64,000 nucleotides of DNA from Spongiibacter sp. IMCC21906 (GTDB lineage Bacteria > Pseudomonadota > Gammaproteobacteria > Pseudomonadales > Spongiibacteraceae). Location of the stretch: the NCBI RefSeq assembly GCF_001010805.1, contig NZ_CP011477.1, positions 2,557,001 to 2,621,000 of the forward strand, given 5' to 3'. The stretch's first letter is position 1, and every line of letters starts with the position of its first letter. The notes under the pieces are model-generated. The model was not told the DNA's origin, ran no database searches, and worked only from the letters and a program-made list of their open reading frames with translations. Shown here piece after piece: positions 1 to 64,000 of the stretch. A program made the position numbers and the translations under genes.

Positions 1-2575
1 TCACCGCCTCTGCACCAAGTTCCGCTTCTTCCAGCTCGGCATCAATATCGGCCTCAGCAACACGCTGCACACCCACCAAATGCTCGTCTTCGCGCAGGCG
101 AATCACCCTAACGCCCTGGGTGTTACGGCCCAGTTGCGAGACTTCATCGGTGCGGGTTCTTACCAGCGTGCCCTGATCGCTTATCAGCATCAGGTCATCG
201 CCTTCAAAAACCTGCACCGCGCCGACCAAATCACCGTTACGCTCAGACATTGTCATGGCAATAACGCCACGGTTGCCGCGACCTTTACAGGGGAATTCTT
301 CAACGGGAGTCCGTTTTCCGTAACCGTTTTCAGATACAGTCAGCACCCGGCCACCCTCGGCCGGAATAATCATGGCGATAACACACTGCTCTTCATCCAT
401 GCGAATACCGCGTACACCGCGGGCAGTACGGCCCATTGCCCGCACATCACCTTCGTGGAATCGAGCTGCTTTACCGGCACTGCTCAATAGCACCACGTCG
501 TCATCACCGTTAGTGATCGCGGTGCCAATCAAAACATCACCTTCATCCAACTCCAGCGCCCGCAAACCAACACTTCGGCGACGAGAGAACGCCTCCAGTG
601 GCGTCTTTTTCACCGTGCCTTGTTCGGTGGCCATAAAGATGAAGTAGCCTTCGGTGTATTCCCGCACGGGTAAGATCGAGGTAATACGCTCGCTCTCATC
701 CAGTGGCAGCAAGTTCACCATTGGACGACCACGAGAGTTACGGCCCGCCACTGGAATCTGATACACCTTCAGCCAGTACACTTTACCGATATTGCTGAAA
801 CACAAAATAGTATCGTGGGTATTGGCCACCAACAGATGCTCAACAAAGTCCTCTTCTTTTACCGAGGTTGCCGATTTACCCATGCCACCACGACGCTGAG
901 CTTGATAACTATCTAACGGCTGAGACTTGGCGTAGCCATTGTGAGAAATGGTCACCACCCGCTCTTCTTCAGGGATCAAGTCTTCGTGGGTTAAATCCAG
1001 TTGCGAGGCGACAATTTCGGTACGACGCTCATCGCCAAAGTCGGCCACCACTTGCTCAAGTTCGCCGCGAATCACCGCCAACAGTGCGTGATGATCACCC
1101 AGAATATTCATATATTCTGTTATTTCATCAAGCTTTACCTTGTATTCTTCAAGCAGTTTTTCATGCTCAAGCCCGGTTAGCTTTTGCAGACGCAATTCTA
1201 AAATTGCCTGCACTTGCGCAGCGGAAAGATGGTATTTGCCATCCCGCACGCCAAGGTGATCTTCGAGATCATCCGGGCGACAGGCATCGGCGCCCGCCCG
1301 CTCCAACATCGCGCTGACATCACCCAATTCCCAAGGGCGGCTTAACAAATTTTCGCGCGCTTCCTGGGTGGTGGCAGAGGCTTTAATCGTGGTAATGACT
1401 TCGTCAATGTTCGAGATCGCGACCGCCAAACCTTCCAACACATGCCCCCGTTCCCGAGCTTTACGCAGCAAGAACACGGTGCGGCGAGTAACCACTTCAC
1501 GACGATGGCGGACAAAGTATTCCAGCAGCTCTTTTAAATTGAGAATACGCGGCTGATTATCTACCAAGGCAACAATATTGATGCCAAAGACGTTTTGCAG
1601 CTGGGTTTGGGCGTAGAGGTTATTCAACACCACTTCGCCACTCTCGCCCCGTTTCATTTCCACAACCACCCTCAGACCGTCTTTATCGGACTCGTCCCGG
1701 AGCTCAGAAATGCCTTCTATTTTTTTCTCTTTCACCAGCTCGGCAATTTTTTCAATCAAGCGAGCCTTGTTTACCTGATACGGCAACTCGGTGACGATAA
1801 TGGTGTCTTTGTTGGTCTTCTCATTTGTAATGACCTCAGCCCGAGCACGCACATAAATGCGACCTCGACCCGTTTTATACGCCTCGATAATACCCGCGCG
1901 ACCATTGATGATAGCTGCAGTGGGAAAATCGGGTCCCGGCACATGCTCCATCAATTCTTCAATCGTGATATCGGGATTATCCAACACCGCCAAACAAGCA
2001 CTCACCACTTCGGTGAGATTATGGGGCGGAATATTGGTCGCCATGCCCACCGCAATACCCGACGAGCCATTAATCAGCAGGTTAGGAACCTTAGTCGGCA
2101 ACACCGCCGGAATCTGTTCCGTGCCATCGTAGTTCGGCACCCAATCCACGGTTTCTTTTTCTAAATCCGCCAGCAGCTCATGGGAGAGCTTCTGCATGCG
2201 AATTTCGGTGTAACGCATCGCTGCCGCGTTATCACCGTCGATGGAACCAAAGTTACCTTGGCCATCCACCAGCATGTAACGCAGCGAAAACGGCTGCGCC
2301 ATTCGAACGATGGTGTCGTAAACCGCCGAGTCACCGTGGGGATGGTATTTACCGATGACATCCCCAACCACCCGGGCAGATTTCTTGTAGCCTTTATTCC
2401 AGTCGTTGTTGAGTTCGCTCATGGCGAACAACACCCGACGGTGAACTGGCTTGAGGCCGTCCCGGACATCGGGGAGTGCCCGGCCGACGATAACGCTCAT
2501 TGCGTAGTCAAGGTAGGACTGCTTTAGCTCGTCCTCGATATTTACAGGAAGAATTTCTTTAGCTATGTCAGCCAT
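1..2575 (-). CDS. gyrA: DNA gyrase subunit A (3' end outside window)
   Basis: Catalytic and DNA-wrapping subunit of the type II topoisomerase that introduces negative supercoils using GyrB-driven ATP hydrolysis. About 858 codons are visible, from ATG at 2575 to the window edge. E. coli GyrA has 875 residues, so only the acidic C-terminal tail is missing. The start reads [17 protein letters not shown], and numbering matches E. coli. The catalytic tyrosine is Tyr122 (MRYTEI), and the quinolone-resistance region reads [10 protein letters not shown] with Ser83 and Asp87, the sensitive type. The C-terminal half is the beta-pinwheel domain, recognisable by repeated GR.. and VRV-type blades. The gene is divergent from the MTA deaminase gene at 2846, with about 270 bp between them for both promoters. 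Identification is certain from the sequence. Confidence 0.98.
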
Positions 2576-2845
2576 TAACGGGAGAGTTCCTTATTATGGA
2601 CCAGGGCACATGTGCGCTTTTTCAGAGTGCAATCTGAATGGCGCCTTCTCGGCCTATTGTTTATCCGCGTCCCTAACAACGGCAAGCACGCCGAACGCGA
2701 AAATAAAAGCGCGATGATAGCACAAACCAAGCATGCGTAGACAGCTCAAAATCGCCGCAAATCAAGGCGCTAAGGCTTCGGCCCATCCATATTTTACTCA
2801 TTGTAGGTATACTGGCGGCTTTATCTTGAGAGAGCGGATTTCCCC

Positions 2846-4174
2846 ATGCCCGAGGCCAAGCCCATTGCAGCCGACACAGTGATCTTTCCTCGCTGGATAT
2901 TGCCGGTCAGCGACGGTGACCCCATATTAGAAAACCATGCACTGGCAATGAGCAATGGCCTTATTAGCGCCATCTTACCCGCTGAACAAGCCCGCAGCAT
3001 TGTCACCAATGAAACCATAGAGCTGCCACAGCAAATCCTCATGCCAGGCTTGATTAATGCCCACGGCCACGCCGCCATGAGCTTGCTGCGGGGCATGGCA
3101 GACGACCACCCGCTACATGTTTGGCTAAACGACCACATTTGGCCCGCCGAAGGTAAATGGGTAAACGAAGAGTTTGTTAACGATGGCGCCGCGCTGGCAA
3201 TGGCCGAAATGCTTAAAACCGGTACCACCTGCTTTAGCGACATGTATTTTTTCCCCAGTGTGGCCGCGGAGCTTGCCCACCGCATTGGTATGCGTGCCCA
3301 GTTCGCCTTTCCGATTTTTGATTTTCCCAGCGCCTGGGGCAGCGGTCCTGACGAATACTTTCGCAAAGGCCTGGCATTGCGAGACAAGTTTAAACAAAGC
3401 GACTTGATTCAAATTGCCTTTGGCCCCCACGCCCCCTATACCGTCGGTGATGAGGCTCTTAGCCGGGTTGCCATGCTCAGCCACGAAACCCAATCCAATG
3501 TACAAATTCACCTTCACGAAACCCAACAAGAAGTCGATGACGCCGTGGCCGCCACGGGCAAACGGCCCATTGAGCGTTTAGCCGAACTGGGCTTATTAGG
3601 GCCACGCACTCAATGTGTCCATCTCACCGCCATTAACGACGACGATATTGCCTTGCTTGCATTATATGGCTGCCATGCCGTGCACTGCCCCGAGTCCAAC
3701 CTGAAATTGGCCAGCGGCTTTTCTCCGGTCGAGAAAATGCGCAAAGCCGGTATTAATGTCGCCCTCGGCTCCGACGGTGCTGCCAGCAACAACGACCTGG
3801 ACCTGTTTGGCGAAATGCGTACCGCCGCCATGTTGGCAAAAGCCGTGGCAGGTGACGCCACCGCCCTCCCCGATATCGCCGCCTTGCGCATGGCCACCAT
3901 TGATGGGGCCAAAGCGCTGGGCATTGATCATTTGGTCGGCAGCCTCGAGATTGGCAAGCACGCGGATATGATTAGCGTTGATTTGTCTGACTTAGCCCAG
4001 CAACCCCTTTACTCGCCGGTTTCACAATTGGTTTACAGCAATATCAGCCATCAAGTACGTCACAGCTGGATTAAAGGCCAACGGATGCTGGATAATGGCG
4101 CGCTTACGCAACTGGATAGCCAGGAGCTGGTGAAAAAAGCCGAATATTGGCGCCAGCGAATTAGTGGAGCATAA
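2846..4174 (+). CDS. mtaD: TRZ/ATZ family amidohydrolase, probable 5-methylthioadenosine/S-adenosylhomocysteine deaminase
   Basis: Metal-dependent amidohydrolase of 442 residues that probably deaminates methylthioadenosine and/or S-adenosylhomocysteine in the cytosol. The metal-binding HxH is His73/His75 (NAHGHAAM). Further ligand motifs are HAPYTV near 195, HLHET at 222-226, and Asp310 in [10 protein letters not shown]. Length and motif order are typical of the MtaD/TrzN-like group. In Pseudomonas the gene in the same place, upstream of ubiG, has been reported as an MTA deaminase, which supports the substrate call; guanine or another aminopurine is the main alternative. The gene begins a tight plus-strand run with ubiG, mupP and yciK: its stop is 7 bp before the ubiG start. 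The ATG at 2846 is chosen because the N-terminal beta-sandwich strand starts right after it. Confidence 0.88.
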
Positions 4175-4181
4175 GATTACA

Positions 4182-4892
4182 ATGCAAGAGTATTCCAATG
4201 TCGACCCGGCAGAAATCGCCAAATTTGAAGAGCTGGCGCACCGCTGGTGGGACAAAAACAGCGAGTTTAAACCCCTCCACGATATCAACCCGCTGCGGGT
4301 GAACTATATCGACCAACGCTCGCCGCTGGCCGAAAAAAACGTGATCGACGTTGGCTGTGGCGGCGGCATTTTGTCTGAGGCCATGGCGCAGCGCGGCGCC
4401 ACCGTCACTGGCATAGATATGGGTGAAACACCCCTAAGCGTGGCCCGACTGCACCAGCTGGAATCCGGTGTCAAAGTTGATTACATTCAAACCACCGCCG
4501 AAGAAATGGCCGACAAACACGGCGGTCAATACGATGTGGTGACATGTCTGGAAATGCTAGAGCACGTTCCCAATCCCGCCTCGGTTATTCGTGCCTGTGC
4601 TGCGCTGTGCAAACCCGGTGGCGACATTTACTTTTCGACCATTAACCGCAATCCCAAATCCTTTATGTTTGCCATTGTCGGTGCAGAATACTTGTTACAA
4701 ATGCTGCCCAAAGGTACCCATGAATTCAGCCGCTTTATTCGCCCCGCCGAGCTGGGTGAATGGATAAGAGAAGCCAATCTTTCTTTGCAGCACATGACCG
4801 GCATGACTTACAACCCGCTGACCAAACGCTACAAACTGACTGAGCGCGACGTCGACGTAAATTACATGGTTCACGTTAAGAAGCCCGCATGA
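4182..4892 (+). CDS. ubiG: ubiquinone biosynthesis O-methyltransferase UbiG
   Basis: SAM-dependent methyltransferase that carries out both O-methylations in ubiquinone synthesis, at the membrane face in the cytosol. The protein has 236 residues from ATG 4182. The upstream in-frame GTG at 4164 would overlap the preceding gene and add six residues not seen in relatives, which begin at [20 protein letters not shown]-binding motif I is [14 protein letters not shown] near residue 58. Later motifs are [11 protein letters not shown] and [17 protein letters not shown], both UbiG hallmarks. A GGAG lies 13 nt before the start. The gene overlaps mupP by ATGA, suggesting translational coupling. Identification is firm. 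Confidence 0.96.
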
Positions 4893-5551
4893 CCTTAAAA
4901 GCCGTTTTATTCGATTTAGATGGCACCCTGCTGGATACCGCTGCAGACTTTACGTCGGTACTCAACGCCATGCTCGATCGGCATAATATGCCAAGCCAAA
5001 GTTACAACGCCGTGCGTCAACATGTTTCCAATGGCGCTAGAGCTGTAGTGGGCCTAGGCTTTAACATGCAGGAAGGTGATGACGGCTTTGCCGAGTTGGT
5101 CAACGAATTTCTCGACCGCTACGCTGAGGCCTTATCCCATAACACCTCCCTCTTTCCCGGTCTGGACGACGTACTTAAAAAGCTAGAACGGCAAGGGCTG
5201 CAATGGGGCATCGTCACCAATAAACCGGCTCGGTTTACAGAGCCCCTGCTAAAGGCGCTGAATTTAGACGAGCGTTGCGGTACAAGCATTTGCCCAGACC
5301 ACGTTACTCACCGCAAACCTCATCCCGAACCGATGTTTTTGGCCTGCAAAGAGCTGGACATAGCACCAACAGAGGCCATTTATGTTGGTGACCACCTGCG
5401 GGATATTGAAGCGGGCCGCGCGGCGGGGATGGTCACCGTCGCCTGTCGTTATGGTTATATTCCCGAGGACCAACAAGCGGAAGACTGGCTCGCAGACTAT
5501 GTGATAGACGCCCCGGCTGAACTAAACGATATCGTTGCCAAATTCATCTAA
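4889..5551 (+). CDS. mupP: HAD-family phosphatase, probable MurNAc-6-phosphate phosphatase MupP
   Basis: HAD hydrolase of 220 residues. The nucleophile/acid pair is Asp9 and Asp11 in FDLDGTLLD. Motif II is IVTNKP, motif III is the lysine in HRKPHPEP, and motif IV is [15 protein letters not shown]. Such genes are often labelled phosphoglycolate phosphatase (gph). The position between ubiG and yciK is the Pseudomonas mupP position, where the enzyme dephosphorylates MurNAc-6-P in the cell-wall recycling route that bypasses de novo UDP-MurNAc synthesis and confers intrinsic fosfomycin tolerance. The [10 protein letters not shown] loop matches that group better than classical Gph, in my judgement. 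The start ATG overlaps the ubiG stop by 4 bp. The substrate is inferred; the HAD fold is certain. Confidence 0.82.
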
Positions 5552-5581
5552 TCATTATTATTTTATTTATTGAGGTTCGCT

Positions 5582-6358
5582 GTGACTAACCCGCCTGTGG
5601 CTAACACCCTGCCCCAAAATTTTAATGCCAGCGCAAACTGCTTAGCTGACAAAATCATTCTGGTCACCGGCGCCGGTGACGGCATCGGCAAAGCCGCTGC
5701 GCTGGCCTTTGCCCGACACGGCGCCACCGTCGTCTTACTAGGTAGAACCGTAGAAAAACTGGAAGCGGTTTACGACGAAATTGAGGCTGCAGGCTATCCC
5801 CAAGCCGCCATTTACCCCCTGCATTTACGGGGCGCGGTAATGCAAGACTACGAACAGCTCGCTAACACCATTGAACAGGAGTTTGGCCGCTTAGATGGGC
5901 TGCTGCACAATGCCAGCGTGTTAGGGCAACGTCGAACCATTGCCCAGACCACCGTTGATAGCTGGGATGAAGTCTTGCACGTTAATTTAACTGCACCTTT
6001 TATGATGACCCAAGCACTGCTTCCAGCACTCGCCGCAGCAGATAATGCCTCCGTAGTTTTGACATCATCCAGCGTGGGCCGCAAAGGCCGCGCCTATTGG
6101 GGAGCCTACTCCGTCTCTAAATTCGGCATTGAAGGCATGATGGAAATTCTGGCAGATGAAGAGTTTCAACTGAACGGGACTCGGGTCAACAGCATTAACC
6201 CCGGCGCCACCAATACCGCTATGCGCCGCTTGGCTTACCCTGGCGAAAACCCAGCGACCAACCCCCTCGCCGAGGAGATCATGCCGCTTTATCTGTATTT
6301 GATGAGCGACGAAAGCCGCGAGATAAATGGCTGCCGATTTGATGCCCAGCCCAAATAA
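5582..6358 (+). CDS. yciK: YciK-family short-chain dehydrogenase/reductase
   Basis: Classical SDR oxidoreductase of 258 residues. The nucleotide-binding glycine motif is TGAGDGIG, followed by LLGR, which suggests NADP. The HNAS motif, the catalytic Ser in TSSSVGRKGR, and Tyr-x-x-x-Lys in YSVSKFG are all present. After the active site comes NPGATNTAMRR, typical of YciK. The physiological substrate of YciK is unknown. The GTG at 5582 is chosen because TGAGG at 5571-5575 gives a well-placed ribosome-binding site. The TTG at 5570 overlaps that site and is unlikely. It is the last gene of the mtaD-ubiG-mupP-yciK run, 30 bp after mupP. Confidence 0.9.
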   Translation: MTNPPVANTLPQNFNASANCLADKIILVTGAGDGIGKAAALAFARHGATVVLLGRTVEKLEAVYDEIEAAGYPQAAIYPLHLRGAVMQDYEQLANTIEQEFGRLDGLLHNASVLGQRRTIAQTTVDSWDEVLHVNLTAPFMMTQALLPALAAADNASVVLTSSSVGRKGRAYWGAYSVSKFGIEGMMEILADEEFQLNGTRVNSINPGATNTAMRRLAYPGENPATNPLAEEIMPLYLYLMSDESREINGCRFDAQPK

Positions 6359-6494
6359 GGCTCACCAAAAAGTACGCCATGCGTATGCCAGCTTCAGCGC
6401 CAACCGACAATAACACCATTAACATGCGGTGCTTGAACCTGAGTTTTGAACCTGGCTGCTATCGCCGATGACCACCAGTCCAGGCGGCCATCGC

Positions 6495-7331
6495 TCAAGC
6501 CTGCAGTAGCGCCTGCATTTGCTCAATTTGCTCTCGATAACCGGCATCGTCTTCATTGGGGTCCACCGACAAGCCCAGCCGGGCAAAAGCTTTAACCGAC
6601 GACCAGTCCACTTCCCCCATGGGGTGGTCGCTACCAACATAGCTGTGCAAATTGGCGACCGTGACCACGTCAGCGTAATCCGCTACGTCCACATCCCGAT
6701 CAAACTGTAAATAAGCCTCAGGAATAACAAGCAACTCATCCGCAAACCCCCAAGACGCCAAAATACGCCGCCCAACTTCAGGGGCCAACTGAGCCAACAC
6801 CAGGTCTAGCAAGCGGGGATGATCTCGCAAAAAACCCCGACCTACCGCATAACTCAGCAACGGCAGAACACCAATTTGGTGAACAATCCCCGCCAACGTG
6901 GCGAGTTCAGGCTTAAGGTGGGCTTGGGTTTTTGACAAGGTATGGCTGATGGCTGCCACGTCAATGCTATGTACCCACAAGGCGCGCATCCGCGTATTTA
7001 AACTTTCATTGGTCGACAAAAAAATTTGCTGCATTGCCAAGGTCGTTACCAGCGTACCGGTATAAGCCAAACCGATTCGACTGACCGCAGTTTTCACATC
7101 AGCAATGGGTTGCCGCGCTCGCAACAACGAGCTATTGGACACCCGGATAATTCGGGCCGCTAGCGAGCTATCGTGTTCAATAATGCTTGCTAAAATAGGA
7201 ATACTGGCATCGGGGTCACTGGCCGCTTCCCGCACTTCCAGCGCCACCTCCGGCAAGGTCGGCAGCACAATAGAATCGTCTTCTATCGCACTCAGGATAT
7301 CGCTGCGAATCTGCCCAATCACTTGGCTCAT
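6495..7331 (-). CDS. HDOD domain protein
   Basis: Protein of 278 residues from ATG 7331, almost entirely one HDOD domain, a degenerate HD-type fold linked to signalling in proteobacteria. Recognisable segments are LPTLPEVALEVREAA, IIEHDSSLAARIIRVSNS, VSRIGLAYTGTLVTTLAMQQIF and LAGIVHQIGVLPLL. The HD metal ligands expected in true phosphohydrolases are absent: the site reads HQIG. It is therefore probably a binding or scaffold protein rather than an enzyme. An in-frame GTG 54 bp upstream exists, but its added residues are not domain-like, and MSQVIGQIRSDI is the better start. The gene converges with yciK and is followed upstream by the aminotransferase terminator. Its partner is unknown. Confidence 0.87.
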   Translation of the reverse strand: MSQVIGQIRSDILSAIEDDSIVLPTLPEVALEVREAASDPDASIPILASIIEHDSSLAARIIRVSNSSLLRARQPIADVKTAVSRIGLAYTGTLVTTLAMQQIFLSTNESLNTRMRALWVHSIDVAAISHTLSKTQAHLKPELATLAGIVHQIGVLPLLSYAVGRGFLRDHPRLLDLVLAQLAPEVGRRILASWGFADELLVIPEAYLQFDRDVDVADYADVVTVANLHSYVGSDHPMGEVDWSSVKAFARLGLSVDPNEDDAGYREQIEQMQALLQA

Positions 7332-7482
7332 ATTGCCGCCGTCGCCCAAATCATTATTTTGCCGTTCAGAATAACAAAGCAACACAATCAGGCTTATCGA
7401 GACAAATACTTATCCCCTTGTTTATGGTCAGACCGCACTCAACTAAAAAAACAAAAAGGGATATCTTAGATATGACAAAAGT

Positions 7483-7512
7483 AGTGCTGTTTGACCCGTA
7501 TCAAACAGCACT
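7483..7512 (-). terminator. rho-independent terminator of the class V aminotransferase gene
   Basis: A perfect 12-bp stem AGTGCTGTTTGA / TCAAACAGCACT with a 6-nt loop lies 15 bp beyond the aminotransferase stop. On the minus strand it is followed by ACTTTTG. Confidence 0.8.
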
Positions 7513-7526
7513 TAATGCTCTTAAAT

Positions 7527-8702
7527 TTATAGCGCGTCGGCCACGGCCTTCAACGCGATATCAAGATCAAGCGTCAGCCCTTGTTGCCCAAAAGCATCCA
7601 CCAAGGCAGTCAGCAATAGCTCAATATTCTCACGTCGCGCACTGTGGCCCATTAAGCCTATGCGCCATACCTTACCCGCAAAATCACCCAAGCCCGCGCC
7701 AATTTCCAGGCTGTATTTTTCTAGCAATAAGCCACGTACTTTGGCGTCGTCGATGCCGTCGGGAATATAAACACTATTGAGCTGAGGCAGTCGTGCACCC
7801 GCCTTAACCACAAACTCAATGCCCAGTGCTTCCAGCCCCGCAGCCAGTGCCTGATGCATCGTCGCGTGACGCAACCAGGCATTTTCTAAGCCTTCTTCCT
7901 GCAGAGCCACCAAGGCTTCGTGCAAACCATATAAGGCATTCACTGGCGCGGTGTGATGGTAGGCACGTTTGCCACCCTGGCCCCAATAACCCAGAATCAA
8001 ATTCATATCCAAAAACCAGCTCTGTACCGGCGTTGTTCTGGCTTTAATCGCAGCTACCGCCGCATCGCTAAAGCTGACCGGCGACAAACCCGGTGTGCAA
8101 GACAAGCACTTTTGGGTACCGGAATACACTGCGTCGGCTTTCCAACGGTCCACATACAGTGGCACACCACCCAGCGACGTCACCGTATCGACAATACTTA
8201 AGCAATTGTGGCGCTTGGCTAGCCCACACAAAGTTTCTGCATCGCTAATTGCACCCGTTGAGGTCTCGGCGTGCACAAAGGCCAAAACCTTGGCATCCGG
8301 ATGAGCCGCCAGCGTTTGCTCAACCGCATCTGGATCAACAGGGGTGCCCCAGGCTTGATCTACTGCAATGGCAGTGGCCCCACAGCGCTGCACATTTTCT
8401 ATCATGCGCTTACCAAAAACGCCGTTAACCGCAACAATGGCTTTGTCACCTGGCTCCAGCAAATTCACAAAACACGCTTCCATACCGGCAGAACCGGGGG
8501 CAGAAATCGGCAGCGTCAGCGCATTTTCAGTTTGAAACGCATATTTCAGCAGCTCTTTAATCTCGTCCATCATCACAATAAATTGCGGATCAAGGTGACC
8601 AATGGTAGGCCGACCAAGCGCATCAAGAATACGCTGTGGAACATCTGACGGCCCGGGCCCCATCAAAACCCGCTGTGGTGCCTGGAAAGAAGAAATACTC
8701 AT
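7527..8702 (-). CDS. class V aminotransferase, alanine/serine-glyoxylate aminotransferase type
   Basis: PLP enzyme of 391 residues, probably alanine- or serine-glyoxylate aminotransferase, which turns glyoxylate into glycine. MGPGPSDVPQRILDAL at 14-29 is the family start. GSAGMEA at 70-76 binds the cofactor phosphate, and HAETSTGA at 144-151 and VDTVTSLGG contain the aspartate that pairs with the pyridine. The Schiff-base lysine is Lys198 in SGTQKCL. The C-terminus keeps WRIGLMGHSA. Substrate choice (alanine, serine, or purine-pathway glyoxylate) cannot be settled from sequence. The gene is a single-gene unit with its own terminator. Confidence 0.9.
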   Translation of the reverse strand: MSISSFQAPQRVLMGPGPSDVPQRILDALGRPTIGHLDPQFIVMMDEIKELLKYAFQTENALTLPISAPGSAGMEACFVNLLEPGDKAIVAVNGVFGKRMIENVQRCGATAIAVDQAWGTPVDPDAVEQTLAAHPDAKVLAFVHAETSTGAISDAETLCGLAKRHNCLSIVDTVTSLGGVPLYVDRWKADAVYSGTQKCLSCTPGLSPVSFSDAAVAAIKARTTPVQSWFLDMNLILGYWGQGGKRAYHHTAPVNALYGLHEALVALQEEGLENAWLRHATMHQALAAGLEALGIEFVVKAGARLPQLNSVYIPDGIDDAKVRGLLLEKYSLEIGAGLGDFAGKVWRIGLMGHSARRENIELLLTALVDAFGQQGLTLDLDIALKAVADAL

Positions 8703-8964
8703 ACCTGCCTCGTTTCAGTTCTTGTTTCAGTTAATGGCCCAACCGCAGCCAATAAAGATAAAGCCGACTATTGTAACGAAAATGACGGCTTCAGGGGCTA
8801 CAAAACATCCCGACTAGCCCTATTCCACAGAAATTCCTCCCCCTTTGCTACAGATACCCCAAATAGGGTATTTCCTAACGGCCCATTAAAATGCATGATA
8901 TGAAGAAAATATGACTCAGTTAACCGGGGGCTTGATTACACTAATTCGATTGCCGCTGTTGTGA

Positions 8965-9049
8965 CTAAAAAAGCGTCCAGCTAGGCGCGAGAAATGTAGT
9001 TTGGTTACGCCAAATAAGTGACGAGCAACGACGAGGGGCGCTTTTTTAG
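8965..9049 (+). repeat. 84-bp repeat unit A (inverted partner of unit B)
   Basis: The unit is bounded by a perfect 11-bp inverted repeat, CTAAAAAAGCG at 8965-8975 and CGCTTTTTTAG at 9039-9049. Its interior, with TCCAGCTAGGCGC, ATGTAGTTTGGTTAC and AAGTGACGAGCAACGACG, is homologous to the reverse complement of unit B. It could be a small non-autonomous mobile element or a remnant of insertion-sequence ends. Confidence 0.7.
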
Positions 9050-9071
9050 CCTCAATCCACAGGACTGGGGC

Positions 9072-9154
9072 CATTTTTACCCCCAGCGTTGTTACCAGAC
9101 ACTTGTGTAGAGTGACCAAACCGCATGTCTGGCGCCGAGTTGGAGGTAAAAATG
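9072..9154 (-). repeat. 83-bp repeat unit B (inverted partner of unit A)
   Basis: The unit is bounded by a perfect 10-bp inverted repeat, CATTTTTACC at 9072-9081 and GGTAAAAATG at 9145-9154. Read on the minus strand, the interior (TCCAACTCGGCGCCAGACAT, GGTTTGGTCAC, AAGTGTCTGGTAACAACG) aligns with unit A. The two units differ in their end sequences, but each keeps its own complementary ends. Confidence 0.7.
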
Positions 9155-9275
9155 CCCCCCAGCAGCGAGCATCGAATTAGTGCAACCAAGCCCCTACAGA
9201 ACCTTTTTCGTAATAATATGGTCACAGAATGACTGGCGGCCCCCTGCCAGACATAACACGAAAGGAGTATGTCGC

Positions 9276-9440
9276 ATGACAGAGCGCATTAAAGAGTTCC
9301 TTAAGCAACTCTCCCTCGACATCGCCAAGCTGCTTAATATTGACAGCTACGAACAAGACAAGCTTTGCCCCATCAAGGTTGAAAACGAGCAGCCAAGACG
9401 CGCTGACAAACGCAACCCTTACCAAGACAGCGGCTACTAA
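9276..9440 (+). CDS. small 54-residue protein of unknown function
   Basis: MTERIKEFLKQLSLDIAKLL opens an amphipathic helix. The second half is polar and charged and ends RNPYQDSGY. A strong ribosome-binding site (AAAGGAG at 9261-9267) lies 8 nt before the ATG, and an excellent terminator follows 38 bp after the stop, so it looks like a real monocistronic gene despite its size. No domain is recognised. There is no signal peptide or membrane segment, so it is probably cytosolic. An alternative is a leader or dual-function small RNA. Confidence 0.62.
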   Translation: MTERIKEFLKQLSLDIAKLLNIDSYEQDKLCPIKVENEQPRRADKRNPYQDSGY

Positions 9441-9477
9441 TTCTGTAACATCTAAGCTGCAACATATCCGTCCCCAA

Positions 9478-9504
9478 AAAAGAGAAGTCCTAGGCTTCTC
9501 TTTT
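9478..9504 (+). terminator. rho-independent terminator of the 54-residue gene
   Basis: AAAAGAGAAG at 9478-9487 pairs with CTTCTCTTTT at 9495-9504 around a 7-nt loop. The 3' arm ends in a T run. Confidence 0.85.
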
Positions 9505-9676
9505 CAATGTTTATCTTCGACTTTAGCAAATACTCATCTGCGGCCTCCTCCCGAGAGGCTTAACATCATTTGCAAATTTCAATAAGCGGCTAGACGAGCG
9601 GCCAGCGACTGCGGACAATAACAGCAAGCTAGCCATTCAGTAACGTTGACCATTCCGTTAAAGGGAACCGCAATCA

Positions 9677-10825
9677 GTGTCTATGATTAACAGCAAACTC
9701 CCCCACGTCGGCACCACTATTTTCAGCACAATGTCTGCGCTGGCCGCTAAACACGGCGCACTGAATCTGTCGCAGGGCTTCCCGGATTTTGCCACCCCCG
9801 CGCGATTACTGCAGCAGCTCAATCACCACGCCCTTGCAGGCCAAAATCAATACCCGCCCATGAGTGGCGTTGCCGACTTGCGCAGTGAAATCGCCAAATT
9901 GGTCGCACGTTGCTACCAGCGAGAGGTGTGCCCAGAGCAAGAGATCACCGTCACCTCAGGCGCAACAGAAGCCTTATTCGTCGCCATTCACACCCTGATT
10001 CAAGCTGGGGATGAAGTGATTATGTTCGACCCCGCCTACGACAGCTACGAACCGGCTATTGCCTTGGCTGGCGGCCGCTGTAAACGACTGGCACTCTCTC
10101 CCCCAGATTACCGACCAGACTGGCAACAAGTGGCTGACGCCATCACCGACAAAACCCGCTGTATTATCGTCAATAGCCCCCACAACCCCACCGCCACGTT
10201 GCTGAGCAAACAAGATTGGCTGCAACTGGAAAAACTGGTTTTAGAAAACGAGCTGTTCTTAATTAGCGACGAGGTTTACGAGCACATTGTGTTTGACGAC
10301 CACGCCAGATTGAGCGCCAATAGCTTTCCCGACCTAGCAAGCCGCAGCTTTGTGATCTCCTCCTTTGGCAAAACCTTCCACTGCACCGGCTGGAAAACCG
10401 GCTACTGCGTCGCCCCCAAAGCCTTAAGCCGGGAATTTAGAAAAATTCACCAATTTGTTACCTTCACCAGCTTCACCCCAGCCCAACACGCCCTGGCAGA
10501 TATGCTAGCCGAAGAGCCAGAGCACATTGATCAGCTTGGCGCGTTCTATCAGCAACAGCGAGATTATTTTGCATCAGAAATGGCCGCCAGCCGCTTCACA
10601 TTGTTACCCAGCACCGGGACCTATTTTATTCTCGGAGATTTCAGCGCCATCAGTGATATGGCCGACACGCAATTTTGCGAATGGCTAACAGAAACCGCTG
10701 GCGTCGCCGCCATCCCGCTCTCGGTCTTTTATGAAACGCCGCCAGACAGCAAAATTATTCGCTTCTGTTTTGCCAAACAACACAGCACCTTGCAAGCCGC
10801 CGCGAAGAAACTATGCCTGCTATAA
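9677..10825 (+). CDS. class I PLP aminotransferase, methionine/glutamine transaminase type (YbdL-like)
   Basis: Fold-type I aminotransferase of 382 residues. LSQGFPDFATP at 31-41 and QYPPMSGVADLR at 58-69 are typical of the YbdL/kynurenine aminotransferase group. NSPHNPT at 166-172 and SDEVYEHIVF contain cofactor contacts, and the Schiff-base lysine is Lys232 in SSFGKTFHCTGWKTGY. The likely reaction is transamination of methionine or glutamine with 2-oxo acids, including the last step of methionine salvage. The GTG at 9677 has AAGGGAA 9 nt upstream; the ATG at 9683 is a less well spaced alternative. It is 17 bp from the omega-amidase start, a pairing that fits the glutamine transaminase/omega-amidase pathway. 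Confidence 0.9.
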   Translation: MSMINSKLPHVGTTIFSTMSALAAKHGALNLSQGFPDFATPARLLQQLNHHALAGQNQYPPMSGVADLRSEIAKLVARCYQREVCPEQEITVTSGATEALFVAIHTLIQAGDEVIMFDPAYDSYEPAIALAGGRCKRLALSPPDYRPDWQQVADAITDKTRCIIVNSPHNPTATLLSKQDWLQLEKLVLENELFLISDEVYEHIVFDDHARLSANSFPDLASRSFVISSFGKTFHCTGWKTGYCVAPKALSREFRKIHQFVTFTSFTPAQHALADMLAEEPEHIDQLGAFYQQQRDYFASEMAASRFTLLPSTGTYFILGDFSAISDMADTQFCEWLTETAGVAAIPLSVFYETPPDSKIIRFCFAKQHSTLQAAAKKLCLL

Positions 10826-10842
10826 AGAGGTCTTCTGTCAAT

Positions 10843-11625
10843 ATGAAAGCGATAAACGTTGCCGCGTTACAAAGCGACCTGCACTGGCAATCACCAGAAG
10901 CAAACCGCAGTCATTTTGCCGCCCAAATCAGCCAACTGACACAGGTCGATCTCATTGTTCTACCGGAGATGTTTACCACCGGCTTTTCCATGGCCAGCAC
11001 AGACATTGCCGAACCCAACGACGGCCCGACCCTAAGCTGGATGAAAACCCAAGCCAACACCACCGGCGCCGCCATTACCGGCTCCGTCGCCATTAACGAT
11101 GACGGCGACTACTACAACCGCATGTACTGGGTAGAGCCCGACGGCCGCGTTACTCAATATGACAAGCGCCACCTCTTCCGCATGGCCGGAGAACACCAAC
11201 ACTACAGCCCCGGCAGCCAGCGGATTATTGTGCCCTGGCGAGGCCTGCGCTTTTGCCTGCAAGTCTGCTACGACCTCCGCTTTCCCGTGTTTTCCCGCAA
11301 TCGCAACGACTACGACGCCCTAATCTACATCGCCAACTGGCCCGCCGCCCGCGCCCATGCCTGGAAGAGCCTGCTACCCGCACGCGCCATTGAAAACCAG
11401 TGTTTTGTAATCGGCGTGAACCGCGTCGGCAAAGACGGCAATGGCCATGACTATAGTGGTGATAGTGTGATATTAGATTACATGGGCAAAACGCTGGAAA
11501 GTGCTCCGGAAAATGTCAGTAAGACACTAAGCAGCTCCCTAGATATAAGCGCACTCAATGAATTTAAAGAAAACTTCCCAGCCGAACTAGACGCAGACAG
11601 ATTTGAGCTTTCTATAACGGGTTAA
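10843..11625 (+). CDS. yafV: omega-amidase YafV-like carbon-nitrogen hydrolase
   Basis: Nitrilase-superfamily enzyme of 260 residues that probably hydrolyses 2-oxoglutaramate or 2-oxosuccinamate to the 2-oxo acid plus ammonia. The catalytic triad is visible: Glu42 (LPEMFTTGF), Lys108 (YDKRHLF) and Cys142 (QVCYDLRFP). The ATG at 10843 is preferred over the one at 10813: AAAGAGG at 10824-10830 lies upstream, and the protein proper begins KAINVAALQSD. It sits directly after the aminotransferase, which would supply its oxo-amide substrate. Members of this branch are sometimes annotated only as amidohydrolase. Confidence 0.9.
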   Translation: MKAINVAALQSDLHWQSPEANRSHFAAQISQLTQVDLIVLPEMFTTGFSMASTDIAEPNDGPTLSWMKTQANTTGAAITGSVAINDDGDYYNRMYWVEPDGRVTQYDKRHLFRMAGEHQHYSPGSQRIIVPWRGLRFCLQVCYDLRFPVFSRNRNDYDALIYIANWPAARAHAWKSLLPARAIENQCFVIGVNRVGKDGNGHDYSGDSVILDYMGKTLESAPENVSKTLSSSLDISALNEFKENFPAELDADRFELSITG

Positions 11626-11891
11626 TCATCAAATACCGTATAAAATAAAGTGGCCGGACCACCTTGGGGCTTTGAGCGCAGATGCTATTATCTTTTATTC
11701 ATTGAATATATTTAGCGTATTAATTGAAGAATCACACGCCTTTAGCAAATATCTCTGAGATGTTGCTAATCACCACGTCGGCCAAAATCCAATTCGTCCT
11801 ATCCTTGGTATAGCAGTAAGATTGTCTAAAACCTGTAATTATTTGTTGTAGCATAAAATACCAACCGCCACGCCAACAAAAGGAATCCACT

Positions 11892-12455
11892 ATGAATGCC
11901 GTTCGTCAGTTCTTCTTGATGGTCTTGGCATGGGGCTGCGCAAGTTTAGGCAATGCCACAGCCTGGCAGTGCCCCGATAGTCTCAACGCTAGCCGCCCCA
12001 CGCTGGAAGCGGGTGAGCTAAACCTGTGCGACACGGTAAAAAGCGCCAAAGCGGTATTGGTGGTGAACACTGCCAGCATGTGTGGTTTTACGCCCCAGTT
12101 TGAGGGCTTAGAGGCGCTTTATCAGGAGTTTAAAGATCAAGGTTTACTGGTGATGGGCGTGCCCACGGCGGATTTTGGCGGTCAGGAATACGAGGACGCG
12201 GAAAAAACCTCCAAGGTCTGCCACGCCAATTATGGGGTGAGTTTTCCGATGTTTCGCAAGGCCTGTATTCGCTGCGACAACCCCGATCCACTTCTCGCGT
12301 TGGTGGCCAAAGCCAGCGATACCAAACCGAAATGGAATTTCTACAAATATGTGTTTAATCCCCGTACCGGCGAAGCGGAAAGTTTTTCATCAATGACCAA
12401 GCCCGATGCCGACTCACTGCGCAAAGCGATTACCGCTATTCTCAATGAAGAATGA
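11892..12455 (+). CDS. glutathione peroxidase family protein, exported
   Basis: Thiol peroxidase of 187 residues with an N-terminal signal peptide (hydrophobic 5-22, cleavage probably after NATA near 24), so it acts in the periplasm. The catalytic cysteine is Cys64 in NTASMCGFTPQF, replacing the selenocysteine of animal enzymes. The Gln is in ADFGGQE at 94-99 and the Trp in KWNFYKYV. Four further cysteines (Cys27, Cys46, and the CIRC pair) are unusual and could be resolving or structural. AAGGA at 11879-11883 provides the ribosome-binding site. It overlaps the next gene by ATGA. The family reduces hydroperoxides, often with thioredoxin rather than glutathione. Confidence 0.9.
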   Translation: MNAVRQFFLMVLAWGCASLGNATAWQCPDSLNASRPTLEAGELNLCDTVKSAKAVLVVNTASMCGFTPQFEGLEALYQEFKDQGLLVMGVPTADFGGQEYEDAEKTSKVCHANYGVSFPMFRKACIRCDNPDPLLALVAKASDTKPKWNFYKYVFNPRTGEAESFSSMTKPDADSLRKAITAILNEE

Positions 12456-13492
12456 AGACAGCCGCGTTGCTATTTGTTGCGCTGGCGCTATTAGCCTGTA
12501 GCGTCAGCAGTCCGCTCGGCCCGTCTTGGCAGCGCTATATTTCAAGACTCGAAAATGTCTTGGACCGTAACGCCACCGCGCCCCAGCCCCAAGACTTTCT
12601 CCATTACCCCAAACAGCGCGATCTCGTCGTGGCTTTCTCATCTCCCAGCATTAATCTGTTGGACTTTTTACAGCTACGCAAATGCAAACTGGGAGAAACC
12701 ATTGCCCAGCGCAATAGTATTCTGGGTAAGCATAGCGATGCCGCTGGGCGATTGATTTTTGATTTGCAGTTTCTTGCCCAACTGGAAGACTGTTTAAAAA
12801 CACTGGATCAGGATAACGACACCGAACTGCGGCAAAGCCTGAAAAAGGCTGGCGCAATTAAACAGCAGGAATTACCTGCACGCATTTTTGCCGCCAGTTT
12901 GGCTGGCCCGGAATTTCGCGAGCTGTGGGCCAAACCCAATCGCGCACAAACCTACCCCATCGACGGTGCAGACCCGGCAATTAAGCCTTTAAAACAGTGG
13001 TTGCGTTGGCAAAAAAACTGGCTGGCTGGCGAGTGGCAAATAAACCCGAATGCTGTATTGATGACCCTTGGTGAAATTCGCAAAGGTCTAGCGGGGGACT
13101 TATTGAATGCACAACGGCTAAATCTAGCAGGGCTGATATCAGCCACCGCGTTGATTGACAGTCGCCTTGGCAACAGGCCTCTTTGCCTTGTCGGATCATC
13201 GCCACCGGCTGCCAGCCATTTTCGAAATGTGCTAAGCAAATTTTTTATTGCCGATATTCAAAAAACCGCCAGCCGTATCAACCGTCATCAGCAGCAGTTA
13301 CTACCGGTGATACACGACATTGAAACTACGCTGTTTGAGGTGATGGCATCGGCAGACATCAAGCTGCCTGAGCAGTACCGGCAATGGCAAAGCAACCGAC
13401 AACAGCTTTTTGAGTTGCTTATTCAAGCCCATCGAGACCACGTTAACGCAGCCGGTGCCTTACTACATCAATGCGGTATGACGCCGGGTTAA
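12452..13492 (+). CDS. DUF3080-like lipoprotein
   Basis: Protein of 346 residues with a lipoprotein signal: MKTAALLFVALALLAC, lipobox cysteine at 16. The mature part is mostly helical and has no catalytic motif I can name. Segments such as YISRLENVLDR, LLDFLQLRKC and WQSNRQQLFELLIQAHRDHV suggest the DUF3080 family of gammaproteobacterial lipoproteins; that assignment is from memory. It is translationally coupled to the glutathione peroxidase through an ATGA overlap. Its stop codon shares bases with the stop of the convergent RimK-like gene. Confidence 0.72.
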   Translation: MKTAALLFVALALLACSVSSPLGPSWQRYISRLENVLDRNATAPQPQDFLHYPKQRDLVVAFSSPSINLLDFLQLRKCKLGETIAQRNSILGKHSDAAGRLIFDLQFLAQLEDCLKTLDQDNDTELRQSLKKAGAIKQQELPARIFAASLAGPEFRELWAKPNRAQTYPIDGADPAIKPLKQWLRWQKNWLAGEWQINPNAVLMTLGEIRKGLAGDLLNAQRLNLAGLISATALIDSRLGNRPLCLVGSSPPAASHFRNVLSKFFIADIQKTASRINRHQQQLLPVIHDIETTLFEVMASADIKLPEQYRQWQSNRQQLFELLIQAHRDHVNAAGALLHQCGMTPG

Positions 13493-14955
13493 CGACGTCG
13501 CTGCTCCATTCGACGCAAAAACACATCCATCACCGATTGGTACAAGCCTTCGCCTAAAAACAGGTCTTCGACACCCGAATCTATGCTGGGGTTGTCGTTC
13601 ACTTCAATCACTACCACCTGCTTATCATTCTGTTTTATATCTACGCCATAAAAGCCATTGCCAATTAATTTGGCCGCTTTAGTGGCGGCATCAATGACCT
13701 TCTTGGGCGCTTCGTAAGTAGGCATGGTATCAAAGCCACCTGACTGACTTTTACTGCTGCTGTGCTTATAGATTTGCCAGTGGTTTCTCACCATGTAGTA
13801 ACGGCAGGCATACAGGGGTTTACCGTCCAGCACGCCAATGCGCCAATCGTATTCGGTATACATAAACTCCTGGGCCAACAGCAGCGCCGACTTATCCAGC
13901 AGGCGCTTACTTTCACTCACCAAGGCGTCCCAGTTTTCTACTTTAACGACACCCCGAGAAAAAGCCCCGTCAGGTACTTTTAATACGATTGGGAAACCCA
14001 ATGTATCTGCGATTCGACGTAATTCCTCGTCATTATCCCGGCGCAAAAATTCGGTTTTGGGTACAGGCACTTTGTGACTGCGCAACAGGTCAGCGAGATA
14101 AATTTTATTGGTACAGCGCAAAATAGAGGTGGAATCGTCCATCACCACCAAGCCCTCCGCCTCGGCCTTTTTAGCAAAACGATAGGTGTGATGATCCACC
14201 GCGGTGGTTTCGCGAATAAACAAGCCGTCGTATTCCGGTAGACGCAAATAATCCTTACGGGTAATCATTTCTGCAGAAATTCCCAGCGACTCCGCAGCTT
14301 TGACAAATCGACGCAGTGCGGTTTTATTACTGGGAGGCAATTTTTCTTCCGGGTCCACCAAAATAGCCAGGTCATAACGAAAGCGTTTTCTGGCTTTGGG
14401 TTTACGCCACATTTTGCTACTAAAGGCTTCAAAAGTAGCGGCAAAGCCCTCCTGCTCTTCATTACCCTGCAAATTTTTCAGCGACGTAACTTGCACTTTG
14501 CGCAGCCGCCATTGGCTTTTATATTCCAGCGAAATTTCTAGCAACGGACAGGGAAAACGCTCAAATACGGCTTTTGAAAATGCGCTGTGCTCTGCCGACA
14601 AGGTTTCGCCAAACCAACTGTGAATTTCCCGTACATCGCCATTTTTTCCCGCCGGGAGTTTTGCCAGCAACGGCTCAATCCCTTCCCATTGGATAGCCGA
14701 TAATGATTTTCGACCCAATTCGCTCAAGGTTTTTACCGAAGGCAGCACATTGTGCCCCCTTGCCTCGGCAAGGAGAGAACAATAATAACCCGTACCCAAA
14801 TAGCGATAGCTTCGACAAAGATTAATCACCCTGACCCGCTCTTCTCCATTCGAGGCAACCCGCTCCAAATAGTCATCAAAGGTAATCACATCCTGGCTGG
14901 GGAAATAGGGCGACCAATCTTTCAGGTCGTCCACTACGACGTAAAACTGGGCCAT
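13489..14955 (-). CDS. RimK-family ATP-grasp ligase with RLAN N-terminal domain
   Basis: Protein of 488 residues. Residues 1-190 form the RimK-like N-terminal (RLAN) domain (MAQFYVVVDDLKDWSPY, NLCRSYRYLGTGYYCSLLAEARG). The C-terminal third is an ATP-grasp domain: PKTEFLRRD, FPIVLKVPDGAFSRGV, AQEFMYTEYDWRIGVLDG, and the metal-binding VVVIEVNDNPSID. ATP-grasp enzymes of this group join a carboxylate to an amine through an acyl phosphate, typically adding amino acids to a peptide or protein. It is divergent from the GNAT/C39 gene and two genes from the QEGLA gene, a neighbourhood that implies a shared peptide substrate. The target is unknown. It is not ribosomal RimK itself, which is about 300 residues and lacks the RLAN domain. 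Confidence 0.88.
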   Translation of the reverse strand: MAQFYVVVDDLKDWSPYFPSQDVITFDDYLERVASNGEERVRVINLCRSYRYLGTGYYCSLLAEARGHNVLPSVKTLSELGRKSLSAIQWEGIEPLLAKLPAGKNGDVREIHSWFGETLSAEHSAFSKAVFERFPCPLLEISLEYKSQWRLRKVQVTSLKNLQGNEEQEGFAATFEAFSSKMWRKPKARKRFRYDLAILVDPEEKLPPSNKTALRRFVKAAESLGISAEMITRKDYLRLPEYDGLFIRETTAVDHHTYRFAKKAEAEGLVVMDDSTSILRCTNKIYLADLLRSHKVPVPKTEFLRRDNDEELRRIADTLGFPIVLKVPDGAFSRGVVKVENWDALVSESKRLLDKSALLLAQEFMYTEYDWRIGVLDGKPLYACRYYMVRNHWQIYKHSSSKSQSGGFDTMPTYEAPKKVIDAATKAAKLIGNGFYGVDIKQNDKQVVVIEVNDNPSIDSGVEDLFLGEGLYQSVMDVFLRRMEQRRR

Positions 14956-15012
14956 GCTGGGCGTCTCGTAAAAGGGCTGTAATGGTCGGCATTCTGAGGC
15001 CAGTTTTTACCA

Positions 15013-15040
15013 TTCACAATATGCAAATATGGATTGTGAA
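15013..15040. promoter_or_regulatory. palindromic operator candidate in the divergent RimK-like/GNAT-C39 promoter region
   Basis: TTCACAAT at 15013-15020 and ATTGTGAA at 15033-15040 form a perfect 8-bp inverted repeat with a 12-bp AT-rich spacer. It lies about 60 bp upstream of the RimK-like start and 75 bp upstream of the GNAT/C39 start, so one regulator could act on both. Confidence 0.5.
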
Positions 15041-15069
15041 GAGTAAATATTGCGCAGTATTATCCCCCA

Positions 15070-15099
15070 GCTGACGGAGCGGTTTCGCCAGCCGTCAGC
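15070..15099 (+). promoter_or_regulatory. hairpin in the GNAT/C39 leader
   Basis: GCTGACGG at 15070-15077 and CCGTCAGC at 15092-15099 form a perfect 8-bp stem. It ends 15 bp before the ATG and there is no T run, so it is more likely a translational or mRNA-stability element than a terminator. Confidence 0.45.
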
Positions 15100-15114
15100 A
15101 CAACTGGAAACACC

Positions 15115-16245
15115 ATGTCAGACCCGATAATTCGCAATGCCACAAGCAGTGATATCGACGCTTTGCTGGAGCTGGAGCAACAGTGTTTTGCTGGCGACCG
15201 ACTCTCTCGCCGCAGTTTTAAACGCTTTTTAAAACCGGGCCCCCACCAGCTCGCCGTGCTGGTCGACAACGATGCCATTCTTGCCTATAGCTTGCTGCTG
15301 TTTCGTTCTGGCACGAGCTTGGCAAGGCTCTATTCCATAGCGCTCGCACCCCAATGCCGGGGACGAGGTTTAGCTGCCCTTCTGTTAGACGATGCCCACA
15401 ACCGGGCCCGGCAAGCGAACTGCGTTTTTTTGCGCTTAGAGGTCCGGGAGGATAATGCCCCGGCCATCGCTCTTTATCGTAAAAAAGGCTATGCCTGTTT
15501 TGATACCGTTGACAATTACTACGAAGACGGCAGCAAGGCGCTGCGCTTTGAAAAGCGCTTAAACCTGGCTGCGCATAGCAGCGACCAGAAAATGCCAAAC
15601 TATTACGCCCAAACCACTGATTTTAGTTGTGGCCCCGCCGCACTGATGATGGCCATGCATAGTTTGGATAAGTCTGCGCCTATTAACCGCAGCGAGGAGC
15701 TGCAACTGTGGCGAGAAGCCACCACCATTTTTATGACTGCGGGTCACGGGGGCTGCTCGCCCCACGGCCTGGCACTGGCGGCATTACGGCGTCAATTTGC
15801 TGTAACACTCTATATCAATACTGCCGACACGCCCTTTATTGACAGTGTTCGAAGTGACGAAAAACGCAGTGTAATTGAGCTGGTCCATCAGCAGTTTTTA
15901 ACACAGCTTAGCGAATACAACATGCCGGTGGAGATAAGTCCGCTGGGGCAGAAGCAGTTCCGAGAAATACTCGAACAGCAAGAACATCTTGTTGCTCTTA
16001 TCAGTACTTGGGCACTTAACAGAAACAAAGCCCCTCACTGGGTGTACATCAACAAAAGCGATCAAAATTACGTGTATGTTAATGACCCAGATACTGACGA
16101 TACACTCTGGCAAACCGAGGCAGATTGTCGACATGTGCCGGTCAGTATTGATGCGTTTATTGCCATGGCCAGTTTTGGCCGCCGACGTCTGCGTTGTTTG
16201 CTAGCGATTCATCCCAAACCAGGAGGCACATCAAACGCCCAATGA
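15115..16245 (+). CDS. GNAT acetyltransferase fused to a C39-like cysteine peptidase domain
   Basis: Two-domain protein of 376 residues. Residues 4-148 form a RimI-like GNAT domain with the acetyl-CoA loop LAPQCRGRGLAALLL at 77-91 and ALYRKKGY at 119-126. Residues 160-370 form a C39-like (papain-fold) domain: Cys172 in TTDFSCGPAALMM, His308 in APHWVYI and Asp324 or Asp326 in VNDPDTD make a plausible triad, with the oxyanion Gln in YYAQTT. Bacterial C39 domains usually cut leader peptides at double-glycine sites, but here there is no ABC transporter, so the role is probably cytosolic processing. The gene overlaps the QEGLA gene by ATGA and is divergent from the RimK-like ligase. Confidence 0.85.
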   Translation: MSDPIIRNATSSDIDALLELEQQCFAGDRLSRRSFKRFLKPGPHQLAVLVDNDAILAYSLLLFRSGTSLARLYSIALAPQCRGRGLAALLLDDAHNRARQANCVFLRLEVREDNAPAIALYRKKGYACFDTVDNYYEDGSKALRFEKRLNLAAHSSDQKMPNYYAQTTDFSCGPAALMMAMHSLDKSAPINRSEELQLWREATTIFMTAGHGGCSPHGLALAALRRQFAVTLYINTADTPFIDSVRSDEKRSVIELVHQQFLTQLSEYNMPVEISPLGQKQFREILEQQEHLVALISTWALNRNKAPHWVYINKSDQNYVYVNDPDTDDTLWQTEADCRHVPVSIDAFIAMASFGRRRLRCLLAIHPKPGGTSNAQ

Positions 16246-17534
16246 AAACAGATTATCCCCAAGCGCTCAGAGAGCTTTCTGATGAATTAATTGCCATCCA
16301 AAAACCCATTTTAATTTTGGATAGCATTAAATGGCCCCAGCGTATCCAAGAGCAATTTCTAGCCACCGGTGCCAACGCTCTTCCTGACATTGGTCCCGAC
16401 TACTATCAACAGCTGCCCCTGAGCTTTGATCCCAACAGCAAACGACAAGCATTGCTTGGACTTCGTAAAAAAATTCAACAGCGCCTGGGTAAAGACGATC
16501 CCCTTGGCAGTATTCTTTGCGAGACCATTGAGCAGTATTTAATTGTCATTGATTTACTTAGCCAACGTGGCACCCCCGGTTTTATGGCCGCCAGCAAAAA
16601 ACTTTATGGCTCGGCTCGGGACCATTTACGCGGTGACAAAATGACCTTGATAGAAATGGGCCAGCGACTTTGTCATATTTTTTCACTGCCAGCGGCCAGC
16701 CACCTTGCAGCCGCCTACCCCAAAAACATCCCTGCCGACGAAGCCGTAAATCAACTCCAACAGCGGCTGTTACCCTACTTTGCCGACAGCGCTTTTAGCG
16801 TTAAAGAGACCGACGGTATTGTTTCTGACGCCTCTGCCGGTGGCGATTGCATAAAGGTCAACACCCATGCAGCGTTCTCAAGCCTGGACATTCAAGTATT
16901 GGAGGTACACGAAGGATGGGTGCATGTTGGCACAACATTGAATGGCCGTAATCAACCCTGGGCCAGCTGGCTCAGCGTGGGATCGCCGCGTATCACGGCG
17001 CCCCAAGAGGGCTTGGCGGTGTTAATTGAAACGCTGACTTTTAGCTCCTTTCCCGCCAGAGCACGACGCATTAGCGACCGGGTTGTTGCCATCGACCTGG
17101 CGGAAAATGGCGCCGATTTTATGGAGGTCTATCGCCACTTCATCGATCAGGGTTTGAGCCAAAAAGACAGTTACAAAATTGCCCAGCGGGTATTTCGTGG
17201 CGGCGATGTGCGTGGCGGGAGTTGCTTCACCAAAGACTTGTCCTACGTCAAAGGCTTTGTGGAAACCGTGAATTTTATTCGCTGTGCGATTTTATCAAAT
17301 CGCCCGGAGGTGTTGCCGTTAATGTTTGTCGGCAAGGTGGCTTTAGATGACGTGCCCACCCTTTACCACTATCAACAACAAGGTCTTATTGAGGCACCCC
17401 GTTACCTTCCCCCCATGTTTAAAGACCTGAACGGCTTATATGTCTGGTTTGGTTTTTCTAGCGGTATGTCCTTGCTGGACATTGGCAGAATACAAGATCA
17501 TTTCAAGGCCTTGTTTGAGCGCCAAGGGCTGTAA
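16242..17534 (+). CDS. DUF1704 'QEGLA motif' metallopeptidase-like protein
   Basis: Protein of 430 residues carrying both family hallmarks: a metal-binding HExxxH (His223-Glu224-...-His228, HEGWVH) and the invariant QEGLA at 255-259. This is the group historically named flavohemoglobin expression-modulating QEGLA protein. Eukaryotic relatives in the same DUF1704 family are MATCAP tyrosine carboxypeptidases. A carboxypeptidase or aminopeptidase role is therefore reasonable but not shown for the bacterial group. The ATG at 16242 overlaps the stop of the GNAT/C39 gene; AGGAGG at 16221-16226 lies 15 nt upstream. With the ATP-grasp ligase and C39 peptidase it completes a set able to build and trim a peptide. 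No flavohemoglobin gene is in this window. Confidence 0.87.
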   Translation: MKTDYPQALRELSDELIAIQKPILILDSIKWPQRIQEQFLATGANALPDIGPDYYQQLPLSFDPNSKRQALLGLRKKIQQRLGKDDPLGSILCETIEQYLIVIDLLSQRGTPGFMAASKKLYGSARDHLRGDKMTLIEMGQRLCHIFSLPAASHLAAAYPKNIPADEAVNQLQQRLLPYFADSAFSVKETDGIVSDASAGGDCIKVNTHAAFSSLDIQVLEVHEGWVHVGTTLNGRNQPWASWLSVGSPRITAPQEGLAVLIETLTFSSFPARARRISDRVVAIDLAENGADFMEVYRHFIDQGLSQKDSYKIAQRVFRGGDVRGGSCFTKDLSYVKGFVETVNFIRCAILSNRPEVLPLMFVGKVALDDVPTLYHYQQQGLIEAPRYLPPMFKDLNGLYVWFGFSSGMSLLDIGRIQDHFKALFERQGL

Positions 17535-17659
17535 ACGGTTTTGCAGCGAGGCCATAACAGCGACCAAAAATAAAATCATCCTACAAGTTGTAGGCATGCC
17601 GACACGGCTGCCGCAAGGCAGTCTGAGGGTGGACCACATTGCGGCAAACATAAAAGCAA

Positions 17660-17941
17660 TTAACCGTAAATGCAGAGATACGCTGTGTTAACGGTTACTT
17701 TAAGATTGAACTTGCTTTTACCGGGAACATTAAAACCCTGACCAGCAGAAAATGTCTCCCAGTCATCACTGCCCGGCAGCTTTACCGTCAAGGCACCGCT
17801 TAACACTTCCATACGCTCTTCGGCGTCGGTACCAAATTCATACTCACCCGGCCCCATCACACCAATAGACTCGGGTTTGGCCTCACCGTCATAACCTAGG
17901 GATTGCACGGCACCATCAAAATAACTGTTGTGTTTAATCAT
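17660..17941 (-). CDS. ppnP: pyrimidine/purine nucleoside phosphorylase PpnP
   Basis: Small cupin of 93 residues that phosphorolyses several nucleosides to base plus ribose-1-phosphate. The sequence follows E. coli PpnP (YaiE, DUF1255) closely: [42 protein letters not shown], and the C-terminal YLCIYG motif is complete. It converges with the QEGLA gene and lies 81 bp after the stop of the RND permease gene's neighbouring region with no shared operon evidence. Confidence 0.93.
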
Positions 17942-18022
17942 TTAAAAATCCAAGAGTGGAAATAAACAGGGCCGGCAATCATACCGGCCCAATCAACGCG
18001 ACACCAGAACGCCAGCGCCTTG

Positions 18023-21000
18023 CTAAGCCTCTGCCTGCTTGGCGTGGCCATAGTCCCGCCCCACATACAAATACATGGCTGGCACAACATACAAGGTAAA
18101 CAACGTCCCAATTGACATACCAGAGGCAATAACCAAGCCCATTGCAAAACGGGATGAGGCACCTGGGCCACTGGCGAGCAATAGCGGTATCATCGCCATG
18201 ACCAAGGCTGCGGTCGTCATCAAAATGGGCCGCAGGCGAATAGACGTCGCCTCTTCAATCGCCTCACGTTTAGAAAGCCGGTCATCTTTCTGCAAACGGT
18301 TGGCAAAATCCACAATCAAAATACCGTGTTTAGAAATGACCCCAATCAAGGTAATCAAACCGACCTGGGTATAGATATTCAGCGTCATACCAGGAAAGTT
18401 ACTCAGCTGCATACCGTTGGTCAGCGCCAACAGGTTAATGGTCAGCAATGCCCCACTGATCGACATAGGCACAGTCACCAGAATGATTAATGGGTCCCGG
18501 AAGGACTCAAACTGCGCGGCCAACACTAAATAAATAATAATGATCGCAAACAAGAAAGTCGTCGCCAATGCATTACCTTCTTGACGGAGCTGCCGAGAGG
18601 TACCGCTGTAATCAATGCTAAACCCGGCAGGCATGACCTCTGCAGCAATATTCTCCACAATTTCCAACGCCTCGCCCTGGGTAACATCTGGCCGGGGCAC
18701 GGCAACAATGGTATTGGAATTGAGCTGCTGAGCATGGGTAATGGATCGCGGCACAGTGCGGTCGACAATATCAACCACCGTAGACAGCGGGATCAAATCG
18801 CCGCTGCGGGTGCGAGTATAAAAGTCTTTAAGCTGCTGGGGGTTCAAGCGTTCTTCCCGCTGAACCTGGGCAATCACTTTGTAGGAGCGCCCCTGGTAGG
18901 CGAAACGATTGACTTCGGCACCGGCCATTAAAGCAATCAAATCGGCGCTGAGGCTTTGCATATCCACCCCCATCAGAGCCGCCTTTTCGCGGTTAATTCG
19001 CAGCTCGGATTCAGGGCGATCAAAATTCAATTGGGGGGCTGCAAAAAAGAAACGGTTGCTCGCCATAATTCGCCCGACAACTTCACTTCCCACTTCGGCC
19101 AATGTTATGGGGTCAGCGGTAGACTTTAACACCAATTCGACCGGATACCCCTGACCCGGCGTGGGCAATGGTGGTGGTTCAAACAGGGCTATTCGCACAC
19201 CTGGCACGGCATTAAGCTGAGGCGTGAGCTCTGCGGCTACCTCACTCATGCTTTGATCTCGCTCGTCCCATGGTTTGCCGATCAAGCCCACAAAACCTTG
19301 GTTGGCTTCTAAAAAACCACCCGAGGCTTGTGCAAACGTATGGCCAACCGACGGGTGGTCAATGCCAATTTTATTGCTCTTGACCATAGAGTCTTTCAAG
19401 TATTCTGCAGAGGCGTAGCCATCGGCATCAAGCAAAACCCCAACGAAACCCAAGTCCTCACCCGGTGCCAGTTCAGATGCCGTGGTGCTGTATAAATAAA
19501 CGCAGGACAACAATACAAGCAAACCAAATATCCCCACCACATGACGGTGGTTCATCGCGTTGTGGGCAGAGCTTTTGTATTTTTTGCGTAAGAACTCAAA
19601 TTTCTCATCGAGGAAAACCTCCATACGATTTTCCTCGCCATCTGCACCATGCGAGGCTTTAAGCATTTTGCCGCACATCATTGGCGTTAAGGTCAGTGCA
19701 ATGACCCCAGATATCAATACTGCCCCAGCAAGGGTAAAGGCAAACTCGGTAAACAGGGTGCCGGTAATACCGGTTAAAAAGCCAATAGGAGCATAGACCG
19801 CCACCAGCGTAATCGTCATGGCAATAACGGGCCCGACCAGTTCTCTGCCGCCTTTAATCGCCGCGTCCCTGGGGGACATGCCCTCTTCGATATGCCGATG
19901 AATATTTTCCAGCACGATAATGGCGTCATCCACCACCATACCGATGGCCAATACCATCGCCAGCATGGTTAACAAATTAATAGAGAAGCCCATGCTGTAC
20001 ATAAAAAACAAGGCGCCAATCAGCGATAACGGCACCGTAACGGCAGGAATCACCGAGCTCCGCAGTGAGCCCAAAAACAGGAAGATCACCACGATAACAA
20101 TTATCACGGCTTCGATGAGCGTCGCCTGTACATCGGCAATGGCACGGTCGACATATATAGTACTGTCGTAGCCAATCACGCCGTCCAAGCCTTCTGGCAT
20201 GGCCTTCACGATTTCGGGCCAGCGCGATTTAACCTGGTCAATCACGTCCAACAGGTTGGCATCGGGACGGATAAAAATACCAATAAAGACGCCGGGAGAC
20301 GCGTCCCAGTATGCCACCGCATCATAATCTTCTGTGCCAAACTCCACCGTTGCCACGTCTTTAAGTTTGACCATCGCATTATCTTCGGAGCGAACAACAA
20401 GATTTCGAAACCCCTCAAGATCGTTCAGATCGGTATTTGCCGCCATACCAATTCGCACATAGGCACCTTTGGTTTGGCCTACGGCAGATAAAACATTCTC
20501 TCGCCGAATGGCATCAAAGACTTCACTGGCACTCAGGTCATGAGCCTTTAGCTTGGCCGAATCAAGCCACACCCGCATGGCATAGGGCTGCCCCCCATCA
20601 ATAATAATGCTCTCTATGCCCGAGATAGAGACCAACTCCGGCTCGACAATACGGGTGAGATAATCGGTAATTTGGGTCTTACTCATAGACTCAGATGAGA
20701 AAGACAAATACATAGACGCGGTTGAGTTTGCGTTTGCTAACTGGATAACTGGATCTTCAGCGCCATCGGGAAGCTGACTGCGCAGCTTGTTCACCTTGGT
20801 GGAAATCTCCGTTAGGGCTTCGTTGGGATCTTTAGTCAGTAAAAGATTAGCGGTAATGCTGGAGACGCTTTGGCTAGAATTTGAGGTTAAAAAGTCAATG
20901 CCATCGGCGGTGGCAATCTCTCTTTCCAGTGGCGTGGTAATAAACCCCTCAACCAACTCCGGGTCAGCACCGGGGTAGGCAACGCTTACCGTAATCTGAG

Positions 21001-21127
21001 CGTTTTGCAGGTCGGGGTATTCCCGCACGTTTAAATCCAATCCCGCGCGAAGACCCAACAATAAAATAACGAGGCTTACCACCACGGCAAGCACGGGGCG
21101 TTTAATAAAAATATCGGTAAAGTGCAT
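18023..21127 (-). CDS. RND-family efflux pump inner-membrane subunit (HAE1 type)
   Basis: Proton-driven antiporter of 1034 residues, with 12 membrane helices and two large periplasmic loops. The N-terminus FTDIFIKRPVLAVVVSLVILLLG is family-typical. The proton-relay aspartate pair sits in helix 4 (GMVVDDAIIVLENIHRH), and the C-terminal half holds GVISKHGILIVDFAN with the relay lysine. The hydrophobic-amphiphilic exporters of this type remove drugs, dyes or solvents. Its adaptor gene ends 42 bp upstream on the same strand, and the two are co-transcribed. No TolC-like outer-membrane gene or local regulator is adjacent, so the channel must come from elsewhere. Substrate is unknown. Confidence 0.94.
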   Translation of the reverse strand: MHFTDIFIKRPVLAVVVSLVILLLGLRAGLDLNVREYPDLQNAQITVSVAYPGADPELVEGFITTPLEREIATADGIDFLTSNSSQSVSSITANLLLTKDPNEALTEISTKVNKLRSQLPDGAEDPVIQLANANSTASMYLSFSSESMSKTQITDYLTRIVEPELVSISGIESIIIDGGQPYAMRVWLDSAKLKAHDLSASEVFDAIRRENVLSAVGQTKGAYVRIGMAANTDLNDLEGFRNLVVRSEDNAMVKLKDVATVEFGTEDYDAVAYWDASPGVFIGIFIRPDANLLDVIDQVKSRWPEIVKAMPEGLDGVIGYDSTIYVDRAIADVQATLIEAVIIVIVVIFLFLGSLRSSVIPAVTVPLSLIGALFFMYSMGFSINLLTMLAMVLAIGMVVDDAIIVLENIHRHIEEGMSPRDAAIKGGRELVGPVIAMTITLVAVYAPIGFLTGITGTLFTEFAFTLAGAVLISGVIALTLTPMMCGKMLKASHGADGEENRMEVFLDEKFEFLRKKYKSSAHNAMNHRHVVGIFGLLVLLSCVYLYSTTASELAPGEDLGFVGVLLDADGYASAEYLKDSMVKSNKIGIDHPSVGHTFAQASGGFLEANQGFVGLIGKPWDERDQSMSEVAAELTPQLNAVPGVRIALFEPPPLPTPGQGYPVELVLKSTADPITLAEVGSEVVGRIMASNRFFFAAPQLNFDRPESELRINREKAALMGVDMQSLSADLIALMAGAEVNRFAYQGRSYKVIAQVQREERLNPQQLKDFYTRTRSGDLIPLSTVVDIVDRTVPRSITHAQQLNSNTIVAVPRPDVTQGEALEIVENIAAEVMPAGFSIDYSGTSRQLRQEGNALATTFLFAIIIIYLVLAAQFESFRDPLIILVTVPMSISGALLTINLLALTNGMQLSNFPGMTLNIYTQVGLITLIGVISKHGILIVDFANRLQKDDRLSKREAIEEATSIRLRPILMTTAALVMAMIPLLLASGPGASSRFAMGLVIASGMSIGTLFTLYVVPAMYLYVGRDYGHAKQAEA

Positions 21128-21169
21128 TTATCCTGTCCTTTTGAGCCGTGGAAGCAATGAGTTTAAAAC

Positions 21170-22330
21170 TTAGCTTTCCGGCGGAGATGGCTCCAAAGAG
21201 GTATTAGGGCGCATTGCATTATCGATAATCACCGGCTGGCCACTGCGCAATTTCAATAAGCCCGAGCTGGCCACTTTAGTCCCTTCTTCTAAACCACTGG
21301 TAATCTCAACATAATCACCTCTGGCTTTACCCAGACTGACAAAACGCTGTTTAACCAATAGGTCGGTATAAGGCGGTGCACTGGGATCGGGCTCTTCCGG
21401 TGGCGGCCCGGCCTCAGGATTTTTTTCTATAACAAAGACCGTCGCGCCATAAGAAGCGTAGTTAATCGCCGTACGGGGTAGGACTAAAACGTCGGCACTG
21501 CCAGGCAGATTTAAGGTTAATTGCGCAAACTGGCCAGGCTTGAGGCGCATATCCTCATTGGGAATACGACCGCGAAGGTCAAAGTTGCGAGTGTTGGGGT
21601 TCACCTTCGGGTCAATGGCAATCAATTCACCAGCAAAGGTCTCGTCAGCGTAGCCATCCAGCTTCATTGCAATCGTTAGCCCTTCTTCAACTTGGCCAAG
21701 CTCGCTTTCAGGCAAGGTGAAATCTACATCGATAGGGTGAAGCGCCTGCAATGTCACCACAAACTGGCCAGGACTTAAATACTGGCCAACATTGACTCGA
21801 CGAATACCAAGCTGACCAGAAAAAGGCGCGCGAATCTGTTTTTGAGCAACCCGACCACGCTGTGCCGCTGCCGACGCTACTGCCACTTTTGTCTCGGCCA
21901 TTGCCTTATCGTATTCAGATTTAGAGATAGAGCCACGCTTAAACAATTTCTCAATGCGCTTGCTATCCAGCTCAGCCAAATCGCCCTGAGCCTCCAAGCG
22001 ATTCAACTCACCCTGCTCTACTGCTGAATCAAGCTCAATCAACAAGCTGCCTTTTTCAACATGCTGGCCCGATTCAAAATGAATCGCCTTAACCACACCA
22101 TCCACTTCGCTTGCCAGATCTGCACCGTTTACAGCAACCAGTGAGCCTACCGCCGTTAACGTGTTGTCCCACTGACTGCGCTCAACCGTGGCCGAGGTCG
22201 TGGTAACCGGAGGCGTTGGCATGTCATTCAGAAAATCATTCATCATCTTATTGCTGAACCACTTCATGCCCACAACGCCGCCAAAGGCAAGCACTGCAAG
22301 CGACAACAAAATGATCATCCGTTTACTCAT
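21170..22330 (-). CDS. RND efflux periplasmic adaptor subunit
   Basis: Membrane-fusion protein of 386 residues that bridges the RND pump to an outer-membrane channel. It has one N-terminal membrane anchor (ILLSLAVLAFGGVVGMKW). A lipoyl half-motif VDGVVKAIHFESGQHVEKGSLL is followed by an alpha hairpin (about 110-165), the second lipoyl half KQIRAPFSGQLGIRRVNVGQYLSPG, and then a beta barrel (LIAIDPKVNPNTRNFDLRGRI). A proline-rich insertion near 325-340 is unusual but modest. It is first in the adaptor-pump operon. Confidence 0.93.
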   Translation of the reverse strand: MSKRMIILLSLAVLAFGGVVGMKWFSNKMMNDFLNDMPTPPVTTTSATVERSQWDNTLTAVGSLVAVNGADLASEVDGVVKAIHFESGQHVEKGSLLIELDSAVEQGELNRLEAQGDLAELDSKRIEKLFKRGSISKSEYDKAMAETKVAVASAAAQRGRVAQKQIRAPFSGQLGIRRVNVGQYLSPGQFVVTLQALHPIDVDFTLPESELGQVEEGLTIAMKLDGYADETFAGELIAIDPKVNPNTRNFDLRGRIPNEDMRLKPGQFAQLTLNLPGSADVLVLPRTAINYASYGATVFVIEKNPEAGPPPEEPDPSAPPYTDLLVKQRFVSLGKARGDYVEITSGLEEGTKVASSGLLKLRSGQPVIIDNAMRPNTSLEPSPPES

Positions 22331-22781
22331 GGAGCATTCCTTTTCTAACTCAGCAATCGGTAAATATGTGTTTCAGTGTCATCATTGTATGCCTGCTAAA
22401 AGCAATAACTTTATATTAATACCGTGTTATTTGGGCAACGACCTGACTAAAGGCGACTACTATACAGCGACTTGCTTTCAGACAGCTATTACGAAATGTT
22501 AAGGCACCTCTACAAAATAAGAATAAACCACAAGCTAAGGTTTTTAATATCGTTGCTATACTTCCGAACTTCCGATTTTACCGCCCCGCGCGCCCAGCAA
22601 ACACCAACAGGTAACATTTAACGCGGGCCAAACATACCATGTCCGCAAACGATGTCCGCGAATACAGCTCGCAACGCAACGTCTATTGTTTTTTCTTAAC
22701 CCTCGGAAAACACTGATTCAAAGGCATTTCGCTCTCCCATAGGATAGCGAGAAGATAAACAACCTAGAAGCGCCGCGACCG
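22331..22781. other. 451-bp divergent intergenic region
   Basis: No gene is seen. It separates the efflux operon (minus) from the stator pair (plus) and must hold both promoters. I find no strong palindrome or terminator; AT-rich stretches around 22410-22420 and 22540-22560 could hold -10 elements. Confidence 0.5.
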
Positions 22782-23564
22782 ATGGACATAGCAACACTAT
22801 TGGGAATGTTAGGAGCAATAGCGGTCATTGCCGCGGCTATACTATTTGGTGGTAGCGCCAGCAGCTTTATTGATACACCCTCGGTACTCATCGTCATTGG
22901 CGGCGGCACCTTAGTCAACCTGATGAAGTTCCCCCTCGGGGATACCTTGGGCGCTTTCAAAGTCGCCTCTCGAGCCTTTTTTCATCGCAGTATGGGCCCA
23001 CAGGCGCTTACTAATGAATGCGTAGAGCTTGCCAAAGTAGCCCGCCGAGAGGGACTGCTTGAGCTGGAAAACAGAGAGATCGGTAACGAGTTTCTGAACA
23101 AAGGCGTACAAATGGCCATTGACGGCGTCGATGACAACCTCGTCAAGTATTTGCTGAATAAAGAAATCAACCTCACCATTGAGCGCCACGAGTCTGGCGA
23201 AGCGATCTTTCGGGGCTTTGGCGATGCCTTCCCGGCCATGGGTATGATCGGCACCCTAATTGGCTTGGTGCAGATGATGGCCAATATGTCCGACCCCAAA
23301 GCTATCGGCCCGGCCATGGCGGTTGCGCTACTCACTACGTTGTACGGCGCCATTTTAGCCAACACTATTTGCATTCCCGTTGCGGAAAAACTCGCCTTTA
23401 GAACAGCAGAAGAGCGGCGTAACCGGCAGCTCATACTAGAGGCCGTTAACGGTATTCAAACCGGTATACAACCCCGAGTTTTGGAAAGTTTGCTCGGCAC
23501 CTACCTGCCTGAGCAAAAACCTGAAACAGCCAAAGACGCTGCCAAAGCAGAAAAGGCCGCGTAA
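22782..23564 (+). CDS. pomA: flagellar motor stator protein PomA/MotA-like
   Basis: Stator subunit of 260 residues with four membrane segments: two near the N-terminus (MLGAIAVIAAAILFGG; TPSVLIVIGGGTLVNLM) and two near 155-205 (AFPAMGMIGTLIGLVQMM; GPAMAVALLTTLYGAILANTI). A cytoplasmic loop carries the conserved charged residues that contact FliG (RREGLLELE). The PSVLIVIGGGTL and GDAFPAMGMIGTL motifs are PomA/MotA signatures. It forms the ion channel with PomB. The next gene begins directly after the stop. The C-terminus ends in an Ala/Lys/Glu-rich tail. No other flagellar genes are in the window, so this is an isolated stator locus, as PomAB loci often are. Confidence 0.93.
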   Translation: MDIATLLGMLGAIAVIAAAILFGGSASSFIDTPSVLIVIGGGTLVNLMKFPLGDTLGAFKVASRAFFHRSMGPQALTNECVELAKVARREGLLELENREIGNEFLNKGVQMAIDGVDDNLVKYLLNKEINLTIERHESGEAIFRGFGDAFPAMGMIGTLIGLVQMMANMSDPKAIGPAMAVALLTTLYGAILANTICIPVAEKLAFRTAEERRNRQLILEAVNGIQTGIQPRVLESLLGTYLPEQKPETAKDAAKAEKAA

Positions 23565-24329
23565 GTGGAAGCCCCTCCTGAGAAGAAAGCCCCGGCCGGA
23601 GCACCCGCATGGATGCTCACATTTGCCGATTTAATGTCGCTGCTGCTGGCCTTTTTTGTATTGATGTTTTCGTTCTCTGAAATGGACAAACAAAAATTTA
23701 AAGAACTGTCGGGCTCCCTCAAAGACGCCTTTGGTGTCCAGAAAGAAATCAAAGCAAAAGACACTCCTATCGGCACCAGTATTATCGCCAGAGAATTTTC
23801 TCCGGGGCGAGTCAGCTCCACCCCAGACAATGTCGTTCGGCAAGACTCCACCAGCAACCTACAACGCTACGCCTTAGCGCAAGATATCGAGCTGGCAAAA
23901 TCGATTCTGGAAGTCGAAATCAACCAAGACCAGGTTGATGTTGTCGCCTCCGAAGAAGGCTTTCTTGTTATCCGCATTCGCGAGCACGCCTCCTTCGCCT
24001 CCGGTAGCGCAGGCCTGGACAACCGCTTTGACAAAATAGGCAAAAAAATCTCCACCGTCATCAATAGCATCCCCGGCGAAATAATTATTGCCGGACATAC
24101 CGACAACGTTCCCATCCACACCGACAGCTACCGCTCCAACTGGGATTTGTCCTCCGCCCGGGCCGTATCCATGCTTCATAGCTTAATGGACCTAAGCGGC
24201 GCAGATGCCTCACGATTCCGAGCCGTTGGCTACGCGGCATTTCATCCGCTCTACCCCAACGATAGCGAAGAGCACCGAGCAAGAAATCGACGCGTAGAAA
24301 TTCAAATCAGCCGTAGAGTAGATATGTAA
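23565..24329 (+). CDS. pomB: flagellar motor stator protein PomB/MotB-like
   Basis: Protein of 254 residues with a single N-terminal membrane helix holding the ion-binding aspartate, Asp22, in TFADLMSLLLAFFVLMFSFSE. A periplasmic plug/linker region follows, then an OmpA-type peptidoglycan-binding domain at about 130-250 (IIAGHTDNVPIH, NWDLSSARAVSM, RNRRVEIQI). The GTG start follows the pomA stop with no gap, implying coupled translation. Na+ use is suggested by similarity to the PomAB type but cannot be decided here. Confidence 0.92.
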   Translation: MEAPPEKKAPAGAPAWMLTFADLMSLLLAFFVLMFSFSEMDKQKFKELSGSLKDAFGVQKEIKAKDTPIGTSIIAREFSPGRVSSTPDNVVRQDSTSNLQRYALAQDIELAKSILEVEINQDQVDVVASEEGFLVIRIREHASFASGSAGLDNRFDKIGKKISTVINSIPGEIIIAGHTDNVPIHTDSYRSNWDLSSARAVSMLHSLMDLSGADASRFRAVGYAAFHPLYPNDSEEHRARNRRVEIQISRRVDM

Positions 24330-24499
24330 AATCGCGCTGCGCACCGTACGGAATCATCAAACAGCCATACGCGCCATTCATTGCCATTGCCAGATAACTT
24401 CACTGCTGATTATCAAGTCTCACCACTTCCTCGCTGATCGGTCGACAAAGCCCCTTTGCTCGTGTCGAGCAACACGATACCCATTCCAGCCTCATCAGA

Positions 24500-25570
24500 G
24501 GTGCTGGATCCCGGGTCACCCATATCCCGGCCCCCGGCGCGTAGGCCGGGACAAGCTTTGAGCCGGTATCCAGAAGACCACGGGTATGAATGAGCATCAT
24601 CATGAACCCCTGCTCCGAGACACTGGATCCCGGATCACTATGGTGTCCGGGATGACGGGGCTTTGTATGATCGTCTAGCTCTATCTCATCTGGCCAAACC
24701 ATCCCGTCATACCGGCCCCCGGCACATAGGCCGGGACAAGCTTTGAGTCGGTATCCAGAAAACGAGGGGTATGAATGAGCAACATCATGAACCCCAGTTC
24801 CGAGACACTGGATCCCGGATCACCCATATCTCGGACACCCATGGCGTCCCGGATGACGGAGCTTTATATGACCTTCCGGCTCTATCTCGTCGGGCTCTAT
24901 CTCGCCCAGCTAACTCATGATGACGAAACCTTATGATCTTCCAGCTCTATCTCATCTGGCCGAACCATCCCGTCATACCGGCCCCCGGCGCGTAGGCCGG
25001 GACAAGCTTTGAGTCGGTATCCAGAAAACCAGGGGGATGAATGAGCAACATTATGAACCCCTGCTCCGAGACACTGGATCCCGGATCACCCATATCTCGG
25101 ACACCCATGGCGTCCCGGATGACGGAGCTTTATATGACCTTCCGGCTCTATCTCGTCGGGCTCCATCTCGCCCAGCTAACTCATGATGACGGAACCTTAT
25201 GATCTTCCAGTTCGATCTCACCTGGCCAAAACCATCCCGTCATACCGGCCCCCGGCGCATAGGCCGGGACAAGCTCTGGGCCGGTATCCAGAAAACCACG
25301 GGCATGAATGAGCATCATCATGAACCCCAGTTCCGAGGCACTGGACCCCGGATCCCCCATATCTCGGACACCCATGGCGTCCGGGATGACGGAGCTTTAT
25401 ATGACCTTCTGGCTCTATCTCGTCGGGCTCCATCTCGCCCAGCTAACTCATGATGACGGAACCTTATGATCTTCCAGCTCTATCTCATCTGGCCAAACCA
25501 TCTCGTCATACCGGCCCCCGGCGCGTAGGCCGGGACAAGCTTTGAGCCGGTATCCATAAAACCACGGACG
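24500..25570. repeat. tandem array of about 266-bp units made of palindromic modules
   Basis: Four or more copies of a 266-267 bp unit occur head to tail. The anchor CGTCATACCGG starts at 24705, 24971, 25238 and 25504 (steps 266, 267, 266). A shortened copy lies upstream, with CCGGCCCCCGG at about 24537, 175 bp before the next. Each unit contains module A, an inverted repeat ATACCGGC...GCCGGTAT enclosing CCCGGC/GCCGGG (24709-24754, 24975-25020, 25242-25287, 25508-25553). It also contains module B, CTGGATCCCGGAT...GTCC(C)GGGATGAC, plus a unique linker with CTATCTCATCTGGCC and AACTCATGATGACG. ORFs crossing it are artefacts of the repeats. It fills the gap between pomB and the chimeric gene. Confidence 0.92.
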
Positions 25571-25670
25571 TGAAACGCAAGGAAGCCCTGCAACAAATCT
25601 GCAAACTGAACTTCATATACTTGCCTGTTTTCCTTTTCCATTTTAAGTAGCCCCTAAGGCCAGCAACCTC

Positions 25671-27107
25671 ATGCCTAGCGACCACGCTCGTACTCCGCAG
25701 ACACGAACAAAACCGGTGATTTTTATTTTGCACTCGCTGATTATTGTCTGTTTGACCGTCGCCTTTCTCACTGGGATGCGCATTGCGGCGGCTACCGAGA
25801 CCAGCGGCGTTGCGGGAATACTGAGCAAGTGGTTACCCCAAGGCAATGTGTTTTACTGGCATATCCTTACCGGCATGAGCATTTTGTTTATCACCATCAG
25901 TTATCTCGGCTACATTTTTTTAACCGGCCACACCAAACGATTACGCCGAATTCCTCACCAGGCATTATTTTCAAAAGAGAACCTATTACGGCAAATTATC
26001 TGGCTAGGACTGGCATTGGTCACAGGATCGGCGACAACGGGACTGTGGATGTATCTCGGTCCAGGCGGCAACTGGCAGCTACTGCTTTCACAAATTCATT
26101 ATGTTTTTGCCTGGATTTTTATTATTTACACATTCATCCATGTAGTCAGTATTGCGACCCTGGGAGGAATACGCCGCCTCAGCGCAATTTTTATTCCCCG
26201 AATGACATCAATAGGCTCAGCACTCGTCATTTTTATTATCGCTGGCAGCGCAGCCATTATCGCTTATCAATTTGGTAATACACCCCAAGCCAGCCTTATG
26301 CTCCACTACCATAATCGAGCGGTTACCCTTGATGGCAAAGCCGCTGAGGGCGAATCTGGCGAAATGGGTGCCCGCCGCCTATCCACTCACCTGATGGTAC
26401 AACCGATAGTTAGTAAAGAAGTGTTAGCCGACCCACTATTACTAGGCCAAGGTTTTATAGCACGCTTTCTAATCTGCCATGAAAGCAGTATTGCCGGCAC
26501 GCGCTTTCTCGCCAATCGCGATGCAACAATAGGCCCACATGATGATCCTGCCCTTATCGCCTATTGGACACGACTTGCCGAGTTGTTGGCAATTCCTGTA
26601 AACATCAACGAGGAAACCGGCGGATTGGATCTGCACATCCTAGAAATTACCGACGCGGCCTACCAGCAATGGGAGGCTTTACACGATGGAATAGAGCGAC
26701 ACCTGGCACCTGGCGGCATGTTCATCAATATTAAAGCTTTTGCGTCAAAGGCAGCAGAAAACGCAGCTAGAATTGCGGCGGTAATGGCATTTGTTGAAAA
26801 CGAGAAAATTACAGCAAATCATATTCAGCGCGCAGGCCAGCTGACCTCATACTATTTGGAATCAATGGCGGCACGCACTGGTGACGCCGCAAACGATTTG
26901 GAAGACATTCAGGCGCGAGAATTACTCGACTGGATAATCCAACACGGCGGCAAACTCGAAGCGGCTCAATTTAAGTATTTACCAAACACATTCCGCAAGG
27001 CCAGCAAAACCAGAAGTATACTTCAAAGGCTTCGCATGGATGGCCATATCAATGCGCAAATTGGCACTGGTGGCAAGGAGGTATACTGGGAGATTATCCA
27101 ATGCTAG
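25671..27107 (+). CDS. chimeric ORF: membrane cytochrome b domain fused to C-terminal part of a DUF3987 protein
   Basis: The 478-residue ORF joins two unrelated pieces. Residues 1-222 are a cytochrome b/b561-like membrane domain: about five helices (19-38, 60-84, 107-128, 140-163, 182-200) with candidate haem histidines His21, His64, His143 and His157. It then runs into AVTLDGKA at 217-224, which resembles the first strand of the periplasmic haem-binding domain that usually follows. From about residue 226 (GESGEMGARRLSTHLMVQP...GQGFIARFL...ESSIAGTRF...AARIAAVMAF) the sequence matches the C-terminal region of DUF3987 (YfjI-type) proteins of phage satellites and genomic islands. Those normally have an N-terminal ATPase part that is absent here. 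This is best read as a rearrangement scar; neither half is complete. It overlaps the next gene by 7 bp. Confidence 0.82.
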   Translation: MPSDHARTPQTRTKPVIFILHSLIIVCLTVAFLTGMRIAAATETSGVAGILSKWLPQGNVFYWHILTGMSILFITISYLGYIFLTGHTKRLRRIPHQALFSKENLLRQIIWLGLALVTGSATTGLWMYLGPGGNWQLLLSQIHYVFAWIFIIYTFIHVVSIATLGGIRRLSAIFIPRMTSIGSALVIFIIAGSAAIIAYQFGNTPQASLMLHYHNRAVTLDGKAAEGESGEMGARRLSTHLMVQPIVSKEVLADPLLLGQGFIARFLICHESSIAGTRFLANRDATIGPHDDPALIAYWTRLAELLAIPVNINEETGGLDLHILEITDAAYQQWEALHDGIERHLAPGGMFINIKAFASKAAENAARIAAVMAFVENEKITANHIQRAGQLTSYYLESMAARTGDAANDLEDIQARELLDWIIQHGGKLEAAQFKYLPNTFRKASKTRSILQRLRMDGHINAQIGTGGKEVYWEIIQC

Positions 27108-27580
27108 ATCTAATTGCCGAGGGCATGGAGATACGTAATCAGTTGCCGATACAGACGGCGGTGGCAATCGCCGCACCAAATCCGCAACCGCCCGCAATGA
27201 TCCGCAGCTATCCGCAAACCAGAAATAACCACAGAAACTCAGTAACCATGGGAGATTCAGAGGATTATACTGATGAAATCAGCAAATCCGCAGTTTCCGC
27301 AACCCCTGCTATTGTTGAACTTAGTATCAATGCGTTCAATAACGACGGCTTAGAGCTAACGCACGACGACCTCATCTTTCTGCGACACCATTTACCGTTC
27401 GATCCAAGTCATCGAGACGCAGCCCTCGCTCGTTACAGGGAGATATGGCATGAAGCCATGACAGAAGAACCAGCCGAGCACAGAAAGCAAAACAAAGGCA
27501 GGTTCGTCGCCAACACTTGGCTGAGGACTACAAACTTAAAAGCACTACCCCCTAAGTATTTCGACAAAAAGGATATATGA
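27101..27580 (+). CDS. island-associated protein of unknown function
   Basis: Soluble, largely polar protein of 159 residues. The C-terminal half (THDDLIFLRHHLPFDPSHR, RYREIWHEAMTEEP, NKGRFVANTWLR) looks like a small helical domain; the N-terminal 60 residues look disordered. The ATG overlaps the stop of the DUF3987 chimera (ATGCTAG), with GGAG nine nt upstream, so it is coupled to it as in intact island operons. I do not recognise a named family. By position it is probably a replication or regulatory accessory of the former mobile element. Confidence 0.7.
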   Translation: MLDLIAEGMEIRNQLPIQTAVAIAAPNPQPPAMIRSYPQTRNNHRNSVTMGDSEDYTDEISKSAVSATPAIVELSINAFNNDGLELTHDDLIFLRHHLPFDPSHRDAALARYREIWHEAMTEEPAEHRKQNKGRFVANTWLRTTNLKALPPKYFDKKDI

Positions 27581-27936
27581 GACGGCAGGACGACTCCTTT
27601 AGCTAACTTTACCGCCATGATAATGTTAGCCACATGGATGACCCAGACTATGAATACTTAAAGATACCCGACAATTTAATACCCAAGCCCGGCCCGGGCC
27701 GTGTCGGCGCATTTTCATTAGCTGCTGCTATGGTCCAATTCTGGGCATTGACCACATTCTATCCGCTATATCGTGTGAAGTTCTGCCGCTGGTCGCACTT
27801 ATTAGGGGCCTAAGCACTGAGATATGACTACTGTGTAGTCACTTGCCGATAAAATCGGAAATAGCGTGGAAACCACTTCTTTTTTGGGGCGTAACAGTTC
27901 CATTGCTTCGAAGGCCCTGAAAGTCCGCCTCAGGCG
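27581..27936. other. 356-bp gap at the end of the mobile-element remnant
   Basis: The gap lies between the island ORF and the darG stop, two converging units. It holds one weak 59-codon ORF and a small hairpin GACTAC/GTAGTC near 27826-27840. I see no integrase, att repeat or strong terminator. Confidence 0.45.
27634..27813 (+). CDS. possible small protein, 59 residues
   Basis: The ORF MDDPDYEYLKIPDNLIPKP continues into a moderately hydrophobic stretch (FSLAAAMVQFWALTTFYPLY), possibly one membrane segment. No ribosome-binding site is evident. It could be a remnant of a longer gene broken during island decay. Listed only because nothing else explains this stretch. Confidence 0.25.
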   Translation: MDDPDYEYLKIPDNLIPKPGPGRVGAFSLAAAMVQFWALTTFYPLYRVKFCRWSHLLGA

Positions 27937-28983
27937 TCAGGATCCCTTCACTGGAATCCAGCCTAATGTCTCTAACTGCTGCCAGGCTGCATTAACATGG
28001 GATTGCGTCATTATCTGTTTTTTACGAGGGTTCCAAGCTTGTACCTTGCTTAGCGCCTGATAAGCGTTGGTGGCACCCTCGCGTGTTGCTACCCAGTGAA
28101 CACTAGCAAGCAGTTCCATGCCAAAAGGTGACTGGAAGCCCTCAATCAGCTCAGCCACTTCACTCACTCGCTTTAAAACGCCGGGGTCTATTTCTTGTAA
28201 GTAACGATTAGCCTCGGCTAGGGCCGTATCATCCGGGGTGATTTGAGACTCAACAACACCGTCCCCCACCCCGTGGAGATAGTGTCCGTCCATACGATCG
28301 AGGGCATGGCGTAGGTTGTCAGCGTAAGGGCCAAACTTGTCTTTTACAAAGTTCAGTTTCAAGCTCTGGCCGGCCTCTTGCAGAAAGTAAGCTAATTTCT
28401 GCACCTCGATTTTGGATAACCCATAGTCAAGGGCTTGGTAGGTTTTGAGCAAAGCCAGAATAGCTGCGCGCCCCGGGGTCATTTTGGGGGCTGGGGTGTT
28501 CACTTCAAGCTCTACCGGTGCCGCTCCCTCCTGGGGCTCAAATAGGCGTAACTCAATATCGACCTCGGCAAAATAACGCTCAATCAGCGGGCGAACGTCG
28601 CGCCAATCTAACCCGCCGTTACCGCAACCCAAGGGCGGCATCACAATAGAGCCTATGCCTCGCTCGCGTACCACCTCGAGCAAATCGGCCAGGCCTGACT
28701 CAATATCTGCCAGCTTTGACGCATTACGCCAATGGGCTTTGGTGGGGAAGTTGATAATAAACCGCGGCGTTGCCAAACCGCCCAAATCGTAGACAAACAT
28801 GCTGCCGGGCTTCACTTGTCCGGCTTTACAGGCAGCAGAATAGGCTTTGAAGTTTTGGGGCCACTTCTTTTTAAACTGCAGAGCGATGCCTTTACCCATC
28901 ACCCCCACGCAGTTAACGGTGTTAACAATGGCATCGACATCGTGCTGCTTAAGCAGATCTCCACTGGTTGTCACTATTGCCAT
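27937..28983 (-). CDS. darG: DarG antitoxin: macrodomain DNA ADP-ribosyl glycohydrolase
   Basis: Antitoxin of 348 residues. Residues 1-155 form a macrodomain (DAIVNTVNCVGVMGKGIALQFKK near 15-37; IVMPPLGCGNGGLDW near 111-125), the enzyme that removes ADP-ribose placed on DNA thymidines by DarT. Residues 170-345 form a second helical domain (LSKIEVQKLAYFLQEAG, KFGPYADNLRHALDRMDG) that in DarG proteins binds and blocks the toxin; it resembles the Panacea/SocA-like fold. The gene follows darT by 100 bp on the same strand and is last in the hsd-dar operon. Family assignment is strong; the Panacea resemblance is my reading. Confidence 0.93.
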   Translation of the reverse strand: MAIVTTSGDLLKQHDVDAIVNTVNCVGVMGKGIALQFKKKWPQNFKAYSAACKAGQVKPGSMFVYDLGGLATPRFIINFPTKAHWRNASKLADIESGLADLLEVVRERGIGSIVMPPLGCGNGGLDWRDVRPLIERYFAEVDIELRLFEPQEGAAPVELEVNTPAPKMTPGRAAILALLKTYQALDYGLSKIEVQKLAYFLQEAGQSLKLNFVKDKFGPYADNLRHALDRMDGHYLHGVGDGVVESQITPDDTALAEANRYLQEIDPGVLKRVSEVAELIEGFQSPFGMELLASVHWVATREGATNAYQALSKVQAWNPRKKQIMTQSHVNAAWQQLETLGWIPVKGS

Positions 28984-29083
28984 ATTTCACCTTTACGTTT
29001 GATAGTCCCCTGCAGGTACTTAGGGGACCATTGTACCCTGAAATCTCGATGCTTTGAGTACCACTTGCGTTATAACTGTGCGC

Positions 29084-29761
29084 TTAGAAATACCATTCTG
29101 GCATTGTCTGTACGCTCAAAGTCACCCCAGCCGCACCGGCTAAGTCTCGCACGCGCTGAGCAGCTTGGTCATTGGCAAGCCCAATGCGGGTAAACCAGTC
29201 AATAGGCACGGCATTTTTAACCAAAAACTCCGCCTGACGCTTTTCTCGACGGTCTAGGTACTTCGCCGGCTCGTGGCGATCGTGAAAATATCGGCAAAAG
29301 CCATCAAGGGTTGGCGGCTCTGTTAGCAAGTCCCAATCTATGGCGTCTTTCAGCTGGTACGGGTCGGTATAGGCTACGCTATAAGCCTTGGTCGCATTAC
29401 GATCATAAAATACGAACTCGGCACCTTCATCCACCACCCGCCTCACATGCAGCTCAAAATGCACAATATCTGCCTGGCCGTAATGGCAACCTGCCACTTG
29501 CCCGTGGTGTATAGCACTTAACATGGGCGAGCGCGGAGCAAAATAAAACGGCACATAGTCGTGAATGGTGCCGCCGGGCGGATCCACTACCGCCCTTGTC
29601 GAGCGCATACCTTGAGCCCCAGCATGGGCGATATTGTGGTAACCCAGTTGTAAAGCCTCGCCGCGAGTTTTCGACACCAATGCACGCTGCTGAAAAATCG
29701 CCGCCAAATTATCAATGGCTGTGATATGAAACAAACGCACAGGGACTGGCATCGCGCACAT
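29084..29761 (-). CDS. darT: DarT toxin: DNA thymidine ADP-ribosyltransferase
   Basis: Toxin of 225 residues (DUF4433). The NAD-binding start is RLFHITAIDNLAAIF (His12), followed by the substrate loop GGTIHDYVPFYFAPRSPML. The catalytic glutamate is Glu178 in EKRQAEFLVKN, so the active site is intact. DarT attaches ADP-ribose to thymidine in single-stranded DNA at short motifs, stalling replication; it is an established anti-phage effector held in check by DarG. The ATG at 29761 is 3 bp after the hsdS stop, so it is almost surely co-transcribed and perhaps coupled to hsdS. A second in-frame ATG lies three codons later. Confidence 0.93.
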   Translation of the reverse strand: MCAMPVPVRLFHITAIDNLAAIFQQRALVSKTRGEALQLGYHNIAHAGAQGMRSTRAVVDPPGGTIHDYVPFYFAPRSPMLSAIHHGQVAGCHYGQADIVHFELHVRRVVDEGAEFVFYDRNATKAYSVAYTDPYQLKDAIDWDLLTEPPTLDGFCRYFHDRHEPAKYLDRREKRQAEFLVKNAVPIDWFTRIGLANDQAAQRVRDLAGAAGVTLSVQTMPEWYF

Positions 29762-29764
29762 AAA

Positions 29765-31555
29765 TCAGGACTCGCACATTTCCGTGTCAGCCGCTAAAGC
29801 CCCCGTCACCACCGCATCGGTAAAGTGTTGCTGGGTTTGTTGGGCGGTTTGTAGGCGTTGTTTGAGCTGGTCGCAGAGGGTGGTGAGCTCTTCGACTTTG
29901 GCGACTATCCTTTTTTGTTCTTCAACGGGTGGAAAAGGGAAAACCAAGTCTCTCAATAGCCCTAAATTTAGGACGTTCATAGTTGAGCCATGACTTTTCT
30001 CATATAACTCGTCTTGTATCAATTGACTACCTAAAACCAATCTAATGTATTCCCTGTATACATCTGGGTTTAACCCCAGTTTTACCAAACGCGGGTTAAT
30101 AATCCCTCGCTGACAACTGTCACTTAAAATCAACACCTTTCCTATTGTCCCAACCAAGCTGATCAATATGTCTCCTGGTTGAACACGGCATGACTCTAAC
30201 GCCAGATATTTGTCCTCACTAATGTAATAGTCACCAATATTTTCATCATTCGAAATCACCTGCTCTTGACCATATATTTTATATCCAGACTCTACATACA
30301 TCGTTTTCTTCAATGCCGACCCAAAAGGGCCTGCTTTTAGAGCATTCTTCTCATTTTTGGCGATATTATCGAACTTACACCACTCCCACCCCTCCGGCAG
30401 TTCAAACGGTTTTTCTTCGTCGGTGATGGGCGGCAGGGGTTTTTGTTTTTTGATTTTTCTATCTTTTATCAACTGCTCTTTTTCGGCGGCGATGCGTTTT
30501 AGCAGTTCGCTGGCGGGCTCGTCGGTTGGGTCTTGTTTGACGAGTTTGCCCATGACGGCGAGTTGCAGGATGGTTTGTTTGAGTTTGTCGATGGCGTGCA
30601 GGCCTGCGATGGTGCTGGGAAAGAGGATGTCCCAGTTTTGCTCTAATCTTGCCCAGTTTTCCATTAGCTCGGTGTGGCTTTTGGCCTGGGTGAGTGCGTC
30701 CAGCAGGGTATCGGCCAGGGTGGCGTGGGCGTCTAGGCTTTGCTCGGTTTGGTTTTCCAGCTGGTCGCAGAGGGCCATTAGCTCATCAACTTTGGCGACT
30801 ATGCGGTGTTGTTCGTGTTCGCCAGGGAGTCCAATGACATAATTAAGGAGCTCTTCTTGCTTAATTCCAGCAACGGTGGTGCCAGTCCCTTTGATTTTCA
30901 GAGTTGCAAAGGTATTCAAGAAAAATTCAATATTAATGCATGAAGGAAGTTTCACTGCTTTTAGATCTTGATTAATGGCTATAGGAACTCCGGCGATGCC
31001 GATCTTCCCCAATCCCATTCTTGTACAGATTAAGACATCTCCAGAGTCGGCTAACTTACTCCCTGATTCAAGTCCGGCCTCAGTAATATAATCCTGAGTC
31101 TCATGAATATAACGCGACTTTCCTAGATCTTTAACACTTGCCCAAGGAATATCGCCATCCCAAAATTCGCTATTCCGCTTACTGGGCGTTCCACCACTAA
31201 TAATGGAGCTAAAAAGCTCTCCCAATCGAACCCACTTCCAACCCAAAGGTAAATCGAAGTGGCACTCTTCTTTTGAAATTTTCGTTAGCTTTTTAGGTCG
31301 TTTAATCTTTCCGGCTTTTATAAGCTGCTCTTTTTCTTCGTTAATATGTTCTAGTAACTCACTCGCAGGCTCATCATTCGGATCTTGTGGCACTAATTTA
31401 CCGCGCACGGCCAACTCTAATATCAGCTCGCGCAGTTTTTTGATGCCGTGTAGATCAATCTTTTTAGAACTGCCACGGCCGGTGCTGGCTTTGCTCTGGA
31501 TGCTGGACGTCCAGAGGTCAATATTGTCGGTGATTAAATTTTCTACTTTATTCAT
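29765..31555 (-). CDS. hsdS: Type I restriction-modification specificity subunit HsdS
   Basis: DNA-recognition subunit of 596 residues with two target-recognition domains. The two halves are clear internal duplicates: a helical spacer (LRELILELAVRGKLVPQDPN... and LKQTILQLAVMGKLVKQDPT...) precedes each recognition domain (LPLGWKWVRLGEL; LPEGWEWCKFDNI), and each ends with EEQ-type RIVAKV.EL..LCDQL helices. The two recognition domains differ, as expected for a bipartite target. The ATG at 31555 (MNKVENLI) is chosen; the open frame extends to a TTG at 31585, but those codons come from a 34-bp repeat. It lies between hsdM and darT. Confidence 0.94.
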   Translation of the reverse strand: MNKVENLITDNIDLWTSSIQSKASTGRGSSKKIDLHGIKKLRELILELAVRGKLVPQDPNDEPASELLEHINEEKEQLIKAGKIKRPKKLTKISKEECHFDLPLGWKWVRLGELFSSIISGGTPSKRNSEFWDGDIPWASVKDLGKSRYIHETQDYITEAGLESGSKLADSGDVLICTRMGLGKIGIAGVPIAINQDLKAVKLPSCINIEFFLNTFATLKIKGTGTTVAGIKQEELLNYVIGLPGEHEQHRIVAKVDELMALCDQLENQTEQSLDAHATLADTLLDALTQAKSHTELMENWARLEQNWDILFPSTIAGLHAIDKLKQTILQLAVMGKLVKQDPTDEPASELLKRIAAEKEQLIKDRKIKKQKPLPPITDEEKPFELPEGWEWCKFDNIAKNEKNALKAGPFGSALKKTMYVESGYKIYGQEQVISNDENIGDYYISEDKYLALESCRVQPGDILISLVGTIGKVLILSDSCQRGIINPRLVKLGLNPDVYREYIRLVLGSQLIQDELYEKSHGSTMNVLNLGLLRDLVFPFPPVEEQKRIVAKVEELTTLCDQLKQRLQTAQQTQQHFTDAVVTGALAADTEMCES

Positions 31556-31556
31556 A

Positions 31557-31590
31557 GATTGCCGCGTCGCTGACGCTCCTCGCAATGACG
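31557..31590 (-). repeat. dispersed palindromic repeat between hsdM and hsdS
   Basis: On the minus strand it reads CGTCATTGCGAGGAGCGTCA, then GCGACGCGGCAATC. It folds with ATTGC/GCAAT outer and GCGTC/GACGC inner arms. The type is widespread as an intergenic REP-like repeat in proteobacteria. It fills nearly all of the 40-bp hsdM-hsdS gap. Confidence 0.7.
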
Positions 31591-31595
31591 TGGGC

Positions 31596-33053
31596 TTAGT
31601 GAGAAAGTGCCTCAGCCAGAATGGTTTTCAGCTGGTCACGCAGGGCCTGTATCTCTTGCTGTTGCTCGGCGTATTGGGCCAGTAGCTGCTCAGGATCGTG
31701 CACCACTTGTTCTTCGACATGGGGGTTTTTAATGTCGAGGTTGTAATTGCGCTGTTTGATCTCGTCGATGCTGACTTTCCAGGCCCAGCGGTTTTCCTCG
31801 CGAGTGTTAAAACCATCTTCGCGCTTGCCCCACCACTTACGGCACTCGCTAAAGTGCTCCAACTGCATGGGTTTGGTTTTATTAAAGGCTTTAACGCCCT
31901 CGGGCAATGGCAGCTCGTAGTACCAGACCTGCTCGGTGGGCTCGACTTTATCAAAAAATAAAATATTGGTTTTAATGCTGGTGTAAGGCGCGAATACCGA
32001 GTTGGGCAGGCGCACTAGGGTGTGCAAGTTGCACTCTTTAAGCAGTTGCTCTTTGATTTTGGTTTTTACGCCCTCGCCAAACAAGGTGCCGTCGGGCAGT
32101 ACCACGGCGGCGCGGCCGCCCTCCTTCAACACTTCGATAATCAGCTGCAAAAACAAATCGGCGGTTTCGCGGGTTTGCATCTCGGCGGGGAAGTTTTTCT
32201 CGATGCCGTCTTCTTCGGTGCCGCCAAAGGGCGGGTTGGTAATCACCACGTCTTTGTCGGCATCCCAGTTAGACAGCGGCTGATTGAGCGTATTGCCGTG
32301 GCGAATATTGGACGGCACCTCGATGCCGTGCAGCAGCATATTGGTGGTACACAACAGGTGCGGCAGCTGCTTTTTTTCGACACCGGCAATTTGGCCTTGC
32401 AGGGTTTGGTAGTCTTGGGTGGTTTTTTGGTAGTGAGTGCGAATATGGTCGGTGGCGCAAGCCAAGAAACCGCCGGTGCCGCAGGCCGGGTCGAATACGG
32501 CTTCGCCCAGTTGCGGGTCGATCATTTCGACAATAAAGCGGGTAACGGCGCGCGGGGTGTAGAACTCACCGGCGTTGCCTGCGCTTTGTAAGTCTTTCAG
32601 GATTTGCTCGTAAATATCGCCAAACAGGTGGCGCTCGTTGGAGTTGGTAAAATCCACCTCGTTGAGCTTATTAATGACTTGGCGCAAGAGCGTGCCGTTT
32701 TTCATGTAGTTGTAGGCATCGCTAAAGGCTTCGCGCACGATAAAACCGCGCGGGTTGGTTTTGATATTGGCGCTGTAGCTTTTTAGCGTAGGGAATAGAT
32801 CGTCGTTGACGAACTCTAACAACTCATCGCCGGTGATGCCCTGCTCATCCGCCGCCCATTCGCGCCAGAGGTATTTGCTGGGGATGGGTTCGCGGTAGTC
32901 GTCTTGCTCTAACTCTAACTGTTCTTCTTGGGCATCAAATATTTTAAGAAACAGCAACCAGCTAAGCTGGCCCAAGCGCTGGGCGTCGCCGTCTACCCCG
33001 GCGTCTTTGCGCATAATGTCTTGGATGGATTTGATAACGGTACTGATGGACAT
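31596..33053 (-). CDS. hsdM: Type I restriction-modification DNA adenine methyltransferase subunit HsdM
   Basis: N6-adenine methyltransferase of 485 residues, the core of the HsdM2S methylase. The N-terminal HsdM helical domain is at 1-140. The SAM site FDPACGTGGFLACA and catalytic NPPFGG (N6-adenine gamma/beta-type NPPF) are both intact. AGEFYTPRAVTRFIVEMI before the SAM motif is a Type I hallmark. A C-terminal coiled helix (EQLLAQYAEQQQEIQALRDQL) contacts HsdS. It follows hsdR by 61 bp. Confidence 0.96.
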   Translation of the reverse strand: MSISTVIKSIQDIMRKDAGVDGDAQRLGQLSWLLFLKIFDAQEEQLELEQDDYREPIPSKYLWREWAADEQGITGDELLEFVNDDLFPTLKSYSANIKTNPRGFIVREAFSDAYNYMKNGTLLRQVINKLNEVDFTNSNERHLFGDIYEQILKDLQSAGNAGEFYTPRAVTRFIVEMIDPQLGEAVFDPACGTGGFLACATDHIRTHYQKTTQDYQTLQGQIAGVEKKQLPHLLCTTNMLLHGIEVPSNIRHGNTLNQPLSNWDADKDVVITNPPFGGTEEDGIEKNFPAEMQTRETADLFLQLIIEVLKEGGRAAVVLPDGTLFGEGVKTKIKEQLLKECNLHTLVRLPNSVFAPYTSIKTNILFFDKVEPTEQVWYYELPLPEGVKAFNKTKPMQLEHFSECRKWWGKREDGFNTREENRWAWKVSIDEIKQRNYNLDIKNPHVEEQVVHDPEQLLAQYAEQQQEIQALRDQLKTILAEALSH

Positions 33054-33114
33054 AGGTTTCTCTATTGATAACTGCCGCCCGCTATAAGGCGAACGGCAGG
33101 CTTAGGTTTTGGGT

Positions 33115-35559
33115 TTATGCGCTTTTATCGGACTTGTGATAGAGCTGGCGCTCTAGGTCCGCGACAGCCTTTTGGTATTTGGGTTTGCCGCCAAAACCCT
33201 GTTTGACGATCTCAAGCGGCGAGCCGTATTGGCTGATAGGCTGGACTTTGAGCACGTTCATGCTTTCGATTTCGGGGATACCCGCATCGGCGTATTTGTC
33301 CAGTAAAGCCTCCAGCACGGCGCGAGCAGTGCCAGAGTATTGGCCAAAATAGTTTCGCTTTTTGACGTTATTTGCCCGCTCTTGCCGGGTAAGCGGCGGC
33401 TGATCAAAAGCGACGTGGCAGATTAAATCAAAGGCGTCCAGGTCGCGGCCTACATCCTCGCGCAGGGCTTCCCAGATGACGCCTTGTTCGGCCAGCTCGT
33501 CCATGACCGCTTGTTTTCGGTCGGCGGCGTTCCATTTATTGATAAATTCATCCAGCGAGGCAAACTGCTGCTGCACGGCTTTGCGGGTGTAGTCTTTAAA
33601 GGATTCGGTGACCAGCTTGCCGTCGGCGTCGTAATATTGCACGCGTTCGTCCAGCTTTTTAACGGTGACGCCAGAGACGTGGTACTTGATGTATTCGCTT
33701 TCTTCGCAGCCCTCCATGGGGCCATCGTCAAAAGGCGTATCAACGCTGTACCCGGGCCACTCGCCTTCACTTATTTCGCCAGTGTTTTCGGTATCGCCCT
33801 CCGGGTAATCATCCTCATTGAGGTTAGTGGGGTCGTTTAGGGCGTCTTCTATTTCAGTGTTTTCTGGGTCGTTAATCTCGGCGGGGCTTATCACCAGAAT
33901 TTTCTCGGGCACGCCGTCAAAACGCTCGTCGGCAAATAGCTCGGTGGCTTTTTTAAAGTCGAGGATGGTAAACCAGAGTTTGTTGTAGCGGTCGTCTATG
34001 CGGGTGCCACGACCAATGATCTGCTTAAACTTGGTCATGGATTGGATGTTTTGATCCAGCACCACCAACTTACAGGTTTTAGCATCGACGCCGGTGGTCA
34101 TTAACTCCGAGGTGGTGGCAATAACTGGGTAGGGTTTTTTGGGGTTAATAAAGTTATCCAGCTGAGCTTTGCCGATGGCATCGTCACCGGTGATCTTCAT
34201 CACGTACTTATCGTCTTTGGCAACTTGCTCGGGATTTAGATTCACCAGAGCCCGGCGCATACGCTCGGCGTGGTCAATGTCGTTACAAAAGACGATGGTT
34301 TTGGCCATCGGGTCGGTTCGCTTGAGGTAATTGGTGATGGTTTCGGCTACCAGCTCGGTGCGCTCGTCAATGACCATGGTGCGGTCAAAGTCTTTTTGGT
34401 TGTAGACGCGGTCTTTAATCACCTCGCCTTGTTTGTCGGTTTGGCCTTTGGTGGGGCGCCAGCCTTCTACGTCGATGTCTATATCCACGCGCACGACTTT
34501 GTAGGGGGCGAGAAAGCCGTCTTCAATGCCTTCTTTAAGCGAGTAGGTGTACACCGGCTCGCCAAAGTAGTCGGTGTTAGAGACTTCCTCGGTTTCTTTG
34601 GGCGTGGCCGTCAAACCGATTTGGGTAGCGCCGCTAAAGTATTCCAAGATTTCGCGCCAAGCGCTGTCTTCGGCGGCGGAGCCACGGTGGCACTCGTCGA
34701 TTACGATAAGATCGAAAAAGTCCGGGTCCACTTGCTTGTAGGCTTTTTGGTGTTCTTCGGGGCCGGTTAGGGCTTGGTAGAGGGCCAGGTGAATTTCGTA
34801 GGCTGGGTCTACCGTGCGCTTGGTGATTTTGGTCATCGCCTCGCCGAAGGGCTGAAAGTCGTTAATGCGAGTTTGATCCACCAATACGTTGCGGTCGGCC
34901 AAAAACAAGATGCGCTTTTTCTGCCGTGCCTTCCATAAACGCCAGATGATTTGAAAGGCGGTATAGGTTTTGCCGGTGCCGGTGGCCATTACCAGCAAAA
35001 TACGGTCTTGGCCGCTACTGACGGCTTCAATGGATTTGTTAATGGCTTGTAGCTGATAGTAGCGCGGCGTCTTGCCGCTACCGTCGTCATGGTAGGGCTG
35101 CTGAATAATCGGCAGCTGGGCCTCGGTATAACCTTTGTAGGCGCAGTACTTTTGCCAGAGGGTCTTGGGGCTAGGAAAATCTTGCAGGCTGATTTCGGAT
35201 TCAAGTTGCGCGGGGTTGGTTTTATCGTGAAAGATAAAACCATCGCCATTGCTGGCAAACACAAAAGGAACGTCCAGTAGGCGGGCGTAATCCAGCCCCT
35301 GCTGCATGCCTTTGCCGACCTCGTGCTTATTGGCTTTGGCCTCAATCACCGCCAAGGGCAGGTTGGGCTTGTAATCCAGTACAATATCCGCCGATTTAAC
35401 GGTTTTACGCATACCCATTTGGCCGCGCACAATTACTTTGCCATCACGCAGCTTCACTTCTTGGCGAACCTGAGTCATTTTGTCCCACCCCGCCCCCTCT
35501 ACCGCCGGCAAAATGTACTTAGTAATGATGTCCGTTTCACTGAGCTTCTTTTTATCCAT
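33115..35559 (-). CDS. hsdR: Type I restriction endonuclease subunit HsdR (EcoEI-type)
   Basis: ATP-dependent translocase/nuclease of 814 residues from ATG 35559 ([16 protein letters not shown]). An upstream extension of 28 codons reads through non-coding DNA and is rejected. The nuclease domain is at about 1-160, with PD-(D/E)xK residues in DIVLDYKP and VIEAKANK. The helicase motor follows: Walker [21 protein letters not shown] (motif II), LTATPKE (motif III), [10 protein letters not shown] and IIGRGTR (motif VI). The EcoEI-like C-terminal domain is complete. All catalytic motifs are intact, so the system is probably active. First gene of the hsdR-hsdM-hsdS-darT-darG unit. Confidence 0.95.
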
Positions 35560-35770
35560 ACCGAGCCTGTTGAAGTTGTGTGCTGCCTTTACGTTACCTA
35601 TTGGGTGTTTGGCACATAATATACCAGTGAAAGCCAAATACATTTAATTTGGACAGGTTAAATGCAGGGTGCGAGAGCGTGGGGCGGCGTAATAAATCAC
35701 GCGAGAATCAAGAAGACTGAATCAGAGTAAATTTCCGTACAGTTACCGTACTCGCCCATATTCCAGATAA

Positions 35771-35799
35771 AACAAAGCCCGCATATAGCGGGCTTTGTT
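35771..35799 (-). terminator. terminator downstream of tRNA-Ser
   Basis: AACAAAGCCCGC at 35771-35782 pairs perfectly with GCGGGCTTTGTT at 35788-35799 around a short loop, 8 bp past the tRNA 3' end. It insulates the tRNA from the defence operon. Confidence 0.88.
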
Positions 35800-35807
35800 A
35801 TTGATTA

Positions 35808-35900
35808 TGGCGGAGAAGGAGGGATTCGAACCCTCGATGAGGCTATAAACCCCATACTCCCTTAGCAGGGGAGCGCCTTCAGCCACTCGGCCACCTCTCC
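35808..35900 (-). tRNA. tRNA-Ser, anticodon GCU
   Basis: A 93-nt class II tRNA including an encoded 3' CCA. The acceptor stem is GGAGAGG/CTTCTCC, the D loop has GCCGAGTGG, the anticodon loop is CTGCTAA (GCU, reads AGC/AGU), and there is a long variable arm and the T arm GGTTCGAATCC. Its 3' end faces the accessory island, the usual side for element insertion. Confidence 0.97.
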
Positions 35901-35986
35901 AAAACTTCTTTTTAAGCATCACTTTTTCATGCCAAGCAATATAAAAGAGGATGCTTAAAACGCGGCGTGATGATAAGTTTTATGAC

Positions 35987-36021
35987 GTTCAAAAAGCAAG
36001 TCAAACGACGGCTTTTTGAAC
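35987..36021. other. long hairpin between csrA and tRNA-Ser
   Basis: GTTCAAAAAGC at 35987-35997 and GCTTTTTGAAC at 36011-36021 form a perfect 11-bp stem with a 13-nt loop. It may end csrA transcription (minus), although no strong T run follows. Confidence 0.5.
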
Positions 36022-36114
36022 AAAGACAAACACTTATCTCTGTACGCGTCTTACGAAACGGGCGGCATGATACCACACTGAGCGGATATGCAAAGACCTA
36101 GGACGGCTTTTTTG

Positions 36115-36297
36115 CTATTCCTTTTCCCCGGTCTTCTCACTTTGAATGCGATCGTAAATTTCCTCGCGGTGAACTGCAACATGCTTGGGCGCATTCACCC
36201 CAAGCCGAACTTGGTTTCCTTTAACACCAAGAACAGTAACGGTGACTTCATCACCAACCATCAGTGTTTCACCGATACGACGCGTTAGAATTAACAT
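36115..36297 (-). CDS. csrA: carbon storage regulator CsrA
   Basis: RNA-binding post-transcriptional regulator of 60 residues. It starts [20 protein letters not shown]. Arg6/Arg7 and Arg44 ([11 protein letters not shown]), the residues that contact GGA motifs in target mRNAs, are present. Length and sequence match the family in full. It lies between lysC and tRNA-Ser, the conserved gammaproteobacterial location. Confidence 0.98.
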
Positions 36298-36379
36298 AGT
36301 GGCTTCTCCTTTTTAGAGCCCTAATCCATTACCTCTGGCGTCCCTTCCAATGGTCCTGCCTTGCTTACGTATTACACTA

Positions 36380-37594
36380 TCAATCCAGATCAAAGGCTGA
36401 ATGTAATGATCTAACCGCAAGCTCCAAATACTTCTCATCGATCACGACAGAAATTTTTATTTCTGACGTGGTTATTAGCTGAATATTAATGGATTCGTCA
36501 GCCAAGGCCTTGAACATTTTGCTGGCAATGCCAGCATGGGAACGCATTCCCACTCCCACCAGAGAGACTTTTGCAATTTTATCATCGGTTTTGACTTCAC
36601 GAGCGCCAGTTTGTTGCACTAAAGTTCGTACAATTGCTTCGGCTTTGCCCATGTCGCCCCGACTCACTGTAAAGGTCAAGTCAGTCGTATTGTCTTCTGC
36701 GACGTTTTGAACAATAACGTCGACTTCAATATTCGCATCACTAACCGGCCCTAAGATCTGATAGGCCAAGCCTGGGGTATCTGGCACGCCAAGCACTGTG
36801 ATTTTTGCTTCATCGCGGGTGAAAGCGATACCCGAAATTGCCGGGTTTTCCATATCGTCTGGTTCCTCTAAGCTAATCAAGGTGCCGGGGCCGTCTTGGA
36901 AGGCGTGCAATACCCGTAACGGGACATTGTACTTTCCGGCAAACTCCACCGCGCGAATTTGTAACACTTTTGAACCTAAGCTGGCCATTTCCAGCATTTC
37001 TTCAAAAGTAATCCGTTCCAGCCTTCTGGCCGAGCTTACAACTCTCGGGTCAGTGGTATACACACCGTCCACATCTGTATAAATCTGGCACTCATCAGCC
37101 TTTAAGGCTGCCGCCAACGCCACACCCGTGGTGTCGGAGCCACCTCTACCCAAGGTGGTAATATTGCCCGCTTCATCCACGCCTTGAAAGCCCGCCACAA
37201 CGACGACATTTCCCGCGGATAAATCCGACCGAATTTTCTGGTCGTCTATATCTTTTATACGCGCTTTGGTATGGGCCTCATCGGTAAGGATGCGGACCTG
37301 GCTGCCAGTATAAGACTTAGCACCATAACCAAGGTCATGTAGAGCCATACACAGCAAAGAAATGGTGACTTGTTCGCCGGTAGAGACGAGCACATCCAGT
37401 TCCCTTGGTGTCGGGTTCCCTTGCATGGCCTTGGCCAATTCGATCAAGCGGTTGGTCTCTCCGCTCATTGCCGACACGACAACAATAATGTCGTGCCCTT
37501 GATCGCGGAAACCTGCCACTTTTTTAGCCACAGCTTTGATACGCTCAACCGTACCGACCGAGGTACCACCAAATTTTTGAACAATCAGACTCAT
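36380..37594 (-). CDS. lysC: aspartate kinase
   Basis: Enzyme of 404 residues phosphorylating aspartate at the head of the lysine/threonine/methionine pathway. The start is LIVQKFGGTSVGTVERI, with the kinase domain to about 245 (STGEQVTISL, GRGGSDTTGVALAAAL, YTDVDGVYTTDPR). Two ACT domains follow (ITVLGVPDTPGLAYQIL; VSLVGVGMRSHAGIASKMF). The ACT pair indicates feedback control by lysine and/or threonine. The monofunctional length and alaS-lysC-csrA order are those of Pseudomonas-type genomes. Confidence 0.97.
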   Translation of the reverse strand: MSLIVQKFGGTSVGTVERIKAVAKKVAGFRDQGHDIIVVVSAMSGETNRLIELAKAMQGNPTPRELDVLVSTGEQVTISLLCMALHDLGYGAKSYTGSQVRILTDEAHTKARIKDIDDQKIRSDLSAGNVVVVAGFQGVDEAGNITTLGRGGSDTTGVALAAALKADECQIYTDVDGVYTTDPRVVSSARRLERITFEEMLEMASLGSKVLQIRAVEFAGKYNVPLRVLHAFQDGPGTLISLEEPDDMENPAISGIAFTRDEAKITVLGVPDTPGLAYQILGPVSDANIEVDVIVQNVAEDNTTDLTFTVSRGDMGKAEAIVRTLVQQTGAREVKTDDKIAKVSLVGVGMRSHAGIASKMFKALADESINIQLITTSEIKISVVIDEKYLELAVRSLHSAFDLD

Positions 37595-37718
37595 GTTAAC
37601 AATCTACTAATGCGCACCCTGCGCTGGAGGGGGCCCATTAAACACCAGATAAACAGTAAAGGAAACGACCTCTTTTGCGCCATACGTGATTTACGTAGTA
37701 GCCAGCAATTGCCAGCCC

Positions 37719-40340
37719 TCATCCCGCACTCACATAGTCTTTCGCTACCTGTAAGGCTTGCGGAATAGCTGCGACATCACTGCCACCACCTTGAGCCATA
37801 TCCGGTCGACCACCGCCTTTACCACCGACTGATTCGGCGGCCCGTTTCATCAGCTCTCCCGCTTTAAAGCGGCTTGTCAGGTCTTTGGTTACCCCCGCTG
37901 CCAAGGCGACTTTATCACCGTCAGCTGCTGCCAACAAAACCACCCCAGAACCCAACTTATTTTTAAGCTGGTCCATGGTGTCTCGCAGGGTTTTAGCATC
38001 GGCGCCGTCGAGCTGAGCCGCCAGCAATTTCACACCGGCAAACTCTTCAACTTTGGATAACAGGTCATCACCAGCTGAACTGGCTAACTTAGACTTGGCT
38101 GCAGTCAGTTCTTTCTCAAGTTGCTTTTGCTGGGCCAATAGCTGCTCAACTTTCGTTACCAATTTGTCACGGCCCGTTTTGAGCAAGCCAGACAAAGCGA
38201 CAAGATCGCTATCGGCACGATCAAAAACCTCAAGAGCCGCCCCGCCGGTGACCGCTTCTATTCGACGAATGCCCGCAGCAATCCCCGCCTCGCTAACGAT
38301 TCGCATCATGCCAATATCGCCGGTGCGAGTCACATGGGTGCCACCACAGAGCTCAACAGAGAAGTCGCCACCCATGCTTAGCACCCTAACTTCGTCGCCA
38401 TACTTTTCACCAAACAACATCATGGCGCCACGCTCTTTGGCGCTGTCGATATCCATTTCTTGGACTTCAACCGGGGTGTTGCGACGGATTTCAGTATTGA
38501 CTAAGCCCTCTATCTCTGCCAGCTGGTCTTTGCTGATCGCTTCAAAGTGAGAGAAGTCAAAACGCAGTCGCTGGGAGTCAACCAGGGAGCCTTTTTGATT
38601 AACATGCTCCCCCAAAACCTGACGCAATGCCGCATGCAGAAGATGGGTAGCGGAGTGATTTAAAACCGTTGCACCACGAATGCGGTTATCCACTTCTGCT
38701 TTAACCGATGCGGATTTAGCAGCGGTGCCGCGACTGAGCACACCGTAATGAATATGGTGCTTGCCCGCTTTTTGGGTATCGCGCACTTCAAAACGGAAAT
38801 CATCACCTGTAATGACACCGGCGTCGCCGACCTGGCCACCCGACTCTGCATAAAACGGGGTGCGATCTAAAACCAAGGCGCCTTCGTCGCCCTCTCCCAA
38901 CGCATTCACTAGCTGGCCATCTTTTATCAGCGCTATCAGCTGCGCGTCACCCGCTAAATCGTGATATCCCGTAAATTCCGTTTCACCGGCAAGATCCAGC
39001 TGAGCACCCATATCCATTTTAAAATTAGATGCCGAGCGCGCCCGCTGACGCTGGGCTTCCATTGCCGCTTCAAAGCCCGGCATGTCCAGAGTCAAATCCT
39101 GTTCTCGGGCAATATCTGCGGTGAGGTCCACCGGAAAACCGTAGGTGTCGTAAAGACGGAAAACCGTTTCACCAGGAATTTCTTTGCCGTTTAAACTTTG
39201 CAAATCTTGTTCTAGGATTTTCATCCCTTGATCCAAGGTTTTTGCAAACTGCTCTTCTTCCAGCAATAACACCTTGGCAATTTGCTCGCCGCGCTCATGC
39301 AGCTCGGGATAAGCATCCCCCATTTCGGTGGCCAAGGGCGCAACCAGCTGATGAAAAAAGGCTTGTTGGGCACCTAGCTTATTACCGTGACGAGCGGCCC
39401 GACGAATGATGCGACGTAGAACATAGCCCCGCCCTTCGTTAGAGGGCATCACGCCATCAGCGATCAAAAACGCACAGGAGCGAATATGGTCAGCAATCAC
39501 CCGCAACGAGGTGTGGGTTTTGTCTTCTACCTTTAAAACCGCTGCAGTGGCATCTATCAGATTCTGGAACAGGTCAATCTCATAGTTGCTGTGCACACCC
39601 TGCAACACGGCGGCAATACGCTCCAATCCCATTCCGGTGTCTACCGACGGCGCTGGCAGTGGCGTCATGGAGCCATCCGCGCCCCGGTTAAATTGCATAA
39701 AAACGTTGTTCCAGATTTCGATATAGCGATCGCCATCTTCTTCTGGGCTGCCCGGAGGACCACCGGCCACGTCGGGGCCGTGGTCATAAAAAATCTCGGT
39801 ACAAGGACCACAAGGGCCGGTGTCGCCCATAGACCAGAAATTATCCGAGGCGTATTTTTCGCCTTTGTTGTCCCCAATGCGAACCATACGGGCTTCGGGC
39901 ACACCCATTTCCTGGGTCCAAATGGCATAGGCTTCGTCATCATCGGCATAAACCGTAACCCACAGCTTGTCTTGATCAATGCCCAGCCACTCTGGTGAAG
40001 TCAAAAAATGCCAAGCAAACTTGATGGCATCACGCTTGAAATAATCACCAAAACTGAAATTACCCAGCATCTCAAAAAAGGTGTGATGACGGGCGGTATA
40101 GCCGACATTTTCCAAGTCGTTATGCTTGCCTCCAGCGCGAACACAGCGCTGGGAGCTAACCGCTCTGACATACGGACGCTGCTCTCGGCCCAGGAAGGCG
40201 TCTTTAAACTGCACCATTCCCGCATTGGTAAATAACAATGTAGGGTCATCGCCAGGTACCAGCGAGCTGCTCGCAACTGCGGTGTGACCATTACTCTCAA
40301 AATAGCGAATAAAGGCATCACGAATGGCAGCACTTTTCAT
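37719..40340 (-). CDS. alaS: alanyl-tRNA synthetase
   Basis: Class II synthetase of 873 residues. The aminoacylation domain starts [20 protein letters not shown]. The editing domain has the zinc site [11 protein letters not shown] and [17 protein letters not shown]-terminal C-Ala dimerisation domain ends the protein with [14 protein letters not shown]. Full length and all domains are present. It heads the alaS-lysC-csrA block; a 124-bp gap to lysC allows a separate promoter. Confidence 0.98.
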
Positions 40341-40412
40341 GGTTCAGGTCTCTCAGTCTCGTCGCTATCCTCCCCAGAGGAGATAGCGATAATTTGTAGA
40401 TATAAATAGCAA

Positions 40413-40436
40413 CCGCCAGCCCATGTGAGCTGGCGG
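40413..40436 (-). terminator. hairpin in the alaS/Trm112 gap, possible terminator
   Basis: CCGCCAGC at 40413-40420 and GCTGGCGG at 40429-40436 form a perfect 8-bp stem. On the minus strand it is followed by TTGCTATTT, a weak T tract, so it may end the M23/Trm112 transcript before alaS. Confidence 0.45.
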
Positions 40437-40513
40437 AAAAGTCGGTAAGTATATAGAAATGGAGGGATATTGTATCCTGCCACAACGTTGGAAAGCCGCC
40501 AACTGCGCCGAGT

Positions 40514-40699
40514 TTAGCTCAGCTTTTCTTCAGTATTAAGGGGGCGAGCCTCAGATTCCAGCATGACGGGAATGCCGTCGCGCACAGGATACGCCAACGC
40601 GCTAGCTCGGCAAATTAACTCATTGCGCTCTTTATCAAACTCCAACGGTGCCTTGCTGACCGGGCAAACCAGTATTTCCAACAGTTTTTTGTCTATCAT
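40514..40699 (-). CDS. Trm112/YcaR family small protein
   Basis: Protein of 61 residues. [23 protein letters not shown] and [16 protein letters not shown] are the family motifs. The usual zinc-finger cysteines are reduced to Cys12 and Cys30. In E. coli the relative YcaR lies next to kdsB; here its neighbour is the M23 peptidase gene 58 bp upstream. Function in bacteria is not firmly established. Confidence 0.9.
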
Positions 40700-40757
40700 T
40701 TACACATCACTCGTATCAATTCTTTTGGTTTTGGTACGCCTTAATTTATCGCTTGGC

Positions 40758-41585
40758 TTATTGGCCTTTGTCCGGCGAACGCGTTGGCATATCACCAACT
40801 AACAGCTCGGGGTCCAAACGTTTACCAAACCAATTCATTCGCCAATCAAGGTGTGGACCAGTGGCTCGACCTGTTGCACCCACTTCGGCAATGGGCTGCC
40901 CCTGTTCAATATTTTGGCCTTCTTTAACCAAAATCTTACTGAGATGGATAAACGTTGAAGAAATACCCTGGCCATGATCAATAATCAGCGTACCGCCAGA
41001 GTAAAACATATCGTCATACGCCAAGGTGACAACGCCAGCAGCCGGGGCAACCACTTCAGCGCCAACCGGTCCGGCCACATCCACCCCGTAGTGAGGTCGT
41101 CCGGGGCTGCCATTATAAACACGCTGGCTGCCGAACACACCGGTTATTGGCCCCTGTAACGGCCAGATAAACGATTGGGCAAAATCTTGTCGATATAAAA
41201 ATTCTGCTCGTGCGCCCCGGACTAACGCCGCTTCTTTTCTAATACGATCCAGCACTGACGCCGGCGGGGTAACGGTTTTTTGAGGTACGCCTTCTATACG
41301 CTGAATATTGTATTGACGCTGCTCAACATCCAGCACCTTTGCTTCGCACTGATCATCCGCGGCACAAAGTTTGAGCGTTACTTTTTCAGGCGCGTCTCTA
41401 TCAAAACCAAAGGCAAACAAGCCGTTATCTGCAACTTTAACGCTTTCGTCACCCACAAAAACACGGGTTTCCGGCGCGACTTCACCCCATACCATTGCGC
41501 CCTGAATCAACTGGCCATGCAATTCAATCTCAGCAAAAACCGACGGTGAAAGGGCAAACAACATAATTGCGATATAATTTTTCAT
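40758..41585 (-). CDS. M23 family metallopeptidase, exported
   Basis: Protein of 275 residues from ATG 41585, with a signal peptide (MKNYIAIMLFALSPSVFAE). The earlier frame start adds 31 residues that bury the signal and overlaps the greB leader. The C-terminal LytM domain has zinc motif HYGVDVAG (HxxxD) and GPHLDWRM (HxH equivalent HLD), so it looks catalytically competent, unlike EnvC/NlpD-type activators. The N-terminal 100 residues are a small beta domain. It probably trims peptidoglycan crosslinks in the periplasm. Confidence 0.9.
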   Translation of the reverse strand: MKNYIAIMLFALSPSVFAEIELHGQLIQGAMVWGEVAPETRVFVGDESVKVADNGLFAFGFDRDAPEKVTLKLCAADDQCEAKVLDVEQRQYNIQRIEGVPQKTVTPPASVLDRIRKEAALVRGARAEFLYRQDFAQSFIWPLQGPITGVFGSQRVYNGSPGRPHYGVDVAGPVGAEVVAPAAGVVTLAYDDMFYSGGTLIIDHGQGISSTFIHLSKILVKEGQNIEQGQPIAEVGATGRATGPHLDWRMNWFGKRLDPELLVGDMPTRSPDKGQ

Positions 41586-41650
41586 TGGGATATTTATTCT
41601 CCATTGCCAGCTGCAATACCATACTCTTTTAATAACAACGAAAACAGCAT

Positions 41651-42157
41651 ATGTCGAGATACCGACCACCTCGCCCACAAGGCTCCAACTACATCACCCC
41701 CCAAGGTGAACGAGCGCTCCGAACAGAGCTTAGAGAGCTCTGGAAAGTAGAGCGCCCCCAAGTCACTGCGGTGGTACACGAGGCCGCCAAAAATGGCGAC
41801 CGCTCAGAAAATGGTGACTACATTTATGGTAAACGTCGGCTGCGAGAAATAGATAGCCGAGTTCGATTTTTAACCAAACGCCTAGAAAATCTCACTGTTG
41901 TCGCTGAGCTCCCTAGCGACCGGCAACGGGTCTTTTTTGGCGCCTGGGTCACCGTCGAAAAAGATGACGATGGTGAGCAGCAACGCTATCGTATCGTGGG
42001 TCCAGATGAGTTTGACCTCAGTAAAAACCACCTGTCGATGGACTCGCCATTTGCCCGAGCCATGCTCGGAAAACGGTTAAATGACGAATTCGTCGTTGCA
42101 AGCCCTACCGGAGAACAGGTTTACTATATCGCCGCCATTGACTATGAACCGCTCTAG
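41651..42157 (+). CDS. greB: transcription elongation factor GreB
   Basis: Protein of 168 residues. The N-terminal coiled coil (NYITPQGERALRTELRELW...) has tip acidic residues in NGDRSENGDYIYGKRRLREID, where the Asp and Glu that stimulate RNA cleavage lie. The C-terminal FKBP-like domain includes RIVGPDEFD and SPTGEQVYYIAAIDY. The YGKRRLREIDSRVRFL segment separates GreB from GreA. It is divergent from the M23 peptidase gene. Confidence 0.96.
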   Translation: MSRYRPPRPQGSNYITPQGERALRTELRELWKVERPQVTAVVHEAAKNGDRSENGDYIYGKRRLREIDSRVRFLTKRLENLTVVAELPSDRQRVFFGAWVTVEKDDDGEQQRYRIVGPDEFDLSKNHLSMDSPFARAMLGKRLNDEFVVASPTGEQVYYIAAIDYEPL

Positions 42158-42195
42158 CAGGCGTTAATCAATAATGTAAAGGAGTTATCTCGACA

Positions 42196-43425
42196 ATGTT
42201 TTTGCTCTCACTCATTTGGGCGTGGACCGCATGGAACCTCTACCGTCCTCACAAGCAAAGACCAGAAGCGCTTGCGGTCATGAGTTTTATCTTCGGGATG
42301 CTTTTTGGCGAAATCGGTCTCCATCTTGTCGCCTTAGAAATTCTACTCACTCTGTTAGTCATCAGCTTTAACGAACTTAGCGGCATCGGCGACGCCTTGG
42401 GGTTAGCCATCGCCATGGCCAGCTGGCTGGCCATTGGATTATTTTACTTTCGTGCTCGGCGCACTGAACCGGTTATGGAGCAAGCCGTTCGCTACGCATT
42501 AGACTTGCCCGCCGATGCCCCCCTGCCCACCGACGGTATAGTTTGCCACGAGCCCGACTTTAAGCGGCTGCTCAATCCCTTTAACTTCAAAGCGCCGGGA
42601 ACCACGTCTTTTCGCAATATTGAATACCACCGTGAAAATGGTCGACCACTGCACGTTGATATATACAGCCCTCAAGCAAAGCCAAAAAACGCGCCCGTGT
42701 TATTACAAATTCATGGCGGCGCGTGGATGGAGAAATTCGGCAGCAAGGAGCAACAAGCGCAACCATTAATGTCGCAGCTCGCGGAAAATGGCTGGATCTG
42801 TGTCGCTGCACAATACCGGCTCAGCCCCAGTGCGACGTTTCCAGACCATATTATTGACTGCAAACGCGCCTTGCGCTGGGTAAAAGAACATATTGCCGAC
42901 TACGGTGGTGACCCCGATTTTATTATCGCCACCGGTGGCTCAGCCGGTGGCCACCTAAGCAGCCTTTTGGCCTTGAGCGCGAACACCCCTGACTTCCAAC
43001 CCGGCTTTGAAGAAGCGGATACCCGCGTCCAAGGTTGCGTACCATTTTATGGCTTCTATGATTTTCTCAATGAAGAGCAGCGCGGGCACCAGCGGATACA
43101 AAACTGGGTGCTGTATCGAGTCTTTAAAAAGACCTTAGCCGAAGCACCTGAGCTGTGGAAAGCGGGCTGCCCGGCATCGTGGGCAAGCGAAGACGCGCCG
43201 CCATTCTTGATCATTCATGGTGAGTGCGACTCGCTGGTGCCCTGCACTGAGTCTCAAAATCTTTATGAAATACTCAGGGAGAAATCAAAACAGCCTGTTG
43301 CTTACGCCGAACTGCCCGATGCCCAGCATGCCTTTGACATCCCGGTATCACTGCGCACACAAATTGTGGCAAACACGCTCTGTATTTATCTTTGCGAAAT
43401 GCACCGGCGCTATCAGGAAGGATAA
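42196..43425 (+). CDS. membrane-anchored alpha/beta hydrolase (hormone-sensitive lipase-like esterase)
   Basis: Protein of 409 residues. Residues 1-95 contain three hydrophobic segments. The alpha/beta hydrolase domain follows: oxyanion HGGAWMEKFG near 175, nucleophile Ser in GGSAGGHLSS, acid in HGECDSLVP, and His in PDAQHAFDIP near the end. The HGG and GxSAG pairing is the hormone-sensitive-lipase esterase type. The substrate is unknown; short-chain or lipid esters are usual. It is 38 bp after greB. AAGGAG lies 13 nt upstream of the ATG. Confidence 0.88.
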   Translation: MFLLSLIWAWTAWNLYRPHKQRPEALAVMSFIFGMLFGEIGLHLVALEILLTLLVISFNELSGIGDALGLAIAMASWLAIGLFYFRARRTEPVMEQAVRYALDLPADAPLPTDGIVCHEPDFKRLLNPFNFKAPGTTSFRNIEYHRENGRPLHVDIYSPQAKPKNAPVLLQIHGGAWMEKFGSKEQQAQPLMSQLAENGWICVAAQYRLSPSATFPDHIIDCKRALRWVKEHIADYGGDPDFIIATGGSAGGHLSSLLALSANTPDFQPGFEEADTRVQGCVPFYGFYDFLNEEQRGHQRIQNWVLYRVFKKTLAEAPELWKAGCPASWASEDAPPFLIIHGECDSLVPCTESQNLYEILREKSKQPVAYAELPDAQHAFDIPVSLRTQIVANTLCIYLCEMHRRYQEG

Positions 43426-43513
43426 AACCAACACCGCCCTACTGACATACAGCAGGGCGGTGGTTTACGTTACAAACTCATTTTTAGACGGTTGTAATCA
43501 GCTTAAGAACGAC

Positions 43514-44107
43514 CTAAAACGGAATCCAAGATTTCTTTTTAGTGTAATGGGTGTATCCCACATTGGCACCACCACGCAGGCCCACTCCCGTACGAATCGG
43601 TGCTAGCGTTACCTCGCCACTACGTTGGTAATTGACGCCCACGCCAGCTACCACGTAAACGCTGCCTTCAACACCGGGGAAGCGCTGGAACAACTGCTCT
43701 GCGTCATCAAGCTTATATACCAGCGTGAACACCTTGGAGGCATTGGCGCCCAAATCAAAGCCTACCGACGGCCCTTGCCAAAACACTTTTTGGGTTTCAC
43801 CTGCCACCGTTTGCAGCTCGCCCTTACCGTAACGAACCCCAACCGATATCGCCGCAGAAATTTCTTCTCCAGCAATAATGGCATTGGGGCTGCCTTGATC
43901 TTCAAACACTTTCTCTACCGCTTTTGCCAGACCTTCGGTGGTTTCACCAAAAAAGGCATTGGCTTTTTCAAGCACTTCCTCTTGGCTAAAGCCATTATTA
44001 GTTTTGGTGGCGGTGTTTGTTTCCTCTTCGGTCGCAGCGGGTTGCTGGGCCGCAGCCAGGCCAGTAAACAGCGTTAACACCATCGCCAATAAAGATGAGC
44101 GAATCAT
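43514..44107 (-). CDS. DUF1134/EipA-like periplasmic protein
   Basis: Exported protein of 197 residues: signal MIRSSLLAMVLTLFTGLAAAQ, then a low-complexity Thr/Glu/Asn segment, then the DUF1134 core (VGVRYGKGELQTVAG, QGPSVGFDLGANASKVFTLVYKL, VEGSVYVVAGVGVNYQRSG, LRGGANVGYTHYTKK). EipA in Brucella folds as a beta barrel and supports envelope integrity, so a cell-wall role is likely. The start at 44107 is chosen because AAAGGGA lies 8 nt before it. An in-frame ATG 21 bp upstream is possible. Confidence 0.86.
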   Translation of the reverse strand: MIRSSLLAMVLTLFTGLAAAQQPAATEEETNTATKTNNGFSQEEVLEKANAFFGETTEGLAKAVEKVFEDQGSPNAIIAGEEISAAISVGVRYGKGELQTVAGETQKVFWQGPSVGFDLGANASKVFTLVYKLDDAEQLFQRFPGVEGSVYVVAGVGVNYQRSGEVTLAPIRTGVGLRGGANVGYTHYTKKKSWIPF

Positions 44108-44171
44108 TGTTATTTTCCCTTTGGTCATAGTTTATGCCCCTGAAAGTTGAGTGCTTTTAAGTAAAGCGCGA

Positions 44172-44768
44172 CTAAGCAACCTCTGCAAGCGTCGATAGCA
44201 ATTTAGTCATATCACCTCCGCACTCTGACAACAAAATCCGTAATTTTAACAACGCCGCCACACTAATCGCATCGGTGATCCGACCATCCATAGCCATCGC
44301 TATTGCTTCATGCAATGCCAGTCGCTGAACTTCAATGTCTTCGGTGGGTTCTAGATCAGCCTCTCCTTGGGTCAAATCCAAAGCCAAAAACACCTCCGCA
44401 GACTCATCGCATACTGAATTTGATAAATGCATGTCCATCAGTTTAAAACAGCGCTGGGCTCGCAGCCCCGTCTCTTCGGCAAGTTCTTTTCGGGCCGTTG
44501 CCACCGCCGATGCATCAAGGGGGCAGCCTCCTTCCGGAATCTCCCAGCTCTCAACTTCAAGCGGGTAACGAAACTGCTTTACCAAGTAGGTATAGCCCTC
44601 TTCGTCCAGCGGCAATACCCCTACTGCCTTGCTCTGAAAGCAAACTTTACCGTAGATTCCCTCGGTGCCACCGGGCGTAATAACCTCATGATGCTCAACC
44701 CGTATCCACGGATTCTCGTACACTGTTTTGTTACTTAAACGGCGCCAAGGGCCGATGTCTTTGCTCAT
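44172..44768 (-). CDS. NUDIX hydrolase, ADP-ribose pyrophosphatase-like
   Basis: Protein of 198 residues with a Nudix box at about 82-104 (GGCPLDASAVATARKELAEETGL), keeping the metal-binding KELAEE core; the first Glu of the signature is Ala. ESWEIPEGG before the box and the long N-terminal arm resemble ADP-sugar pyrophosphatases (NudF/YffH). The start at 44768 follows GGAGG. It overlaps the UDG gene by ATGA, coupling a nucleotide-cleaning enzyme to a DNA-repair enzyme. Substrate is inferred. Confidence 0.87.
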   Translation of the reverse strand: MSKDIGPWRRLSNKTVYENPWIRVEHHEVITPGGTEGIYGKVCFQSKAVGVLPLDEEGYTYLVKQFRYPLEVESWEIPEGGCPLDASAVATARKELAEETGLRAQRCFKLMDMHLSNSVCDESAEVFLALDLTQGEADLEPTEDIEVQRLALHEAIAMAMDGRITDAISVAALLKLRILLSECGGDMTKLLSTLAEVA

Positions 44769-45358
44769 GCTGCCTCCAGGCACGCCGTCACCCGCTCCCG
44801 AAGCTTAGACAGCGTATCGTCATTAAACCAAGGATTCTTTTTCAGCCAAATTTGATTACGAGGTGACGGATGGGGTAGCGGAAAAAATAGCCCGCTGCCA
44901 TCGTGGTTCTTCACTCTAGCCGTCAGCGTGGGGTGCGCTTTTTGCAGGGACGTCGGCAAATAATACCGTTGCGCATACTGGCCAATTAGCAGCACTAACT
45001 TGACATGGGGTAGATGCTTCAATAGCAAGTCATGCCATTTGGGCGCGCACTCCGGCCGCGGCGGCAAATCGCCAGATTTGCCTTTGCCGGGGTAGCAAAA
45101 ACCCATCGGCATAATGGCAAGACGAGGATCAGAATAAAATTGCGTCCGGTCCATCTGCAGCCACTGCCGAAGCCGATCGCCAGAGGGATCATTCCAGGGA
45201 ATCCCGGTTTTGTGAACACGCGTGCCTGGCGCTTGGCCAATCAATACTATTTTTGCCCGCGGCTCCGCCACCACAACTGGCCGCGGTCCCAGCGGCAAAT
45301 GCGCCGCGCAGTGTTGGCAAGCTCGGATATCAGACAAGATGTTTGGCAATGCACTCAT
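44765..45358 (-). CDS. uracil-DNA glycosylase family protein
   Basis: Enzyme-fold protein of 197 residues. Motif 1 is LIGQAPGTRVHKTGIPWNDPSGDRLR at about 39-64 (GQAPG, as in SMUG1/family-4-like groups). PMGFCYPGKGKSGDLPPR follows. Motif 2 is LPHPSPRNQIW, with the HPS triplet. It is shorter than canonical Ung and lacks its GQDPYH. N-terminal CQHC at 14-17 plus later cysteines do not form an obvious four-cysteine iron-sulfur site. It probably excises deaminated or damaged bases; some members of this subgroup are uncharacterised. Confidence 0.85.
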   Translation of the reverse strand: MSALPNILSDIRACQHCAAHLPLGPRPVVVAEPRAKIVLIGQAPGTRVHKTGIPWNDPSGDRLRQWLQMDRTQFYSDPRLAIMPMGFCYPGKGKSGDLPPRPECAPKWHDLLLKHLPHVKLVLLIGQYAQRYYLPTSLQKAHPTLTARVKNHDGSGLFFPLPHPSPRNQIWLKKNPWFNDDTLSKLRERVTACLEAA

Positions 45359-45456
45359 GCCCGCATTGTGCGCAGGAAAGCTGCCCTCAGCAAGCAGCTA
45401 GCGATATATCCACAATAGACAACGGCAAAAAAACACCATCAAAAACCTAGCCACAC

Positions 45457-46545
45457 TTATTCGCTAAGAACGGACAAACCCAATGCATCGAAGGTCTCAA
45501 TAGAAACCCGCCCTTTAGCCAGCCCCTTTGCCTGCTGATATTCAGCTACCGCCTCTTCGGTACGCTTGCCCATCTTACCGTCGGCGTAACCCGGGTCGTA
45601 ACCTGCTGCCTTCAAGGCTTTTTGCAAACGGCTCACTTGAGCAGTGGTAAAAGCGGGTTTACAAAGAATTTCTCGCCAATCCAATTTGGCATCGGCCACT
45701 TTCTCTCGATACTGAAAGGTTTGGTACTCAGGGGGGACAACACGCCTGACTTGGCGTTCAGGCTCGACGATGCGTCTTACCCGAACTGTTTTATAGGTAG
45801 CAGGGTGGACAATTTCCACCGTGTGTTCAGGAATATCCACCACGCGCTTAGAAAGCGTTTCGAACACGGCTGGAATAACTTCGGTACGGTATTTTGCCGA
45901 CGCGACCAACACCTGTTTGCTGATGTTTCGGTATTTTGCAGGGGTCGTCTCCAGGTGCAAAATTTCGCCGGTTTCTTCATCAACCCGTTCTTTAGCACCT
46001 CGACCAGCACGCCAAACTTGTTGCTCGGGAACCTCCAGCACCTGTTCGACGACGGTTTTATATGTCGCCGGTGCCACCAGCACCTGTTTTCGCCGTTGGG
46101 GCAACACCTCCGTTCGCTCCTCCACCCATTTATAGGTTGCTGGCACCACTTTTAGCTGTATATGCTCCTCGCTGACCATCACTTGCTCTTCTACCCATGC
46201 CATTTTTGCTGGCAGCATGTCTACTTGTTCTTGGGCTTCTTTTACAATCCGACGTTCACTGCGCTCTACATACTGTGCGGGCACCAGCATTTTGGCGTAA
46301 CAACTACCACTTTTCGCGTTGGGAGGCATATTAGACAACGGCTGGGTATCGGCTTGTTCTGCACGCAGCTTCTCAATTTGAATAAGGGCATCAGCCAGCG
46401 CCCCTTCCAAATCATTAATGCGTTCGTCACTTTGGGTATAAACCGGCGGCACGGCAGCAATATGATTCCGCTGTGTCGATGGCAACTGACAAGCCATCAA
46501 ACTCCCAACAATCGCCAATACCAAAATCGTCTTACCTAGTCGCAA
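45457..46545 (-). CDS. peptidoglycan-binding lipoprotein with repeated PATY modules
   Basis: Lipoprotein of 362 residues (LIVGSL-type signal, lipobox cysteine 19 in SLMACQ). After a short coiled segment (RINDLEGALADALIQIEKLRAE) the centre consists of about six to seven degenerate modules of 25-40 residues built on P-A-x-Y-K/R-x-V followed by E-V-x-P (VPATYKWVEERTEVLP, APATYKTVVEQVLEVP, TPAKYRNISKQVLV, HPATYKTVRVRRIVEP, PPEYQTFQYRE). The last 65 residues form a PG_binding_1 domain (VSRLQKALKAAGYDPGYADGKMGKRTEEAV). It is probably anchored to the outer membrane and holds the cell wall. No named family fits the central repeats, in my knowledge. Confidence 0.82.
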   Translation of the reverse strand: MRLGKTILVLAIVGSLMACQLPSTQRNHIAAVPPVYTQSDERINDLEGALADALIQIEKLRAEQADTQPLSNMPPNAKSGSCYAKMLVPAQYVERSERRIVKEAQEQVDMLPAKMAWVEEQVMVSEEHIQLKVVPATYKWVEERTEVLPQRRKQVLVAPATYKTVVEQVLEVPEQQVWRAGRGAKERVDEETGEILHLETTPAKYRNISKQVLVASAKYRTEVIPAVFETLSKRVVDIPEHTVEIVHPATYKTVRVRRIVEPERQVRRVVPPEYQTFQYREKVADAKLDWREILCKPAFTTAQVSRLQKALKAAGYDPGYADGKMGKRTEEAVAEYQQAKGLAKGRVSIETFDALGLSVLSE

Positions 46546-46998
46546 CGCACAGCCCCTGTTAACAAAAAAATGCCGTCTAAATATAGTTGTTAGGGGCGGC
46601 GTTTTCTATCATTTAACGCGACTATTTTTGGCGTACTTATCAGTATTAAGTAATTGTTATTTAACTAATTATCAAGATAGCAAGCACTGTAATCTAGCAT
46701 TTAAAATCAACCTCCTTTTTAAACTTTTAATACACCAAAAAATCATTCCGCACCCACTCCCCCAGAAATACATCTGACCCAAACCTACACCCCAACCACA
46801 TACACTTCACGAGCTGATTAAACAAACCGAGCACCGACTTAAAAACCCATCAATAGACCGGAAAACCCTATCGCGACCAAGCACTTTGCTATAAACGAAC
46901 AAAGGCGTTTCCATACGCTGAAGCCCAGGCAAACTCTCGCACTTTATGGTTTAATAGCGCCCTTTCACTTTTCAGCTTAAAGGCAGGCACGACGCAGT
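46546..46998. other. 453-bp intergenic region upstream of gcvP
   Basis: AT-rich, with no gene. I looked for a glycine riboswitch because gcvP follows, but found no convincing pair of aptamers. The segment TTTATGGTTTAATAG near 46943-46957 could hold a -10 element. It carries the promoters of the divergent lipoprotein and gcvP. Confidence 0.5.
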
Positions 46999-49872
46999 AT
47001 GACAAGCGCTATTGGCTCACTTTTTTCCCATGACGAATTCTTGCAACGTCATATTGGCCCAGACCAACAAGAACTGCAGGCAATGCTGGATAGCGTGGGA
47101 GCATCATCGCTGGATGAGCTAATTGAACAAACCGTGCCAGCGTCGATATTACGGGGCGCCATGCCATTACCTGCCCCCCAAGGCGAAAGCGACACCCTTA
47201 ATGAGCTAAAAGCCATCGCCCAGAAAAACCAAGTTGCCCAAAGTTTTATTGGCATGGGCTATCACGACACCATTACCCCCGCCGTTATTTTGCGAAATGT
47301 GCTGGAAAACCCCGGCTGGTATACCGCATATACACCCTACCAACCCGAAATTGCCCAGGGTCGGCTGGAAGCACTGCTAAACTTCCAGCAAGTAGTTATG
47401 GACCTGACGGGCCTGGAATTGGCCAACGCCTCGTTGCTTGATGAATCCACCGCTGCAGCCGAAGCCATGGCCTTATGCAAGCGCATTGCCCGCAAAAACA
47501 AGAGCAATGTGTTTTTAATTGATGAAAACTGCCACCCGCAAACCATTGCTGTCGTTAAAACCCGGGCACTGCCTCTTGGGCTCGACGTTGTGGTCGCTGA
47601 CGCCCAGTCTGCCCTGACCACCACAGAATGTTTTGGCGTATTACTGCAATATCCCGGCAGCAACGGGCAGTTAACGGACCTGCGCCCACTGATAGAGGAA
47701 GCCAAGCAACGTGACATCAGCACCGTGGTCGCCGCCGATATTTTAAGCTTATTACTGCTGACACCTCCCGGCGAGCAAGGCGCAGACATTGTCATTGGCA
47801 GCGCCCAACGCTTTGGGGTGCCCATGGGCTTTGGCGGCCCCCATGCCGCCTTTATGGCCACCAAAGACAAATTCAAACGCTCCCTGCCCGGCCGCATTAT
47901 TGGGGTATCGGTGGATACCAAGGGTAAACGCGCCCTGCGCATGGCCATGCAAACCCGCGAACAACACATCCGCCGGGAAAAGGCCACTTCTAACATTTGC
48001 ACCTCCCAGGCACTACTGGCAGTCATGGCGTCTTTCTACGCGGTGTATCACGGCCCTCACGGTCTTAAAAAAATCGCCGCCCGCTGTAACCGCCTGGCAG
48101 GATTGTTTGCACTCGGCCTGGAAAAAATGGGGTATCAGTGCAACAAACAATTTTTTGACACCATTTGCGTTGATACCGGCGACGATACCGGCCGCATTTT
48201 TAATGCCGCCGCAGACCAGCTCATAAACCTTCGTCGCTTTGATAGCCAACTCAGCATCAGTTTTGATGAATGCAGCAAAGTTGAAGACCTGCAAAAACTT
48301 TGGCAGCTGTTTCAAACCGACCAACCCTTACCAAATGTCGCAGCCTTAGACGAAGAATTGCCCCAGCTACCCGGCATCCCCGCTACGCTACAACGTCAAA
48401 GCGAGGTGCTAAGTCATCCAATATTTAATCAATACCACTCCGAAACAGAAATGCTGCGTTATATGAAGCGGCTGGAAAATAAAGACATCGCCCTGAACCA
48501 CTCGATGATCGCCTTGGGCTCCTGCACCATGAAGCTAAATGCGACCGCAGAGATGATCCCCATTACCTGGCCAGAATTTGCGCGCATCCACCCCTTTGCA
48601 CCTAAAAACCAGGTCTCGGGCTACCTGGAAATGATCCGTCAATTAGAAGCGCAACTTGTCGCCTGCACTGGATACGACCATTTTTCTATGCAACCTAATG
48701 CGGGCTCCCAAGGGGAGTACGCTGGTTTGCTAGCTATAAAGCGCTACCACGAAAGCCGAGGGGACCACGAACGTAATATCTGCCTTATCCCCAGCTCAGC
48801 CCACGGTACCAACCCAGCGTCTGCAGCCATGGCGGGTATGTCCGTTGTTATTGTTGGCTGTGACCGCCAAGGCAATGTCGACATTGAGGACCTCAAAGAA
48901 AAAGCCCAACGGCATAGCGGTGAACTCGCTGCCATTATGGTCACTTACCCCTCAACACACGGGGTATTTGAAGAAGGCATTCGGGATATTTGTAAAATTG
49001 TTCACGACTGCGGTGGCCAGGTTTATGTTGATGGCGCCAATATGAATGCATTGGTAGGCGTGGCAGCGCCCGGCGAATTTGGTGCCGACGTCTCCCACTT
49101 AAACCTGCACAAAACCTTCTGTATTCCCCACGGCGGCGGCGGACCCGGCATGGGGCCTATTGGTGTAAAAAGTCATCTTGCGCCATTTTTACCCAACCAT
49201 CCCGTGTCCAGCGTCGACGGAATTGAAGCCAGCAACGACACCATCTCTGGCGCCACCTATGGCAGCGCCGGCATACTGCCCATTTCGTGGAGCTATATTC
49301 GCTTGATGGGCGCAGAGGGTCTTAAAAAAGCCACCCAGGTCGCCATCCTCAACGCCAACTATGTTGCCAAGCGACTCAGCCCCCACTTCCCCGTGCTCTA
49401 CACTGGGCGCAATGACCGCGTCGCACACGAGTGTATTATTGACCTGCGTCCGCTTAAAGACAGCAGCGGTATTACCGAAGAAGACATTGCCAAACGCCTT
49501 ATGGATTACGGCTTTCACGCCCCAACCATGTCGTTTCCCGTGCCCGGCACACTGATGATTGAGCCTACCGAAAGCGAATCGCAGTACGAGCTGGATCGTT
49601 TCTGTGACGCCATGATCCAAATCCGTCAAGAAATTGCCCAGGTCGAAAGCGGACACTACCCGGCAGACAATAACCCGCTAGTAAATGCCCCTCATAGCTA
49701 TAACGATGTTGTCGTCACTCATTGGGACCATCCCTATTCCAGAGAAGAGGCTGTTTTTCCGGTTGCCAGCTTGAGAGAAAACAAATACTGGCCATCAGTA
49801 AACCGAATCGACAATGTCTATGGCGATCGCAACCTGTTCTGTGCCTGTCCGCCTATTGAAAGCTACCAATAG
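46999..49872 (+). CDS. gcvP: glycine dehydrogenase (decarboxylating), P protein
   Basis: PLP enzyme of 957 residues, the P protein of the glycine cleavage system. It is a fused two-half protein. The N-terminal half starts [20 protein letters not shown]; the C-terminal half carries the Schiff-base lysine in [20 protein letters not shown] near residue 704. Both glycine-rich loops ([17 protein letters not shown]) are present and length is normal. gcvT and gcvH are not adjacent, as happens in many marine gammaproteobacteria. Confidence 0.98.
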
Positions 49873-50270
49873 CGGGCTTAAACCCCAGAATTAGGTCTAG
49901 GCATTAAGTGTTTGTTAAGGCAAAATAATTTACAATGCGAAAATATATCGATGGCCACCAACGACACATGCGGTATGGTTATCACAGTGAACGTTGGGGC
50001 GAGTCAAAAATGATCGACGCATCCATGGATTGGTAGCAGCTACGCTAAAAAGAAAAATTTGACTCAAGGCCCCAAAAACGCGTATTTAAATAGCTGATTT
50101 ACTACCTAATTCACAGAATTGGGATTCAGGTATGAACTAACATCCAAGCTTAGATGCGAACATATTGTGTTTGTGGTCAAAGTCCGTAAAACTACGGCCA
50201 CTTATACCATAAGGCACTAAAAACCTCTTAATAATCTGCAACACAGTCGAACTCTCCTGGAGGGGGATAA
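49873..50270. other. 398-bp intergenic region upstream of the large lipoprotein gene
   Basis: No gene is supported; a 33-codon ORF at 49935 lacks a ribosome-binding site. The last 20 bp carry a strong ribosome-binding site, TGGAGGGGG, for the lipoprotein. An imperfect dyad (GTCCGTAAAACTACGGCC) lies near 50182-50200. Confidence 0.5.
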
Positions 50271-53123
50271 ATGAAAACCTTTAAGCATGCCCTAACGTTA
50301 GCGCTCGCCGCTGGCCTGCTATCCGCTTGCGGCGGTGGCGGTGGCTCAAACAGTCCCGACAGACCGGGACTTCGATTAGACCCCGAAACCCTTCGTATTG
50401 AGTTCCCCAATGGCAATATTCTAGCCGGCACTGGCAATGCCATGATCCAAGCCCGTATGCTGGCTCTTCAAACAGACGGTATTGAAGATAATCAAACCCC
50501 TGAGCTGAACGTAACAGCTGATACTAACTGGAGTATTACAGGTTCTGACAATGACCCTGTTGTTGCAGCAGTAGCCGATGAAGTTCGTGACGCAGGCTCA
50601 CTGGGCAATGTCATCGATATTCTCAGCACTATTCGCCTGACAACGGCCGACACAACTAAGAATCTAGCCTTGGCGGGTAGCTATAGTTTTAGCGGTCAGA
50701 CCTACAACTTATCATCGCCCTTTAGTGTGCGTCCGCCTATCCCAAATGGCCCAGCCTTTATCAGTGGCCCAGGCGCTATTGCACTAGACCCACTAAATGA
50801 TGTTGTTCCAGATGACGTCGCATATCAGTTGTTACAACCACTGAAAGAAATCCCAACACCTGAAAACCAAACAGGTACAGTACGCTTCTGTTCTGACAGT
50901 GATTTCTTAGCCTTCAATGGCAATCAGCCTTACACTCAAGGCTCAGCTCCGGCAACCATTACCAATCCATTCTTTGGTAATGACGATAACCAAACCGTCG
51001 TGGTTACAGTTCAGGTTATCGACCCTGATTTCGATTGTGATGAAATTGGTGAGACCCAAGTTGGCGGTACTGACGAAAATCCGATTTTTCTGTCACCGGA
51101 CTACACCAAAACTGTTCAGCTGATCCCTGCCGTTGTTCAAGCGGGCGGTGTCACTATCTGCGGTATCATCAACCCTGAAGTTGACGCCTGCGGTACTGAT
51201 GGCACGTTTAACGATGCAAGCTATCTCAGCGATTGTCGCGGCCTAAACAGCACCAGCATTGATGTACCTGCTGGCGAAAATCTGCAAATGGTTGCACGCT
51301 TAAACTACACCAACCCAAGTAACGGCAACCAACCTGCCTTCACTGACTATCGCTGTGCCGCAAGCGGTCGCCTGACATGGTCTGCCGACGGTGACCCAAT
51401 CTTTGATAATGGTTTAGATGCTGACGACGGTTCTGCCAGCTTTATCAGCCGCAGTGAATTCCTGGATATTGCAGATAGCAACCCAAGTTCTGACGTCACC
51501 GGCAGCTTCGACAACAACAATGGCAGCCCTGCTATCACCGATTCCTTAACGCTAAATCTGGTTGATTCAACGGTTAGTGATATTGAAATTGTGCAGGTCG
51601 ATCCAGACCCAAATGCGCCTAACACGATCTTCCTGAACATTCTGCAAGAAGATCTGGATTACCGTGCCCAGTGTACCTTTGGCGAAAGTAACCCCGTTAC
51701 CGCTACGTGTTCTGACGCCTGTGTAAGCTGGAGTGTAGAAGATGAAGACTTACTAACGGTTAATCCTGAAACAGGCTCAACGACGACTGTTTCTTCCACT
51801 GACGGCAGCACCGTCGGCAGCGCCGATCTTATCGCTACTTACACTTGCGCACCCGGTATCAATGACACTCAAGAGATCACCACCGTAGACGATCCCGTGG
51901 TTGAGCTGCATCTCTTACAGGTATCTAACGCCAACGAAGACCCCGAAGTTCGCAATGTCGATGCCTTCTCTTGTGTTGGTAGAACTGACTTGGTCGGCAC
52001 CCTTGCCGACGGCGAGACCTTTATTAACGGTAGCCAGCAATTCTATGCTCACGCCCTGTTCCAAAGCGAAGCTATGAATCTGAGCGATGAAGAGCGAGCC
52101 AACCTCGACCCATCAACACTGCCAGACGTTAGCGGTGCGGATGCTGTTGTCTTCTCTGCATTGCCAGGCTATGCCAACGGCGACGGTAGTTGTGCAACCG
52201 CATTGGGTCTTGAGCTTCCAGATCTTCCCGGTAGCGGTGGTGGTGACGGCGATGGTTCTCTCTTGTCTGGCATTCCCATTCTAGGCGGTCTCTTGGACTT
52301 CTATCTTGGCGATGTAATCGACATCTTAACCATCCCCTTAGACTCACTCCCCGGCCTACCTGGCGGCGGTGATGGTGGCTTTGGCGCCGGTCCTGCGGCA
52401 AGCTTCTCCGGTGAAATGAAAGGTCAGCTACAAGCCAATGGCCAGCTTCGTCTCAGCACAGTCTGTATCCAAAGCTTTATCGATAATGATGGCAGCGGCG
52501 GGCTAACAGAGGGTGATGACCTAGCCCAAGAAAGCTCTTCGGTTTTAGTGTTACCTGCAGCCGATGACAACCTGCTGAATTTCTCCAATGAGTTGTGTGA
52601 AATTCTGGAGCCTGCGTTAACCTTGGGTGCTGGCACGCCTGCTTCAGGTATTGTACCTGCAGGTATTGTAGTGCCGCTGGTATATGGCGTGAGCTTAATT
52701 GCCGATCCCGTGCTTAACGTTCTGGATGACACCGTACCCACTGAAGACATCCTGAATGCGCTGATTACTGGTAGCTTCTCTGACCTCAGCATTCCTGGTC
52801 AGCCAGAATTCACCGATGCACCCTTTGGCTTGGGCTTCCTAACCAATGGACTACTGAGCGGCACAGGCGCAACACCGGGACTTGAGCCCACACTAGTTGA
52901 TGCCTTAGACTCTTGCTTAATTGACCCATTGACACTAAGTGTTAACTCACTTCTGACTGGTTTGCTGACCCTTGATCCTGGGGCACTAGGCGACATAGCA
53001 GACAGTGGTTTCTCTCCTGCAGAGTGCGCAGCTATCTTTGGCGATGTGCTTCCAGGAGACGGTATCGGGTTACCAGATTTACCCGGTGCGCCAGGCATTC
53101 CCCTGCCGCTACCGACGCCTTAA
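50271..53123 (+). CDS. very large glycine/aspartate-rich surface lipoprotein of unknown function
   Basis: Protein of 950 residues with a lipoprotein signal (lipobox LLSAC, Cys20), followed by a Gly5 linker (GGGGGSNSPDRP) typical of surface-tethered lipoproteins. The mature part is acidic, rich in Asp, Asn, Thr and Gly, and looks like a chain of beta-sandwich (Ig-like) domains with paired cysteines (VTICGIINPEVDACGTD, ATCSDACVSW). From about 640 it changes to leucine/glycine-rich sequence (GSGGGDGDGSLLSGIPILGGLLDFYLG, then SLPGLPGGGDGG) with one EF-hand-like loop (DNDGSGGLTEGDD). No catalytic motif or known family is recognised. A terminator follows, then an OmpA-family gene. Likely outer-membrane anchored, perhaps adhesive or Ca2+-binding. 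Confidence 0.85.
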   Translation: MKTFKHALTLALAAGLLSACGGGGGSNSPDRPGLRLDPETLRIEFPNGNILAGTGNAMIQARMLALQTDGIEDNQTPELNVTADTNWSITGSDNDPVVAAVADEVRDAGSLGNVIDILSTIRLTTADTTKNLALAGSYSFSGQTYNLSSPFSVRPPIPNGPAFISGPGAIALDPLNDVVPDDVAYQLLQPLKEIPTPENQTGTVRFCSDSDFLAFNGNQPYTQGSAPATITNPFFGNDDNQTVVVTVQVIDPDFDCDEIGETQVGGTDENPIFLSPDYTKTVQLIPAVVQAGGVTICGIINPEVDACGTDGTFNDASYLSDCRGLNSTSIDVPAGENLQMVARLNYTNPSNGNQPAFTDYRCAASGRLTWSADGDPIFDNGLDADDGSASFISRSEFLDIADSNPSSDVTGSFDNNNGSPAITDSLTLNLVDSTVSDIEIVQVDPDPNAPNTIFLNILQEDLDYRAQCTFGESNPVTATCSDACVSWSVEDEDLLTVNPETGSTTTVSSTDGSTVGSADLIATYTCAPGINDTQEITTVDDPVVELHLLQVSNANEDPEVRNVDAFSCVGRTDLVGTLADGETFINGSQQFYAHALFQSEAMNLSDEERANLDPSTLPDVSGADAVVFSALPGYANGDGSCATALGLELPDLPGSGGGDGDGSLLSGIPILGGLLDFYLGDVIDILTIPLDSLPGLPGGGDGGFGAGPAASFSGEMKGQLQANGQLRLSTVCIQSFIDNDGSGGLTEGDDLAQESSSVLVLPAADDNLLNFSNELCEILEPALTLGAGTPASGIVPAGIVVPLVYGVSLIADPVLNVLDDTVPTEDILNALITGSFSDLSIPGQPEFTDAPFGLGFLTNGLLSGTGATPGLEPTLVDALDSCLIDPLTLSVNSLLTGLLTLDPGALGDIADSGFSPAECAAIFGDVLPGDGIGLPDLPGAPGIPLPLPTP

Positions 53124-53134
53124 TAAGCTCTTCT

Positions 53135-53157
53135 AACGCGACCCACTGGGTCGCGTT
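53135..53157 (+). terminator. terminator after the large lipoprotein gene
   Basis: AACGCGACCC at 53135-53144 pairs with GGGTCGCGTT at 53148-53157, followed by TTT. A perfect TATAAT at 53160-53165 directly after may be the -10 of the OmpA-family gene, though no matching -35 is seen. Confidence 0.85.
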
Positions 53158-53189
53158 TTTATAATTAACTACAAATGGAGACCCAATAG

Positions 53190-54485
53190 ATGAGCAAGTT
53201 GCGTAACTGGACGATTGCCCTTGCTTTAGGCTGCACAGCTATTTCGGGACACAGCCAAGAAGACGACGAGCGCACCTACGACAACCGCTGGCGACTTCAC
53301 GGCATGGCGGGCTCGATGGTAGCCGATGACTCCGACTACGATACCGGTTTTGAATACAAAATCGGTATCGGTAAGCCCATCAGTCGCTATGTCATGCTGG
53401 ACTTACAAGCCAACTTTGGCGAACTAGAAACAGAAATTGGTGATCAATACGAACGCGCCGTTGGTGGCTTAGATGTATTGTTCTTCCCTGCCCGGGCCTT
53501 TGAACTAGATTCCCGCGCGTTTCAGCCCTTCTTTGGTGTTGGTGCCACCTACCATGAAATCGACTTTTTAGGTGCCACCGAGTCAGGTTTCGGTACCGAC
53601 ATGATTGCCGGTTTTATGTACAAACTGGATCAAGTCGAGTTTCGTGCAGAACTGCGCTACCAGGTCGACAATATCGAAGAAGAGCCGCCCATTCAGGACG
53701 ACACCTTCTATACCTATGGCGCAATGCTCGGTGTCTCTATTCCGCTGGGCGAAAAACCCTTGCCATATAACTACGACTCCGATGGCGATGGCGTACCAGA
53801 CCGCTTGGATAAGTGCCCTAACACCCCTCGGGGAACGCGGGTAGATTCCGATGGTTGCCCATTGGATAAAGACGGTGATGGCGTCCCCGACTTCCGGGAT
53901 AAATGTCCAAACACCCCTCGCGGTGCCAAAGTTAACGTAGATGGCTGCTCCATTGACGATGACCGTGACGGCGTACCCAACGATATCGACCAGTGTCCGA
54001 ACACCCCTTACGGAACCCCAGTTGATGCCAAAGGCTGTGCGTTGGATTCGGATAGAGACGGCGTACCTAACAAGATTGACCAATGTCCAGGTACCCTGCC
54101 CAACATGAAGGTTAACTCTCGTGGCTGCGTCATTTCGCAAACGGTAGAACTGAGCGGTGTTCACTTTGAGTTTGATAAAGCACGCTTGACGCTGGACGCT
54201 AAAACAGTTCTGCGTAAGGTGTCTGAGTCACTCAATAATGAGCCTGATGTGAAAATCATCATAATGGGCCACACCGACTCAATGGGTAGCGATGCTTATA
54301 ACAAGCGTCTATCTCAAGAGCGTGCTCAATCTGTGGTGAACTACCTCTCGACACAAGGTATTAGCAGCAGCCGTATGCAAGCCATTGGTTACGGTGAGAG
54401 CAAACCGGTGGCCAGCAACAGCACTGACGAAGGTCGCGAACGCAACCGCCGCGTTGAGCTTCAGGTTATTTCACCTAATCAGTAA
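53190..54485 (+). CDS. OmpA-family outer-membrane protein with TSP3 calcium repeats
   Basis: OprF-like protein of 431 residues. The signal peptide is cleaved near SGHSQ. An N-terminal 8-strand-type barrel spans about 30-185. Four thrombospondin type 3-like repeats (DSDGDGVPDRLDKCPNTP, KDGDGVPDFRDKCPNTP, DDRDGVPNDIDQCPNTP, DSDRDGVPNKIDQCPG) at about 195-305 bind Ca2+ and are cysteine-paired. The C-terminal OmpA peptidoglycan-binding domain includes HFEFDKARL, GHTDSMGSD and NRRVEL. It links the outer membrane to the wall. GGAGA lies upstream of the ATG. Confidence 0.93.
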   Translation: MSKLRNWTIALALGCTAISGHSQEDDERTYDNRWRLHGMAGSMVADDSDYDTGFEYKIGIGKPISRYVMLDLQANFGELETEIGDQYERAVGGLDVLFFPARAFELDSRAFQPFFGVGATYHEIDFLGATESGFGTDMIAGFMYKLDQVEFRAELRYQVDNIEEEPPIQDDTFYTYGAMLGVSIPLGEKPLPYNYDSDGDGVPDRLDKCPNTPRGTRVDSDGCPLDKDGDGVPDFRDKCPNTPRGAKVNVDGCSIDDDRDGVPNDIDQCPNTPYGTPVDAKGCALDSDRDGVPNKIDQCPGTLPNMKVNSRGCVISQTVELSGVHFEFDKARLTLDAKTVLRKVSESLNNEPDVKIIIMGHTDSMGSDAYNKRLSQERAQSVVNYLSTQGISSSRMQAIGYGESKPVASNSTDEGRERNRRVELQVISPNQ

Positions 54486-54504
54486 CAGGCGACACTAAAA
54501 TGAT

Positions 54505-54534
54505 AAGGGCGGCTGATAAGCCGCCCTTTTTTTT
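54505..54534 (+). terminator. terminator after the OmpA-family gene
   Basis: AAGGGCGGCT at 54505-54514 pairs with AGCCGCCCTT at 54519-54528 around a GATA loop, followed by six T. Confidence 0.93.
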
Positions 54535-54684
54535 CGCCTGTATATTTAATGCCCTATCGCCCTCTTAACGTTCGCCAATAACAACCGTTACGACATCCCT
54601 CTTTAGGATTTTTATCATCAGTTGCAACGAGTAAAATCCTGTCCACACGCCTCGGGTGCCAAGCTGGCTCGATACAGCAGCACA

Positions 54685-55776
54685 TTAAAAAGTGTTATTA
54701 GACTTAGGGAAGTCTAGAGGAATTTGACGGTCCAGCTGCGAGTTCTCAGCTTCGTCCTTAAAACGTAAACCGACACCCAACAAACGAACAGGTTGATTCA
54801 GCCTACCCCACGCCTGGCGTGTCAAATCATGGTACACCGACATATCAGGTACCGCGCAATCTACCCGCCGCTCCACAGTGGTCGTTTGAAAGTCACTGCT
54901 TTTAAGTTTTACAAAGGCGCCACATATTTGCTCTTTAGAAGTGCTGGCTTTTTCCATTCGGGACTCCAACCGAGACAGCAAAGCCTCCACCTGCATCAAC
55001 GCCATCGCCTCCGTGGGCAAATCCTCAGGATAAGTATGCTCCACACTGAGGGATTTTCGCTGCCGACGAGTCTGCACCGGACGCTGATCATCTCCTCTCG
55101 CGCAGTGATACAAATGTTGACCAAACTTTCCAAACTGCCGTACTAATTCATGTAATGGAATATTGAGAATATCGGCACCGGTACGCAAGTCAGACTGATG
55201 AAGGCGTTGGGCCATCACCTTGCCAACGCCGTGAATTTTTTCTACCGGCAGCTGGGCGGCAAACCTGGCCGCATGATCGGGAGCAATCACCATTAAACCA
55301 TCTGGCTTATTCCAATCACTGGCCACTTTTGCCAGAAATTTATTACCCGCCACACCGGCAGAAATAGTGATACCCACTTCCTCTACAACGGCGCGGCGAA
55401 TTTCCTCGGCAATCCGGGTAGCACTGCCCTGACAATGTGGGCTCTCTGTCACATCCAGATAAGCCTCATCTAAAGATAAGGGCTCTATGACATCGGTATA
55501 GCGCAAAAATATCGCTCTGACCTGTTCAGCAGCTTTCCTGTACTTGTCCATAGAGGGAGGAATAACCAACAAGCCAGGACAGAGCTTTTTGGCTTGCCCA
55601 GTAGGCATGGCAGAGCGAACGCCATAACTCCGAGCCAGATAATTGCAGGTAGCAATCACCCCTCGACGGTCCGAGTCACCACCAACCGCCAAAGGTAAAA
55701 AGCGTAACGAGGGATCATCCCGCATCTCCACTGAGGCGTAGAAGCAATCGCAGTCGCAATGAATAATTTTCCGCAT
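54685..55776 (-). CDS. dinB: DNA polymerase IV
   Basis: Y-family translesion polymerase of 363 residues. The start at 55776 (MRKIIHCDCDCFYASVE) is chosen, with catalytic Asp8 and Asp10 region and the second acidic pair in PLSLDEAYLDV. The 13 residues upstream in frame are not family-like. The thumb has the helix-hairpin-helix HGVGKVMAQRLH, and the little finger follows. The C-terminal LPLDF-like end, QIPLDFP, is the beta-clamp motif. A LexA-like box lies just upstream, indicating SOS control. Confidence 0.96.
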   Translation of the reverse strand: MRKIIHCDCDCFYASVEMRDDPSLRFLPLAVGGDSDRRGVIATCNYLARSYGVRSAMPTGQAKKLCPGLLVIPPSMDKYRKAAEQVRAIFLRYTDVIEPLSLDEAYLDVTESPHCQGSATRIAEEIRRAVVEEVGITISAGVAGNKFLAKVASDWNKPDGLMVIAPDHAARFAAQLPVEKIHGVGKVMAQRLHQSDLRTGADILNIPLHELVRQFGKFGQHLYHCARGDDQRPVQTRRQRKSLSVEHTYPEDLPTEAMALMQVEALLSRLESRMEKASTSKEQICGAFVKLKSSDFQTTTVERRVDCAVPDMSVYHDLTRQAWGRLNQPVRLLGVGLRFKDEAENSQLDRQIPLDFPKSNNTF

Positions 55777-55788
55777 CAGCAACAAATA

Positions 55789-55804
55789 CTGGTTATTTAA
55801 ACAG
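55789..55804 (-). promoter_or_regulatory. LexA (SOS) box upstream of dinB
   Basis: On the minus strand it reads CTGTTTAAATAACCAG: CTGT-N8-CCAG, one mismatch from the CTGT-N8-ACAG consensus, with an all-A/T centre. It lies 13 bp upstream of the dinB start, over the expected promoter/leader. Confidence 0.65.
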
Positions 55805-55974
55805 CAATCTAGCAAATTCGGTATGGGATGTCACCGCTCCAGGGCGTTATACTGTGCAAAACTTCATCGCAAACTTGCGACGCGCTTTAATAGCCCGTTT
55901 GCAGGGGTTAGCCTTAAATGTCGCTAACCTATGTATGCAGAGGTTTCTTCATTTTTTTAACCGAGATCCCGATA

Positions 55975-56376
55975 ATGTCAGTAAACGACTGGACGCCAGA
56001 CACACAGCTCGCCCAGCAACAAATTGATTCTCAGTGGCTCAAAAAGTGTATTGCCATGAGTCAGGCAAACGCGCTGGAAACCATGGCGGAGCAAATAGAT
56101 GCAGCCGATCTAAGGGAAAAAGCGGCGTATATGCGCCTCCCCCCAGAACAATGGCAGGCAGCGACCACCCATTTTAATAACGATGAACTCATCGCCTTAA
56201 TTCGATTTTTTACCCGGGCAGAAATGCTGCTAAGCGGCTGGGAGGCAGGCAACAGCTCTCCTGTTATCGCCCTTAATAAAGCGCTTCGCCAACGGGGAGA
56301 AAAACTATCAAAAGAAACGTTGTTATGGATTAGGGCCAATAGCGATAACCGCTATATTCCCAATGGCGCCCTATAA
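55975..56376 (+). CDS. hypothetical protein, 133 residues
   Basis: Soluble, mostly helical protein (MSVNDWTPDTQLAQQQIDSQ...). It has a repeated helical feel (AMSQANALETMAEQIDAADLREKAAYMRL; NDELIALIRFFTRAEMLLSGW) and ends RYIPNGAL. I do not recognise the family. The start at 55975 follows GAGA; an upstream ATG at 55918 adds a hydrophobic segment (CRGFFIFLTEIP), which I judge non-coding. It is divergent from dinB and so may share the SOS region, though its promoter is about 170 bp away. Confidence 0.72.
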   Translation: MSVNDWTPDTQLAQQQIDSQWLKKCIAMSQANALETMAEQIDAADLREKAAYMRLPPEQWQAATTHFNNDELIALIRFFTRAEMLLSGWEAGNSSPVIALNKALRQRGEKLSKETLLWIRANSDNRYIPNGAL

Positions 56377-56453
56377 CAGACGGCTTAAAGCAAAAGCGGT
56401 TAGCAGGCACGCCCCCTTACACCCCCTAAGAGGGCTACTGTCAGTACTGCCGG

Positions 56454-56744
56454 CTACTTTTGTTTGTTCTCAAACGCTGCCATTTGCTCTGCAGAGGCCT
56501 CAGCCTGGTAAAGCTTCTTCCATTCTGAATACGGCATGCCATAAACCCGCTCCCGGGCGGCCTCATAGTCTACCGTTTTACCCTGCTCCTCTGCCGCAGC
56601 CACATACCACTTAGACAGGCAGTTGCGACAAAAGCCCGCTAAATTCATCAAATCAATATTTTGAACATCTTTGCGCGCATCAAGGTGGGCAAGCAAACGA
56701 CGAAAAACTGCCGCTTCAATCGCGTCGTTGTTGGTATCAGACAT
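56454..56744 (-). CDS. DUF1244 family protein
   Basis: Small protein of 96 residues. The central NIDLMNLAGFCRNCLSKWY with its CxxC pair is the DUF1244 signature, and VYGMPYSEWKKLYQ follows. Function is unknown. It may bind a metal through CRNC. It converges with the 133-residue gene. Confidence 0.9.
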   Translation of the reverse strand: MSDTNNDAIEAAVFRRLLAHLDARKDVQNIDLMNLAGFCRNCLSKWYVAAAEEQGKTVDYEAARERVYGMPYSEWKKLYQAEASAEQMAAFENKQK

Positions 56745-56934
56745 ATTCTATTCCTCATTAATTTTTGCAAACGAGTCTATCCATTCTCGCAGAATTTGCT
56801 ATGGTTTAGGTCAGTTGTAGTGATTAACGGCTAATAGCCTTAGATCTCGGGCTCAATTTTCTGTAACAGTATTGAGCTACGTTATAAACACTGGCCAGTG
56901 TCGTCGGCCAATCCAATGTTAAGAGGATAGCAAA

Positions 56935-57507
56935 ATGGCGAATAAAAAAATGGATCCGGTCGCAATGATAAAGAAAGAGATCGAGGCGCTAGAAAAAAAG
57001 GTCGAAGCGCTGCGAGAGCGGTTAATGTCCGATGCCGACAAAGGTATTGAGCGGGCAAAAGCCCAATTAGAACGAGCCAAAACTAAGCTCAACACAGAAC
57101 AGAATAAACTTAAAGAGTTGCAAGCTGCCGCCAAAAAGAATTTGGATGCTCGAGTACAGAAACAACTAGACCGGGCAAATAAAGCCGTCGATGCCGCTAA
57201 AAATCTCGAACTAGACGCCCAAGCTCTCCTTATTATGGGCAAAGATCATATCAAGGATTTACGAGAAGACTATCGCCAGGCAAAAGCCATGGCCAAAGCA
57301 GCCAAAGACGCTGCCAAAGAGTTTGACCAAAAAGCAAAAACAGCAGCAAAGAAATCACCCGCAAAAAAAACGCCTGTAAAGAAAGCACCTGCAGCGAAGA
57401 AGACCGTAGCGAAAAAGGCCGCGCCCAAGAAAAAAGCGCCGGCAAAGAAAGTCGCTACCGCTAAAAAGTCACCCGCAAAAAAAGCCGCCGTAAAAAAACA
57501 GTCCTAG
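56935..57507 (+). CDS. AlgP-like/histone H1-like lysine-alanine-rich protein
   Basis: Protein of 190 residues. Residues 10-135 form a long charged coiled coil (KKEIEALEKKVEALRERL, ERAKAQLERAKTKLNTEQNKL). Residues 135-190 form a basic tail of KKSPAKK / KKAPAKK / KKTPVKK-type repeats as in eukaryotic histone H1 and Pseudomonas AlgP. Probably a nucleoid-associated protein binding DNA non-specifically. GAGGAT upstream of the ATG gives a good ribosome-binding site. The tail repeat number is expected to vary between strains. Confidence 0.88.
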   Translation: MANKKMDPVAMIKKEIEALEKKVEALRERLMSDADKGIERAKAQLERAKTKLNTEQNKLKELQAAAKKNLDARVQKQLDRANKAVDAAKNLELDAQALLIMGKDHIKDLREDYRQAKAMAKAAKDAAKEFDQKAKTAAKKSPAKKTPVKKAPAAKKTVAKKAAPKKKAPAKKVATAKKSPAKKAAVKKQS

Positions 57508-57807
57508 CGCGTTGCATCACTCGTATCCGGCGCTACGGAGACGCTGCTCCGGAAAGTTAAACCCTGAGTTAAATCGCTTAACCGATTGGGCTACAGCCCA
57601 ATCGGCATCGAATTCAGCTTTAAATGCGCTATTTGAGTTTATTTGGCCGAATAATTTGACATCCCCCCACGCTGTACTTTACTTCTATGTACTCCATATG
57701 TTGATTTTAGGAATATTCATCCTTCACTCAGGGACGACAATACCTTCTTAAAAATCAATCCTAATGCCGCCGGCAACTTCGCAAAAGAGGCGGGCATGTA
57801 GCAATAT
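57508..57807. other. 300-bp gap with a hairpin
   Basis: Non-coding. CCGATTGGGCT at 57582-57592 and AGCCCAATCGG at 57595-57605 form a near-perfect hairpin without a T run, perhaps stabilising the upstream mRNA. A 79-codon ORF crosses this hairpin but lacks coding character. Confidence 0.5.
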
Positions 57808-59841
57808 GTGCCCCATAGATATGCAAGCCAACGACAGCAAAAACAAAAATCCTTTCTCCAAAGATCATCTCAACCCCCCGTTTTTTTTGGTTCCGTTATT
57901 CTTATCTTTGCCATAGTTATCTATGGCGCGCTTATGCCAGAAAATGCGGGCGTGGTGTTCGGCCACGTTCAGTCTTGGATCGTAGACACGTTTGGCTGGT
58001 TTTACCTGCTGGCAGTAGCGATATTTTTGATTTTCTCGCTATATCTAGCCCTGTCTCACTACGGCGATATCCGCTTAGGGCCAGAACACTCCAAACCTGA
58101 TTTCAGTTATGGCTCGTGGTTTGCCATGCTCTTCTCTGCGGGCATGGGGATTGGCTTATTATTCTATGGTGTGGCCGAGCCAGTACTGCATATGAATACG
58201 CCGCCAACCGGTGAGGGTCAGACGGTAAAAGCCGCCAGAGAAGCCATGTCGATTACCTTTTTTCACTGGGGTCTGCATGCCTGGGCCATCTACGCGGTGG
58301 TCGGACTATCATTGGCCTATTTCGGTTTTAGACACGGTCTGCCCCTAACCATTCGTTCATCGCTGTACCCTATTATTGGTGATCGAATTTACGGCCCCAT
58401 CGGTCACACCGTCGATATTTTTGCCGTATTGGGCACCTTGTTTGGCGTTGCCACATCACTCGGCTTGGGGGTTATGCAGGTGAATGCCGGGCTGAATTAT
58501 CTGTTCGGCGTAGAAGTCTCTACCACAGTGCAAGTGCTGCTCATCGTCATTATCACCGGCTTTGCCACAACGTCAGTGGTGGCAGGGCTAGACAGCGGTA
58601 TCCGCAGGATAAGTGAACTGAACTTGGCGCTGGCAGCACTTCTCCTGCTGTACATCGTTTTTGCTGGCCCCACCCAACACTTATTTCAAGCCTTGATACA
58701 AAACACCGGCCACTACCTCACTACGGTAACTGAGCGTACGTTTAACCTTTATGCCTATGACCCTATCGAGTGGATGGGATCATGGACGCTCTTTTATTGG
58801 GGCTGGTGGATTGCTTGGTCGCCCTTTGTAGGGATGTTTATTGCCAGAGTATCTCGAGGCCGGACCATTCGAGAATTTGTCTGCGGTGTACTCTTTGTGC
58901 CGGTGGGCTTCACGTTTATCTGGATGACGTTCTTTGGCAACACGGCTATTGCCCTGGACTTCGGCACCGCCCAGGGCGCCATATCGGCGGCCGTAGACCA
59001 AGATGTCTCCACCGCTATTTTCAAGATGTTTGAATACCTTCCCTTAACAACGATTGCTTCTGGCGTAGCAACACTTTTAGTGGTGACCTTCTTCGTTACA
59101 TCGTCAGATTCGGGATCGCTGGTTATCGACATGATTACCTCCGGTGGCAATCATGAACCCCCTGTGTGGCAACGTATATTCTGGGCCGTCACCGAAGGTC
59201 TGGTAGCCGCCGTCCTGCTACTGGCTGGTGGCTTGGGGGCGCTGCAAAGCGCCGCCATCGCCAGCGCCTTGCCCTTCACCTTTATTATGCTGCTGATTTG
59301 TTATGGCTTGATACGAGGCTTGCGTTTAGAAGGGCTTAAACGGGCAGCGGCAAACCAGTCTCGTCGTCCGGTATCGCCAATAGAAGCACCTTGGCAAGTT
59401 CGGCTGCGACGCATGGTGAGCTTTCCAGACCGGGAACAGGCCCTCGCGTTTCTTAACTCGGAAGTGCTTGATGCATTTACCGCTGTTAAGCGTGAAATGA
59501 TCAAACACGATCGTCAATGCGAAATGCTCAGAGAAGCCACCAGCATCAACATTAAAATGCTGCATGACGATGAAGAAAGCTTTGAATACCACGTTGTCAT
59601 GACAGCACACATCCACCCCAGTTTTGTCGTATCGGACCTGCATATGGACGAGAACAAACAGCGGCATTTTTATCGTCTTGAAGTCCACCTTAGCGAGGGC
59701 ACACAACAATACGACATTATGGATTACAGTCGCGAGCAGATTATCAGTGATGTTCTCTCCCAATATAATCGCCATCTCATCTATTTAGATATGGCTCGCC
59801 CCGACTCAGACACAATTGTGCCAGAGGAGGCGCCAATATGA
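57808..59841 (+). CDS. BCCT-family transporter, BetT-like with C-terminal regulatory domain
   Basis: Secondary transporter of 677 residues for quaternary-ammonium or sulfonium compounds (choline, betaine, carnitine or DMSP). It has twelve membrane helices. The substrate motif FYWGWWIAWSPFVGMFIARVSRGRTIREF contains the conserved tryptophans, and GMGIGLLFYGVAEP lies in helix 3. A cytosolic C-terminal domain of about 150 residues (MVSFPDREQALAFLNSEV... RLEVHLSEGTQQYDIMDYSREQIISDVLSQYNRH) matches BetT-type choline transporters, where it senses osmotic change. The GTG start at 57808 is the only available upstream start. It overlaps the porin gene by ATGA. Confidence 0.92.
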   Translation: MPHRYASQRQQKQKSFLQRSSQPPVFFGSVILIFAIVIYGALMPENAGVVFGHVQSWIVDTFGWFYLLAVAIFLIFSLYLALSHYGDIRLGPEHSKPDFSYGSWFAMLFSAGMGIGLLFYGVAEPVLHMNTPPTGEGQTVKAAREAMSITFFHWGLHAWAIYAVVGLSLAYFGFRHGLPLTIRSSLYPIIGDRIYGPIGHTVDIFAVLGTLFGVATSLGLGVMQVNAGLNYLFGVEVSTTVQVLLIVIITGFATTSVVAGLDSGIRRISELNLALAALLLLYIVFAGPTQHLFQALIQNTGHYLTTVTERTFNLYAYDPIEWMGSWTLFYWGWWIAWSPFVGMFIARVSRGRTIREFVCGVLFVPVGFTFIWMTFFGNTAIALDFGTAQGAISAAVDQDVSTAIFKMFEYLPLTTIASGVATLLVVTFFVTSSDSGSLVIDMITSGGNHEPPVWQRIFWAVTEGLVAAVLLLAGGLGALQSAAIASALPFTFIMLLICYGLIRGLRLEGLKRAAANQSRRPVSPIEAPWQVRLRRMVSFPDREQALAFLNSEVLDAFTAVKREMIKHDRQCEMLREATSINIKMLHDDEESFEYHVVMTAHIHPSFVVSDLHMDENKQRHFYRLEVHLSEGTQQYDIMDYSREQIISDVLSQYNRHLIYLDMARPDSDTIVPEEAPI

Positions 59842-60980
59842 GGCATTCAGCGAATATCATCAGGGCCACCCTACTTGGCCCCTTACTCCTATCCGCCACG
59901 GCCAGTTATGCCCAAGACACGGATATCGCTGTAGGGGGTGCAGTGCGCTTTCAATACAGTTGGGAGGACTACGACGATGGCAACAGAGGTCGAGGGGGAG
60001 ACCTCGACCTCGATACGGTGAGAATCAATTTCGACGGTGAAGTGAGCGGCTTAACGCTATCGGCTGAGCTGCGTTACTACCAATATATGGAAGTTATTCA
60101 CCACGCCTGGCTTGGGTATGACTTTAACGAACAATGGCAAGGAAAACTGGGGATCAGTCAGGTTCCCTTTGGCAACCTCCCCTATAACTCCCACAGTTTT
60201 TTCTTTAGCAGCAATTACTATGTCGGGCTGGAAGACGATTACGATTTTGGTCTGCAATTTCTCTACGATAACGGCCGTATTAACAGTCAGGTCGCCTTAT
60301 TTAAAAATGATGAACAAGGCGGTATCGATGGCTATGTCGATAATAGGAGTGATCGCTATTCCTACGACATTGTTGGCAACCGACCTGCTGGCGAGGGCAA
60401 TTTTGACGAGCCCGGTGAACAGCTGGCAGAGAATAACACCGTTGTTTGGCGCTTTGCCGGGGACCTAAACCCCGACGAAGACGCGCGTAGCGAGCTGGGG
60501 TTTTCCATACTTCACGGCCAACTCAACAATGATCAAGAACAAGACAGCGGTGACTATCAAGCCTATGCCGTTCACATGGATAACCAGTATGGTCCCTGGA
60601 ACTTACAACTCACCACAGGACATTACAAATACAACGTCGAGAACGGCTCGGAACGAATTGCCGTCGGCGCGTACTCCTTCTTTGACAGCATTGCCAGCGA
60701 GGCCGATATCCACAGCATCAACTTGGCTTATACTTGGAACAAGCCCATTGACGGGCTAGATAGCCTGACCTTCTACAGCGATAACAGCCTGATTAATGAA
60801 AAATCTGGCGGCTTACCGGACACGCAAATGCACGTCTTTGGGGTCGCCCTTAGCAAGGGCAAGTTATACACCTACTTCGACTTTATCATTGCCAAAAACC
60901 AGCCCTTTATTGGCGGATCGATAGCTGGCGATGACGATATGACCCAACGGCTGAATATCAACTTCGGCTTTTATTTCTAG
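59838..60980 (+). CDS. outer-membrane porin coupled to the BCCT transporter
   Basis: Porin-like protein of 380 residues with a signal peptide cleaved near ASYAQ. It is a sixteen-strand-type beta barrel: alternating hydrophobic strands with aromatic girdles (LSAELRYYQYMEVIHHAWLGYDF, GKLGISQVPFG, DYDFGLQFLYDNGRI), ending in a terminal strand with C-terminal phenylalanine (INFGFYF). It resembles phosphate/carbohydrate-selective porin folds rather than OmpF. Co-translation with the BCCT gene suggests it admits the same substrate across the outer membrane; that is inference. Confidence 0.87.
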   Translation: MRHSANIIRATLLGPLLLSATASYAQDTDIAVGGAVRFQYSWEDYDDGNRGRGGDLDLDTVRINFDGEVSGLTLSAELRYYQYMEVIHHAWLGYDFNEQWQGKLGISQVPFGNLPYNSHSFFFSSNYYVGLEDDYDFGLQFLYDNGRINSQVALFKNDEQGGIDGYVDNRSDRYSYDIVGNRPAGEGNFDEPGEQLAENNTVVWRFAGDLNPDEDARSELGFSILHGQLNNDQEQDSGDYQAYAVHMDNQYGPWNLQLTTGHYKYNVENGSERIAVGAYSFFDSIASEADIHSINLAYTWNKPIDGLDSLTFYSDNSLINEKSGGLPDTQMHVFGVALSKGKLYTYFDFIIAKNQPFIGGSIAGDDDMTQRLNINFGFYF

Positions 60981-60995
60981 CACTATCTGCCACAA

Positions 60996-61027
60996 ACAAA
61001 AACGCCCCGCATTGCAGGGCGTTTGTT
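60996..61027 (-). terminator. terminator of cysC-sat, facing the porin gene
   Basis: AAACGCCC at 61000-61007 pairs with GGGCGTTT at 61017-61024. On the minus strand it is followed by TTTTGTTTG, a T-rich tail, and it could also end porin transcription. Confidence 0.75.
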
Positions 61028-61042
61028 CAGCCAGACAACTAT

Positions 61043-62233
61043 TTAGCTATCCAGCGTCTGATAGTAATCCATCAGAATTTTAGCCACTTCAGGACGCGAA
61101 AACTCAGGGGGGGGTGCAATGCCATTACCTAGCATTTCCCGCACTTTAGTGCCCGACAGCAGCACAAAGTCTTCTTTGTCGTGATCGGGAGCATCCCGCA
61201 TCATCACCACTTTATCCAATTTTTTAGAATAAGCCGTGTGGTCTGCACGGTAGATTTCGATATCCAGTGCGCCTTCGGGGACTTTCTCATCGAAGATCGT
61301 CTGGGCATCGAAACCACCGTAATAGTCACCAACACCTGCATGGTCACGACCAACAATCAGTTGTGTACAGCCACAGTTTTGACGGAACACCGCGTGCAAT
61401 ACTGCTTCGCGAGGGCCAGCATAAAGCATGTCAAAACCGTAGCCGGTGATCATCACCGTGTTTTTGGGGAAGTACACATCTACCATTTTACGGATAGACG
61501 CATCGCGCACGTGGGCAGGAATATCGCCGGGTTTCAACTTGCCCAGCAGCATGTGAATCAGAATACCGTCGGTACCCAGATCTTCCATCGCCATCCGACA
61601 CAGTTCTTCGTGGGCGCGGTGCATCGGGTTGCGCGTTTGAAAGGCAACCACTTTTTCCCAACCGCGCTCGGCGATTTCATTGCGAATCTCTACTGCCGTG
61701 CGGAAAGTATCCGGGAAATCACTTTGGAAGTAAGAGAAATTCAACACCTGAATAGGGCCGGACAAGACATTGTTGCCCTGAGCCTTAAAGGTTTGGACGC
61801 CGGGGTGATTGCCATCCAAGGTGCCAAAAATATTCTCAGCCATAACATCTATCTGCTTATCCGTTGCAGTATCAATGGCTTCGATATCCATAATGGCAAG
61901 TACAGGGTTGCCTTCTACATTGGGGTCACGCAGCGCCACACGCTGGCCAGCGCTCACGCCCTGCAGATCTTTTAACAGATTAAGAATGGGCACAGGCCAA
62001 AACAGACCGTCTTCAGTGTAAAGCTTCTCTGACACGCTCAAGGCATCGGCCAAGTTCATGTAGCCAGTGAGCGGGGTAAAGTAACCCGCGCCCAGCATCA
62101 CTGCGTTCGCAGCGGCGGCAGAGCTAATCAGGATTGAAGGCAGGGTTTCTGCCTCAGTAATCAGGGCGTGGTGTTTTTCAGTGTCATAGACGAACAAAGG
62201 TTTCAGTTCGTCGGCGCCATGGGGCTTAATCAT
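61043..62233 (-). CDS. sat: sulfate adenylyltransferase (single-chain ATP sulfurylase)
   Basis: Enzyme of 396 residues making adenylyl sulfate from ATP and sulfate. Hallmarks are FQTRNPMHRAHEELCR (QxRNPxHxxH catalytic motif), GRDHAGVGDYYGGFD, and LSGTKVREML. This is the Sat form, not the CysDN pair. It is second in the cysC-sat operon, 73 bp after cysC, so the host probably uses APS kinase plus Sat to make PAPS. Confidence 0.96.
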   Translation of the reverse strand: MIKPHGADELKPLFVYDTEKHHALITEAETLPSILISSAAAANAVMLGAGYFTPLTGYMNLADALSVSEKLYTEDGLFWPVPILNLLKDLQGVSAGQRVALRDPNVEGNPVLAIMDIEAIDTATDKQIDVMAENIFGTLDGNHPGVQTFKAQGNNVLSGPIQVLNFSYFQSDFPDTFRTAVEIRNEIAERGWEKVVAFQTRNPMHRAHEELCRMAMEDLGTDGILIHMLLGKLKPGDIPAHVRDASIRKMVDVYFPKNTVMITGYGFDMLYAGPREAVLHAVFRQNCGCTQLIVGRDHAGVGDYYGGFDAQTIFDEKVPEGALDIEIYRADHTAYSKKLDKVVMMRDAPDHDKEDFVLLSGTKVREMLGNGIAPPPEFSRPEVAKILMDYYQTLDS

Positions 62234-62306
62234 TTTGAGACTCCAGTTGCGTAACGCAGGTATAAAAATATCGAGCGCAGCGCCAGTATGGCGCTGCCGA
62301 ACAAAA

Positions 62307-62918
62307 TCAGATAATGCCTTGCTCTTTCAGTGCTGCCAGCAGCACTTCGACTTCTTCGTCCAGGCTCAGTTCGTGGCTGTTCAGAACAATCTCAGGGCTT
62401 TCTGGCGCTTCATAGGGATCATCAATACCGGTGAAGTTTTTGATCTCGCCAGCGCGGGCCTTTTTATACAAGCCTTTAGGGTCACGCTCTTCAGCAACTT
62501 CCAGCGGTACATCCACATACACTTCAATAAAGGGCATATCGCTTTCTGCATGCAAGGCACGAACATTGTCACGATCGGCACGGTATGGGCTGACGAAGCT
62601 GGACAGTACGATGACACCAGTGTCGACAAACAGCTTACCAATTTCGCCAATGCGACGAATATTCTCTGCGCGATCATCCGCACTAAAACCCAGATTTTTA
62701 TTGATACCCAAACGGATATTGTCACCGTCTAAGCGATAGCAAAGGTGGCCTTTTTCCATCAATGCTTTTTCAAGTGCAACGGCAACGGTACTTTTGCCGC
62801 TGCCAGACAATCCTGTAAACCACAAGGTAGCGCCTTTTTGCTTGAGCAGCGCGTTGCGATCTTCACGGCTCACTTCGCCGTCGTGCCAATGAACATTGGT
62901 CGCTTTCACTTCAGTCAT
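62307..62918 (-). CDS. cysC: adenylyl-sulfate kinase
   Basis: APS kinase of 203 residues. The P loop is [13 protein letters not shown], followed by [20 protein letters not shown], and the ENIRRIGE and [10 protein letters not shown] motifs including the mobile loop. Makes PAPS for reductive assimilation or sulfation. First in the cysC-sat operon; the divergent LysR regulator and a palindromic LysR-type site lie upstream. Confidence 0.97.
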
Positions 62919-63019
62919 TTCACTTCCCCGTTATTAGAAGCTGCGCCATCGGCAGCGGAAACTGGCGAAATATTAATGCGCCTCGCTCTACAAGTAAAAC
63001 GGGATATTGTTATACTCGC

Positions 63020-63036
63020 TATCGATAAATTCGATA
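63020..63036. promoter_or_regulatory. LysR-type binding site between cysC and the LysR gene
   Basis: TATCGA-TAAAT-TCGATA is a perfect inverted repeat containing a T-N11-A core (T63022, A63034), the LysR-family consensus. It overlaps a candidate -10 region for cysC (GTTATA at 63009-63014, read on the minus strand as TATAAC). Confidence 0.6.
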
Positions 63037-63069
63037 CTATAACCAACCACCATTATCGGGATAATCTTT

Positions 63070-63975
63070 GTGAAATTTAGTCTGCGCCAGTTAGAGGTTT
63101 TTTTAGCCGTTGCCCGCCACCAAAATGTGTCCAGGGCCGCTGACCAGCTTGCCATGTCCCAGTCTGCCGCCAGCGCTGCGCTGCAAACCCTTGAACGGAA
63201 TTACGGTGTCAGCCTGTTTAGCCGTAAAGGCAATAAGCTCAGCCTCAACCCGGTCGGACACACGCTTCGGCAAGAAGCTGAAACCCTGCTCGGCCACTGT
63301 CAGCAATTTGATGACGCCTTAAAACGCCACGGCGAAATCGGCCATCTTAAAGTTGGCGCCAGCTTCACCATCGGCAATCATTTGGTGGTCCGTTATCTGG
63401 CTGACTATTTAACCGAATACCCAGAAGCCGATGTACAACTGCACACAGCGAATACTCCTGAGATTGTCGCCAAGGTTCTAAACTACGAGGTCGACGTGGG
63501 CATGATTGAGCGGGAAGTCCAACACCGGGAATTGGAGATGATCCCCTGGAAAGAAGACGAACTCATTGTGTTTTGCAGCGCCAATCACCCTCTTGCCAGT
63601 AAAAATACCCTGAGCAACAAAGACATTAAAGAAGCCAAATGGATTTTGCGGGAACCCGACTCCGGTGCCCGGCATACATTTGACCGGGCCTTGGCTGGGC
63701 TACTCCCAGAAATCAATATCTACCGAGAGTTCAAACACAATGAAGCAATTAAAAGTGCTGTCACCTCGGGCCTCGGTATAGGCTGCTTGTCTCGGGTGGT
63801 GTTACAGAACGATTTCCGCAACGGCGAGCTGGTGCCGTTAAAACTGGCCAAGCGAGATATGCGCCGACGCTTTTATATTGCCCTGCCCAAAAAGCGCCAC
63901 CCCAAAGCCGCAGTAGAACACTGGATTAAACTCTGCAAAATCGCAGAGGCGGCGGATGACAACCACCCCAATTAA
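63070..63975 (+). CDS. LysR-family transcriptional regulator, probable sulfur-assimilation regulator
   Basis: Regulator of 301 residues. The winged helix-turn-helix is at about 1-60 (LRQLEVFLAVARHQNVSRAADQLAMSQSAASAALQTLE). The substrate-binding domain begins near 90 (LKVGASFTIGNHLVVRYLADYL) and includes VGMIEREVQHRELEMIPW and GLGIGCLSRVV. The GTG at 63070 is the family-consistent start. Divergence from cysC-sat and the palindrome between them make regulation of that operon likely; the effector is unknown. The sequence is not the CysB subtype by length, and it is closer to YeiE/CbbR-like members in my judgement. Confidence 0.88.
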   Translation: MKFSLRQLEVFLAVARHQNVSRAADQLAMSQSAASAALQTLERNYGVSLFSRKGNKLSLNPVGHTLRQEAETLLGHCQQFDDALKRHGEIGHLKVGASFTIGNHLVVRYLADYLTEYPEADVQLHTANTPEIVAKVLNYEVDVGMIEREVQHRELEMIPWKEDELIVFCSANHPLASKNTLSNKDIKEAKWILREPDSGARHTFDRALAGLLPEINIYREFKHNEAIKSAVTSGLGIGCLSRVVLQNDFRNGELVPLKLAKRDMRRRFYIALPKKRHPKAAVEHWIKLCKIAEAADDNHPN

Positions 63976-64000
63976 GCCTGTTCCTTAACTCGGCGCAGCT

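Follow-up and report, generated by a model that had tools for sequence, protein, structure and literature searches.

An RLAN-ATP-grasp ligase and a GNAT-C39 protein form a fixed core pair at the locus analyzed here, which lies within a window of 64,000 nucleotides from the genome of Spongiibacter sp. IMCC21906. The MATCAP protein encoded beside them is, judging from sequence comparisons, a lineage-restricted accessory trimmer that joined the core pair in some lineages. Comparison of sequences and predicted structures points to a complete ATP-grasp ligase, an apparently intact papain-like C39 peptidase and an apparently intact MATCAP. The best reading of the whole, which we hold tentatively and at somewhat less than even chances, is a module in which a ligase and trimming peptidases act together on the C-terminus of a peptide or protein. 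The initial annotation had described a set of proteins that can form, cap and cut peptide or isopeptide bonds; the combination of a ligase with peptidases stands as the best reading, but MATCAP is not an obligate member of it.

Gene arrangement and domain composition

The three genes were found where the initial annotation had placed them (Table 1), and they are indeed adjacent, but because the ligase gene lies on the strand opposite to the genes for GNAT-C39 and MATCAP, they form a divergent unit rather than a single operon. The intergenic region likely holds both promoters of this unit; a promoter scan was uninformative (one match in 11600-18200 vs. 7.1 in shuffles). The overlap of the GNAT-C39 stop with the MATCAP start is likely to lead to translational coupling of the two proteins. 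The mechanical list of open reading frames begins the MATCAP frame upstream, at a TTG at 16194.

Table 1. Positions of genes, motifs and predicted catalytic residues in the window
Feature	Position	Strand	Remarks
RLAN-ATP-grasp ligase	13489..14955	-	488 aa; Pfam/NCBIfam profiles
Intergenic region ligase/GNAT-C39	14956..15114	.	divergent; partly conserved in Zhongshania (alignment)
GNAT fused to DUF3335 C39-like cysteine peptidase	15115..16245	+	376 aa
C172 codon	15628-15630	+	GNAT-C39
H308 codon	16036-16038	+	GNAT-C39
D324 codon	16084-16086	+	GNAT-C39
MATCAP/DUF1704 (TIGR02421 QEGLA) metallocarboxypeptidase-like protein	16242..17534	+	430 aa from ATG at 16242
ATGA overlap, GNAT-C39 stop/MATCAP start	16242..16245	+	also 4-base overlap in distant locus L236
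HEGWVH (HExxxH), putative zinc/catalytic motif	16908..16925	+	residues 223-228
QEGLA motif	17004..17018	+	residues 255-259

The identity of the first gene product as an RLAN-ATP-grasp protein was corroborated by Pfam matches to RLAN (PF14401, E 6.7e-44, residues 27-168) and to RimK-like ATP-grasp (PF08443, E 1.5e-9, residues 283-459, with the domain spanning about 281-459). Asp439, Glu451 and Asn453 are invariant in an alignment of 58 sequences and are likely the Mg/ATP residues. Pfam gave no match to the Rimk_N domain, and the score against the RimK family model TIGR00768 stays below the cut-off (80.5 vs. 143.4 bits). An AF2 model of the ligase (pLDDT 88.9) has ArgX, LysX, the D-Ala-D-Ala ligase Ddl and RimK as its top fold matches, D-Ala-D-Ala ligases being as close to it as RimK.

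In the second protein, an acyltransferase fused to a cysteine peptidase was likewise recognized, with a GNAT domain at about residues 5-150 (Acetyltransf_1, E 3.7e-14), followed by DUF3335, ‘Peptidase_C39 like’ (E 5.2e-81, residues 163-365). The nearest relatives of the GNAT domain are protein N-alpha-acetyltransferases of the RimI/Ard1/NAA10 (NatA-like) kind. The initial annotation had named Cys172, His308 and an aspartate; among 42 aligned sequences the two former are invariant, and the aspartate is Asp324, conserved in at least 90%. From the C39 fold, these three residues are predicted to form the catalytic triad. Seemingly longer DUF3335 fusions in three other loci (L181, L183 and L201, open frames of 611-779 aa) were set aside, since their extra N-terminal stretches look, by eye, like frame overlap and not like a domain.

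The third protein matches PF08014, formerly DUF1704 and currently named MATCAP for microtubule-associated tyrosine carboxypeptidase (E 1.3e-129, 432.8 bits, gathering score 27), as well as TIGR02421 QEGLA (E 1.3e-109, 366.9 bits, cut-off 338.65). The HExxxH and QEGLA motifs previously reported for it are intact, and His223, Glu224, His228 and Glu256 are invariant among 30 aligned sequences. Glu256 of QEGLA is likely the third zinc ligand; a putative third metal ligand is also ascribed to the EEG motif of TMCP1 in the available part of PMC10499314. PDB sequence searches with the protein found nothing real, and fold comparison alone gave the relation to known structures: the five best Foldseek matches of its AF2 model (pLDDT 84.1) are chains of human MATCAP (7z5g/7z6s, E 2.7e-5 to 5.5e-5), a moderate match, with 16-17% identity and a TM score, normalized to the query length, of 0.46-0.50, and M32 carboxypeptidases come next. 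The protein is thus best described as an apparently intact zinc carboxypeptidase of the MATCAP type. The initial annotation, to which no biochemical function of such ATP-grasp/peptidase combinations was known, had missed that the QEGLA family includes biochemically tested members, the MATCAP/TMCP carboxypeptidases. According to the same excerpt (PMC10499314), these are C-terminal carboxypeptidases that shorten glutamate chains.

The core pair and its additional members

Gene neighborhoods were compared in an order sample of 244 genomes searched and a class sample of 185 genomes; all genome and locus counts given here are raw tallies of related genomes without correction for kinship. Weak DUF3335 matches (one order-sample and four class-sample genomes) were excluded, and linkage in the class sample was tallied by reading search listings. 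Strong DUF3335 matches occur in 97 of the 244 order-sample genomes, always together with an RLAN ligase (97/97), and in 79 of these 97 the two lie at most 5 kb apart. At the locus under study, the RLAN-ATP-grasp gene adjoins that for GNAT-DUF3335, which is the arrangement of an amidoligase pair. It is the same as in the RLAN/C39/GNAT amidoligase neighborhoods of Iyer et al. 2009, in which the RLAN-ATP-grasp protein goes with a DUF3335 fused to GNAT. The available text of PMC10318531 notes the DUF3335-GNAT fusion and, citing that work, a possible ligase or acetylase role. The general ligase-peptidase theme had thus been predicted in outline, as the initial annotation stated; the pairing with MATCAP is the newer part.

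Neighborhood comparison, suggested as a check by the initial annotation, found all three genes together elsewhere, in 14 of the 80 closest MATCAP loci that were retained. The proposed three-gene system is therefore recurrent, but it is not one conserved system, its core being RLAN and GNAT-C39. No RLAN gene is near MATCAP in 65 of the 80 loci, and solitary MATCAP genes stand in varied, lineage-specific neighbor clusters in which no shared ligase was seen, which counts against an obligate link between MATCAP and a ligase. Judged by eye from their initial residues, these neighbors include thymidine kinase (Aeromonas), EF-G (Methylomicrobium) and, in Pseudohongiella-like genomes, HtpX, fumarase and aldehyde dehydrogenase. 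A Nitrincola locus (L144) with RLAN/C39 about 6.3 kb from MATCAP was left out of the trio count; two further Nitrincola loci (L134 and L137) have no RLAN/C39 in their windows.

MATCAP is linked to DUF3335 in 13 of the 38 order-sample genomes that have both, representing 4 of 14 families, and 10 of these 13 belong to the window's own family. MATCAP and GNAT-C39 overlap or nearly touch across the Spongiibacteraceae; in 14/14 measured loci MATCAP is directly 3' of GNAT-C39, its candidate start -20 to +68 nt from the stop. These loci include L236 from another family, with a MATCAP on a very long branch (6.0). Linkage with differing gene orders also occurs in three families (f172, f197 and f203), the MATCAPs of f172 and f203 being distant; in L203, the two are separated by a further gene and MATCAP has the opposite orientation.

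Many other genomes have a zinc hydrolase of the AstE/M14-like kind, DUF2817, beside C39, a feature that the initial annotation had missed. Of the 23 genomes that contain DUF2817 and DUF3335, 19 have them at most 5 kb apart, including one in which a gene is divided between two contigs; weak matches to PF10994, seen in 42 of 73 genomes, were excluded from the counts. Some C39 loci contain DUF2817, some DUF2817 and MATCAP, and many neither; RLAN, DUF2817, GNAT-C39 and MATCAP occur together in four of the 14 trio loci (L093, L094, L099 and L116).

MATCAP also pairs with other ATP-grasp ligases. A GSH-S ATP-grasp ligase adjoins long MATCAPs in 17 of 21 loci (8/9 in the class sample, 9/12 in the order sample), FGase being present as well in seven of the nine class-sample loci, and rimK-rimB stand beside MATCAP in one genome (G152). 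In L268, L270 and L280, a RimK query also has matches at a distance of up to about 3 kb from MATCAP, and in L010 a RimB-like piece lies about 1.1 kb from it.

A possible make-and-trim module and its alternatives

In the module that we tentatively favor, the ligase would activate the C-terminal (or a side-chain) carboxylate of an acceptor as an acyl phosphate and add to it an amino acid that is most likely acidic. MATCAP would strip residues singly from the acceptor's C-terminus, the C39 domain would cut at a fixed point and thereby release or reset the tail, and acetylation of the liberated amine by the GNAT domain would keep the product from being used again. Tail length would be set by the balance of ligase and trimmers, comparable to RimK/RimB on ribosomal protein S6 or TTL/MATCAP on tubulin, and the acceptor is probably encoded elsewhere. 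As MATCAP belongs to the family of a human tubulin-tail trimmer, the gene set offers a testable bacterial parallel, and the module reading gives a testable role to the ligase-cysteine peptidase pair. If bacterial MATCAPs do trim tails written by neighboring ATP-grasp ligases, they provide a simple bacterial system for substrate discovery, with unrelated ligase classes (RLAN, GSH-S, perhaps RimK) as independent places to look. A wider proposal is rather improbable: a bacterial C-terminal tail code would be built from the kinds of enzymes of the tubulin code (ATP-grasp ligase, MATCAP, M14-like DUF2817, papain-like peptidase and GNAT, in one locus in four trio genomes), MATCAP having evolved in ligase-trimmer clusters from which its eukaryotic tubulin role derives.

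The strongest competitor, unlikely but of real weight, is a small-metabolite pathway resembling those for N-acetylglutaminylglutamine amide (NAGGN) or glutathione-like compounds, in which the product of the ligase is a di- or tripeptide that GNAT would N-acetylate and the peptidases would recycle, no protein being modified. Sixty RLAN neighborhoods hand-picked from 44 class-sample and 107 order-sample RLAN genomes (G190 and G216 among them because MATCAP is near) contain a second C39 type in eight cases, seven of them with a GCS2 glutamate-cysteine-ligase-like gene; such GCS2 partners and the GSH-S ligases beside long MATCAPs, in the class sample mostly together with FGase, fit small peptides as well as they fit protein tails. 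A weak match of GNAT to TIGR03103 (2.7e-4) and the failure to find an acceptor gene nearby point the same way, but the genome has no match over the 569 bits of TIGR03103, the NAGGN synthetase, and GNAT is closest to enzymes acting on proteins. Ligases for protein or peptide C-termini (ArgX, LysX and RimK) are among the best folds, alongside D-Ala-D-Ala ligases, and the tested MATCAPs, in the published excerpts, work on protein tails.

Less probable still, RLAN and GNAT-C39 would be the sole system and MATCAP a housekeeping carboxypeptidase sharing the transcript by chance in one clade. The many MATCAP loci with varied neighbors and no nearby RLAN fit this, as does the class sample, where MATCAP and strong DUF3335 occur together at chance level (4/185 genomes vs. 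about 4.9 expected) and are linked in one of the four. Against it stand the close gene contacts across the Spongiibacteraceae, the linkage in three further families with other gene orders and partly distant MATCAPs, the order-sample co-occurrence (38 observed vs. 22.3 expected, kinship ignored) and the repeated pairing with other ATP-grasp ligases.

A RiPP- or bacteriocin-like pathway, in which a ribosomal peptide would be processed and exported and C39 would cut its leader, is disfavored and very improbable. ATP-grasp ligases do occur in such clusters, and the C39 fold is compatible, but this C39 is a DUF3335 fused to GNAT, with PF03412 below its cut-off. In agreement with the initial annotation, no ABC exporter was found among the eight neighbor proteins at 9677-17941 by profile search or, by eye, among open reading frames of at least 80 aa at 8-24 kb. 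Among 30 small open reading frames outside the listed genes, one of 30 codons between ligase and GNAT-C39 (14982-15074) has matches in three of the 14 trio loci (L087, L088 and L089), but its changes are unlike those of a gene under protein constraint: they are spread evenly over codon positions, with one to two of nine to 11 changed codons synonymous, and it therefore looks like conserved non-coding DNA. An anti-phage defense island can practically be dismissed: no supporting evidence was found for it, none of the three proteins has a PADLOC match at E<=0.01, and the neighbors are ordinary metabolic genes.

Comparison with known systems

The proposed tail module shares with RimK/RimB (RimABK) an ATP-grasp superfamily ligase with a dedicated reversing peptidase; RimB takes glutamates off polyglutamated RpsF (PMC11957791, in the part available). 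The window ligase differs by its RLAN domain and its score below the RimK-family cut-off, and in place of the aspartic RimB it has as partners a cysteine peptidase of the C39 type, a GNAT and a zinc carboxypeptidase. The same genome also has RimK (8.3e-64, C1:672 kb) beside a Zn_protease (2.4e-39); no RimB (PF05618) was found adjacent to the window ligase, the genome's three Zn_protease matches lying at 51, 541 and 673 kb and the window at 2557-2621 kb. Tubulin tyrosine ligase (TTL) is an ATP-grasp ligase as well, and the TTL-MATCAP/TMCP system has in common with the window the Pfam family, HExxxH with a third glutamate, and the predicted fold. Here, however, the genes form a bacterial cluster, the identity to human MATCAP is low, the ligase is outside the TTL family and there is no known tubulin substrate. 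The NAGGN pathway comprises an ATP-grasp enzyme, a GNAT and a peptidase, a makeup common to both, but the window genome is without the diagnostic synthetase over cut-off and the peptidase is different. RloA/RloB/RloC of Pseudomonas aeruginosa resembles the locus in that a cytoplasmic ATP-grasp protein is genetically tied to peptidases, and differs in that its aspartic peptidases are secreted and a membrane protein takes part, as far as the accessible text goes (PMC12239564); none of these is present at the window locus. In the published work found, itself accessible in part, MATCAP enzymes were studied on tubulin, and in open-access excerpts DUF1704 appears in work on malaria parasite genomes and QEGLA in a row of an expression table.

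The locus and its genes

The window, from a 3.48-Mb genome, carries a trio of genes for an RLAN-ATP-grasp ligase, a GNAT fused to a DUF3335 C39-like cysteine peptidase (GNAT-C39) and a DUF1704/QEGLA protein (PF08014, hereafter MATCAP). D439, E451 and N453 of the ligase are conserved in an alignment of 58 sequences, C172 and H308 of GNAT-C39 are invariant and D324 nearly so among 42, and the HEGWVH motif and E256 of MATCAP are conserved among 30. Likely catalytic residues are thus conserved in all three proteins, the roles of those in the ligase and C39 being assigned by family. For the predicted ligase structure (pLDDT 88.9), whole-model fold comparison gives ArgX together with its carrier LysW, D-Ala-D-Ala ligases, LysX and RimK as matches; for the MATCAP model (pLDDT 84.1) it gives human MATCAP, in free and microtubule-bound form, followed by M32 carboxypeptidases. 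A relative search and a tree place the window MATCAP closest, among named organisms, to proteins from Zhongshania (best segment 77-80% identical) and Spongiibacter.

Coordinates of the trio and the adjoining DUF3080 gene (window positions, except for the window itself)
Feature	Position	Strand	Remark
Window	G000:C1:2557001-2621000		Genome G000, contig C1
DUF3080 gene	12452-13492	+	After glutathione peroxidase; 3' end overlaps ligase 3' end by 4 bases
RLAN-ATP-grasp ligase	13489-14955	-	Faces away from GNAT-C39
GNAT-C39	15115-16245	+	ATGA overlap with MATCAP gene
MATCAP gene	16242-17534	+	Start overlaps GNAT-C39 via ATGA

A survey for a local substrate peptide yielded 30 ORFs of 20-79 codons outside the listed genes between 9 and 24.4 kb of the window. 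One of 30 codons (14982-15074, +), situated between the ligase and GNAT-C39 genes, matches the Zhongshania loci L087, L088 and L089. Its changes show no preference for any of the three codon positions, and synonymous ones account for only 1-2 of the 9-11 altered codons, so conserved promoter DNA is a simpler reading than a coding ORF. None of the other small-ORF matches is as strong, and each falls on this ORF, on the end of MATCAP or on the relative's ligase gene. The window also contains two overlapping genes at 9677-11625 (+), the first for a methionine-type aminotransferase and the second for a carbon-nitrogen hydrolase of the NF007757 family.

RLAN and GNAT-C39 form the core of the gene set

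The initial annotation had treated the three genes as one system and proposed checking whether their neighbourhood is conserved. The trio does recur, at 14 of the best 80 among 469 stretches with MATCAP relatives in genome_contigs, but the three genes are not one fixed set, as MATCAP takes part only in some lineages. Nine of the 14 loci have the gene order of the window, four carry a gene for DUF2817, an AstE/M14-like zinc hydrolase family, between RLAN and GNAT-C39, and one (L124) is arranged differently; DUF3080 was found only at the five from Zhongshania. In 244 genomes of the window's order, RLAN was found in 107, strong DUF3335 in 97 and MATCAP in 56. All 97 DUF3335 genomes also contain RLAN, at most 5 kb away in 79, and in 185 genomes of the class RLAN accompanies strong DUF3335 in 28 of 29 cases, 27 of them within 5 kb. 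Of the 38 order-sample genomes having both MATCAP and DUF3335, 13 have them within 5 kb of each other, ten of these in the window's own family (linkage in 4/14 families); in the class sample this holds for one of four. On account of these co-occurrence, linkage and locus counts, RLAN and GNAT-C39 are the core and MATCAP is an addition in some lineages.

MATCAP and DUF2817 as neighbours of GNAT-C39 and ligases

The addition of MATCAP is probably no accident. At L236, a locus from another family, there is a 4-base overlap of MATCAP with the GNAT-C39 stop, with RLAN elsewhere in the genome, and at L203 MATCAP is separated by one gene from GNAT-C39-DUF2817-RLAN and lies on the opposite strand. In the tree both MATCAPs have very long branches and stand apart from those of Spongiibacteraceae; the placement of such long rows is unsure, and independent recruitment is therefore likely rather than proven. 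DUF2817, which also matches AstE/AspA profiles and, weakly, M14 carboxypeptidase profiles, is found within 5 kb of GNAT-C39 in 19 of 23 order-sample genomes having both. Among 60 hand-picked RLAN neighbourhoods, GNAT-C39 occurs in 48, another C39 type in 8, DUF2817 in 8 and MATCAP in 2; all four genes stand together in Litorivivens lipolytica (L116, L237) and at L093, L094 and L099.

MATCAP also adjoins other ATP-grasp ligases. Its long form, mostly of about 630-690 residues, is next to a glutathione-synthetase-type ATP-grasp at eight of nine class-sample loci (seven also with FGase) and at 9 of 12 order-sample loci, the exceptions being in genomes G298 (at a contig edge), G105, G363 and G380. 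In genome G152, the S6 glutamylation genes rimK-rimB lie tail to tail with MATCAP. The remaining short MATCAPs mostly have no ATP-grasp neighbour in the stretches examined, which counts against a general pairing. One locus (L015, G164 C22:492-3084) holds a tandem pair of MATCAP genes, and an apparent MATCAP pseudogene with several in-frame stops lies on contig C45 of G027 (2571-3666).

A proposed tail-writing and trimming module, and the main alternative

Work by Iyer et al. in 2009 is said to have linked diverse peptide ligases with peptidases of unrelated folds. A passage in PMC10318531 mentions proteins in which DUF3335 is fused to GNAT, with a citation of that 2009 paper. An association of bacterial MATCAP with a ligase was not found among the papers listed in one open-access library on DUF1704, QEGLA, DUF2817/DUF3335 and TTL/ATP-grasp. 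Parallels come from papers according to which RimK puts glutamates on the S6 C-terminus and RimB takes them off (PMC12239564, PMC11957791), and TMCP/MATCAP enzymes trim residues off the C-terminus of tubulin and make glutamate chains shorter, sparing branch points (PMC10499314). What is observed are the parts and their neighbourhoods, from which the reaction direction, the donor and acceptor and the sequence of steps are inferred. By family logic, the RLAN ligase would write a tail, MATCAP would trim it, and C39 and GNAT would cut and cap. The cell would then hold several ligase-peptidase modules, of which this would be one: at 672 kb the same genome encodes RimK next to a Zn_protease, and outside the window an ATP-grasp match and another Zn_protease lie 2-3 kb apart (C1:538798-541666), a pair resembling the rlo operon of Pseudomonas.

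The main rival is that the ligase set serves a small peptide metabolite. This would suit a second RLAN arrangement in which GCS2 joins another C39 type, seen in 7 of the 60 hand-picked neighbourhoods and also holding a putative FGase gene, and the profile-supported FGase (PF05013) accompanying long MATCAP; however, a search of the window's own genome gave no indication of NAGGN synthesis. In a low-salinity expression table excerpted from PMC10308900, the entry for a Photobacterium damselae gene with the QEGLA motif reads 27.51, possibly a sign that MATCAP genes are under osmotic regulation.
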